Shown here in pieces: positions 1 through 36,587 of a stretch of DNA of 36,587 bases. The notes beneath the pieces are model-generated. The model was not told the DNA's origin. It made no database searches and saw nothing but the letters and a program-made list of their open reading frames with translations. The DNA is from Candidatus Parcubacteria bacterium (GTDB lineage: Bacteria > Patescibacteriota > Minisyncoccia > Phycocordibacterales > Phycocordibacteraceae), in the NCBI GenBank assembly GCA_021731495.1, contig JAKFXG010000017.1, forward strand, positions 1-36,587, given 5' to 3'. The translations under genes and the position numbers were made by a program. Each line of letters begins with the position of its first letter. Positions within the stretch are counted from its first letter, which is position 1.

Positions 1-2251
1 GCACGGCAACATCGCGGTGTACGACTCAATGGCGAAGATGGCGCAGGAGTTTTCCTACCGCTATCCGCTTGTGCTCGGTCAAGGCAACTTCGGCTCTATC
101 GACGGCGACTCCCCCGCGGCCATGCGTTACACCGAAGCGAAGATGTCGCGCATCAGCGAGGCTCTCCTCGCCGACCTCGAAAAAGAAACGGTCGCTTGGA
201 ACCCGAACTACGACGCAACGCGTGAGGAGCCGAGGGTGCTTCCTGCCGCACTGCCAAACCTTCTTTTAAATGGGACGCTCGGTATCGCAGTCGGTATGGC
301 GACAAATATTCCGCCGCACAATCTTCGCGAGGTGGTCGCCGCAACCGTGCATCTCATTGAAAATCCGGAAGCGACGACAAACGATCTTCTCGAGTTCGTG
401 AAAGGTCCCGATTTTCCGCTTGGCGGCGTTGCGTTCAGTCGCACCGATATCGTACATGCCTACAGCTCCGGTAAAGGGCCGGTCGTGGTGCGCGGCGAGG
501 CCGAGATAGTCGACGATGGAAAGAAAGACACGCGCATCATCATTACTTCCATCCCGTATCGCGTGAACAAGAGCGAGCTCATTTCGCGTATCGCAGATTT
601 AGTACAGGAGAAGAAGCTCGAGGGCATTCGCGATTTGCGCGATGAGTCGACGAGCGACATCCGTGTCGTCGTGGAGCTGAAGGGTACGGCACATCCGCAA
701 GCGGTCCTGAACGCCTTGTATAAGCACACCGAGCTCGAGAGTACGTTCCACTACAACATGCTTGCGCTCGTCGACGGCGTGCCGGAAATACTCTCGCTCT
801 CGGGTATGCTTGGACACTTTGTGAAGCATCGCCAAGAGGTCGTGAAGCGCCGCACCGAGTATGATCTGCGGCAGGCCGAAGCGCGCGAACATATTCTCCT
901 CGGGCTCTGCAAAGCACTCGACCACATCGATGAAGTCATCGCGATCATCAAGAAAGCGACGGATGTTCCTGCCGCGTCGCTCGCGCTTCAGAAGAAATTC
1001 GGTTTCTCGGTACTTCAGGCGGCGGCGATTCTCGAAATGCGTCTTTCGAAGCTTGCGGGTCTTGAGCGCAAGAAGCTTGAGGACGAACTTTCCGAAGTGC
1101 AGGCACTCATCGCAACTCTGAAAGAGATCCTTTCCTCGCCGAAGAAGATCCTCGCGGTGGTGAAGTCGGAGCTCATTGAGCTTGCAGAGAAATATGGGGA
1201 CGACCGCCGCACAAAGATTGTGAAAGGCGGCGTGCAGAATATCTCCGTCGAAGATCTCGTACCGGATGAGGAATCGATGCTTGTATTGACCGAAGGCGGC
1301 TATGTAAAGCGCACCAATCCGGCCGAGTACCGCAAACAAAAGCGCGGTGGTGTGGGCGTCGTGGACATCGCAACAAAGGAGGAGGACATCGTGACGCACT
1401 TCCTCGTCGCCTCTGCGCATAGCGATCTGCTTTTCTTTACGAATTTCGGCAAAGCGTATCAGATCAAGATGTATGAAATACCCGAAGGTCGCCGTGCGAC
1501 AAAAGGGAAGTCCATCATGAACTTCCTCCCGCTTGCGGGCGAAGAATCGGTGACAGGCGTGCTCGCAGTGCCAAAGGGCGCCGCGCTCGACGCTTCGTCG
1601 ATTGTATTTGTGACGCAGGAGGGCGTCGTGAAGCGTGTGGCCGCGAAAAGCTTCGCAGATGTGCGCCGCTCGGGCATTATCGCGATTAATTTGAAGAAGG
1701 CTAAAACCGGCAAAGCCGGTTCGCCCGACGCCGCAACGGCGTCTAGGGGCGACACGCTCGTCGCGGCTCAACTTGCCGAGAGCGCAGACACTGTTTCCAT
1801 AGTGACTGCAAAGGGTCAGAGCATCCGATTTGATGCTGAGGAAGTTCGCGAGATGGGTCGCACGGCCGGCGGCGTGCGCGGCATGAGTGTGCGAAAGGGT
1901 GACCGAGTTGTCTCGGCAGAAGTCATCCCTGCCACAGCAAAGGACGCATCGCTCCTCGTCATCATGAGCAAGGGCTACGGCAAGCGCACGAAGATGTCCG
2001 AATATAAAGTACAGGGTCGTGGCGGCTCGGGCATCAAGACCGCGGAAGTTACGCCAAAGACGGGCGAGATCATCGGCGCAAAAATCGTCTCGGGAGACAT
2101 TGAGGACGAAGAGATCGTCGTCGTCTCGAAGAAGGGGCAGGTGATACGCACATCGGTTGCCGAGATCTCCATTCTTTCGCGTGCTACTCAGGGCGTGCGC
2201 ATTATGAAGATGCGCGAGGGTGACTCTATCGCCTCCATGGTTGCGCTCTAA
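1..2251 (+). CDS. gyrA: DNA gyrase subunit A, 5'-truncated by the window edge
   Basis: Breakage-reunion subunit of DNA gyrase, which introduces negative supercoils with GyrB. The frame is open from base 2 and begins [15 protein letters not shown], which belongs to the winged-helix domain just before the active site, so about the first 85-90 residues are missing. The catalytic tyrosine is in [10 protein letters not shown] (codon 128-130). The tower and coiled-coil region follows, then a C-terminal beta-pinwheel with a GyrA-box-like KQKRGGVG near 1334-1357, which favours gyrase over ParC. In the pinwheel (about 1699-1744) an in-frame insert encoding [16 protein letters not shown] is built of two perfect hairpins (see the repeat entry). 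No GyrB is visible. Identification is firm; only the start is unknown. Confidence 0.96.
1699..1744 (+). repeat. in-frame double-hairpin element (family B) in gyrA
   Basis: Two adjacent perfect inverted repeats: AACCGGC/GCCGGTT with loop AAA (1705-1721) and GACGCCG/CGGCGTC with loop CAA (1727-1743). The stretch GGCTAAA..CCGGC..CGCCCGACGC is related to the minus strand of 21605-21657 inside miaA. It is translated in frame ([11 protein letters not shown]) and lies between beta-pinwheel blades, where an insertion should be tolerated. Confidence 0.7.
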
Positions 2252-2399
2252 TATGCAGCTTTTACAAATCTTAATCAGTGCTGAAAACAAGAAATAAGCG
2301 AATGTCATCCTAACGGGATTCCTAAGAAAGAAGCTAGTCATAGGAGGTTTAGTCGTCACTGCTCCTGCAAAATTCTGGTGGAAGGGGAAAATAATTCAG

Positions 2400-2564
2400 A
2401 TGAATTACAGCAATATCATTACTTTTGCTCCTCAACAGAACAAAAAGAATATAATTACAGCAACAGAAAAACTGTCTGTAGAAGAAGTGCCAATGATCGC
2501 CTTTTCGAAAGTAGAGGGAAACCAAAAATTTGCAAACTGGATTCGAAAGACGCTCGTAAAATGA
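2400..2564 (+). CDS. small hypothetical ORF, possibly a gene remnant
   Basis: A 54-residue ORF starting MNYSNIITFAPQQNKKN and ending FANWIRKTLVK. I do not recognise it. Its TGA overlaps the next ATG (2561) in an ATGA arrangement, which supports coding. The same frame stays open upstream to 2298 and would encode RKKLVIGGLVVTAPAKFWW, which looks like a membrane anchor, but that extension has no ATG, GTG or TTG. An AGGAGGT motif at 2342-2348 is not followed by a start in this frame. It may be the 3' part of a decayed membrane-protein gene. No other gene is visible between gyrA and this ORF. Confidence 0.35.
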   Translation: MNYSNIITFAPQQNKKNIITATEKLSVEEVPMIAFSKVEGNQKFANWIRKTLVK

Positions 2565-2865
2565 AAAAGATTGTTGTCACGATGCCGGTAGCGGATGCGG
2601 ATAAGATCCGACAGGCGATAGGTGAGGTTACGGGAAGGTTGGGAATTATTCTTTTTGCAGTTTCAGTGTGCGTGGCATCGGGCGATTTCTGCCAGGTGAT
2701 GATGCGCATCCCGCCATCGGTGAAGTAGGGAGGCTCGAAGAAGTTGAAGAAGAGCGTATCGAAGTGAACTGCGCTGATGAACTTGTCACAGACGTAGTCG
2801 CCGCTATTCGTGCCGCGCACCCCTACGAAGAACCCGCCATCGACGTCTATCCACTCGAAAGTTGA
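2561..2865 (+). pseudogene. YqfO/NIF3 C-terminal-like (CutA-fold) protein, frameshifted
   Basis: The first part (ATG 2561) encodes MKKIVVTMPVADADKIRQAI and the second part, one frame over, encodes RGIGRFLPGDDAHPAIGEVG and later AAHPYEEPAIDVYPLES. Together they match the roughly 100-residue YqfO/NIF3 C-terminal domain family, whose hallmarks are GxGxFxPxxxAxPxIGExG and HPYEEPAxDVY. The frames join near 2646-2655. One extra G in the GGG of TTGGGAATTAT would restore LGNYSFCSFSVRGIG. So this is either a single-base-deletion pseudogene or a sequencing/assembly indel. Apart from the shift the gene is complete. The function of stand-alone versions is not established. Confidence 0.75.
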
Positions 2866-2896
2866 TTGCGCGGCCGCCTTTGGCGGCCGCGTCGAG
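2861..2896 (+). repeat. intergenic palindromic repeat, copy 1 (GTTGATTG + GC palindrome)
   Basis: GTTGATTGCG followed by GCGGCCGCC-ttt-GGCGGCCGC (2870-2890). The same unit, with the same eight-base lead GTTGATTG, recurs at 3494-3528. It overlaps the TGA of the preceding frameshifted gene. It could act as a transcription terminator, but there is no U-tract. Confidence 0.6.
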
Positions 2897-2920
2897 TTTA
2901 CAAGGTTGAACCTTGTAAAC
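2896..2920. repeat. perfect inverted repeat, 12-bp arms, 1-nt centre
   Basis: GTTTACAAGGTT-g-AACCTTGTAAAC. It lies in the gap before the cysteine-cluster gene, where it could be an operator or a cruciform site. No known regulator motif is recognised. Confidence 0.55.
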
Positions 2921-2989
2921 ACTAAATCTTGTAAATAGGGTATTCGCGGTGTAGGGTTCGAGCGGAGCAATCACTTGTAGGAGCGAACC

Positions 2990-3448
2990 ATGACCGAAAA
3001 GAGTGGGGTCGTGCGCTCTTGTGGGGAGTGCACGGCATGTTGTAAGACGCACGAGATAGAATCTCTGCAAAAGCCCGCCAATAAATGGTGTGAGCACTGC
3101 GTCATCGGGGTCAAATGCTCAATATATGAAAGGCGCCCGAAGGCGTGCATAGAATACAGTTGTGCATGGCTTGAAGGAAAGGGTGCCGAGACTGAACGGC
3201 CGGATAAAACCGGCATCGTAGTGGATGCCATGATCTCGGACAATAAGGAGGAAGCTCTCGTGCGAGTCATTGAGGTCTTCGAGGGACGGCTCGAAAAACC
3301 TTACGCGAAAAGAATAATTACCGCGTTTCTATTGAGTGGAATCGTCGTGTATTGTTCACCAATCGGTAGGGCAGGGTATTTTAGGTCGCCGCCCGGCGCA
3401 AAGCCCGGCCCTATATTGAAAACGATAATGGGACTGCTGGAACAATAA
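2990..3448 (+). CDS. YkgJ-like cysteine-cluster protein (putative metal-binding)
   Basis: A 152-residue soluble protein. The N-terminal half carries the cysteine pattern of the YkgJ/UPF0153 family: CGECTACC at residues 11-18, then WCEHC, C.IYERRPKAC and YSCAW. These clusters are thought to bind iron or zinc; no reaction is established. The start is supported by a good Shine-Dalgarno (AGGAG, 2972-2976 region) about 6-8 nt before ATG 2990. This is unlike most first genes in the window, which look leaderless. A strong GC hairpin at 3457-3480 follows the stop. Family assignment rests on the cysteine spacing only. Confidence 0.7.
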   Translation: MTEKSGVVRSCGECTACCKTHEIESLQKPANKWCEHCVIGVKCSIYERRPKACIEYSCAWLEGKGAETERPDKTGIVVDAMISDNKEEALVRVIEVFEGRLEKPYAKRIITAFLLSGIVVYCSPIGRAGYFRSPPGAKPGPILKTIMGLLEQ

Positions 3449-3456
3449 GGACGGAA

Positions 3457-3480
3457 GGGCCGCTTCGCGAGAAGCGGCCC
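3457..3480 (+). terminator. terminator-like hairpin after the cysteine-cluster gene
   Basis: Perfect 10-bp stem GGGCCGCTTC/GAAGCGGCCC with loop GCGA, followed by GAACTTTTA. The U-tract is poor, so termination efficiency is uncertain. Confidence 0.55.
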
Positions 3481-3493
3481 GAACTTTTATAGT

Positions 3494-3528
3494 GTTGATT
3501 GCGTGGCCGCCAGAGGCGGCCACGTGCT
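3494..3528 (+). repeat. intergenic palindromic repeat, copy 2 (GTTGATTG + GC palindrome)
   Basis: GTTGATTGCG, then CGTGGCCGCC-aga-GGCGGCCACG (3502-3524). It shares the eight-base lead and the GGCCGCC/GGCGGCC arms with copy 1 at 2861-2896. The loops differ (aga against ttt) and there is one compensated pair difference in the stem, as expected if stem pairing is conserved. Confidence 0.6.
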
Positions 3529-3541
3529 ATTTTATAGGCAT

Positions 3542-4078
3542 ATGAGCGCGCACTTCAGTTCTCCGCGTGAGAACATTCTTCAGCTCGGTTTGCACGAAGG
3601 CATGAAGGTGGGTGATTTTGGTGCCGGCTCCGGCCACTATGCGCGCGCCGCTGCGGCTGTCGTCGGACGTGATGGGAAAGTCTATGCGATCGATGTGCAA
3701 GAAAATGTGTTGAAGCACTTGAAGCTCAACACACACATTCACCACCAAAGTACCATCGACGCAGTGTGGGGCAATATCGAGAAGCCAGGCGGCACGCACC
3801 TGCGCGATGCATCGCTTGACGCGATCATACTCGCGAACACATTCTTCCAGATCGAAAATCGTTTCGGGTGTTTGGGGGAAATAAAACGTGTCCTGAAGCC
3901 GGGCGGAAAGCTTATGGTGGTCGACTGGGCGGGCAGCTATGGCGGCATGGGCCCGACACCCGAGAAGGTCATTTCCGAACACGACGCCGAAGCGTTTTTC
4001 ATCAACGGAGGTTTTCATAAGGCAAAATCATTTCGTGCAGGGCCGCACCATTACGGCATTATTTTTACCGCTCCATGA
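3542..4078 (+). CDS. class I SAM-dependent methyltransferase
   Basis: A 178-residue Rossmann-fold methyltransferase. Motif I is VGDFGAGSGHYA, motif II is VYAIDVQE, and the post-core RVLKPGGKLMVVDW is typical of small-molecule or UbiE-like enzymes. I chose ATG 3542 (MSAHFSSPRENI) because an earlier in-frame GTG (3503) lies inside the palindromic repeat. A weak -10-like TTTTAT ends 6 nt before 3542. The TGA overlaps the ATG of the next gene (4075-4078), so the two are translationally coupled. The substrate cannot be inferred. Confidence 0.85.
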   Translation: MSAHFSSPRENILQLGLHEGMKVGDFGAGSGHYARAAAAVVGRDGKVYAIDVQENVLKHLKLNTHIHHQSTIDAVWGNIEKPGGTHLRDASLDAIILANTFFQIENRFGCLGEIKRVLKPGGKLMVVDWAGSYGGMGPTPEKVISEHDAEAFFINGGFHKAKSFRAGPHHYGIIFTAP

Positions 4079-5370
4079 AAATAACTCTCTTCCAGGGCAT
4101 TTTATTTGGCGTTTTTGGCGTTGCGGCGCTCATCGGTCTTTTTGTTTTCTCGACATCCACGAACAAAACCGGCACAAGTGCAATTGGCACCGTGGTTATC
4201 TGGGGAACGCTGCCCGAGGAAGACGTGAAAGCCACGCTTGTCGCTGTGGCTCAAACGGAAGATTCTTTTAAAAGTGTCTCGTATGTCGAGAAGGATTCGG
4301 CGACCCTGGCCTCGGAACTTTCATCGGCCATAGCGACAGGGAACGCTCCGGACATGGTTCTTTCGTCGCAAGAGGAGTTGCATGCGCTCGCGCGGTTCAT
4401 CTCCCCAATCCCCTCCGATACCCTTTCCCCGAATATATTTATGAACACGTTTATCATGGGTGCGGGCGTTTTTGCGGCACCGAGCGGCTATTACGGCATC
4501 CCGTTCCTCGTCGATCCGCTCGTGCTCTTTTCGAATCGAACCATTCTCACCAGTAACGGTATCGCGAGACCCCCTGCGACATGGGAGGCATTGACCGGCC
4601 TCGTGCCCAAGGTCGCGGTTCTTACGCCCTCGCGGCAGATCACGCGCGGACTCATCGCGCTTGGCACGTACGACAACGTCCGCAACGCGCGCGGGATACT
4701 CTCAGCGCTCTTTCTCCAAACGGGTGTTCCTATGTCTGCGTATGCGGCCAATGGAGTTCTTACCGCCAATCTGAGCGGTCCCGCCGGCGACACGACGCCC
4801 GGACAGGCGGTGCTCGGTTTCTATAGCCAGTTCGCCGACCCTTCGAAGGTTTCGTACACTTGGAATGCATCACTTCCGGATTCACAGCAGGGATTTCGTA
4901 ATGGAGACCTCGCGCTCTACATCGGCTATGCGTCCGAAGCGCGCTTTCTCGCGGCGGCAAATCCGAATCTTGATTTTGGCATCGCGCCTCTGCCACAGCC
5001 GGCGACCGCGAACGTGAAGAGCACCCATGGTCTCGTCTACGCGTTCATGATCCCGCGCGGTGCGAAGAATGCGGCCGGAGCGTATCAGGCTGCGGTTCTC
5101 CTCACTGGTGCTGCTGAGCAAACGATTGCCGCTAACGCAACCGGCCTTGCTCCTGCCGCTTTGAATTCGCTTTCGAGTGTGCCAGAGAGTCCCGTTGCCG
5201 CCATCGCGTACGCCGGAGCGCTCTACACCAGGACGTGGCTGTCCCCAGCGCCTGCCGCTACCGATGCGGTGTTTTCAAGTATGATTGGGAGTGTGATAAG
5301 TGGACGTTCAGCCTCGCAAGAGGCGCTCGCGACAGCCGAGCGCTCTTTGAGCGCGCTTCTGCAACAATAA
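4075..5370 (+). CDS. membrane-anchored extracellular solute-binding protein (family 1-like)
   Basis: 431 residues. One N-terminal membrane segment (about residues 4-25, no lipobox cysteine) is followed by an extracellular domain that reads as an ABC solute-binding protein: VVIWGTLPEED at the N-terminus, GNAPDMVLSS, YYGIPFLVDPLVLFSNR, PATWEAL, GLALYIGYASE-like and FGIAPLPQP segments. In this family such proteins bind sugars or peptides for an ABC importer, but no permease or ATPase gene is adjacent. Instead it is followed 3 nt later by an array of VirB2/TrbC-like genes. It may be a surface receptor rather than an importer subunit. Confidence 0.75.
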   Translation: MKITLFQGILFGVFGVAALIGLFVFSTSTNKTGTSAIGTVVIWGTLPEEDVKATLVAVAQTEDSFKSVSYVEKDSATLASELSSAIATGNAPDMVLSSQEELHALARFISPIPSDTLSPNIFMNTFIMGAGVFAAPSGYYGIPFLVDPLVLFSNRTILTSNGIARPPATWEALTGLVPKVAVLTPSRQITRGLIALGTYDNVRNARGILSALFLQTGVPMSAYAANGVLTANLSGPAGDTTPGQAVLGFYSQFADPSKVSYTWNASLPDSQQGFRNGDLALYIGYASEARFLAAANPNLDFGIAPLPQPATANVKSTHGLVYAFMIPRGAKNAAGAYQAAVLLTGAAEQTIAANATGLAPAALNSLSSVPESPVAAIAYAGALYTRTWLSPAPAATDAVFSSMIGSVISGRSASQEALATAERSLSALLQQ

Positions 5371-5373
5371 ATT

Positions 5374-5898
5374 ATGAAGGTGCATCTCGCCATCATTGCC
5401 CTTATCTTCGTCGCGTCCTTTGGGACACCATTACTTGCGGGCGCCGCTGGTCTTTGTGATGCTGCACAAGAAGCGGACTGCAGTTCTGTTGGGAAGGTCT
5501 GCGATCCAAGCACGGGGAATTGTATCTCTACAGGAGGGAATCCTCCAGCTGGACCCGGTAATTCTAATCCTCCTGCCGGGCTAGGAAACCCGAGCGCACC
5601 TCCCAGTGCTTCTGGCCAAAATGTCACCCTCATCAATCCGCTTCAAGGTGGAGGCAATCTCGAATCGTTCCTTCTCAGTATCCTTGCATTCGTCATACGC
5701 ATCGGTACCATCGCCGTCATACTCATGTTGGTTTTTGTGGGGTATAAATTCGTCGTCGCACGTGGTGAACCCGGCAAAATCACGGAGGCACGTAGTGCAC
5801 TTTTGTGGACCGTGGTCGGCGCTCTGATATTGCTCGGGTCACAAGCGATAGCCATTGCCATCAAATCTACAGTGCAAGCGATCTCGGCTGGTGGATAG
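5374..5898 (+). CDS. TrbC/VirB2-family pilin-like protein with Pro/Gly linker
   Basis: 174 residues. A signal peptide (residues 1-25, ending LLAGAAG) leads into a short secreted part with four cysteines (CDAAQEADCSSVGKVCDPSTGNC), a low-complexity linker rich in Gly, Pro, Asn and Ser, and two hydrophobic helices (about 98-125 and 141-168) separated by KFVVARGEPGKITEARSALL. That two-helix pattern with a polar turn is the VirB2/TrbC pilin layout. It is the first of six related small genes in the same direction with short gaps, so probably one operon with the solute-binding protein. No SD is evident. Confidence 0.7.
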   Translation: MKVHLAIIALIFVASFGTPLLAGAAGLCDAAQEADCSSVGKVCDPSTGNCISTGGNPPAGPGNSNPPAGLGNPSAPPSASGQNVTLINPLQGGGNLESFLLSILAFVIRIGTIAVILMLVFVGYKFVVARGEPGKITEARSALLWTVVGALILLGSQAIAIAIKSTVQAISAGG

Positions 5899-5906
5899 AT
5901 AACAGT

Positions 5907-6176
5907 ATGACCTTCGCTCAATTCGTTGGCAGTGGTTCGACCGGCATCGTCGGCCTTCTCAACACCATCGTCGTGCCGGTCATATTTGCCCTCGCGTTTG
6001 CTGTGTTCATTTGGGGCATCATAAACTACTTTTTTATTCATGGAGGAGAAGAGACGAAGCGCGAAGAGGGAAGGAGTTTTGCCCTCTGGGGCGTTATCGG
6101 GATGGTGGTTCTCTTTTCGGTCTGGGGGTTCGTGAACATATTGTTATCCACGCTCGGTATAGCGCCGACCCGGTAG
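5907..6176 (+). CDS. VirB2/TrbC-like two-helix membrane protein (array member 2)
   Basis: 89 residues from ATG 5907, the start that leaves no overlap with the upstream gene. There is no signal peptide. Two membrane helices flank the polar turn FFIHGGEETKREEGRSFALW, and the second helix carries VIGMVVLFSVWGFVNILL. The motifs FxWGxxNYF, G...R.EGR...LWG.IG and S.WG.VN recur in all following members of the array. Probably an inner-membrane pilin-like subunit of a type IV secretion or related surface structure; the role is inference from the fold. Confidence 0.65.
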   Translation: MTFAQFVGSGSTGIVGLLNTIVVPVIFALAFAVFIWGIINYFFIHGGEETKREEGRSFALWGVIGMVVLFSVWGFVNILLSTLGIAPTR

Positions 6177-6195
6177 TGTGCCATACTTGTCGTAT

Positions 6196-6657
6196 ATGAA
6201 ATCAATCGTTCGTGCGGTCTCAGTATCCGTCGCATTTCTTGCGCCTCTTATCGCATCCGCACAATATCCAGGTCCATACACTCAAAACACATCCCTATTT
6301 TTCTCGAACGGGTCAGTCTTTGGGGGTATGTTTGGCGGCGGTTTATTTGGAGGTCGTGGCATGGGTTCTTGTTTGAGTGGTATCTGCGGAATTGGGCAGA
6401 CGTTCCTCTACATCATTAACTCCGTTTTAGTCCCACTTCTCTTCGCGGTTGCTTTCATCGTATTCTTGTACGGTATCGCGCGGGCATACATCTTCTCTCA
6501 TGGAGAGCCGGAAGAAGTGTCAAAAGGCCACCGACTCATCCTCTGGGGTCTTATTGCATTTGTGGTAATGATATCGGTCTGGGGACTGGTAAACGTCATC
6601 GCAAACACATTCGGTCTTACGGGTGCCTATGCGCCGCCTCTGCCAAGGTCATACTAA
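6196..6657 (+). CDS. VirB2/TrbC-like membrane protein with signal peptide (array member 3)
   Basis: 153 residues from ATG 6196; an upstream GTG at 6178 is less likely. The signal peptide ends in LIASAQ. Next comes a Gly/Phe-rich exposed segment (about residues 34-60) containing CLSGIC, then two helices with the array motifs PLLFAVAFIVFLYG, FSHGEPEEVSKGHRLILWG and VMISVWGLVNVIANTFG. The two cysteines in the exposed part could form a disulfide. A -10-like CATACT lies 8 nt before the start. Confidence 0.65.
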   Translation: MKSIVRAVSVSVAFLAPLIASAQYPGPYTQNTSLFFSNGSVFGGMFGGGLFGGRGMGSCLSGICGIGQTFLYIINSVLVPLLFAVAFIVFLYGIARAYIFSHGEPEEVSKGHRLILWGLIAFVVMISVWGLVNVIANTFGLTGAYAPPLPRSY

Positions 6658-6671
6658 CCGATTCTAATATT

Positions 6672-7049
6672 ATGCGTACTCTCTATCGAATCGCGGCACC
6701 GACAATCCTGTTTGCATCTTCTTTGGTGCCGCTAATGGCGTCTGCACAGGCCGGAAGCGTCAATCCGCGCCTCATTCAGTACTACGGAGACACTATTATC
6801 TGGGCTATAAACTTCGTCGTCGCGCCGGTTCTGATGGCCATCGCGTTCATATTCTTCCTGTGGGGCGTCTTTAAGTATTTCATTTTGGGCGCGGAGAGCG
6901 ACACCGAACGCGCAACAGGGAGACAGTTCATCCTCTGGGGCATCATAGCCTTTGTCATCATTACCTCTCTCTGGGGGCTTGTAGCTGTTGTTGGGAATAC
7001 CTTTGGTCTATATGCAGGCGGTCGAGCGCCGCCATACCCGACGCTTTAA
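6672..7049 (+). CDS. VirB2/TrbC-like membrane protein with signal peptide (array member 4)
   Basis: 125 residues. The signal peptide ends in PLMASAQA and is followed by a short exposed segment. Two helices carry the array motifs PVLMAIAFIFFLWGVFKYF, GAESDTERATGRQFILWG and FVIITSLWGLVAVVGNTFG. It begins 14 nt after the previous stop, with no SD. Of the array members it resembles members 3 and 5 most, which suggests tandem duplication and divergence. Confidence 0.65.
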   Translation: MRTLYRIAAPTILFASSLVPLMASAQAGSVNPRLIQYYGDTIIWAINFVVAPVLMAIAFIFFLWGVFKYFILGAESDTERATGRQFILWGIIAFVIITSLWGLVAVVGNTFGLYAGGRAPPYPTL

Positions 7050-7101
7050 TTTCTCTGAATGTTCTTGTGGAAAACTATCCACACGAACCGGAAGAGTATA
7101 G

Positions 7102-7129
7102 TTGACCCCGTCTGTAGGAACGGTACAAT
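7102..7129 (+). promoter_or_regulatory. sigma70-type promoter before array member 5
   Basis: TTGACC (7102-7107), 16-bp spacer, TACAAT (7124-7129), about 26 nt before ATG 7156. Just upstream, TGTGGA-aaacta-TCCACA (around 7067-7080) forms an inverted repeat that could be an operator. Confidence 0.6.
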
Positions 7130-7155
7130 TACTTCGTTATCCGCTTACCTATACC

Positions 7156-7530
7156 ATGAAAAAGGTCCTTACATTTACTTCAGGAGTTCTTGCTGTGTTT
7201 GCCCTGCCGCTTGCCTCATCCGCTCAGACGATCCGTAACATTTCGGATGCCGGTTCGTTTGTCATCAACACCATCAACGGCGTCCTCGTCCCCGTACTTT
7301 TTGCGGTGGCGTTCATCGTCTTCCTCTGGGGCGCGTTCAAGACGTTCATCCTGGGAGCCGGCTCCGATGAAGTAAAGGAACAGGGTAAGAATCTCATGCT
7401 TTGGGGCCTCATCGGCTTCTTCGTGATGGTCTCAATCTGGGGTCTGGTGAACATTCTTACAGGCACCATCAACTTCGGAAATAGCACCGGTCCTACCTCT
7501 GTGCCGACCACTGGCGTACAGGTAAGATAA
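7156..7530 (+). CDS. VirB2/TrbC-like membrane protein with signal peptide (array member 5)
   Basis: 124 residues from ATG 7156 (MKKVLTFTSGV). The signal peptide ends in LASSAQ. Two helices show NTINGVLVPVLFAVAFIVF, then LGAGSDEVKEQGKNLMLWG and FVMVSIWGLVNILTGT, and a Thr/Pro-rich tail follows. A 107-bp gap with its own promoter (7102-7129) separates it from member 4, so the last two genes may also be expressed separately. Confidence 0.65.
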   Translation: MKKVLTFTSGVLAVFALPLASSAQTIRNISDAGSFVINTINGVLVPVLFAVAFIVFLWGAFKTFILGAGSDEVKEQGKNLMLWGLIGFFVMVSIWGLVNILTGTINFGNSTGPTSVPTTGVQVR

Positions 7531-7538
7531 GAAACTAA

Positions 7539-7823
7539 ATGCCCGGGAAAGTTCCACCCGTTCTCGATAAATTCCTCGGGAGCGTCGTCAAAGAGATTGT
7601 TAACCCGATCATTCTGCTCCTCGCGGCGGGTGCGTTCGTTGTCTTCATCTGGGGCGTGTTTCAGTTCATCAGAGAGGCGGGGGACGAAGGAAAACGTGCG
7701 GAGGGCAAACAGGCTATCCTCTGGGGCCTCATTGGTCTTGTGGTTATCTTCGGCGCGTATGGCATCATCAATGTCGCACTGGACACGTTCAGCATTGACC
7801 GAATTCAGAAGATTTCTAAGTAG
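7539..7823 (+). CDS. VirB2/TrbC-like two-helix membrane protein (array member 6)
   Basis: 94 residues, no signal peptide. An amphipathic start (MPGKVPPVLDKFLGSVVKEI) leads into two helices with FVVFIWGVFQFI, the polar turn REAGDEGKRAEGKQAILWG and LVVIFGAYGIINVAL. It starts 8 nt after member 5 and ends the array; a strong bidirectional terminator follows. As in member 2, the lack of a signal peptide sets it apart from members 1 and 3-5. Confidence 0.65.
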   Translation: MPGKVPPVLDKFLGSVVKEIVNPIILLLAAGAFVVFIWGVFQFIREAGDEGKRAEGKQAILWGLIGLVVIFGAYGIINVALDTFSIDRIQKISK

Positions 7824-7839
7824 TAGGGGAATATAAAGA

Positions 7840-7872
7840 AAAAAGCCGCATGGTAAACCATGCGGCTTTTTG
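7840..7872. terminator. bidirectional rho-independent terminator
   Basis: Stem GCCGCATGGT/ACCATGCGGC (7845-7866) with an A-run on the left and a T-run on the right. It serves the pilin-like array on + and the membrane protein gene on -. Confidence 0.9.
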
Positions 7873-7888
7873 TTTGCTTGAAAGAGCT

Positions 7889-8620
7889 TTAGCACTGCAG
7901 AGATCCGCTTGCCACGAACCAATAGTTTGGCAAAGGAGTCTTTTGTGGTGGTTTGAACGAGAACTTGTCGTATATTGCGGTACAGTTTCCGCCATATACG
8001 TCTTTTGCCGAGCAAGGGAACGGCATCTTTGGCACACCGGCGGCCTGATAGGAAATCACCAGACCCACCTCATCTAGTCGCTGCCACATCCATGGATCGA
8101 AACATGCCGTTTTTCCTTTCGGGACGTCCACGACACTCGAAGATCCATCACTGTAGAGGGATGGAACACACGGATGCCCCTTGACGCATCCACCAGACGA
8201 CAACGAGCTTGGTATCCAGGACAACGCTGGTATGACGACGAAGAGAGATAACAGCATCAGCCCGACTCCGACCTGAAGAGCCTGTCTCCACTCATTTCCT
8301 TTTTTCATGAGCAGGGTGAGTAGGAGCAGAACACTGGAGACACCGAGAATCCACAGCCAGTACTTCTTTGCCGTCGCCGAGACGGTGCTGAGTGACGGCG
8401 ATTCGAGCGTACTCCATGGCATCCAGAACGCGAGGATCAAGATGCCAACAGCAAGCAGGAAGAAAAGGAAGTTCTTAGAAGTAAACAACTTCGTGAGAAA
8501 CCCCATTAATCCGCCGGCTGTTTTCCCGACGCCGGCGAAGACAGTCTTCGTCTGCGTCTGGTACTTCACCATCACCACGATTGCGGCGATGATAACCAGC
8601 AGAAGAAGTGGTCCCGTCAT
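7889..8620 (-). CDS. multi-pass membrane protein of unknown function, partner of SPFH gene
   Basis: 243 residues. Four likely membrane segments lie in the first 140 residues (near 3-18, 48-68, 85-102, 115-135), followed by an exposed C-terminal domain with six cysteines (GGCVKGHPCVPS, KTACFDPW, FPCSAK, GGNCTAIYD, SLQC at the end). That cysteine content suggests disulfides outside the cell. Its ATG overlaps the stop of the upstream SPFH gene by 4 nt, so the two are coupled. I do not recognise the family. Confidence 0.6.
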   Translation of the reverse strand: MTGPLLLLVIIAAIVVMVKYQTQTKTVFAGVGKTAGGLMGFLTKLFTSKNFLFFLLAVGILILAFWMPWSTLESPSLSTVSATAKKYWLWILGVSSVLLLLTLLMKKGNEWRQALQVGVGLMLLSLFVVIPALSWIPSSLSSGGCVKGHPCVPSLYSDGSSSVVDVPKGKTACFDPWMWQRLDEVGLVISYQAAGVPKMPFPCSAKDVYGGNCTAIYDKFSFKPPQKTPLPNYWFVASGSLQC

Positions 8621-9798
8621 GACTGTGATCCTTTCCCTTTACTAGAGTTAAGTGCGCTCTGGGCTCCTTTGACGAGGCCCATAACGTCTCTCATGCCGCC
8701 CTCAGCACCCACCACGAGTACGTCTGTTTTTTCCAAGACGTCTCGTGTAGCTTCAGCAGCAAGAACATCGGCGCCAGTGACCTCGAGAGCTTCTTTCATC
8801 TTTTTACGTCCTTGGGCCCGAGCGGAGAGCAACGACAGCTCAACCTGCGCCGCTCCCTCGCCCCTGATTACGGCCTGCTTCGCCTTCTCTCTTTCGATAG
8901 GGGTGTCAGCTAGAGCTTCGCTGACCCTATGCGTGATATCGGGTGAGATAAGCCGAGCCGAGATGATGTCCACTCCCGCGTTCCGGAATCGCTCTTTTAT
9001 CTTCAGGACAAGAGATGTATTGATTTCAGGCAACCTCTCGAGGAGAGTCCTCGGGGTGTTCATCACCACTTCTTCAGCAAGCGTTGTCTCGCCGATGTCA
9101 CGAAGCTGTTTCTCGATCACTTCCTTGTTTCCGTAGTTGGCGATGAAGTCAAATATGTCAGTGATGGCATATTGGACTACGAAGTTGAGTTCAAGAGTCA
9201 TCCTCGTATCGAGAACGTCCGTCTCACCATCCCTAGCCGCTCTTGTAACGGCACGAATTGGGCGAACCTTTCCTGATGATTCGAGAGGTATCTTATCATC
9301 CCCCTTCTGGACCATTTCTGGTTCACCAGGACACTGGAACTGCTGCACCTCTCGAGGAGCCGCCCGCACCTGCATAAGGCCGAACGGCACAAATTGCAGG
9401 CCCGGCTCAAGTCGGCTGAGCGCTTTTCCGTAGAAGAACGCACCTGCAACCTGGTTCGCTGGCACTTCTTTGAGAGAAAGTACCAGGTAGGTTGCGACGA
9501 AGAGCACGATGGTGGGTCCGGCGTCGAACGTGATGCCAAGCCTCTCTTCTTCGTGAAGCATAGAGCCCCACACTTTCCAGGCTGTGATGGCCAGACCGGC
9601 CATGATTGTTCCTCCGAGCCCCAGGAGAATCAAATACAATGTCGGATATTCAGGGACGTCTGCCGCACTGTCCGCATCAGTTCGTGCTTGCGGAGTAGAG
9701 GCAGGAGCCGGAGTGTACACACCGCCACTTCTTACCAAGGCACGAATACCCATAGCGATGATAAGTGCGAATGCGCACCACCAAAGAATCGAGGTCAT
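8617..9798 (-). CDS. SPFH/Band 7 domain membrane protein
   Basis: 393 residues. Three N-terminal membrane segments (about 3-18, 52-75, 90-108) precede a Band 7/SPFH domain (about 110-300: VPANQVAGAFFYGKALSRLE, FVVQYAITDIFDFI, NAGVDIISARLISPDI) and a helical tail rich in Ala, Glu and Lys typical of flotillin/HflK-like oligomers (REKAKQAVIRGEGAAQVELS). SPFH proteins form membrane scaffolds and often pair with a small integral membrane partner; here that would be the coupled gene at 7889-8620. The start has an SD (AAGGAG, about 8 nt upstream) and a TATAGT further up, so it is leadered. Confidence 0.8.
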   Translation of the reverse strand: MTSILWWCAFALIIAMGIRALVRSGGVYTPAPASTPQARTDADSAADVPEYPTLYLILLGLGGTIMAGLAITAWKVWGSMLHEEERLGITFDAGPTIVLFVATYLVLSLKEVPANQVAGAFFYGKALSRLEPGLQFVPFGLMQVRAAPREVQQFQCPGEPEMVQKGDDKIPLESSGKVRPIRAVTRAARDGETDVLDTRMTLELNFVVQYAITDIFDFIANYGNKEVIEKQLRDIGETTLAEEVVMNTPRTLLERLPEINTSLVLKIKERFRNAGVDIISARLISPDITHRVSEALADTPIEREKAKQAVIRGEGAAQVELSLLSARAQGRKKMKEALEVTGADVLAAEATRDVLEKTDVLVVGAEGGMRDVMGLVKGAQSALNSSKGKGSQS

Positions 9799-9887
9799 GT
9801 CAGCTCTCCTTGTTTCAGTGACTATATCTAGTAACCAAAGGGCTACTTTCTGCTACGCAGAATACACGAAACTATAGAAAAGTCAAG

Positions 9888-9969
9888 TGCTGGGGGGGAG
9901 ACTCGAACTCCCATGCCTTTCGGCGCCAGATCCTAAGTCTGGTACGTCTACCAATTTCGCCACCCCAGC
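9888..9969 (-). tRNA. tRNA-Leu (UAG)
   Basis: Cloverleaf on the minus strand: acceptor GCTGGGG/CCCCAGC, anticodon stem CCAGA/TCTGG with loop CTTAGGA (anticodon TAG), a long variable arm and T-arm GGGAG-TTCGAGT-CTCCC. CCA is not encoded. Confidence 0.93.
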
Positions 9970-10003
9970 GATTTTAGAACTATAGCAAGCTCTGTGCGTT
10001 TTG

Positions 10004-10076
10004 TGCGCCTACCTGGGCTCGAACCAGGGACCGTCTCCTTAAGAGGGAGCTGCTCTACCAACTGAGCTATAGGCGC
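10004..10076 (-). tRNA. tRNA-Lys (CUU)
   Basis: Acceptor GCGCCTA/TAGGCGC, D-arm GCTCAGTTGGTAGAGC, anticodon loop CTCTTAA (anticodon CTT) and T-arm CCTGG-TTCGAGC-CCAGG. CCA is not encoded. Pieces of its 5' half recur upstream in 10131-10217. Confidence 0.9.
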
Positions 10077-10219
10077 GAGTGAGGACAAGAAACGAACTTC
10101 CTCGTTCGGGTTATTGCTCCGAACGAGCCGCCTACATCGAGTCCTCGAAGATATAGGCGCGAAGTGAGGAAACGTGAGCGTGTCCTTACGGAGAACTCTA
10201 CACGATGGAGCTGCTCTCT
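10077..10219 (-). repeat. tRNA-Lys 5'-end duplications and mini acceptor-stem remnant
   Basis: On the plus strand, TATAGGCGCGA(A)GTGAGGA at 10152-10170 repeats the tRNA-Lys 5' end and its flank at 10068-10085. CGCCTA (10129-10134) can pair with TAGGCG (10154-10159), leaving an acceptor-like stem with most of the tRNA deleted. GGAGCTGCTCT at 10207-10217 repeats tRNA-Lys 10046-10056. A separate inverted repeat CTCGTTCGG/CCGAACGAG lies at 10101-10127. No gene is seen here. Confidence 0.55.
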
Positions 10220-11059
10220 TCAATACGTTTTTTTTGTATGACTTGCGAAGCGCTCCATGAGATCCCGGGTAACGGGACCGGGCGTTCCGGGGCCAATGGT
10301 GTGCCCGTCCACTGAAGCGATAGGCACGATGTCCTTAAATGACGAAGTAATGAATACTTCGTCTGCACCAAGAAGTTCGTCGATAGGCACAGCGCGTTCC
10401 TCGACAGGGTAGGATTCACGCGCGAGCTCGAGGGTAACTTTGCGCGTGATGCCGTGCAAGATATTTTCTTTTGGTGTGACGATGTTGCCGCCCCGCACGA
10501 TAAAAACATTGCTGCCGGTGCACTCAAGTACCATGCGGTTTGCAATGTATAGAACTTCGACCGCACCCGCTTCCTTTATTTTCTTCTGGAGAAGGACTGC
10601 GGTGATGTAATTGGTCGTCTTATACGCAGGAAGGAATCGCTGATGTTCGTACGTGAGCATCGGAGCGCCATCAGTATAAAATTTTTCCGGGAGCGGGACC
10701 GCCGGTTCTGCAGTGATGAAAAACGTCTCGCGTCCGGCAACGTGCTCAATGCCACCTTTCGCTTCACCTCCCGTAAGGATCATTCTGATGTTTGCGCGCC
10801 GACCGGCGGAATTTTTTTCGATGACCGCCCGCGTGGCCTCAAATGCTTCTTTTTCAGAGAAGGGGAGTGAGAGTTCGAGCGCGCGAGCGGAAGTCTCAAA
10901 TCGCTTCCAGTGATCGTTGAAATGAAATGGCTCTCCGGTGAATGCGGTGATGCCCTCGTAGATGCCAAAACCGCGAAGTAGTCCGAGATCCGCAAGGCCT
11001 ACGTGAGCATCCTTGAAAGGAATGAGGGAACCATTCAGAAAACAAATATGGTCATTCAT
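10220..11059 (-). CDS. class IV PLP-dependent aminotransferase (branched-chain or D-amino-acid type)
   Basis: 279 residues. The N-terminal CFLNGSLIPFKDAHVGLADL and GFGIYEGITAF are typical of the BCAT/DAAT/ADC-lyase fold. The PLP lysine is in YKTTNYI, followed by GAVEVLYI, ECTGSNVFIV, PKENILHGITRKV and ADEVFITSSFKDIVPI. The fold is certain, but substrate choice (branched-chain amino acid, D-amino acid or aminodeoxychorismate) cannot be settled by eye. I prefer ATG 11059 over the upstream GTG 11068 because a TATAGT -10 hexamer (11069-11074) directly abuts the GTG. No other amino-acid biosynthesis gene is near. Confidence 0.85.
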   Translation of the reverse strand: MNDHICFLNGSLIPFKDAHVGLADLGLLRGFGIYEGITAFTGEPFHFNDHWKRFETSARALELSLPFSEKEAFEATRAVIEKNSAGRRANIRMILTGGEAKGGIEHVAGRETFFITAEPAVPLPEKFYTDGAPMLTYEHQRFLPAYKTTNYITAVLLQKKIKEAGAVEVLYIANRMVLECTGSNVFIVRGGNIVTPKENILHGITRKVTLELARESYPVEERAVPIDELLGADEVFITSSFKDIVPIASVDGHTIGPGTPGPVTRDLMERFASHTKKTY

Positions 11060-11068
11060 TATCTTCAC

Positions 11069-11074
11069 ACTATA
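11069..11074 (-). promoter_or_regulatory. -10 hexamer TATAGT of the aminotransferase gene
   Basis: Ends 9 nt before ATG 11059 on the minus strand. It decides the start, since the GTG at 11068 would lie against the hexamer. Confidence 0.45.
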
Positions 11075-11078
11075 CCAG

Positions 11079-11167
11079 TACCAAGGGTGGGACTCGAACC
11101 CACATGAGGGTTTTTAGGCCCTCTCAGGATTTTAAGTCCTGTGCGTCTACCATTCCGCCACCTTGGC
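11079..11167 (-). tRNA. tRNA-Leu (UAA)
   Basis: Acceptor GCCAAGG/CCTTGGT (first pair G-U), anticodon stem CAGGA/TCCTG with loop CTTAAAA (anticodon TAA), variable arm AGAGGGCCTAAAAACCCTC and T-arm GTGGG-TTCGAGT-CCCAC. CCA is not encoded. Confidence 0.93.
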
Positions 11168-11222
11168 AATTTCATTCAACCTTCTTTTGAAGATACTAGC
11201 ATCTCTGCTATCCTCGTAGTAC

Positions 11223-11297
11223 GGCCCGGTGGTGAAGTGGTAACACAGCGGTCTGCAAAACCGCGATGCGCGGGTTCAATTCCCGCCCGGGCCTCCA
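11223..11297 (+). tRNA. tRNA-Cys (GCA)
   Basis: Acceptor GGCCCGG/CCGGGCC with encoded TCCA, anticodon stem GCGGT/ACCGC with loop CTGCAAA (anticodon GCA) and T-arm GCGGG-TTCAATT-CCCGC. Twenty bases of its 3' end recur at 11419-11438. Confidence 0.93.
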
Positions 11298-11438
11298 CGA
11301 TATCATGATGCTGAATCATGATTGGGAATTGAATGCCGCAGCGATGCTTGGCCAGCAGGCCGAGCCGCGAGGCGGGACCGAGGAAATTCTCGAGCGACGG
11401 CGAGAGAATTATCCGTGGTCAATTCCCGCCCAGGCCTC
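11298..11438 (+). repeat. tRNA-Cys-associated element bounded by a copy of the tRNA 3' end
   Basis: The interval ends with TCAATTCCCGCCCAGGCCTC (11419-11438), which differs at one base from the 3' end of tRNA-Cys (11276-11295). Inside, 11365-11411 (CCGCGAGGCGGGACCGAGG...) aligns without gaps to the minus strand of 18933-18979 near tRNA-Trp, 35 of 47 bases identical. Also present are the inverted repeat TCATGA/TCATGA (about 11304-11322) and AATTCTCG..CGAGAGAATT (about 11385-11410). No credible ORF. Confidence 0.65.
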
Positions 11439-11461
11439 ATTCAGCAGAATGACCTACTGGG

Positions 11462-11803
11462 TCAAGTTTGCTCGCCGTTATCAAGCATGAAGTCAATACG
11501 CGGAAGGCGAATGCGTGCGTGCGTTTTTAAGTGATCTGAAAATGCTTCGCGCTGCCGCTCCAGGAATGCCAGCGCGGCACGCGCTTTTTCGGCAGGGAAG
11601 ACGCTCACGAAGATCATGATACGGTCGCCGTGTGCCACACTCTGGGCGCGGATCACGGTAATGAGAGACTCGCTCAGCGTCCCTTCGGACGTCCCGATGC
11701 GGGAGGCCTCGCGAGAGATGAATTGCGCTGCTTCGCGCGCAACAATTTCAGTGACACGGTTGCTTTCTTTGCGCGGTTCGCGTGCTCTTCCACCAGTGAT
11801 CAT
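11462..11803 (-). CDS. rbfA: ribosome-binding factor A
   Basis: 113 residues. RbfA is a KH-fold factor that assists late 30S maturation around 16S rRNA helix 1. The order REAAQFISREAS, SLITVIRAQSV, IMIFVSVFPAEKARAALAFL, RIRLPRIDFMLDN follows the family, and the gene lies immediately downstream of infB with a 4-nt ATGA overlap, the classic infB-rbfA order. Between the N-terminal helix and SLITV there is an in-frame insert SRIGTSEGTLSE encoded by a family A repeat (11680-11705), so the helix-to-strand junction is longer than usual. The unrelated-looking N-terminus ([16 protein letters not shown]) is basic. Confidence 0.85.
   Translation of the reverse strand: MITGGRAREPRKESNRVTEIVAREAAQFISREASRIGTSEGTLSESLITVIRAQSVAHGDRIMIFVSVFPAEKARAALAFLERQREAFSDHLKTHARIRLPRIDFMLDNGEQT
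11680..11705 (-). repeat. in-frame palindromic element (family A) in rbfA
   Basis: Plus strand: TCCCTTCGGA, C, then GTCCCGATGCGGGAG. Two mini-hairpins: TCC-cttc-GGA and CCCG-atg-CGGG. The same 26-mer, with one variable base, occurs at 29658-29683 (dprA) and 33721-33746 (dus). Here it is read on the minus strand as SRIGTSEG. Confidence 0.85.
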
Positions 11804-13269
11804 GATTCGGTGACGATGAAGGCTACAAGTTCATCGCCGTATGCCGCATTCTCTCGTGCCTCGACCTCGGTGCCGAAGTCGCCTTCGGTTTTAATCTCTT
11901 TTACATCCGCGCGTGCTTGCTGGAGGTTTCCAATGCTACCGCGCGCAATTTCTTCCCCTTTCCGCAGTATTTTCACGCGGTTCCCGACGGTGAGCGTTCC
12001 TGAGATATACTGCGCGCCAAGAACTTGTTTTTTTGCACCTGAAGAGAATGTCTTCAACACAAGCGCTCGCCCAAGTTCTTTCTCTGCGGCGACGACGGGG
12101 ACGCGCGCCTCAAGCAATTTCGCGATGGTATCGGATAATTCGTAAATGATCGAGAAGGAGAGGATTTGAATATGATCGCGTAGTGCCAGGTCGCTCGCGA
12201 TCGCATCGGTCGAAACATTAAATGCGACGATGACTCCTCCGGCAGCATGCGCAGTTTTGACGTCGGTTTCTGAAACACTGCCGACGCCGGAAGAAACGAT
12301 ACGAACCGCAGCGCGTTCGTGAGTCACTTTCTTAAGTTCGTGAGCGATCGCATCAATCGACCCGGCCACGTCGGCCTTCACAATGAGCGGCAGTTCGACG
12401 ATCCCTTCAACTACAGCGCTGCGTTCGGTGGCAGTGGCAAGTATTTTTGCCTGTTCCCTTGCGAGAGCCTCCGCCTCTTTTTTGTTCTTCACAATACTGA
12501 AAAGCGATCCGGCTGAGGGGAGTTTGCCGAATCCGGAGATGCGTACCGGCTCCGATGGGCCCGCTTGTTCGACACGTGTACCGCGAAAATCCTCGATAAA
12601 ACGTATCGGGGCGTAGGCATCTCCTGCAACCACGAAGCCATCAAGTGTGAGCGTACCGTCTTTTATAATGAGTGTCGCTGATGCGCCGCGTTTTGGGTCT
12701 TGGGTCGACTCAAGTACGAAGCCTGTGGCGCTTGCCTCATTGTCGGCAGTGAGCTCTGCGAGATCTGCCGAGAGAAGGACGAGGTCGAGAAGTTCCGGTA
12801 TGCCTTCGCCGGTCTTTGAAGAAATGAGTGCATACGCGACGTCACCCCCCATACCTTCGATGTATATGCCGTGTTCGACAAGCGAGTTCTTTGTGTGAGC
12901 GACGTCAGCGTTGTTTTTATCGATCTTTGTTATTGCAACAATATAGGGGATATGTGCCTCGGAAATGGCGGCAAGCGCATCGAGGGTCTGCGGCATCACG
13001 CCCTCATCTGCCGCAACGACGAGAATGGCGATGTCTGCCGCCGCCGCGCCGCGCATGCGCAGTGCCTTGAAAGCCTCGTGCCCGGGGGTGTCGAGGAAGG
13101 TGACTGCGCGGTCGTTATGGAGGGTAATATATGCGGCGACGTGTTGCGTGATGCCTCCCGCCTCGCCCGCGACGATATTCGCCTTCCGGATGTAATCCAG
13201 AAGCGAGGACTTGCCGTGATCTATATGGCCCATCACCGCAATGACGGGCGGTCGTGGGACTCGCGCCAT
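11800..13269 (-). CDS. infB: translation initiation factor IF-2, short form
   Basis: 489 residues. This GTPase delivers initiator tRNA to the 30S subunit. G1 GHIDHGKSS is at residues 14-22, G3 DTPGHEAF at about 60-67 and G4 TKID at about 114-117. Domain II follows ([20 protein letters not shown]), then the IF2 domain III core ([33 protein letters not shown]) and the C-terminal C1/C2 region that binds fMet-tRNA ([38 protein letters not shown]). The long N-terminal domain of other bacteria (E. coli IF-2 is about 890 aa) is absent: the protein starts 13 residues before G1. The stop overlaps rbfA. Confidence 0.96.
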
Positions 13270-13292
13270 GATGGCTCTATTTCATCACAAAA

Positions 13293-13320
13293 ATGACCGA
13301 ATTGCAATCTCTGTTAGAAT
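13293..13320 (+). promoter_or_regulatory. promoter of the cysteine desulfurase gene
   Basis: ATGACC (13293-13298), 16-bp spacer, TAGAAT (13315-13320), with 6 nt between the hexamer and ATG 13327. Transcription would begin at or next to the start codon. It lies in the divergent gap from infB. Confidence 0.55.
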
Positions 13321-13326
13321 CATCGT

Positions 13327-14448
13327 ATGTTTTGGAAGAAGAGGACGTATCTCGATACCGCCGCGGGCGTAAGCGGGAATCCTTCGTCGCCGCACGAGGA
13401 GGGGCGCCGCGCGAAGGAGGTACTTGAAGAGACGCGTACGGACATCGCGCGCCTACTTGAAGTGCAGCCGGGTGACATAATTTTCACAAGCGGTGCGACT
13501 GAAGCAAATGCACTCGCCATGCTCGGACACGTGCGAGCGCTCTCCGCTGCCGGTAACAAAGACATGCATGTTTTGTACCTGCCGAGCGCACACGCCTCGG
13601 TCGTGGAGAATGCGAAAGTTCTTGCGGCGGAGGGAATTATCGCCGAGGCGCTTCCCGTTAAGGATTACCGTGTCGATACTGAGGCCCTCGCAAAGATGTT
13701 GCGCGAAGAAACCGTACTTGTTTCAATGGACGCTGTGTGCGGCGAAACGGGGGTGGTATGGAATACGCGCGAAGTAGCACGCGTTCTCCAAACCCGTCCG
13801 GGCTCACACCCGTTATTGCACGTGGACGCAAGTCAGGCGCCACTCACTGAAAAGATTTCTCGCGCGCATTTCGATGCGGATATACTGGTGCTTGATTCCT
13901 CCAAGGTCGGAGTGGATCGTGGTATCGGTGTGTTGGTCGCACATCGCACGATTCCGATCACGCCTCTCTATAGAGGCGGCGGTCAGGAGCGCGGTTTGCG
14001 GTCGGGAAGTGAATCTCCCGAACTCGCGCAGGGTTTCGCGGCGGCGCTTCGCGCCGCCGCGCGTGGTCGTGAAGCATTTCGTGCGCGTGCGGAGCGCGAC
14101 AGGGAACGTCTTGTTGAGTCAATTGAAAAAACAATTCCACACGCGCATATCCAACAAGGCCGTGCACAGGCGCCGAATATCCTAAACCTTTCACTGCCTG
14201 GACGAGACACCGATTACCTCGTGACCCTCCTCGACGAAGCGGGATTCGCCGTATCCACGCGCAGTGCGTGCGAGACGGATTCGGAGGAGGGTTCGCGCGC
14301 GGTGTTTGCCCTGACAGGAGACTCTATTCGCGCCCGTGCGACACTCAGAATTTCCTGGAACCCTTCGGTTCGCCCGTCCGAGCTTGCTCGTTTCGCGAAG
14401 GCACTTGCAAAAGCGATTGTTTTTATTGACAGCGGCGACAAGGGGTAG
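13327..14448 (+). CDS. cysteine desulfurase (NifS/IscS family)
   Basis: 373 residues. PLP enzyme that converts cysteine to alanine and passes persulfide sulfur to acceptors for tRNA thiolation or Fe-S assembly. Seen: YLDTAAGVSGNPSSPH and FTSGATEANALAM at the N-terminus, HVDASQAP (PLP-ring Asp), the PLP lysine in LDSSKVG (K193, SSK instead of the usual SHK), and the persulfide cysteine in STRSACETDSEEGS (C315). Length is close to IscS (about 400). No iscU or mnmA is next to it. A perfect 10-bp inverted repeat at 14038-14060 encodes part of GFAAALRAAARG. The start is supported by a -10 hexamer 6 nt upstream. Confidence 0.9.
   Translation: MFWKKRTYLDTAAGVSGNPSSPHEEGRRAKEVLEETRTDIARLLEVQPGDIIFTSGATEANALAMLGHVRALSAAGNKDMHVLYLPSAHASVVENAKVLAAEGIIAEALPVKDYRVDTEALAKMLREETVLVSMDAVCGETGVVWNTREVARVLQTRPGSHPLLHVDASQAPLTEKISRAHFDADILVLDSSKVGVDRGIGVLVAHRTIPITPLYRGGGQERGLRSGSESPELAQGFAAALRAAARGREAFRARAERDRERLVESIEKTIPHAHIQQGRAQAPNILNLSLPGRDTDYLVTLLDEAGFAVSTRSACETDSEEGSRAVFALTGDSIRARATLRISWNPSVRPSELARFAKALAKAIVFIDSGDKG
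14038..14060 (+). repeat. intragenic inverted repeat in the cysteine desulfurase gene
   Basis: GCGGCGGCGC-ttc-GCGCCGCCGC, 10-bp arms, translated in frame within an alanine/arginine-rich helix. Confidence 0.55.
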
Positions 14449-14454
14449 CATTAT
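14426..14454 (+). promoter_or_regulatory. promoter of the HtrA-like gene inside the desulfurase 3' end
   Basis: TTGACA (14426-14431), 17-bp spacer, CATTAT (14449-14454), then 7 nt to ATG 14462. It is a consensus -35 and overlaps the end of the upstream gene. It is consistent with a leaderless transcript. Confidence 0.55.
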
Positions 14455-14461
14455 AGTCTAT

Positions 14462-15235
14462 ATGAACATCGAGGAACTCTCCAAATCTCAACTCATACTG
14501 CTCACGATTCTCGTGAATTTCGTGACCTCGGTCGCAACCGGCATTCTGACGGTCTCGTTGCTTGATAATGCGCCAGCCATCGTTACTCAGACGGTGAACC
14601 GCGTTGTCGAACGGACCATTGAGACAGTCGCGCAAGCCGCTCCCGCAGCGATCATTCAGGCGCCTGCTCCATCAAACCAGGATCTCGTCACGGCAGCGCT
14701 CGGGGCGGATGCAACCCGTATGGTCGTCATTTACACTCTTGAAACTGGCACATCAACGGATGCTATTTCCGTCGGTACCTACATCCCCAAGTCGCGAGTG
14801 GTCGTGACGGCAGCGCAAGACGCCCTTCCGAAAGAAGCACTCATCGGGTTTCCCGGCGAGCTATACGTTTCCGCATCTCTTGCACGTAAGGGCGACGGCG
14901 TCGCCGTTTACGGTTTTGCGGATGGCGCCTCTTTGCCCAAAGCTGCCGCAATGACCATGGTCGATTCGGGTAGTTTGAAACTTGGCCAGACAGTTCTCGC
15001 TATAGGAGCAGACGGTTCCGCCTCTACCGGTATCATCGCGCGAGTAAATGAAAAGGGCATCCAAACTACGTTGCCGGATATAGGAGCCGGCAGCGCGGCG
15101 GTCGACCTCTCAGGTAATCTCATTGGTCTTGGTGCGGGAGTAATACCCGGACTCCTTATACCGACAAACAAAATAACCACACTTCTCACGGCGACCACAA
15201 CGACTGAAGTCTCGGCTGCCCCCAAAGGCTCATAA
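14462..15235 (+). CDS. membrane-anchored HtrA/trypsin-like domain protein, probably non-catalytic
   Basis: 257 residues from ATG 14462; a longer in-frame start would overlap the desulfurase and the promoter. One membrane helix (about residues 11-36) is followed by an Ala/Thr/Val-rich linker (about 40-75) and a beta-rich domain. KLGQTVLAIGADGSASTGII, GIQTTLPDIGAGSAAVDLSG and NLIGLGAGVI match the C-terminal half of HtrA proteases, where the motif is normally DAxINxGNSGGPLVNxxGxVIGI. A serine stands at the nucleophile position (GAGSAAV), but the GNSGG context and a clear catalytic His are missing. It is best read as a degenerate protease fold with a binding or sensing role. It precedes clpB by 29 nt. 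Confidence 0.6.
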   Translation: MNIEELSKSQLILLTILVNFVTSVATGILTVSLLDNAPAIVTQTVNRVVERTIETVAQAAPAAIIQAPAPSNQDLVTAALGADATRMVVIYTLETGTSTDAISVGTYIPKSRVVVTAAQDALPKEALIGFPGELYVSASLARKGDGVAVYGFADGASLPKAAAMTMVDSGSLKLGQTVLAIGADGSASTGIIARVNEKGIQTTLPDIGAGSAAVDLSGNLIGLGAGVIPGLLIPTNKITTLLTATTTTEVSAAPKGS

Positions 15236-15264
15236 CGCGTTCCTCCCAACCACAACCAAGCTCT

Positions 15265-17949
15265 ATGCCTCCTTTTAACAATTTCACCACCAAAGCGAAA
15301 GAAGCCGTGCGCCGCGCTCACGAGCTCGCGATCGAGCGCGGACAGAATCACGTCTCACCCCTCCACTTGCTCGCCGCCCTTGTGCTTCAGGAAGAATCGC
15401 TCGTCTTCTCGATGCTCGACCGGATGGAGGTCGACACCATTATGCTTGCGGACGCTGTACTTGAGCACCTGGAAACTCCCGAAAGCGCTTCAGTACTCTC
15501 GCCTACCTACCAAATCTATCTCACTCCCGATCTCGCACAGGCGCTCGAGGCGGCAGGGAAGATAGCGGCAAGAATGAATGACACATTCGTCGGCACCGAG
15601 CATCTTTTCCTCGCGGTCATCGAGCATCCGGGCCCGGCGGGCGACATCATCGCGCGCTTCTCGATAGGTCGCGACGCCGCGCTCGCCATTCTCAAAGAAC
15701 TCAAAAGCTCTAAGGATGGTCGGAACACGGAGCCGAAGCGCTTCCGCGCGCTCGCTAAGTACGCGCGCAATCTCACGAAGCTCGCCGCAGAGAGCAAACT
15801 CGATCCGGTCATCGGCCGAGATACTGAAATTAATCGGGTCATTCAGATCCTTGCGCGGCGCACGAAGAACAACCCGGTTCTTATCGGCGAAGCGGGTGTA
15901 GGGAAAACCGCCATTGCCGAGGGGCTCGCGGGGCGTTTGGCGACGGGCGACGTTCCCGAAATGCTCAAAGGCAAAGAGCTTCTCTCTCTCGACCTCGGCC
16001 TCATGATCGCCGGTACGAAATATCGCGGCGAGTTCGAAGAGCGCATGAAGAATGTAATGAAAGAAGTGGAGCGCGCGGAAGGGAAGGTCATCCTTTTTGT
16101 CGATGAACTTCATACGCTCGTGGGTGCCGGCGGTGCGGAGGGTTCTCTTGATGCGTCAAATATGCTCAAACCTGCGCTCTCACGCGGTGAGATCCGCATC
16201 ATCGGCGCGACGACGTTAAAGGAATACCAGAAATATATTGAGAAAGACGCCGCGCTCACGCGTCGTTTCCAGTCGGTATTCGTGCAGGAACCCTCGATAG
16301 AGGACTGTGTCGCCATATTGCGCGGGCTCCGCGACAAATACGAACTCTTCCACGGTGTACGTATTACCGACGGCGCCATCGTCGCGGCAGTGGAACTTTC
16401 GTCGCGGTATATCAGCGACCGCTTCTTGCCGGACAAAGCCATCGACCTCATCGACGAAGCCGCTTCCGGACTGCGCATCGCGCTTGAGAATAAACCGCCC
16501 TTACTTGAGGAGACCGATCGCAAGATCCGCCGATTGGAGATCGAGCGACAGGCACTTCAGAAGGACTTGGACGGCGAGCACAGCAAGGAGATTAAGGAAC
16601 GCATTAAGAGCATAGATGCAGAGGTCGCCGATCTGAAGGAGAAAACGAGAGAGCTTGAACTCAAATGGAAGAATGAGAAAGAAGTGCTTGGAGGTATTCG
16701 CTCCGATAAGACCGAACTCGAAGCGTTGAAGATACAGGCAGACAATGCCGAGGCTGCCGCCGATCTCGGCACCGTTGCGGAGATCCGCTACGGCAAAATC
16801 CCTCATCTGCAAAAAGATCTTGAGATGAAACTCAAGCGTTTAAAAACTCTGCAGAAATCGCGCCGCGTGCTGAATGAAGAAGTGGCCGAGCAGGACATCG
16901 CGGCGGTCGTGTCGCGCTGGACGGGTATCCCGGTCGCCAAAATGCTTGAAGAAGAAGCGGCCAAGCTCACACGCATGGAAGAGTCGCTCAAGCGCGGCAT
17001 CATTGGTCAGGACGCTGCGGTGGCAAAAGTGACGAATGCTGTGAAGCGCTCGCGCGTTGGCATCAGCGACCCGAATCGCCCCATCGGTTCATTCCTGTTC
17101 CTCGGCCCTACGGGCGTCGGTAAGACTGAACTTTCCAAAAAACTTGCGGAGTTCATGTTTAACGACCCCGAAGCGCTTGTGCGCGTGGACATGAGCGAAT
17201 TCATGGAAAAGCACTCGGTCGCCAAGCTCATAGGTGCTCCTCCTGGCTATGTCGGCTATGAAGAAGCGGGGAACCTCACCGAGCGCATCCGGCATCGCCC
17301 GTATGCGGTCGTGCTCTTCGATGAGATTGAGAAAGCGCATCCGGAAGTGTTTAATATTTTACTTCAGGTGCTTGACTCTGGACATCTCACTGATGGCAAA
17401 GGACGCAAAGTCAACTTCAAGAACACGATCATCGTGCTGACCAGTAATGTCGGCGGAGAATTTATCGATCGGCTTGCGCATATCGGTTTCGGTACGGCCG
17501 ATGCGACCGACGCCACCCGCTACGAAGAGACGAAAGGGAAGGTGATGGACGCGCTCAAGGAGCACTTCCGTCCCGAGTTCCTCAATCGCCTCGATGACAT
17601 CATTATCTTTGACGTTCTGGCGAAGGAAGCGCTCGCGCGTATCGTTGATACGCAGGTCGAAGAAGTAGTGAAGCGGCTCGCACAGAAGCGTATCGCGCTC
17701 ACGATAGCACCTGAAGTGCGTACCTGGCTCGCGGACAAGGGCTACAATCCGCAGTATGGCGCGCGTCCTTTGCGCCGTACGATACAGGACAAGATTCTCA
17801 CGCCCGTCGCTTCGCTCATGGTCGCCCAGGGCGTTATGGAGGGCGGCACGGTAAACGTATCTATAAAAAATGGCGAACCGCACTTCGATGTGAAGCGAAC
17901 GGCGCAACGCCGTTCGCGGAATCCCGCTGCAGCTTCGCCGGTAAAATAA
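15265..17949 (+). CDS. clpB: Clp/Hsp100 AAA+ chaperone, ClpB-type
   Basis: 894 residues. Clp N-domain (about 1-150), AAA-1 with Walker A GEAGVGKT (about 208-215) and Walker [16 protein letters not shown], a long coiled-coil middle domain of about 120 residues (about 410-530, including [20 protein letters not shown]), AAA-2 with Walker A GPTGVGKT (about 614-621) and Walker [17 protein letters not shown], and a ClpB/C C-terminal D2-small domain. The full-length M-domain and RYGKIP point to ClpB, the DnaK-linked disaggregase. However, IGFG at about 739-742, before HFRPEFLNR, resembles the ClpP-docking loop of ClpC. The C-terminal end after [11 protein letters not shown] is basic and includes a perfect palindrome (17895-17917). 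Confidence 0.88.
17895..17917 (+). repeat. intragenic inverted repeat near the clpB 3' end
   Basis: GCGAACGGCG-caa-CGCCGTTCGC, 10-bp arms, in frame in the C-terminal tail. It might also act on the transcript 3' end. Confidence 0.6.
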
Positions 17950-18123
17950 CGAGGTCCGTTTTATACGCAATTAGCTCGTAGCCTATGCGGTGCAGAGCCG
18001 GAATAGGCCGAGCGGAGCGAGTGCGCCGCCCTGAATTTATTCCGCGAAACTGCGGCTGGGATAAAAAAGAAGCGTAAGGCTCCGCCGCTTGCGGCGGAGT
18101 GAAGAATCTGCTACATTTCCCGC
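17950..18123. other. intergenic region between clpB and rpmG
   Basis: No ORF supported. It holds an inverted repeat CTCCGCCGC-tt-GCGGCGGAG (18080-18099) with no T-run, and the rpmG -10 hexamer at 18112-18117. Confidence 0.5.
18112..18117 (+). promoter_or_regulatory. -10 hexamer TACATT of rpmG
   Basis: Six bases separate it from ATG 18124. There is no SD, so a leaderless transcript is expected. Confidence 0.5.
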
Positions 18124-18279
18124 ATGTCACAAGACCGCCTTCTCCGGCTTAAATCTACGAAGTCCAAGCACGTCATCTGGACCCGTAAGAATAGAAAGAC
18201 CACCGAACGTAAGATCGAGCTTATGAAGTTCGACCCGACTCTGCGCAAGAGCGTCCTCTTTAAAGAGACGAAGAAGTAG
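18124..18279 (+). CDS. rpmG: 50S ribosomal protein L33, zinc-free form
   Basis: 51 residues, MSQDRLLRLKST..., with HVIWTRKNRKTTERKIELMK and VLFKETKK at the C-terminus. This matches L33, whose C-terminal consensus is (L)KKxxPxxxxHxxxKExK with the SxKNKRxxxxRLELKK core. The four zinc cysteines of the C+ paralogue are absent, so this is the C- type. It is a normal L33 length (49-55 aa). The start is fixed by the -10 hexamer 6 nt upstream, and a strong terminator follows. Confidence 0.88.
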   Translation: MSQDRLLRLKSTKSKHVIWTRKNRKTTERKIELMKFDPTLRKSVLFKETKK

Positions 18280-18289
18280 AAGCAGAATC

Positions 18290-18315
18290 AAAAACCGCCC
18301 GAAAGGGCGGTTTTT
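18290..18315. terminator. rho-independent terminator after rpmG
   Basis: AAAAACCGCCC-gaaa-GGGCGGTTTTT, perfect 11-bp stem with T-run. Confidence 0.93.
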
Positions 18316-18402
18316 GATTTAGCGGGCCTATGAAGCCTGGGATGGAACACGATTGAGGAGACTATCCTGAAGTGGAAGAGAGTGTTTGAGACTTTGCTCT
18401 GA

Positions 18403-18408
18403 TATAGT
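18403..18408 (+). promoter_or_regulatory. -10 hexamer TATAGT of the NUDIX gene
   Basis: Six bases before ATG 18415; no SD. Confidence 0.55.
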
Positions 18409-18414
18409 TTTGTT

Positions 18415-18846
18415 ATGAAGAAAGGTCAGGATTATACGGGAGTAACTATTGTGTATACGTGTCATGATGGAAAAGGTAATTTTCTCTTGAATAAACGAGG
18501 GCTCGCATGTCGCGATGAACAGGGGATGTGGGACCCCGGAGGTGGAGGGTTGGAGTTCGGCGACACGGTTGAAAACACTCTACGGAAAGAAATTGCTGAA
18601 GAGTATTCCACCGACGTACTCTCGTATGAATTCCTTGGTTTTCGCGATGTGCATCGCGAACATGGTGGAAAAAAGACCCACTGGATTGCATTGGACTTTA
18701 AAGTGCTTGTAGATCCGTCAAAAGTGAAAAACGGCGAACCGCATAAGTTCGATGAGGTTAAATGGTTCACGCTTGATGCACTTCCAACTCCACTACATTC
18801 TCAATATCCAAAGTTTCTTGAGTTGTATAAGGATAGACTAAACTAA
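18415..18846 (+). CDS. NUDIX hydrolase
   Basis: 143 residues. Hydrolyses a nucleoside diphosphate linked to another moiety. The NUDIX box is GGGLEFGDTVENTLRKEIAE followed by EYST, close to GX5EX7REUXEEXGU with Lys for the box Arg. N-terminal VTIVYTCHDGKGNFLLNKR and FKVLVDPSKV/FDEVKWFTLDALP support the fold. The late EVKWFTLDALP is seen in ADP-ribose or dNTP pyrophosphatase relatives, but the substrate is unknown. Its base composition looks more A+T-rich than its neighbours, and it stands alone between terminators, so recent acquisition is possible. Confidence 0.88.
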   Translation: MKKGQDYTGVTIVYTCHDGKGNFLLNKRGLACRDEQGMWDPGGGGLEFGDTVENTLRKEIAEEYSTDVLSYEFLGFRDVHREHGGKKTHWIALDFKVLVDPSKVKNGEPHKFDEVKWFTLDALPTPLHSQYPKFLELYKDRLN

Positions 18847-19055
18847 GTCGGCGAGCCCACCAGGACCGCGAGTACGCTTATCGAAGCTTACAGCTTCAGT
18901 ACACTAAGAGTTCGTCATTTTGCGGTCACAGATATTTTACTCGTCGTCACTCGCAAAATTCCGCGACCCCGCCTCGTGGATTTCCGTGCTCGGAAATCAT
19001 CACTGCGTCTCCCGCAAAAGAGAAAAACCTGGAGCAGTCCAGGTTTTTTCATTTG
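18847..19055 (-). repeat. tRNA-Trp-associated element bounded by a partial copy of the tRNA 3' end
   Basis: GCGAGCCCACC (18851-18861) repeats the tRNA-Trp 3' end GCGGGCCCACC (19055-19065) with one mismatch, in the same orientation, 204 bp downstream of it. Between them 18924-18975 (GGTCAC...CGCGACCCCGCCTC) contains the core shared with the tRNA-Cys and tRNA-Leu elements. Other repeats here: AAGCTTACAGCTT-type pairs near 18885-18897 and GATTTCCG..CGGAAATC (18979-18999). No credible ORF. Confidence 0.65.
19023..19048. terminator. terminator downstream of tRNA-Trp
   Basis: AAAAACCTGGA-gcag-TCCAGGTTTTT, perfect 11-bp stem, placed 8 nt past the tRNA 3' end on the minus strand. Confidence 0.9.
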
Positions 19056-19126
19056 CGGGCCCACCCTGACTCGAACAGGGATTACGCGGTTTGGAGCCGC
19101 GCGTTCTACCATTGAACTATAGGCCC
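19056..19126 (-). tRNA. tRNA-Trp (CCA)
   Basis: Acceptor GGGCCTA/TGGGCCC, anticodon stem CGCGG/CCGCG with loop CTCCAAA (anticodon CCA) and T-arm CCCTG-TTCGAGT-CAGGG. The 3' CCA is not encoded. Its 5' end lies 11 nt after the stop of the HTH/LAGLIDADG-like gene on the same strand. Confidence 0.93.
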
Positions 19127-19137
19127 TTTTTGTCCGA

Positions 19138-19800
19138 TTACTTTACCACACTCTCAATAAAAGCTCGTGCCGTCGCGTATATTTTCCGTGCGATTTTGAC
19201 GTCATAATACTCAATATGTACACAGCCAGGATATCCGTCTTTTATAGTTTTTGCCGTATGTGGTTTCCAATAAGGCTTGGAGAACTGCTCCATAGGTATG
19301 CCAGTCACCTCCGACCAAAACTTTTTCATGGAAAGTTCATTGTGATATTCATGAAGGTGTATTCTGACTCTCAATTTTCGCTCGTCTAAGGTAAGACCAT
19401 TACGCATAAGCTTCATAAAAGCGCGCACCAATTCCGGATCAGAATTAGAGAAGGTGAACGTTTGATCGTTTTTATCCTTTGCACCTTCACACCAATAGAG
19501 TAGGGCACAGGTCAAAAGCGCTAAATCAGGGGTTATGACTATTCTCTCTACAATCGTGACAGCTTCCTCTTTCGCAATCAACAGATTCTTTCTTGTCTTT
19601 TCCAAGTTAACCTTTTGCGAAGCACGTTGTCCTGCCGTCTGGAGGCTTGCGATACGGGCGAGAGCCTGGGGTGAGAGAGGTAGGTTACGAACCCAAAGGG
19701 ATACGGAGCTCTTTGCAACTCCGACCTGTGCGGAAATTTCGTTCATAGTTTTACCCTTATGACGCAATCGTATTGCGTATCTCTTCTCCTTCAACTTCAT
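19138..19800 (-). CDS. HTH plus LAGLIDADG-like protein next to tRNA-Trp
   Basis: 220 residues from ATG 19800. An N-terminal helix-turn-helix (about 4-45: KRYAIRLRHKGKTMNEISAQ, VGVAKSSVSLWVRNLPLS) is followed by a basic helical linker (about 60-90) and a domain with LLTCALLYWCEGAKDKN, TFTFSNSDPELVRAFMKLM, LRVRIHLHEYHN and CVHIEYYDVKIARKI. The LYWxEGxK and F.NSDP...F signatures resemble LAGLIDADG-type nucleic-acid-binding folds, but I see no clear pair of catalytic LAGLIDADG helices. The same architecture occurs at 35880-36587, also ending at a tRNA. The start is supported by TATAAT 6 nt upstream. Endonuclease or transcription-factor roles are both possible. Confidence 0.65.
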   Translation of the reverse strand: MKLKEKRYAIRLRHKGKTMNEISAQVGVAKSSVSLWVRNLPLSPQALARIASLQTAGQRASQKVNLEKTRKNLLIAKEEAVTIVERIVITPDLALLTCALLYWCEGAKDKNDQTFTFSNSDPELVRAFMKLMRNGLTLDERKLRVRIHLHEYHNELSMKKFWSEVTGIPMEQFSKPYWKPHTAKTIKDGYPGCVHIEYYDVKIARKIYATARAFIESVVK

Positions 19801-19806
19801 GAACCC

Positions 19807-19812
19807 ATTATA
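19807..19812 (-). promoter_or_regulatory. -10 hexamer TATAAT of the HTH/LAGLIDADG-like gene
   Basis: Perfect consensus on the minus strand, 6 nt before ATG 19800. It rules out the longer in-frame start upstream. Confidence 0.65.
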
Positions 19813-19877
19813 ACTCGCATGAGACGGTTTCTTTGATTTTGTAGGGGAAAAGCCGCACGCCAGTAGCTGGTGCGCGG

Positions 19878-19883
19878 TATGAT
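19878..19883 (+). promoter_or_regulatory. -10 hexamer TATGAT of the VirB2-like/lysozyme-like gene
   Basis: Six bases before ATG 19890; no SD. Confidence 0.5.
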
Positions 19884-19889
19884 GAAAGC

Positions 19890-20855
19890 ATGCGTTCTCG
19901 CGCCTCTCTTTACGCGCTCTTGCTTGTAGCGGGTTCTCTCGCCCTGCCTCTTGCCGCGCATGCGGCAATTCCGTTTTTTGGGCCGATTATTCCGCAGGTA
20001 GCCAACCAAGCGGTATGTCCCGCAGGTTTCGGCATGCTCATGATTGTTATCAATAACATCATCAGCTTCCTCATCACGATAGCGATTGTTTTCGTTGCGC
20101 CGCTTATGATTGCCTACGCTGGCTTTCTCTACGTCGTGAATCCGGTGGATCCGAGTGGTATAAGCAAGGCAAAGGGAATTTTGTGGAACACCATCGTCGG
20201 CATCGTCGTCGCGCTCGCCGGCTGGATGATCGTCGATGCGGTCATGGCGGTGCTCTATAACCCAAACGCGCGTAGTGGCACTACAGTGTTAACCACATGG
20301 TCAAATCTCATCACCACCGGCGGTGCCCCCATCTGTCTTCCTCAAGCGGGTGCATTACCCGGTGACAGCCTGAAACAAAGTGCCCCCGGCGTGAGAGCGG
20401 GCGGAGCCCTGAGCCCCAAAGCTACCGCGCAGTGTGCAAGTCCTGCCTGTAGCCCTGAGGCTTTGCAAGCCGCAGGCTTTAATCAAACACAAGCGAATGT
20501 AATGTCTTGTATTGCCGTGACCGAAAATAGCGGCAATGCGACCGGGTGTAACGGGAACGCATGTGGGACATTCCAGATCATGCTGACGGCGAATCCACTC
20601 GTTGGTTCGGCATGTGCACAATACAACAACGGCAACCCCACTCTCAATTGTCCGGCTCTCTGCAAGGCGGCGCGGGGCGGTGCAGTGAAGAATGAACCAT
20701 CATGCCAACCTTGCGTGCAGGCTGCACAAGATCCACAGTGCAACGCACAGGCGGCACAGAATATGGTCGCGCAGTCTGGTTATAAGGATTGGACCCCTCC
20801 TCGTTCTGATAATCAGAAGGCAGCCGCCTGCGTACAGCAGTACGCCAATGGCTAA
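19890..20855 (+). CDS. VirB2-like membrane domain fused to a lysozyme/transglycosylase-like domain
   Basis: 321 residues. The signal peptide (1-25) ends in LAAHAA. Two long hydrophobic helices (about 48-75 and 98-127) are separated by NPVDPSGISKAKGILWNTIV, the VirB2/TrbC pilin layout. A linker follows, then a cysteine-rich C-terminal domain (about 190-321): FNQTQANVMSCIAVTENSGN, ACGTFQIMLTANP, LNCPALCKAARGG and AAQNMVAQSGYKDWTP. The E..SG..........G.FQI pattern is that of the goose-lysozyme/soluble-transglycosylase fold, with the Glu in AVTENSGN as candidate catalyst. A fusion of pilin-like and wall-cutting modules suits assembly of an envelope-spanning machine. The 12-cysteine domain suggests disulfides. 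Confidence 0.7.
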   Translation: MRSRASLYALLLVAGSLALPLAAHAAIPFFGPIIPQVANQAVCPAGFGMLMIVINNIISFLITIAIVFVAPLMIAYAGFLYVVNPVDPSGISKAKGILWNTIVGIVVALAGWMIVDAVMAVLYNPNARSGTTVLTTWSNLITTGGAPICLPQAGALPGDSLKQSAPGVRAGGALSPKATAQCASPACSPEALQAAGFNQTQANVMSCIAVTENSGNATGCNGNACGTFQIMLTANPLVGSACAQYNNGNPTLNCPALCKAARGGAVKNEPSCQPCVQAAQDPQCNAQAAQNMVAQSGYKDWTPPRSDNQKAAACVQQYANG

Positions 20856-20866
20856 TAAAAATTTGT

Positions 20867-21436
20867 ATGAATAGAATTTGGATAGTAAGTATAGGAGCAG
20901 CAGTGGTCATCGGGCTGATCATATTCGCGTCGTGGTTTGCCAGTTCCAATGGTCAAGCGCCAACCCCCTCAGGTAATCAGCCTGCCAGTTTACCAATCGC
21001 CGGCTCCATCACACAAGTGACGCCATCCTCCGGATCGTCAGGCATGTCGGTCGCCTCCGCCAATGGCGGGACCATCCAGACAAAAGACTTTATGGAAGAC
21101 CCCGCTACCGTAAAGGACCCAATCAATCCCGGCTACTATTATCTCGGGTACCATGTCTATGAAGGGGTTTCGGATCCGACCGCGACCGAGAATCCGCCGT
21201 ATATCATTACCTATATAAATGCGACCCAGTACTTCAATATCGCATTACTCCAAGAGCCGATAGGGAGTGTGCGAGAAGAGATGCAACAGTACCTTACGGT
21301 ACACCTCGGCATATCGGAGGACGAGATGTGTGGGCTTAAATATATGGTTAGTGTGCCGAATCGCGTAAACTCGCAATTTTCGGGAAGAAATCTCGGATTC
21401 AGTTTCTGTCCGGGAGCTACGCCACTTCCGAAATAG
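20867..21436 (+). CDS. membrane-anchored hypothetical protein, partner of the fusion gene
   Basis: 189 residues. One N-terminal helix (about 4-25) leads into a Gly/Ser/Pro-rich linker and a small exposed domain with NPGYYYLGYHVYEG, PPYIITYINATQYFNIALL, GSVREEMQQYLTVHLGISE, EMCGLKYMVSVP and a second cysteine near the C-terminus (FSFCPG), possibly a disulfide. It starts 11 nt after the fusion gene, so it is probably co-transcribed. The stop overlaps the convergent miaA end by 20 nt. I do not recognise the family. Confidence 0.6.
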   Translation: MNRIWIVSIGAAVVIGLIIFASWFASSNGQAPTPSGNQPASLPIAGSITQVTPSSGSSGMSVASANGGTIQTKDFMEDPATVKDPINPGYYYLGYHVYEGVSDPTATENPPYIITYINATQYFNIALLQEPIGSVREEMQQYLTVHLGISEDEMCGLKYMVSVPNRVNSQFSGRNLGFSFCPGATPLPK

Positions 21437-22379
21437 TGTTTCCCTCGCGTAGTTTGCGCAGCCACGCTTTCTGACGCCTGGCATACTGCCAGAGTTTTGC
21501 CGAGAGGGCAGGGAGGAGCGACGCTTCGTCCCGCTCTCCGCGCAGGAATTCACCGACAATTTTGTATTCGAGCCCAAGCTCATTCAATCTTTTATTCGCC
21601 CTAAACGCGTCCTCAGTCTGGGACGCGTCGGGTGACCCGCCTTTGGCGGGTTTAGCCAACTCTTCGCGAATACGACGTACCTCGTCAACAAGTCCACGTT
21701 CAAGTGCGCTTGCGAGGCGCGCATCGATTCTTGCGCGCAATTCTTCTCGGGGCGGATCAATAACTATCCATTCAGTTAGGTATCCACAACTTGTCTCTAT
21801 AGAGACAAGTTGTGGATACCTTGGCGGGACGACGCCAAGTGATTCAATGATTTCCAAGGCGCGAATGAGCCGGCGGCGATTGTGGGGGTCAAGCTCGGCG
21901 GCGCGGCGCGCATCCATCCTCCGCACGCGTGCGTACAGCTCTTCGGTCGGAAGCTTTTCAAGTTCCTCGCGAAGCACGGGATTCGCATCCACTCCTGTCG
22001 GAAGACCTGTGAGAAGGGCGTTAAAATAAAAATGCGTTCCCCCGACAAGTATCGGAAGTTTCCCCCGTGAAGAGATGTTGTCAATCAGTCGTGTTGCGTC
22101 AGCGACAAAATCTCCGGCAGAGTAGTTTTCTTTCGGGTCGCGAACATCGATAAGATGGTGCGGTATGCCCCGCCTATCGGCGATGCTGATCTTCTCAGTA
22201 CCGATATCGAGCCCGCGATACACTTGGCGCGAATCGACCGAGATAATCTCGCCGTTTCGCTTAAGCGCTTCTTCGACCGCCCGGGAGGATTTGCCCGAAG
22301 CGGTAGGCCCCGCGATAAGGAGGACCCGCACACCAGATGACTGATGCGGGGCTTCGCTTCGCTGCGTTTGTGTTGCCAT
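21417..22379 (-). CDS. miaA: tRNA dimethylallyltransferase
   Basis: 320 residues from ATG 22379. Prenylates A37 of tRNAs that read codons starting with U, which include tRNA-Leu(UAA), Leu(CAA), Trp and Cys encoded here. P-loop LIAGPTASGKSS is at about 20-31, then ISVDSRQVYRGLDIGTEKIS, HHLIDVRDPKENYSAGDF and PILVGGTHFYFNALL, all family motifs. Two in-frame insertions are odd: RYPQLVSIETSCGY, encoded by a perfect 42-bp palindrome (21779-21820) just before EWIVIDPPREEL, and KPAKGGSPDASQTED, encoded by a family B element (21605-21657). Both sit in the insertion/C-terminal region rather than the catalytic core. Confidence 0.93.
   Translation of the reverse strand: MATQTQRSEAPHQSSGVRVLLIAGPTASGKSSRAVEEALKRNGEIISVDSRQVYRGLDIGTEKISIADRRGIPHHLIDVRDPKENYSAGDFVADATRLIDNISSRGKLPILVGGTHFYFNALLTGLPTGVDANPVLREELEKLPTEELYARVRRMDARRAAELDPHNRRRLIRALEIIESLGVVPPRYPQLVSIETSCGYLTEWIVIDPPREELRARIDARLASALERGLVDEVRRIREELAKPAKGGSPDASQTEDAFRANKRLNELGLEYKIVGEFLRGERDEASLLPALSAKLWQYARRQKAWLRKLREGNTISEVA
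21605..21657 (-). repeat. in-frame double-hairpin element (family B) in miaA
   Basis: Plus strand: ACGCGTCC-tcagtctg-GGACGCGT (21605-21628), then ACCCGCC-ttt-GGCGGGT (21635-21651). On the minus strand GGCTAAA..CCGCC..ACCCGACGC corresponds to the gyrA element at 1699-1744. Both are read in the same frame, giving (A)KxxKxGSPDA. Confidence 0.7.
21779..21820. repeat. perfect 42-bp palindrome inside miaA
   Basis: GGTATCCACAACTTGTCTCTA followed immediately by its exact reverse complement. Exactly 14 codons, translated as RYPQLVSIETSCGY. No other copy was found in the window. Each arm contains GTATCCACA, one base off a DnaA box; I do not read this as an origin. Confidence 0.95.
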
Positions 22380-22421
22380 TGTCCGCGATGGTATCATGGC
22401 GGAAGCATAATCAAAAAATAT

Positions 22422-23081
22422 ATGAAAGATACCAAAAGCAACTATTGCGAAAATTGCGGCGAATTCCATGACGCGGTGCGCGATTACACCTCGCAGGTGA
22501 AAGTGGGCGAGACGGTGCCTGATTTTGAATTCGAGGTTTTCCACCAGGACGCAATCTCGACTATGAGCCTTTCGAAGCTGCGCGGGAAATGGGCGGTTCT
22601 AGTGTTCTACCCTGCGGACTTTACATTTATCTGTCCGACGGAGCTTGAGGAGCTCGCGGCACTGTATCCTAAATTCCAAGCGCTCAATGCCGAGATCGTT
22701 TCAGTCTCCTCGGATACAGTCTTTACGCACAAGGCGTGGCACGACACATCAGAAGGCATCAAGCAAATTAAATATCCGATGGCGGCCGACCCTTCCGGCA
22801 AACTTTCCTACGCCTTTGGGGTCCTTATCGAAGGCGGCGAGGCGGTACTCACTCCGGACGAGGGTCTCGCGCTCCGAGGTACATTCATCATCGATCCCGC
22901 CGGCATACTCCGCTCGATGGAGATCAATGATAATTCTATAGGCCGCAAAGGCGCAGAGACGCTGCGCAAACTCCAGGCGGCCCAGTATGTTGAGACGCAT
23001 AAGGGTCAAGTTTGTCCCGCATCCTGGGAGCCGGGAGAGGACACGCTTGAACCGGGGTTGGATTTGGTAGGGAAGTTGTAA
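22422..23081 (+). CDS. 2-Cys peroxiredoxin (AhpC/Prx1 type)
   Basis: 219 residues. Reduces hydroperoxides. The peroxidatic Cys is in FYPADFTFICPTE (C71) and the resolving Cys in VCPASWEPGED (C198). VSVSSDTVFTHKAWH, YPMAADPSGKLSYAFGV and RGTFIIDPAGILRSMEIND confirm the typical 2-Cys subfamily. The N-terminal extension YCENCGEFHD adds a CxxC pair that is not part of the canonical fold. No AhpF or thioredoxin reductase is next to it. It starts at ATG 22422, with CATAAT 10 nt upstream, divergent from miaA. A strong terminator follows. Confidence 0.93.
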   Translation: MKDTKSNYCENCGEFHDAVRDYTSQVKVGETVPDFEFEVFHQDAISTMSLSKLRGKWAVLVFYPADFTFICPTELEELAALYPKFQALNAEIVSVSSDTVFTHKAWHDTSEGIKQIKYPMAADPSGKLSYAFGVLIEGGEAVLTPDEGLALRGTFIIDPAGILRSMEINDNSIGRKGAETLRKLQAAQYVETHKGQVCPASWEPGEDTLEPGLDLVGKL

Positions 23082-23083
23082 AG

Positions 23084-23118
23084 AAAACAAAAACCGGCCT
23101 TTTGGTCGGTTTTTGTTT
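23084..23118. terminator. rho-independent terminator after the peroxiredoxin gene
   Basis: AAAACAAAAACCGGCC-tttt-GGTCGGTTTTTGTTTT, with one G-U pair and a T-run. Confidence 0.92.
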
Positions 23119-23292
23119 TGTTGTGCCGGGAGAGGCTCGGTCACGCTTTACTAATTCGCTTCGCTCATAAGTATGCGCGACCCCGGCTCACTGTCCTCGC
23201 AAAGCCTCGGACATGGTTCCGCCATTCGAGTCTCTCCCGCGTGACGCGCAGGCGTCACGCTTCCCGGCACAGCTTTCGCTCTGCTCAATCTG
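23119..23292 (-). repeat. tRNA-Leu-associated element bounded by copies of the tRNA 3' end
   Basis: TGTGCCGGGAGAG occurs at 23122-23134 and again at 23291-23303, where it is the 3' end of the truncated tRNA-Leu; the two are 169 bp apart in direct orientation. 23139-23189 (GGTCAC...CGCGACCCCGGCTC) is the third copy of the core seen near tRNA-Trp and tRNA-Cys. Also present: GCGTGACGC-gcag-GCGTCACGC (about 23239-23260) and TCCCGGCACAG..CTGTGCCGGGA inverted arms. No credible ORF. Confidence 0.65.
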
Positions 23293-23351
23293 TGCCGGGA
23301 GAGAGACTCGAACTCTCATGTCTTTCGACGAGGGGTTTTGAATCCCTTGCG
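23293..23351 (-). pseudogene. truncated tRNA-Leu (CAA) remnant
   Basis: The minus strand keeps an anticodon loop TTCAAAA (CAA) with stem AGGG/CCCT, variable arm GTC-gaaa-GAC, T-arm GAGAG-TTCGAGT-CTCTC, and 3' acceptor TCCCGGC plus A. The 5' acceptor strand GCCGGGA and the D-arm are missing; an unrelated GC-rich inverted repeat follows instead. It cannot form a normal tRNA. The intact tRNA-Leu(CAA) lies 17 nt away. Confidence 0.75.
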
Positions 23352-23368
23352 CCCCAGCACGAAAACGC

Positions 23369-23453
23369 TGGTGCTGGAGGTGGGAGTCGAACCCACAACC
23401 CTTGCGGGACACGATTTTGAGTCGTGCGCGTATACCAATTCCGCCACTCCAGC
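23369..23453 (-). tRNA. tRNA-Leu (CAA)
   Basis: Acceptor GCTGGAG/CTCCAGC with encoded ACCA, anticodon stem CACGA/TCGTG with loop CTCAAAA (anticodon CAA), a long variable arm and T-arm GTGGG-TTCGACT-CCCAC. Confidence 0.93.
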
Positions 23454-23551
23454 GTTTCGTACGGGGTGAATCTACCAATTTTTACCCCGTACCAAAGTAC
23501 CCTTTTGGTGCGGGGCCGCCACTCCCGTATCACTTGCACGATAGCATATGC

Positions 23552-23557
23552 TAAAAT
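23552..23557 (+). promoter_or_regulatory. -10 hexamer TAAAAT of parB
   Basis: Seven bases before ATG 23565; no SD. It argues against the longer in-frame start that would begin inside tRNA-Leu. Confidence 0.5.
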
Positions 23558-23564
23558 CTTTTAC

Positions 23565-24542
23565 ATGAAGGACGATGCAGGCTATATACCGACCAAGTAC
23601 GACTCGGTCTTCTGGATCGACGTCGATCGGATCATACCAAACCCGTACCAGCCGCGGAAAGAGTTCACCGAATCGGGCCTTATTTCGCTTGCGGAGAGCA
23701 TCCGTCAGTATGGTGTCCTGCAACCGCTTGTCGTCAGCCGCACCGAAGTGGAGAAACCGGAAGGCGGACTTGAGAGCATGTACGAACTCATTGCGGGCGA
23801 GCGGCGCTTGCGGGCAAGCAAGCTTGCGGGTCTGAAGCAGATACCGGTGGTCATCCGTCAGGGCGAAAGCAATCTCACGAAACTCGAGCTTGCCATCATT
23901 GAGAATCTTCAACGGGAGGACCTGAATGCTATTGACCGCGCAAAGGCCCTCCAGAAACTTATTGACGAATTCGGCATATCACATGCCGAGACCGCAGCTA
24001 AGATCGGCAAGAGCCGTGAATATGTCTCCAACAGTCTTCGTCTGCTTTCTCTGCCCGAGCACATGCAGAGTGCGATCGTGGGGAAGGAGATCAACGAGGG
24101 TCATGCCCGCCCACTCCTCGCCCTTACCAGTCGCCCGGAAGAGCAAGAGACTCTTTTCAAAGAAATCATTTTAAAGCGATTACCGGTTCGTGCCGCCGAG
24201 CGCATTGCGCGCTCCATTGCGCAAGAGAAGGTACGTAAATATCACCGAAAGACGGCGGAGATGGTCGAGCTCGAAAAGTCGCTCACGGAGACGCTCGGCA
24301 CGCGTGTCATCATAGAGACCAATGCCGAGGGAGGGCGATTGCTTATAGAATTTTTCTCGCCGGACGACCTGCAACAATTAGTCGATACCCTCGCCGCACA
24401 GCAGCAAACCGAAGAAGTTGCTGCAGTTCCCACACAAATATTTCCGAACACTACTCAGCTCTCGGATGACCCTATAGCCGCCGCGGCGCCGGAAGAATCT
24501 TCCGAAGACGGGCTTTATTCAGTGAGTGGTTTTTCCGTATAG
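23565..24542 (+). CDS. parB: ParB/Spo0J-family chromosome partitioning protein
   Basis: 325 residues. CTPase clamp that loads at parS sites. N-terminal domain: IIPNPYQPRKEF (about residues 24-35), LAESIRQYGVLQPLVV and the GERR box LIAGERRLRASKLAG. Central KorB/HTH domain: IENLQREDLNAIDRA, ETAAKIGKSREYVSNSLRLL and EGHARPLLAL. A C-terminal dimerisation region follows a short linker (LESLTETLGTRVII-like, FFSPDDLQQLVDTL). The tail (about 290-325) is acidic and low complexity. parA is not adjacent, and no parS-like 16-mer was recognised here. Confidence 0.92.
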   Translation: MKDDAGYIPTKYDSVFWIDVDRIIPNPYQPRKEFTESGLISLAESIRQYGVLQPLVVSRTEVEKPEGGLESMYELIAGERRLRASKLAGLKQIPVVIRQGESNLTKLELAIIENLQREDLNAIDRAKALQKLIDEFGISHAETAAKIGKSREYVSNSLRLLSLPEHMQSAIVGKEINEGHARPLLALTSRPEEQETLFKEIILKRLPVRAAERIARSIAQEKVRKYHRKTAEMVELEKSLTETLGTRVIIETNAEGGRLLIEFFSPDDLQQLVDTLAAQQQTEEVAAVPTQIFPNTTQLSDDPIAAAAPEESSEDGLYSVSGFSV

Positions 24543-24560
24543 GTCAGGCATCCAGTTTTC

Positions 24561-26162
24561 TCATTTCTTTTTTGGCGGGTGTCGACGTCTTCGTTCGGAG
24601 GATGGCTCGTATGTTTTTGCTGACTCAGCCGTGCCTAGGGCGGTGCGGATATGACGCCGAGCAAGCGAGGTTCGCGCGATCTCAAGCCATTTTGGCGAAG
24701 GGTGGGCACTCTCGCGTCGTATGATCTCGACGACTTCACCATTACCGAGCTTGGTATCGAACGAAACAAGCTTTCCATTCACTTTCGCGCCCTGTAGATG
24801 GTCGCCGAGATCGCTGTGTATCGCGTACGCAAAATCGATCGGCGTCGATTCCGCTGGCAGATCAATGACGTCTCCTTGCGGAGTGAAGACGAATACACGG
24901 TGTGAAAAGAAATCTTCCTTGAGACCATCAACAAACTGCTCAGAGCCCCCGACCTCCATATGGGCGTCAGCAAGTTCAGTGAGCCAGGGCGGCGCTTTTG
25001 TGATACCTCTCGCACCGCCTTCTTTTTTCCTGAATTTCATGAGCGATGGGATGAGCGAACGAGCCCAGGAAAAAGAAAGAGCTGAAAATCTGCTTTTTTG
25101 GACTTCTTTCTCGAGCTTTTCGATCCCTTTCCCCAGCTGTTTATACGACATATGCGAGGCAATACCGAACTGCGCAAGGCGGTGCATTTCTTCGGTACGA
25201 ATCTGAATCTCCACGATGCCAGCCTCGGGCGTTACCACGGTGGTGTGGAGCGATTGGTACCCATTTGGCTTCGGGAAGGCGATGTAGTCCTTGAATTCGC
25301 CCGGTAGCGGCCGGTAAATGGCATGCACCGCGCCCAGCGCTATGTAGCAGTCTTCGATGGTCGGCACAATGAGACGCAGTGCCGCGATATCATGGATAAG
25401 ATTCACATCATCATTCTTCCGCTTCAATTTCTGGTGTAGGCTCCAGAGTCCCTTCATCCGGATGTCGGTGCGGAATGTGGTTAGGCCTTTTTTTGCGAGC
25501 TCTTTTTTTAATTCCTTTTGCACCTTGATCAGACCCGCTTCAGTTTCTCGTGTTTTCAATTTACGCACCTCAATCGCATGCGAAGCAGCATCGGGATCAA
25601 CGAAAGGGAAGGCGAGGTCTTCAAGATCATTTTTCATTTTGCCCATACCGAGACGGTCGGCGATGGGAGCGTAGATCTCAAGCGTTTCAAGCGCAATGCG
25701 GCGGCGCTTGTGCTCCGGCACGTGCTCAAGCGTCTGCATGTTGTGATAACGGTCGGCCAGCTTCACGATCAACACGCGAATATCGCTTGCGGTTGCTACC
25801 AGGAGTCGGCGGAGGCTCTCCGCGTGGCGCTCGGCACCGCGGTATTTATGGGTACCAAGTTTCGTCACGCCATCGACGATGAACAGTAATTCTTTACCAA
25901 ATTCTTTCTCCATTTCTTCGCGCGAGATGCGGCCGTCCTCGACTGCATCGTGGAGCAGCCCTGCGGCGATCGTCGTCGCGTCCATGCCGTATTCGGCAAG
26001 AATTTTCGCCGCCGCCGCCGGATGTATGAAATACGGCTCGCCCGAATAACGGGTTTGCCCTGTATGCGCCTTCTCGGAGAATGCGTATGCCTTCTCGACG
26101 AAAGCGATATCTTCGGGCGAGGCCCCCGACATTGCGGCGACGATCTCTTTGACGGTCGTCAT
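24561..26162 (-). CDS. rel: RelA/SpoT-family (p)ppGpp synthetase/hydrolase, short form
   Basis: 533 residues. HD hydrolase domain (about 25-180): RYSGEPYFIHPAAAAKILAE, GLLHDAVEDG (metal HD pair) and VKLADRYHNMQTL. Synthetase domain (about 225-340): DIAALRLIVPTIEDCY, GEFKDYIAFPKPNGYQSLHT and VEIQIRTEEMHRLA. TGS domain (about 420-480): VFVFTPQGDVIDLPAESTPI and DFAYAIHSDLGDHLQGAKVN. The protein stops in a basic tail (SSERRRRHPPKKK) about 50 residues after TGS; the helical, zinc-finger/RIS and ACT regions of longer Rel proteins are absent. Both catalytic motifs look intact. A TATAGT lies 7 nt before ATG 26162. Confidence 0.93.
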   Translation of the reverse strand: MTTVKEIVAAMSGASPEDIAFVEKAYAFSEKAHTGQTRYSGEPYFIHPAAAAKILAEYGMDATTIAAGLLHDAVEDGRISREEMEKEFGKELLFIVDGVTKLGTHKYRGAERHAESLRRLLVATASDIRVLIVKLADRYHNMQTLEHVPEHKRRRIALETLEIYAPIADRLGMGKMKNDLEDLAFPFVDPDAASHAIEVRKLKTRETEAGLIKVQKELKKELAKKGLTTFRTDIRMKGLWSLHQKLKRKNDDVNLIHDIAALRLIVPTIEDCYIALGAVHAIYRPLPGEFKDYIAFPKPNGYQSLHTTVVTPEAGIVEIQIRTEEMHRLAQFGIASHMSYKQLGKGIEKLEKEVQKSRFSALSFSWARSLIPSLMKFRKKEGGARGITKAPPWLTELADAHMEVGGSEQFVDGLKEDFFSHRVFVFTPQGDVIDLPAESTPIDFAYAIHSDLGDHLQGAKVNGKLVSFDTKLGNGEVVEIIRRESAHPSPKWLEIARTSLARRHIRTALGTAESAKTYEPSSERRRRHPPKKK

Positions 26163-26169
26163 AGAGAGT

Positions 26170-26175
26170 ACTATA
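26170..26175 (-). promoter_or_regulatory. -10 hexamer TATAGT of rel
   Basis: Seven bases before ATG 26162 on the minus strand; no SD. Confidence 0.55.
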
Positions 26176-26208
26176 CACCGCGACTGTTTTTCTCACCAAG
26201 GACTTATT

Positions 26209-28659
26209 TTATTTTAAATACTCGGCAGCTTCTTCGGGTGTGAAGGAATCCAATTTTGTGGTCTCCGGTAAATAGATGCGTCGTAGGCCCTTCTTTAGGA
26301 AGAGACCCTGTTTTGATTTATAGAGCACCAAATTCTTGCCGGTACGCGGATGCTTGCCGATCTCCTTTACGACCTCAACGCCCTTGGGCGGCTTCTTCGG
26401 TTCGGAGAGAAGTGCAAGCGCTTTATCGAGCGTGATGGTGTATGGGTCGCCCACGGCGACTTTGAGCGAGCGGAACTCACCATCGCTGCCGACATACGGC
26501 CCGAATCGTCCGGTAGAAGCGAACACTGCCTTGCCGGTCGAGGGATGCATGCCAAGCTCGCGCGGCAATGACAAATATTTGAGGGCATCGGCAAGGGTCA
26601 CTTGTGAAAGATCCGTACCAGCAGGGATGCTTGCTCGTTTTGCAGCCTTCTTCGGCCGGCCCTTTCCTCTCTTAGTCGCTTTCTTTTTGCTCTTTGCATC
26701 TTTTTTTGGTTCTTCTGTACTGCCTGCCGCCTCCCGCTCACTGCCCACTTCTTCTGGTAACGCCATTTCGACATACGGTCCGAATCGTCCGGTCTTTATA
26801 AAAATGGGGGCGCCGGTTTTCGGGTCATGTCCGATAGGGACGTCGTTTTTGAGTTCAGTACCCTCCTCGGTCCGCGCACCAAGGCAATCAGGATATTTCT
26901 TGCAGCTCATGAAGACGCCGCCGCGACCGAGTTTAAATTCCATAGGATTCGTGCAGAGCGGGCAGGGGAATTCGCTCGGCGCATCGCCGAGCGATGTTGC
27001 TTTCGGGAGTTTATCTTTTGCATGCACTGCTTTTTCGAATGGGCCGTAGAATTCGGTCAATGTTTCTGTGTAGCCGCGTTCGCCACGAGAAATTTCATCG
27101 AGCTTATCTTCCATCTCTGCGGTGAAGGTATCGCTTACATATTTTGGAAAGTTCTCTTCGAGCCATCCCGACACGACCATACCGGTCGCAGTCGGCTTCA
27201 AAGAGCGGCCGAGCTTGTCGACGTATCCGCGATCCGCAATCGTCTTCATGATGGAGGCGTAGGTCGACGGACGGCCGATGCCGCGTTTCTCGAGTTCCTT
27301 GATGAGGCCCGCTTCGGTGTAGCGGTTCGGCGGTTCGGTTTGCTTTTCTTCCGAAGAAAGCGAGAGAAGGGTAAGTGGGTCGCCGGTCGAAATTTTTGGT
27401 AGTTCAACATCTTCCCCTCTTGCGGTCGTATCGAGCGCGAGCCATCCGGGGAAGAGCACGCGTGAACCGTTTACGGTAAAAAGAGGAATACTTGCCGCGT
27501 TAGAGCCGTCTCGGTCTCTAATGGGGTCAGCATCGGCTTTTGCAGCAATATTGGTGCGCATGATCTTTGCGGCAGACATTTGTGAAGCGATCGCACGGAT
27601 GCGGATAAGTTCGTAGAGCTCGGTCTCGTCCGGCGTTGAGCCCGCGCGCGCATGAGAAGGGTCCGTAGGGCGGACGGCTTCGTGCGCCTCTTGCGCGTTC
27701 TTACTCGTCGTCTTGTAGGCGCGCACGGTCAAGTAGTCTTTGCCGAACTCTTTTTCGATGACGCTTGCCATTTTCGCGACCGCTTCTTCTCCGAGATTTA
27801 CCGAGTCGGTACGCATGTAGGTGATGTGACCAGCTTCATAGAGCTTCTGTGCCGCGCGCATGGTGCGCGAAGGGGCGAAACCAAGACGTGTTGAGGCGGT
27901 TTGCTGGAGAGTCGACGTGGTGAATGGCGGCCGGGGATTACGTTCCTCGGCCTTTTCAGAGATATCGGCAACGCTCCACTTTGCGCTCCTCCCAAGCTGG
28001 ACGATGCGCTCGGCCTCTTCCTTCGACGCAGGCTCTTTGGTGCAGACGGTATTGATATCGCCGGCTTTCGATTTGAAAAGTGCCGAGAGTACGAAATAGG
28101 TCACCGGGATGAACGATTTGATCTCGCGTTCGCGTTCCGCAAGGATGCGGAGCGCCGGCGATTGTACGCGTCCGGCCGAGAGTCCGTACCGTACTTTTTT
28201 CCAGATGAGTCCGGAGAGGTCGTACCCGACGATGCGGTCGAGGACGCGCCGTGCCTCCTGCGCGTGACGCAGGTTTTCGTCGATGAGGCGCGGATGCGCA
28301 AGAGCCTCTTCAATGGCGGCCTTCGTGATCTCGTGGAAGACAACCCGTTTTGGCTTTTTGAGGCCGGTCACCTCCTTGATATGCCACGCAATTGCTTCAC
28401 CCTCGCGGTCGGGGTCGGTTGCGAGATATATCTCGTCGGCTTTCTCTGCGGCGTGCTGTATCTTTTCGATCACCTCGCGTTTTTCCGCGGGAATCACGTA
28501 GCGCGGAATAAATCCCCCCTCAATATCGACAGCGTCTTTATTGGACTTCGGAAGATCGCGTACATGACCGACCGAGGCAAGGACCGTGTAGTCCTTGCCT
28601 AAATAATTTCCGATAGTCCTCGCCTTCGTGGGCGATTCTACAATCAATAACCTTTTCAT
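26209..28659 (-). CDS. topA: DNA topoisomerase I (type IA)
   Basis: 816 residues from ATG 28659 (MKRLLIVESPTKARTIGNYL). TOPRIM domain (about 1-115) with VESPTKA and YLATDPDREGEAIAWH; catalytic tyrosine in HITYMRTDSVN (Y281); KVRYGLSAGRVQSPALRIL and RGIGRPSTYASIMKTI are family motifs. A C-terminal zinc ribbon FPCPLCTNPMEF...CKKYPDCLG follows, then two to three topo C-repeats (GRFGPYVEM, GRFGPYVGS) joined by a Lys-rich linker (KKDAKSKKKATKRGKGRPKK). The start codon overlaps the stop of a 29-codon upstream ORF that duplicates the topA N-terminus, so initiation may depend on coupling. A TTG two codons upstream (28665) is an alternative. Confidence 0.95.
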   Translation of the reverse strand: MKRLLIVESPTKARTIGNYLGKDYTVLASVGHVRDLPKSNKDAVDIEGGFIPRYVIPAEKREVIEKIQHAAEKADEIYLATDPDREGEAIAWHIKEVTGLKKPKRVVFHEITKAAIEEALAHPRLIDENLRHAQEARRVLDRIVGYDLSGLIWKKVRYGLSAGRVQSPALRILAEREREIKSFIPVTYFVLSALFKSKAGDINTVCTKEPASKEEAERIVQLGRSAKWSVADISEKAEERNPRPPFTTSTLQQTASTRLGFAPSRTMRAAQKLYEAGHITYMRTDSVNLGEEAVAKMASVIEKEFGKDYLTVRAYKTTSKNAQEAHEAVRPTDPSHARAGSTPDETELYELIRIRAIASQMSAAKIMRTNIAAKADADPIRDRDGSNAASIPLFTVNGSRVLFPGWLALDTTARGEDVELPKISTGDPLTLLSLSSEEKQTEPPNRYTEAGLIKELEKRGIGRPSTYASIMKTIADRGYVDKLGRSLKPTATGMVVSGWLEENFPKYVSDTFTAEMEDKLDEISRGERGYTETLTEFYGPFEKAVHAKDKLPKATSLGDAPSEFPCPLCTNPMEFKLGRGGVFMSCKKYPDCLGARTEEGTELKNDVPIGHDPKTGAPIFIKTGRFGPYVEMALPEEVGSEREAAGSTEEPKKDAKSKKKATKRGKGRPKKAAKRASIPAGTDLSQVTLADALKYLSLPRELGMHPSTGKAVFASTGRFGPYVGSDGEFRSLKVAVGDPYTITLDKALALLSEPKKPPKGVEVVKEIGKHPRTGKNLVLYKSKQGLFLKKGLRRIYLPETTKLDSFTPEEAAEYLK
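26972..26994. repeat. intragenic inverted repeat in topA
   Basis: TCGCTCGGCG-cat-CGCCGAGCGA, 10-bp arms, translated in frame (minus strand) as SLGDAPSE just before the zinc ribbon. Confidence 0.6.
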
Positions 28660-28745
28660 TTGCAATGTATGGGCGGTTCGCCCCGTGAGATGCCGTATTC
28701 GGCTATCTCATGGGGCGACTCGACAATAAGTAATCTCTTCGTCAC
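28656..28745 (-). CDS. leader ORF duplicating the topA N-terminus
   Basis: 29 codons from GTG 28745: VTKRLLIVESPHEIAEYGIS then RGEPPIHCK and TGA. The first eleven residues copy the topA start (MKRLLIVESP), with different synonymous codons. The rest is encoded by a long inverted repeat (28679-28717). The TGA overlaps the topA ATG as ATGA. A TTGACA promoter (28754-28782) places transcription start next to this GTG, as if it were the original topA start later cut off by an insertion. It is probably translated and coupled to topA. Confidence 0.5.
   Translation of the reverse strand: MTKRLLIVESPHEIAEYGISRGEPPIHCK
28679..28717. repeat. imperfect 39-bp palindrome between duplicated topA starts
   Basis: CGCCCCGTGAGATGCCG-tatt-CGGCTATCTCATGGGGCG. 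The arms pair except for a G/A difference and one extra base. It is flanked by two copies of the first topA codons. Confidence 0.8.
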
Positions 28746-28753
28746 ACGTTAAC

Positions 28754-28782
28754 TCATAACGCGTATACCTATAGTGTGTCAA
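28754..28782 (-). promoter_or_regulatory. promoter of the topA leader ORF/topA
   Basis: Minus strand: TTGACA (28777-28782), 17-bp spacer, TTATGA (28754-28759), then 8 nt to GTG 28745. The -35 overlaps the stop codon of the EEP-family gene. Confidence 0.6.
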
Positions 28783-29558
28783 TCAACTTCTACTCGTATC
28801 GGGTGGTGGTCGGAACCGATGCGGTCGTGTACCACCTCCGCATTTTTTATCGAAAATGAGCGGGAGACGAGGATATGATCAAGCTGTGAACGGGAAAGCG
28901 GATGCGTGCTCTTGCCGCGTAGCGGGTTGTTGAGTTCGTGAGAGACGAAACGTCGTTCGATATGCGTGCGCTCGCGCGTCCAGAGGAGCGTGTCACTCGC
29001 GCGGCCTCCAAGAAGCCAGTTCAAAACGGTGATTTTGGGCGACTCGAGAATATTGAAATCGCCGCACACGATGGCCGGCGATATCGTGTCGCGTTCTACC
29101 ATCGCACGTTCGAACTCTTCCAACCGCCATGCGGGCTGTGTGAGAGAGAGGTGTAGATTGAAGACGCGCACAGTTCCAGAGGGTGTTTCTGTGTCGGCAT
29201 ACATGGCGTGTCGGTTGCCAAGTCCTTGCACCAAAAGCCGCAGAGCGAACATAAGCCGGATAAACAGTTTTCCGCGAAACGGCAGATGAGGGTCACGGTA
29301 CGGAAAGGGGATTGCTCCAAATGTTTGTATCGGATATCGCGAGAGAAGGACGCCATACTGCGTCGAGAGTTCACCTTTGAACATACGATCAGTCTCAGGA
29401 ACTGCCGCGACGGCGACGGAAAGCGTCTGCAACCGTTTGAGAAATTCCTCAGGCACTTCCTGCAGGCAGAAAATATCAAAATTGCTCTCAGCAATAAAAT
29501 GAAAAGCGCGATCGAGTTCGCGGTTACGGAAGAGCATATTCCAGGAATAAATTTTCAT
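28779..29558 (-). CDS. endonuclease/exonuclease/phosphatase (EEP) family protein
   Basis: 259 residues from ATG 29558. Fold motifs in order: KIYSWNMLF (Asn of the first strand), FDIFCLQEVPEEF (metal-binding Glu), FNLHLSL, AIVCGDFNILES (GDFN), RSQLDHILVS (LDHI) and IGSDHHPIRVEV (SDHxP). The metal and catalytic residues of the DNase I/Exo III/phosphatase superfamily are therefore present. No signal peptide. Substrate (DNA, RNA, phospholipid or inositol phosphate) cannot be told; family members of this length are often annotated as phosphatases. The gene follows dprA with a 1-nt gap on the same strand. Confidence 0.88.
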   Translation of the reverse strand: MKIYSWNMLFRNRELDRAFHFIAESNFDIFCLQEVPEEFLKRLQTLSVAVAAVPETDRMFKGELSTQYGVLLSRYPIQTFGAIPFPYRDPHLPFRGKLFIRLMFALRLLVQGLGNRHAMYADTETPSGTVRVFNLHLSLTQPAWRLEEFERAMVERDTISPAIVCGDFNILESPKITVLNWLLGGRASDTLLWTRERTHIERRFVSHELNNPLRGKSTHPLSRSQLDHILVSRSFSIKNAEVVHDRIGSDHHPIRVEVD

Positions 29559-29559
29559 T

Positions 29560-30447
29560 TCATATTTTGCGCCAAGCCCCGAACTCTTCTTTGATGAGAC
29601 CGCGTAGTTCAAGCGCCACAAGCGCTGTGAGGAGTTCGCCCGCGGTGGCGGCTAGCTTCCCTTCGGAAGTCCCGATGCGGGAGCCGTCGCGCAGGATCTC
29701 GTCGCGTGTCTTCGGCTCCTCAAGCATACCCCAGATAACCAGCTCAACATTATCGAGGTCGCTTGGCGCCTCAGCGCTTGAGGCAGTTTCCCGCGGAGGA
29801 ATTCTAAGCGCTTCAAGAATATGAGCCGGCTCGGTGACCAGTGTCGCGCCGAGACGAATAAAAAGGTGGGGGCCAAATGCGTGGGCATCTCCAATGCGAT
29901 GCGGAATACAGAGCAGTTCGCGATTATACTCGCTTGCAAGCCGGGCGGTGATAAGCGTTCCGGATTTCTGACCGGCCTCAATAACAAGCACGGCATCCGA
30001 CATTCCGACCATGATGCGATTTCGCGCGGGGAAATCAAAAGGCCGTGCAATGTGCTTCGGCTCGTGTTCAGACATAAGTGCACCTCCTGCCGAAAGAATA
30101 TCCTTCGCAAGCCCGAGGTTTGTTCGCGGGCCGATGACCAAATCGTCAAGCCCTGAGCCTGGAATCGCGATGGTATGGAGTCCTGCGGCAAGAGCGGCTT
30201 TATGCGCACAGGCATCCACGCCAAGCGCGAGACCGCTGATAATAGAAATAGGGTAGCCGGCCAGGCCGGTGATGAGCTTCTCACATGCTTCTTGGCCGTA
30301 GCGCGTCATTGCACGCGACCCGACGACCGCCAGGAGTTTCGTTCCTTCTGCGGGCAAGCTACCCCGTATCCATAACCGCTCGGGCGGCTGGGGTATTTCC
30401 AGTAACTGCTTCGGCCACTCGGTGCGCTCCAGTTCGCGGATGTCCAT
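29560..30447 (-). CDS. dprA: DNA-processing protein DprA/Smf
   Basis: 295 residues from ATG 30447. Loads RecA onto incoming single-stranded DNA during transformation. Rossmann-like core: VVGSRAMTRYGQEACEKLI, SIISGLALGVDACAHKAAL, TIAIPGSGLD, GGALMSEHEP, FPARNRIMVGMSDAVLVIEA, KSGTLITARLASEYNRELLC and FIRLGATLVT. The C-terminal winged helix (about 235-295) carries an in-frame family A insert (SRIGTSEGKLAA) between EILRDG and ELLTALVALELRGLI. Free-living CPR bacteria commonly keep DprA and ComEC-like competence genes; no com gene is visible here. A TATACT ends 6 nt before the start. Confidence 0.94.
   Translation of the reverse strand: MDIRELERTEWPKQLLEIPQPPERLWIRGSLPAEGTKLLAVVGSRAMTRYGQEACEKLITGLAGYPISIISGLALGVDACAHKAALAAGLHTIAIPGSGLDDLVIGPRTNLGLAKDILSAGGALMSEHEPKHIARPFDFPARNRIMVGMSDAVLVIEAGQKSGTLITARLASEYNRELLCIPHRIGDAHAFGPHLFIRLGATLVTEPAHILEALRIPPRETASSAEAPSDLDNVELVIWGMLEEPKTRDEILRDGSRIGTSEGKLAATAGELLTALVALELRGLIKEEFGAWRKI
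29658..29683 (-). repeat. in-frame palindromic element (family A) in dprA
   Basis: Same 26-mer as at 11680-11705 with A at the variable position; read on the minus strand as SRIGTSEG, the same frame as in rbfA. Confidence 0.85.
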
Positions 30448-30453
30448 CCGTCT

Positions 30454-30459
30454 AGTATA
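30454..30459 (-). promoter_or_regulatory. -10 hexamer TATACT of dprA
   Basis: Six bases before ATG 30447 on the minus strand. TTGACT lies immediately upstream but too close to be its -35. Confidence 0.55.
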
Positions 30460-30504
30460 AGTCAAAAAAGTGCGCGCCGACCGAGCCGACGCGCACGGGT
30501 ATTT

Positions 30505-30780
30505 CTACTCGAGACCAAGTATTTTTCGATACTTCGGGTCGGCGAGTACCCGCTCAGTGAATTTCGGCCCGAGATTCTTTATTAAGACGTGCTTGGCGAT
30601 CTCGTCTTTCTCAGGACTGCCCGAGCCTAAGCCATACATGAGGCTAATTTTCTGGGCTTGGACGAACAAAATCTGTTCTTCTTCAGACATTGCTGCAAAG
30701 TCTTCTTTCCATTTTGTCACCTGCATAATGATCTCTTCCATCGTCATGGCTTTTGCCATTTTGCCGCCACTTCCGCTCAT
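30505..30780 (-). CDS. small helical protein of unknown function
   Basis: 91 residues from ATG 30780 (MSGSGGKMAKAMTMEEIIMQ). It continues VTKWKEDFAAMSEEEQILFV, a GSGSPEKDEIAKHVLIKNLG region and ends ADPKYRKILGLE. Charged, mostly helical, no membrane segment. A moderate SD (AAGGA, 8 nt upstream) supports the start; the much longer in-frame extension overlaps serS and is rejected. I do not recognise the family. It stands upstream of dprA on the same strand, 57 nt away, but dprA has its own -10. Confidence 0.65.
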   Translation of the reverse strand: MSGSGGKMAKAMTMEEIIMQVTKWKEDFAAMSEEEQILFVQAQKISLMYGLGSGSPEKDEIAKHVLIKNLGPKFTERVLADPKYRKILGLE

Positions 30781-30858
30781 TGCACGAATCCTTTCAATTG
30801 TGGTTTCTGGGGAGATTCTGGCACGATACGCCTTCCTGTATAGGCGGAGATGGCGTAG

Positions 30859-30864
30859 TATTAT
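30859..30864 (+). promoter_or_regulatory. -10 hexamer TATTAT of serS
   Basis: Six bases before ATG 30871; no SD. Confidence 0.5.
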
Positions 30865-30870
30865 GGGGCA

Positions 30871-32139
30871 ATGCTCGATATACATTTTATTCGGGAGAAC
30901 GCCGATATTGTTAAGGCTGGTGCGGCAAAGAAGCGTATCGACGTTGATGTCGACCGGCTTCTTGCGGTGGACGATGAGCGTAAACTTTTGAAACAGGAGC
31001 TTGAAGCGAAGCGGGCTGAACAAAATCGACGCAGCAATGAGATACAGCGCGCGAGCGGCAGCGAGCGCGAGAAATTGATCGAGGCGATGCAACATCTCAA
31101 GGCGGGTATGGCCGAAAGCGAGGAGCGCCTGAAGGTCGTGATGGAGGAGTGGCAGAAGCTCATGCTCACAGTCCCGAATATTCCCGACATGTCGGTACCG
31201 GACGGGGTGAGCGATACTGAGAACCTTGAGGTGAAGAAGTGGGGGACTCCTACAGAATTTTCATTTACTCCGAAAGACCATGTCGAAATTATGACGGCAC
31301 TCGATATCGCCGATTTTGAGCGGGGCGCCAAAGTCGCCGGCTTCCGCGGCTACTTCCTCAAAGGCGATGGTGTGCTACTCGCGAATGCGGTATGGCAATT
31401 GGCGCTCAAACATTTCTCCACGAAAGGACTTGTGCCGATGAGTGTGCCGAGCCTGGTCCGCCGCGAATCTTTCATGGGCACCGGCTACCTGCCGCAGGGC
31501 GAGGAAGACCTCTACAAAACGCAGGACGGCGAATACCTCGCGGGCACAGCCGAAGTTGCAGCCATGGGCTACTACATGAATGAGACACTGGAGGCGAGCG
31601 CGTTCCCGGTGCAGTTCCTCGCGTTCTCTCCTTGTTTCCGCCGCGAAGCAGGGGCGCACGGCAAGGATGTGCGCGGACTGATTCGCGTGCATGAGTTCTT
31701 CAAATGGGAACAGGTTGTTTTGTGTAAGGCAGAACATGACGAGTCGGTCCGCATGCACGAATGGCTCAATCGCAATACAGAAGAATTTATCGAGCTTTTG
31801 AACATCCCGTATCACACGGTCGTGAATTGCGGTGGCGACCTGGGATTGGGGCAGGTGAAGAAATATGACATCGAGCTTTGGGTACCGGGAGAAAAAACAT
31901 ACCGGGAGATCAGCTCGGCTTCTTATTTCCATGATTTCCAGACGCGCCGGCTTAATATTCGGTACCGCGATGCCGAAGGAAACATGCGTTTCCCGCACTC
32001 CCTGAATTCCACCGCGATTCCTACGCCGCGCATTCTCGTTTCTATTGTAGAAAACTATCAGCAGGCGGACGGCACCATCAAAGTGCCCGATGCTCTCGTG
32101 CCGTATGTCGGAAAGAGTGTCATCGGCGTCGCGCGGTAA
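30871..32139 (+). CDS. serS: seryl-tRNA synthetase
   Basis: 422 residues. Charges tRNA-Ser. The N-terminal antiparallel coiled-coil arm (about 27-105), which contacts the long variable arm of tRNA-Ser, is present (RKLLKQELEAKRAEQNRRSN). Class II core: motif 2 FSPCFRREAGAHGKDVRGL, IRVHEFFKWEQVV, and YREISSASYFHDFQTRRLNI, the serine-site region. Motif 3 is FPHSLNSTAIPTPRILVSIV then ENYQQADG. Normal length for bacterial SerRS (about 420-430). The 3' end overlaps ftsQ by 35 nt. Confidence 0.97.
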   Translation: MLDIHFIRENADIVKAGAAKKRIDVDVDRLLAVDDERKLLKQELEAKRAEQNRRSNEIQRASGSEREKLIEAMQHLKAGMAESEERLKVVMEEWQKLMLTVPNIPDMSVPDGVSDTENLEVKKWGTPTEFSFTPKDHVEIMTALDIADFERGAKVAGFRGYFLKGDGVLLANAVWQLALKHFSTKGLVPMSVPSLVRRESFMGTGYLPQGEEDLYKTQDGEYLAGTAEVAAMGYYMNETLEASAFPVQFLAFSPCFRREAGAHGKDVRGLIRVHEFFKWEQVVLCKAEHDESVRMHEWLNRNTEEFIELLNIPYHTVVNCGGDLGLGQVKKYDIELWVPGEKTYREISSASYFHDFQTRRLNIRYRDAEGNMRFPHSLNSTAIPTPRILVSIVENYQQADGTIKVPDALVPYVGKSVIGVAR

Positions 32140-32923
32140 AGACCGGTTCGCAACGCGGCGCCGTAACCGGCGCCGCCGTGTCCTCACTGCGCTCGGCGTC
32201 ATTTTTGTTCTGCTTTCTGCAGGAATCATCTATGAGTTTCGGCAAAGCGCCGTGCGTATTTCGCGTATAGAAATATTCGGTGCCGACCAATCGTTGGCAG
32301 ATATAGCACGAACGACAATGCAAGGGAACTATTTCGGCGTCATTCCGCGTGATTCAACGTTCTTTTTCCCCGGCTCGCGTATTCGCTCCGACATTATCGC
32401 TGCGCACCCCGATATCGCCGCGGTGTCTATTTTCCGGAATGGGCTGTCGGGGCTTTCAATTAAAGTGAATGATCGCGTTCCCGTTGGGCGATGGTGCGGA
32501 CTTGCTCCATCGGGAGAAGGTGTAGACGAATACTGCTACGTTTTTGATGCAAACGGCTTGATCTTTGCGGCTGCTGACAATGCGGCTCAAACCATCAACA
32601 GCTTCACGCTGTATGCGCCGCTTGAGGGTGCGACGCTGGAACCGCTTCTTGCCACAGTCGCCGGCTCCGAGGAGCTTCCGACAACGTTTGATTTCGCGCG
32701 ACAGCTCGGCACATTCGGCTCCCCGGTCACCCATATCGTTCTTCGCGGCGATGAGATCGATATTCACCTCAAGAGCGGCACACGGATTACGTACGTGCTT
32801 GGTAATGAACAGAATGCTTTCACGGCGCTCTCGTCCGCAAGCAAGGATCTCGATCTCACAGATGGCTCTCTGGAATATATTGATCTGCGTTTTGACCGCA
32901 AAGTGTATTTGAAGAAGAGGTAA
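32105..32923 (+). CDS. ftsQ: FtsQ/DivIB-like cell division protein with POTRA domain
   Basis: 272 residues from ATG 32105. Short basic cytoplasmic tail (RFATRRRNRRRR), one membrane helix (about 28-46), then a POTRA domain opening VRISRIEIFGADQSLADIAR with IAAVSIFRNGLSGLSIKVND and RVPVGRWC, and a beta domain (YCYVFDANGLIFA, THIVLRGDEIDIHLKSG, YIDLRFDRKVYLKKR). This is the FtsQ layout; the final strand motif DLRFDxKVYLK is typical. It overlaps serS, a gene order that differs from the usual dcw cluster. FtsZ/FtsA are not in view. Confidence 0.82.
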   Translation: MSERVSSASRGKDRFATRRRNRRRRVLTALGVIFVLLSAGIIYEFRQSAVRISRIEIFGADQSLADIARTTMQGNYFGVIPRDSTFFFPGSRIRSDIIAAHPDIAAVSIFRNGLSGLSIKVNDRVPVGRWCGLAPSGEGVDEYCYVFDANGLIFAAADNAAQTINSFTLYAPLEGATLEPLLATVAGSEELPTTFDFARQLGTFGSPVTHIVLRGDEIDIHLKSGTRITYVLGNEQNAFTALSSASKDLDLTDGSLEYIDLRFDRKVYLKKR

Positions 32924-32956
32924 GCAGGGAGCAGAGATTTCTGATACGGTGTTTGG

Positions 32957-33955
32957 ATGGAATCATTTTGGAGCAGACTGCCGAGACCGTTCTTCGTAAT
33001 GGCGCCGATGGCGGATGTCACTGACGTGGCTTTTCGCGCACTCGTCGCGAAGCGCGGTAAGCCCGATGTGTTTTGGACCGAGTTCGTCTCGGCTGACGGG
33101 TTGTTCCACACACGGGAGATCAAGAAGATGGGCGACGCAGAAAATCCACTCATGCGCGATCTCGCATTCAGCAAGGCCGAGCGACCTATCGTCGCGCAGA
33201 TATTTTCGAGCAAACCCGACATGATCGCGTACGCGACGAAGCTTGTTGCCGAGCTTGGTTTCGATGGTGTCGATATCAATATGGGTTGTCCTGAGCGCAC
33301 TATTGAGCGGCAAGGGTGCGGCTCGGCGATGATAAAAACGCCCAAAGTTGCGCAAGACATCATCCTTGCGGCGAAAGAGGCGAGTGCTCTCCCTGTCTCG
33401 GTGAAGACACGTGTTGGCTACAATAAAGAGTCGCTCGACGAGTGGTTGTCTGCGCTCCTCGAAATGTCCCCCGCGGCCATTACGCTCCATTTGCGTACGC
33501 GTAAAGAATTGTCGCTTGTGCCCGCTGATTGGGAACTGATGAAAAAGGCGGTGGAGATTCGGGATCGTGTGAATCCAAACGTACTTCTCATTGGCAATGG
33601 CGACGTGCAGGACCTCGAAGATGCAAGATCGAAAGCTGCAGAATACGGGTGCGATGGCGTCATGCTCGGGCGCGCGATGTTCGGCAATCCATGGGTCTTT
33701 GCGGGACGCAAATCAGTGCGTCCCTTCGGATGTCCCGATGCGGGAGATACGCCGCTCGCTGAAAAGCTCGCGGCGCTCGTTGAGCTCGCACAGGGTTTTG
33801 AGAAAATCACACCAGCGAAGAATTTTGCCATTCTCAAAAAGCACATCAAGGCATTTGTTACCGGTTTCGATGGCGCTGCCGAACTCCGTGCGAAGCTTAT
33901 GCAGGCCGAGTCTGCTTCTGACCTCGAGCGCATCCTGAACGAGAATCAGTTATAA
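32957..33955 (+). CDS. dus: tRNA-dihydrouridine synthase
   Basis: 332 residues. FMN enzyme that reduces uridines in the tRNA D-loop. TIM-barrel motifs: FFVMAPMADVTDVAFRAL, DGVDINMGCPERTI (catalytic Cys111), QGCGSAMI, LPVSVKTRVGY, ITLHLRTRKEL, VLLIGNGDVQDLEDA and CDGVMLGRAMFGNPW. Subtype (DusA/B/C) is not assigned; the closest look is DusB-like. After NPWVFAGRK comes an in-frame family A insert RPFGCPDAGDT (33721-33746), at the junction of barrel and helical domain. A weak -10 (TACGGT) ends 6 nt before the ATG. The dnaX -10 hexamer overlaps its stop codon. Confidence 0.93.
   Translation: MESFWSRLPRPFFVMAPMADVTDVAFRALVAKRGKPDVFWTEFVSADGLFHTREIKKMGDAENPLMRDLAFSKAERPIVAQIFSSKPDMIAYATKLVAELGFDGVDINMGCPERTIERQGCGSAMIKTPKVAQDIILAAKEASALPVSVKTRVGYNKESLDEWLSALLEMSPAAITLHLRTRKELSLVPADWELMKKAVEIRDRVNPNVLLIGNGDVQDLEDARSKAAEYGCDGVMLGRAMFGNPWVFAGRKSVRPFGCPDAGDTPLAEKLAALVELAQGFEKITPAKNFAILKKHIKAFVTGFDGAAELRAKLMQAESASDLERILNENQL
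33721..33746 (+). repeat. in-frame palindromic element (family A) in dus
   Basis: Same 26-mer as in rbfA and dprA with T at the variable position. Here the coding strand is the opposite one, giving RPFGCPDAGD instead of SRIGTSEG; both orientations are free of stops in the frame used. Confidence 0.85.
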
Positions 33956-33956
33956 T
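33951..33956 (+). promoter_or_regulatory. -10 hexamer TATAAT of dnaX
   Basis: Consensus hexamer containing the dus TAA stop; seven bases before ATG 33964. Confidence 0.6.
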
Positions 33957-33963
33957 CGATCCT

Positions 33964-35016
33964 ATGGCGCATCAATCTCTCTATAGGATTCACCGTCCCG
34001 CAACGTTTGCGGATGTGGTGGGGCAGGAGCAGGTGACGAAGCCGCTGGAGGAAGCGGCGAAGACAAAGAAGATCGGGCACGCATATCTTTTTGCCGGCTC
34101 GCGTGGCCTCGGGAAGACCTCAGTTGCGCGCATTTTTGCGAATGCCATCGGCTGCACCGAGAACGATCTGTATGAGATCGATGCCGCGAGCAATAACAGC
34201 GTCGAGGACATTCGTGCGCTTACCGAGGGTGTGTATACACTGCCATTTGCTTCACCCTACAAGGTGTACATTCTTGACGAAGTGCACATGCTTTCCAAAG
34301 GCGCGTGGAATGCCTTTTTGAAAACACTCGAAGAGCCGCCCGCGCATGCGGTCTTCATCCTTGCAACGACCGAGCTCGAGAAGGTGCCTGAGACGGTACA
34401 GTCGCGGTGCCAGGTCTTCGAATTCAAGAAGCCGACGCGTGCCGTGCTCGCAAAAATGGTTGCGGCAGTTGCAAAGAAGGAGGGGTACACACTTGCTCCC
34501 GATGCGGCGGAGCTCGTCGCGATGCTCGCTGATGGTTCGTATCGCGATGCGCTATCGGTATTGCAGAAAGTGTTTGCGGCGACGGAAGGGAAGACGTTGT
34601 CTCGCCCCGAAGGGGCCCCTTTGGGGCGCGAAGCGGTGGAAGCTGCAACGGGCGCGCCGCGCCGCGAACAAGTTCATGCGCTTATCGGCGCGCTCGCCTC
34701 CGGCGAGCGCGACAAAGCTCTTGCGGCAATCGGGCAAGCAGCAAAAGCGGATGTAGACATGAAACTCTTTTTGGAACTTGTGCTTGGAGCATTGCGCACC
34801 ACACTCCTTATCCGTTACGCACCAGAACTCCGCACCGAGCTCCAGAGCGACCTCGGTGCGGACGAGTTCGCTGCGCTTGAGAAGTTTGCGGCAGGCAAGG
34901 ATATTACCCACACGACCATGCTCGCTTTCCTCACCGCCGCTGATCGCATCCGTTACGCACCCATTCCAGCGCTCCCCCTCGAATTAGCGGTTCTCGAACT
35001 TCTCGGCGGAGAATGA
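33964..35016 (+). CDS. dnaX: DNA polymerase III subunit gamma/tau, short form without zinc module
   Basis: 350 residues. Clamp-loader ATPase. N-terminal LYRIHRPATFADVVGQEQV, Walker A GSRGLGKT (45-52), IDAASNNSVEDIRAL, Walker B YILDEVHMLSKGAWNAFLKT, LEEPPAHAVFILATTELEKV and sensor/QSRCQVFEFKK. In other DnaX proteins a four-cysteine zinc module sits between the Walker A helix and IDAAS. Here only C64 remains and IDAAS follows eight residues later, so the module is deleted. Length fits a gamma-like protein with no tau tail. Two palindromic inserts (34603-34628 and 34690-34710) lie in the region before the collar domain. The stop overlaps the next ATG by 4 nt. Confidence 0.93.
   Translation: MAHQSLYRIHRPATFADVVGQEQVTKPLEEAAKTKKIGHAYLFAGSRGLGKTSVARIFANAIGCTENDLYEIDAASNNSVEDIRALTEGVYTLPFASPYKVYILDEVHMLSKGAWNAFLKTLEEPPAHAVFILATTELEKVPETVQSRCQVFEFKKPTRAVLAKMVAAVAKKEGYTLAPDAAELVAMLADGSYRDALSVLQKVFAATEGKTLSRPEGAPLGREAVEAATGAPRREQVHALIGALASGERDKALAAIGQAAKADVDMKLFLELVLGALRTTLLIRYAPELRTELQSDLGADEFAALEKFAAGKDITHTTMLAFLTAADRIRYAPIPALPLELAVLELLGGE
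34603..34628 (+). repeat. intragenic palindrome in dnaX (1)
   Basis: CGCCCCGAAGGGG directly followed by CCCCTTTGGGGCG; one non-pairing position per arm. In frame, encodes RPEGAPLG. Confidence 0.7.
34690..34710 (+). repeat. intragenic inverted repeat in dnaX (2)
   Basis: GCGCTCGCC-tcc-GGCGAGCGC, 9-bp arms, encodes ALASGER. It may be ordinary coding sequence rather than an inserted element. Confidence 0.4.
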
Positions 35017-35819
35017 TTAAGGACACTATTCACTGGGTGGTGCTTATAGTCGTCCTCGCGGTAAGCGGGAGCGCGCTCTATTCTAAATATCAGGACACTC
35101 GTCCCTGTGTGTACCCGGTTACCTATTCGATAGGTGTCGTAGACCCGCGTTTCGAGATTTCGAATGCGACGCTACTCAAAAATACCAATCGAGCCGTCGA
35201 GATCTGGAATAAGGCCGCCGGTCGTACCGTTCTCGTTTACGATCCCGCGGCGGACCTAAAGATCAATCTGGTATATGATTCGCGCGAAGCAAACGCGAAA
35301 CTTGGAAATGAGATTGCACGCCAGCAATCCAGTCTGGACAACGCGCGCGCCGCACTCGATGCTGTACAAGAAGAATTTACCGTAAGGCAGACCGCATATA
35401 ACGAGAAGGTTAGTGCGATTAATGCCCGCGGCGGTGCGACTCGGAGTGAGGCTTCATCCCTCGACCGGGAGCGCGAGTCGCTCAATGCGCTTGCGGACTC
35501 GATCAATAAAGAAGTTGCCAATTATAATAAAAGCATTGCCGCGCTCAATGCAGTGGTAAAAGAATACAATCAAACCGCCGGGCGTACGTTCGAGCAAGGG
35601 CAATACATTCAAGATTCCGCAGGCGCGCGGATTAATATTTTTCACTTCGTTGATACTACCCAGCTTGAGCGCGTCCTGGCCCATGAGTTCGGGCACGCGA
35701 TCGGTCTCGACCACAATGACGACCCCAAATCCATTATGTTCGCAAAAAATGAGAGCGGAAATTTGATCCCGACCCAATCCGATCTTGCGGCGCTTACAGC
35801 CGTCTGTGGGACTGACTAA
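35013..35819 (+). CDS. membrane-anchored matrixin-like zinc metalloprotease with coiled coil
   Basis: 268 residues. One N-terminal helix (about 7-24), a region IGVVDPRFEISNATLLKN and AVEIWNKAAGRTVLVYDP resembling the start of matrixin (M10/M57) catalytic domains, then a long coiled coil (about 95-190: LGNEIARQQSSLDNARAALD ...) inserted before the active site, and HEFGHAIGLDH (residues 224-234) matching HExxHxxGxxH, with the downstream Met of the met-turn in SIMF. So a catalytic zinc protease split by a coiled coil. It is probably outside the cytoplasm. Its start overlaps dnaX by 4 nt, although the two proteins have no obvious functional link. Confidence 0.83.
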   Translation: MIKDTIHWVVLIVVLAVSGSALYSKYQDTRPCVYPVTYSIGVVDPRFEISNATLLKNTNRAVEIWNKAAGRTVLVYDPAADLKINLVYDSREANAKLGNEIARQQSSLDNARAALDAVQEEFTVRQTAYNEKVSAINARGGATRSEASSLDRERESLNALADSINKEVANYNKSIAALNAVVKEYNQTAGRTFEQGQYIQDSAGARINIFHFVDTTQLERVLAHEFGHAIGLDHNDDPKSIMFAKNESGNLIPTQSDLAALTAVCGTD

Positions 35820-35867
35820 TAGATGCGATGACTGGGCATAATAGGTAGCATTTGGCTCTAGAGCCAG

Positions 35868-35873
35868 TATACT
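35868..35873 (+). promoter_or_regulatory. -10 hexamer TATACT of the second HTH/LAGLIDADG-like gene
   Basis: Six bases before ATG 35880. Just upstream TGGCTCTAGAGCCA (about 35853-35866) is a perfect 14-bp palindrome, a possible operator for the HTH protein itself. Confidence 0.55.
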
Positions 35874-35879
35874 ACCTTT

Positions 35880-36587
35880 ATGAAGCCAGTTGAAAAGCAA
35901 AAAGCGATTACCCTGCGCAAGGCGGGTAAAACCTATGCAGAAATTCTTGCTGAAATTCCAATAGCCAAATCGACTCTCTCTGAGTGGCTTAAAGCTGTCC
36001 AACTTGCGACCCCGCAGAGGCAACGTCTCACTAAGAAACGTCGAGAGGCGGGATTGCGCGGAGGCCGCGCACGACGTGAAGCAAGAATCTCAGAAATAAA
36101 GACACTTGAGCGTAATGGCCGCACTGAGATTGGCAGGCTCTCAAGTCGCGAACTCTGGCTCATTGGCATTGCTCTTTACTGGTCCGAGGGCTCCAAACAA
36201 TACAATCATTCTCCAAGCACGGGCGTCACGTTCAATAATTCTGATGCTCGAATGGTTCGCGTCTTCCTGAAGTGGCTTGAGAAAATGAACGTACCAGCGT
36301 CAGCAATCTGCTTTGAACTATATGTTCATGAGGCACGAAGATCTGAAGTCTCTGCCTTTAAGAATTGGTGGGCACACGAGCTTAATATATCCAAACATCA
36401 GCTAGATCGGGTATATTTTAAGAAAGGTAATCCGAAAACAAAACGGAAAAATATCGCTGACTTGTACCACGGTCTGGTAAGGATTAAAGTGAATTCGAGC
36501 GCGATTCTGAACCGAAAGATTAGCGGCTGGGTTCATGGTATCGTTGATTCATTGGGGAGTGGTGTAACTGGTAACACGCCTGCCTTT
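35880..36587 (+). CDS. HTH plus LAGLIDADG-like protein, second copy, running into tRNA-Gln
   Basis: Open for 236 codons to the window edge. N-terminal HTH (MKPVEKQKAITLRKAGKTYA, IPIAKSTLSEWLKAVQL), a basic linker (RQRLTKKRREAGLRGGRARR) and a domain with LWLIGIALYWSEGSKQY, VTFNNSDARMVRVFLKWL, ICFELYVHEARRSEV and VYFKKGNPKTKRKNI. Same order and motifs as the gene at 19138-19800, with low sequence identity, so an old paralogue. Alignment to the other copy puts its natural end near WVHGIVDSLG. No stop occurs before the tRNA-Gln that starts at 36553, so the frame overlaps the tRNA. Function unknown. Confidence 0.65.
   Translation, partial: MKPVEKQKAITLRKAGKTYAEILAEIPIAKSTLSEWLKAVQLATPQRQRLTKKRREAGLRGGRARREARISEIKTLERNGRTEIGRLSSRELWLIGIALYWSEGSKQYNHSPSTGVTFNNSDARMVRVFLKWLEKMNVPASAICFELYVHEARRSEVSAFKNWWAHELNISKHQLDRVYFKKGNPKTKRKNIADLYHGLVRIKVNSSAILNRKISGWVHGIVDSLGSGVTGNTPAF
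36553..36587 (+). tRNA. tRNA-Gln (UUG), 3'-truncated by the window edge
   Basis: TGGGGAG acceptor strand, D-arm GTG..CAC with TAACTGGTAA loop, then the start of an anticodon stem CCTGC and CTTT. That fits a Gln tRNA reading TTG, but the last anticodon base and the 3' half are beyond the window, so the identity is an inference. Confidence 0.55.

What the first reader, a model, noticed from the sequence alone, without database searches (positions are those of the whole stretch)
18847..19126. tRNA-Trp 3' end duplicated downstream, enclosing a repeated core element
In tRNA sense the order is tRNA-Trp, terminator, ~47-bp core (minus strand of 18933-18979, beginning CCACGAGGCGGGGTCGCGG), then a partial copy of the tRNA 3' end (11 bases, one mismatch) 204 bp on. 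The same core appears, in the same orientation relative to the tRNA, next to tRNA-Cys (35 of 47 identical without gaps) and a truncated tRNA-Leu. Direct repeats of a tRNA 3' end are the classic footprint of site-specific integration, but these units are only 140-205 bp and non-coding. That suggests a tRNA-targeting mini-element moved in trans, or a structured RNA tied to tRNA loci. I know of no named family that matches.
Basis: partly seen in the sequence, partly recalled or inferred. Interest (0 to 1): 0.85.

Follow-up and report, generated by a model that had tools for sequence, protein, structure and literature searches.

The report
Folded mobile cassettes at tRNA ends
Patescibacteria, a lineage of very small bacteria, carry a previously unlisted family of short folded DNA elements that sit just behind tRNA genes (and a few other gene ends), bear copies of the gene end they sit in as their arms, sometimes hold whole genes, and move between sites by an enzyme not yet found.

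Summary
The core behind tRNA-Trp, tRNA-Cys and a tRNA-Leu fragment folds as a closing stem plus two hairpins (P2, P3). In 86 copies, 37 of 38 pairs show two-sided changes (covariation 0.594, shuffled 0.175). The order is: gene 3' end X, spacer hairpin, X-complement, P2-P3 core, second 3' end X'. X' starts at tRNA position C56 or near the acceptor end. A scan by P3 sequence alone found 118 copies; 84 lie within 150 bp downstream of a same-strand tRNA, against 4.0% for random positions. All 20 isotypes, tmRNA, topA and rplK are hit. Copies are patchy within one genus, with filled and empty tRNA-Cys loci. Cores 90-98% alike sit at different tRNAs, with arms fitting the local gene. At topA, X and X' differ mostly synonymously, so one end is foreign. 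Some copies carry co-oriented genes. This is a trans-mobilised element with integron-cassette-like anatomy, but without integron boxes (0 of 241) and without an Rfam match in the scans made. The recombinase is unknown; the mechanism of movement is inferred.

The parts
19055..19126 (-). tRNA-Trp (anticodon CCA), host gene; its 3' end is repeat X
   Evidence: ARAGORN; Rfam RF00005 65.7 bits
19023..19049 (-). spacer hairpin P0 of the Trp unit, loop CTGC
   Evidence: sequence; fold; CTGC is the commonest tetraloop upstream of cores, 62 copies
19011..19019 (-). Xrc arm (TTTTGCGGG), complement of the tRNA-Trp 3' end
18925..19010 (-). core P2-P3 of the Trp unit, ends ...GTGAC
   Evidence: CM hit 18916-19020 E 2e-23; fold; covariation
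18915..18924 (-). X' (CGCAAAATGA), second copy of the tRNA-Trp 3' end
18881..18904 (-). second, short hairpin motif GTGTACTGAAGCTGTAAGCTTCGA; at several other loci it directly precedes a tRNA 3' half
   Evidence: within 400 nt of 8 of 241 cores; 29 hits in 3.7 Mb
11223..11297 (+). tRNA-Cys (anticodon GCA), host gene of the Cys unit
11302..11322 (+). spacer hairpin P0 of the Cys unit
11324..11333 (+). Xrc arm of the Cys unit (GGGAATTGAA)
11334..11419 (+). core P2-P3 of the Cys unit
   Evidence: CM hit 11324-11428 E 8e-27; z -4.5
11420..11439 (+). X' of the Cys unit (CAATTCCCGCCCAGGCCTCA)
23292..23355 (-). 3' fragment of a tRNA-Leu, host end of the Leu unit (downstream of intact tRNA-Leu 23369-23453)
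23225..23238 (-). Xrc arm of the Leu unit (GGGAGAGACTCGAA)
23140..23224 (-). core P2-P3 of the Leu unit
   Evidence: CM hit 23131-23234 E 3e-20; z -5.3
23122..23139 (-). X' of the Leu unit (CGAGCCTCTCCCGGCACA)

Best explanation
It is a family of mobile cassettes that insert into the 3' ends of tRNA genes (also tmRNA, topA, rplK) and are moved in trans. Shown by sequence comparison: the anatomy X - spacer or cargo - Xrc - folded core (P2, P3) - X'; insertion at one of two fixed points, before C56 in the T-loop or near the acceptor end; patchy presence with empty sites; the same core at different tRNAs with locally matching arms; a foreign gene end at topA; co-oriented cargo ORFs in some units. 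Inferred: the element recombines as a folded strand. In the excised form Xrc-core-X would be contiguous, and its closing stem would be a double-stranded mimic of the target end. A trans-acting site-specific recombinase would join it to the resident gene at ...NN|CR.... The incoming copy then completes the gene, and the resident end is pushed beyond the core as X'. This is the logic of integron cassettes (gene plus folded site, in arrays), but with tRNA and other gene ends as attachment sites. Mobility and target nesting I hold at about 0.9; the folded-strand, integron-like recombination step at about 0.4.
For: Fold and covariation. G-T pairs outnumber A-C mismatches 94 to 31 and 136 to 66, which puts the fold on the tRNA-sense strand. 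tRNA association. Repeat boundaries: Xrc ends at tRNA position -20 in 45 copies and -4 in 15; X' starts at -18 in 27; offset +2 in 30 of the copies where both could be read. Own-gene arm scores: median 31 (Xrc) and 27 (X') against 13 and 12 for other tRNAs. Nearest core neighbour is not at the same tRNA for 116 of 123; core pairs up to 98% with unlike arms. Empty and filled tRNA-Cys loci beside the same gene. topA: 13 synonymous against 3 non-synonymous codon differences between X and X' in two genomes. Cargo: the main ORFs in the gene-bearing gaps all run in the same direction (families). Tandem arrays.
Against: No recombinase was tied to the element. Xer-like integrase is present in 52 of 59 relatives with or without the element. 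A plain attP model does not explain how near-identical cores come to carry arms for different genes, nor why Xrc extends 2 nt past the X' start. Integron attC sites recombine as the bottom strand (PMC2727003), whereas here the fold is on the tRNA-sense strand. No excised form or transcript was observed. Only a minority of units carry cargo, and eight gene-bearing gaps is a small sample.
Confidence: 0.5

Rival explanations
1. Guide-armed or copying element: Xrc is read off (or pairs with) the target strand at insertion, so each insertion makes its own arms by templated synthesis (single-strand transposase, reverse transcription primed at the terminator hairpin, or foldback replication), and X' is a target duplication.
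For: Arms fit the local gene even when cores are 90-98% alike at different tRNAs. Xrc reaches 2 nt past the X' start. Some units have long near-perfect X/X' repeats including trailer and hairpin (37 nt L138, 40 nt L066; about 60 nt in L203). X-spacer-Xrc is often one long palindrome around a terminator-like hairpin.
Against: At topA, X and X' differ mainly at synonymous sites, so they were separate functional gene ends before they met. RVT_1 is absent from the own genome and not associated (Fisher p 0.23).
Confidence: 0.25
2. REP-like element moved by a RAYT (Y1/HUH) transposase: P2 with its GGAG/GCAG/GTAG tag is the recognised hairpin.
For: GNAG tag matched in 165 of 241 cores. RAYT-like proteins in 31 of 46 element-bearing and 3 of 14 element-free genomes, Fisher p 0.004, not corrected for phylogeny.
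Against: RAYT not detected in 15 element-bearing genomes, including G044 (13 copies, rated 100% complete) and G020 (12 copies). Of 52 loci fetched around recombinase, transposase and RT genes, 20 of them around RAYT genes, only one held a core. REPs are not known to copy target ends as arms (own knowledge).
Confidence: 0.12
3. Static structured RNA or terminator involved in tRNA 3' maturation, vertically inherited.
For: Strong covariation on the tRNA-sense strand; very tight link to tRNA 3' ends.
Against: Only 6 of 30 tRNA-Cys loci within one genus are filled. Copy number is 0 to 34 between related genomes. Present also at topA and rplK ends. Same core at different tRNAs. Cargo genes between copies.
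Confidence: 0.08

Closest known systems
Integron gene cassettes and attC sites
   Same: Target copy - gene - inverse of the target - variable folded part - target copy; structure conserved rather than sequence; tandem arrays; co-oriented ORF followed by the folded site.
   Different: No GTTRRRY/RYYYAAC boxes (0 of 241); arms are 10-40 nt of the resident gene end rather than a 7-nt box; anchored at tRNA and other gene ends rather than one attI; fold on the tRNA-sense strand, whereas attC uses the bottom strand (PMC2727003); integron integrase not specifically searched; most units have no gene.
tRNA-nested integrative elements (prophages, ICEs, satellites with tyrosine integrases)
   Same: Insertion in the T-loop or 3' part of tRNA genes with a displaced 3' fragment (such fragments described in PMC9897764); protein-gene 3' ends also used; foreign 3' end at topA.
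   Different: Usually only 140-205 bp, no integrase gene, one core family at all 20 tRNA isotypes, Xrc arm and folded core.
REP/REPIN elements with RAYT transposases
   Same: Short folded non-coding units in many copies, GGAG/GTAG-like tag before a hairpin.
   Different: Target-matching arms, strict gene-end location, no RAYT neighbourhood, present without detectable RAYT.
IS110/IS1111 with bridge RNA
   Same: A structured non-coding part and a 2-nt offset suggest a guide-like role (own knowledge of the family).
   Different: IS110 transposase in only 4 of 59 relatives.

Membership tests
Integron cassette / attC | R boxes GTTRRRY (3') and RYYYAAC (5') at the stem base | tested here: not met
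   0 of 241 cores
Integron cassette / attC | Structure conserved over sequence, folded single strand | tested here: met
   covariation 0.594 vs 0.175
Integron cassette / attC | Bottom strand is the folded substrate | tested here: inconclusive
   G-T over A-C bias favours the tRNA-sense strand; recombination strand not testable; attC rule from PMC2727003
Integron cassette / attC | Co-oriented ORF upstream of the site, arrays | tested here: met
   gene-bearing gaps with main ORFs all in the same direction; tandem cores; most units lack ORFs
Integron cassette / attC | Integron integrase (IntI with its own extra domain) in the genome | not tested
   only the general family PF00589 was searched
tRNA-nested integrative element | Direct repeat of the gene 3' end from a fixed crossover point | tested here: met
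   X' starts at -18 in 27; Xrc ends at -20 in 45 and -4 in 15
tRNA-nested integrative element | Own integrase gene inside the element | tested here: not met
   most units are 140-205 bp without ORFs; no recombinase family among the cargo proteins scanned
tRNA-nested integrative element | Empty sites in relatives | tested here: met
   tRNA-Cys locus filled in G000, G013; empty in G003, G005, G009, G059
REP / RAYT | GTAG or GGAG tag plus palindrome | tested here: inconclusive
   GNAG tag matched in 165 of 241
REP / RAYT | RAYT gene in the genome and next to repeats | tested here: not met
IS110 with bridge RNA | IS110 transposase present | tested here: not met
   4 of 59 genomes
Serine recombinase element | Resolvase-family recombinase present | tested here: not met
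   not detected in G050 (34 copies), G045, G048, G049, G022; Fisher p 0.75
Any Rfam 15 family | Match above the gathering score in the core | tested here: not met
   only tRNA, tmRNA and group I intron reached the threshold

The most novel reading that the evidence does not exclude
A guide-armed integration system: the constant folded core is the moving unit and the Xrc arm is a nucleic-acid guide that spans the insertion point (2 nt upstream, 10-40 nt downstream) and is re-derived from each new target, so that one core family is reprogrammed to any tRNA or conserved gene end and can carry genes there.
Probability: 0.2. Interest if true: 0.95.

Novelty: categorically new. Interest (0 to 1): 0.86.

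Why it matters
Patescibacteria are a large, mostly uncultured lineage with tiny genomes, and few mobile systems are described for them (own knowledge). A family of folded cassettes that uses tRNA ends as docking sites and can carry genes would give them an integron-like way to take up DNA. It would also offer a natural set of hundreds of target-arm pairs for finding a recombinase with easily read target rules. It explains odd tRNA fragments and repeats around their tRNA genes.

Tried and rejected
Known RNA family: none. Serine recombinase, reverse transcriptase, IS110 and RAYT as the required enzyme: each is missing from element-rich genomes. Autonomous copies next to such genes: only one core in 52 loci. 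Virus-borne copies: no match in viral contigs with a strict P3 pattern (a looser search was not made). Integron boxes: 0 of 241. A contact between the P0 loop (CTGC) and the P2 loop (AGCA) was noticed but not tested for covariation. Literature searches on Patescibacteria with palindromic repeats, RAYT, structured RNA, integrons or tRNA integration sites found nothing that describes this; the library lacks most subscription papers.

Full report
CHECK OF THE OBSERVATION. The window is contig C8 of a 665,720-base, 30-contig genome. It has six tRNAs. Behind tRNA-Trp, tRNA-Cys and a tRNA-Leu fragment lies the same unit in the same orientation. In tRNA sense each reads: tRNA 3' end X, a spacer hairpin, the complement of X (Xrc), a core, and a second copy of the 3' end X'.

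THE FOLD. The three units fold better than all 200 shuffles of each (z -3.3, -4.5, -5.3), as do further copies (z -4.1 to -7.2). The common structure is a closing stem (Xrc with X') around hairpins P2 and P3. Eight copies of the own genome gave 30 of 38 pairs with compensatory changes. In 86 copies, 93.1% of cells pair, 37 of 38 pairs have two-sided changes, and the covariation score is 0.594 against 0.175 shuffled and 0.06-0.09 when the partner is slid. That alignment was fitted to the model, which favours the structure, but the slid controls are far lower. G-T pairs exceed A-C mismatches 94 to 31 and 136 to 66, even after removing one fixed G-T pair. This places the fold on the tRNA-sense strand, as RNA or single-stranded DNA.

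WHERE IT OCCURS. The covariance model finds 13 copies in the own genome at about E 1e-5 or better, and copies in 45 of 59 relatives (22 of 25 genera), 0 to 34 per genome, patchy inside the genus. Across the phylum 55 of 380 genomes matched under stricter filters. The listed titles name Patescibacteria groups (Kaiser-, Nomura-, Taylor-, Yonath-, Zambryski-, Lloyd-, Adler-, Vogel-, Harrison-, Peri-, Saccharibacteria), plus bins titled only 'bacterium'. No match in viral contigs.

LINK TO GENE 3' ENDS. Of 123 distinct copies, 91 lie within 100 bp and 106 within 500 bp downstream of a same-strand tRNA or tmRNA; all 20 isotypes occur, and one host is an intron-bearing tRNA-Asn. Most of these copies were fetched by the model, which does not use the tRNA itself but does include the arms. 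Of the 118 copies chosen by P3 sequence alone, 84 lie within 150 bp, against 4.0% of random positions in the same contigs. Several exceptions are also gene ends: tmRNA, the 3' end of topA (five genomes by inspection, four recognised by the script; gene) and rplK in the own genome (L054; gene name from my reading of the sequence).

ARMS AND BOUNDARIES. X' and Xrc match their own tRNA far better than other tRNAs (medians 27 and 31 against 12 and 13). Xrc ends at tRNA position -20 (T54) in 45 copies and at -4 in 15; X' starts at -18 (C56) in 27. Where both could be read the commonest offset is +2 (30 copies); the rest scatter, in part because the longest-match method slips on diverged starts. The core reads about RGCCGNAG...GTGAC and the next base is C of X'. 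The spacer hairpin often has loop CTGC (62 of the 5-bp-closed tetraloops).

MOBILITY. (a) In 30 same-genus tRNA-Cys loci, nearly all beside the same gene (113 aa, which I read as rbfA), 6 carry the unit directly behind tRNA-Cys and the rest do not. With the convergent arrangement of the window, G000 and G013 are filled and G003, G005, G009, G059 are empty. (b) For 116 of 123 copies the most similar core is not at the same tRNA. Pairs with 90-98% core identity at Val/Ser, Cys/Ala, Ile/Cys and Leu/Asp share sequence only from about the core start to GTGACC, and the arms fit each local gene. (c) At topA, X and X' are two coding ends that differ by 13 synonymous and 3 non-synonymous codons in L251 and L301, and 6 and 4 in L227. 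A displaced, untranslated copy would not diverge this way, so one end is foreign. This is what conservative integration with a carried gene end predicts.

CARGO. Gaps of 0.8-3.5 kb before a core contain ORFs of 100 aa or more, the main ones all in the tRNA-to-core direction: a DUF6632 protein, an inositol-phosphatase-like, a radical SAM/SPASM and an unassigned protein, a ResIII helicase with INT_rpt repeats, and others. Cores also stand in tandem. This is the layout of cassettes, but the sample is small and most units are empty.

WHICH ENZYME. None is established. PF00589 integrase is in 52 of 59 genomes, mostly one copy, with or without the element (p 0.34). Resolvase (p 0.75) and RVT_1 (p 0.23) do not track it. 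RAYT-like Y1 proteins are enriched (p 0.004) but not detected in 15 element-bearing genomes, including the element-rich G044 and G020, and do not sit beside cores. These p-values ignore phylogeny and MAG incompleteness. IS110 is in 4 of 59.

READING. Mobility in trans into gene 3' ends I regard as close to shown by sequence comparison. The best model for the step itself is integron-like: the folded Xrc-core-X stem mimics the target and is recombined at the T-loop or acceptor end. No excised form or transcript could be looked for.

NOVELTY. Each known family considered failed at least one defining feature that was tested (see membership rows), and nothing in Rfam or in the papers searched describes it. 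The verdict of a new kind rests on those tests and on an incomplete literature library.

Noticed in passing
window 10077-10240 (-): Upstream of tRNA-Lys there is a second kind of repeat with pieces resembling the tRNA-Lys 5' end and a motif ATGTAGGC...CTCGTTCGGAG; related sequence lies upstream of tRNA-Arg(CCG) in L005 and of tRNA-Lys in L198 (score just above shuffles for L005, clearly above for L198).
   Followed up: partly
L051 1501-1582 (-), L120 3265-3347 (-), L256, L294, L311, L340: In several genomes a 5' half of tRNA-Glu is interrupted at the T-loop by the core and stands just upstream of an intact tRNA-Glu: a mirror form of the usual layout.
   Followed up: partly
window 18881-18904 (-); also L249, L293, L239, L100, L119, L068, L079: A second short hairpin motif GTRTACTG..CTGTAAG..CGA often runs straight into a tRNA 3' half; 29 hits in 3.7 Mb. 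It may be another core type.
   Followed up: partly
L003 / G000:C7 around 23900-24550: tRNA-Asn carries a group I intron (Rfam RF00028, 69 bits; ARAGORN) and an element behind it.
   Followed up: yes
G050:C26:6148-6579: An IS110-type transposase lies about 700 bp from a core at C26:5337-5442.
   Followed up: no
spacer hairpins and P2 of many copies: Spacer loop CTGC is complementary to the P2 loop region AGCAG; a loop-loop contact is possible.
   Followed up: no
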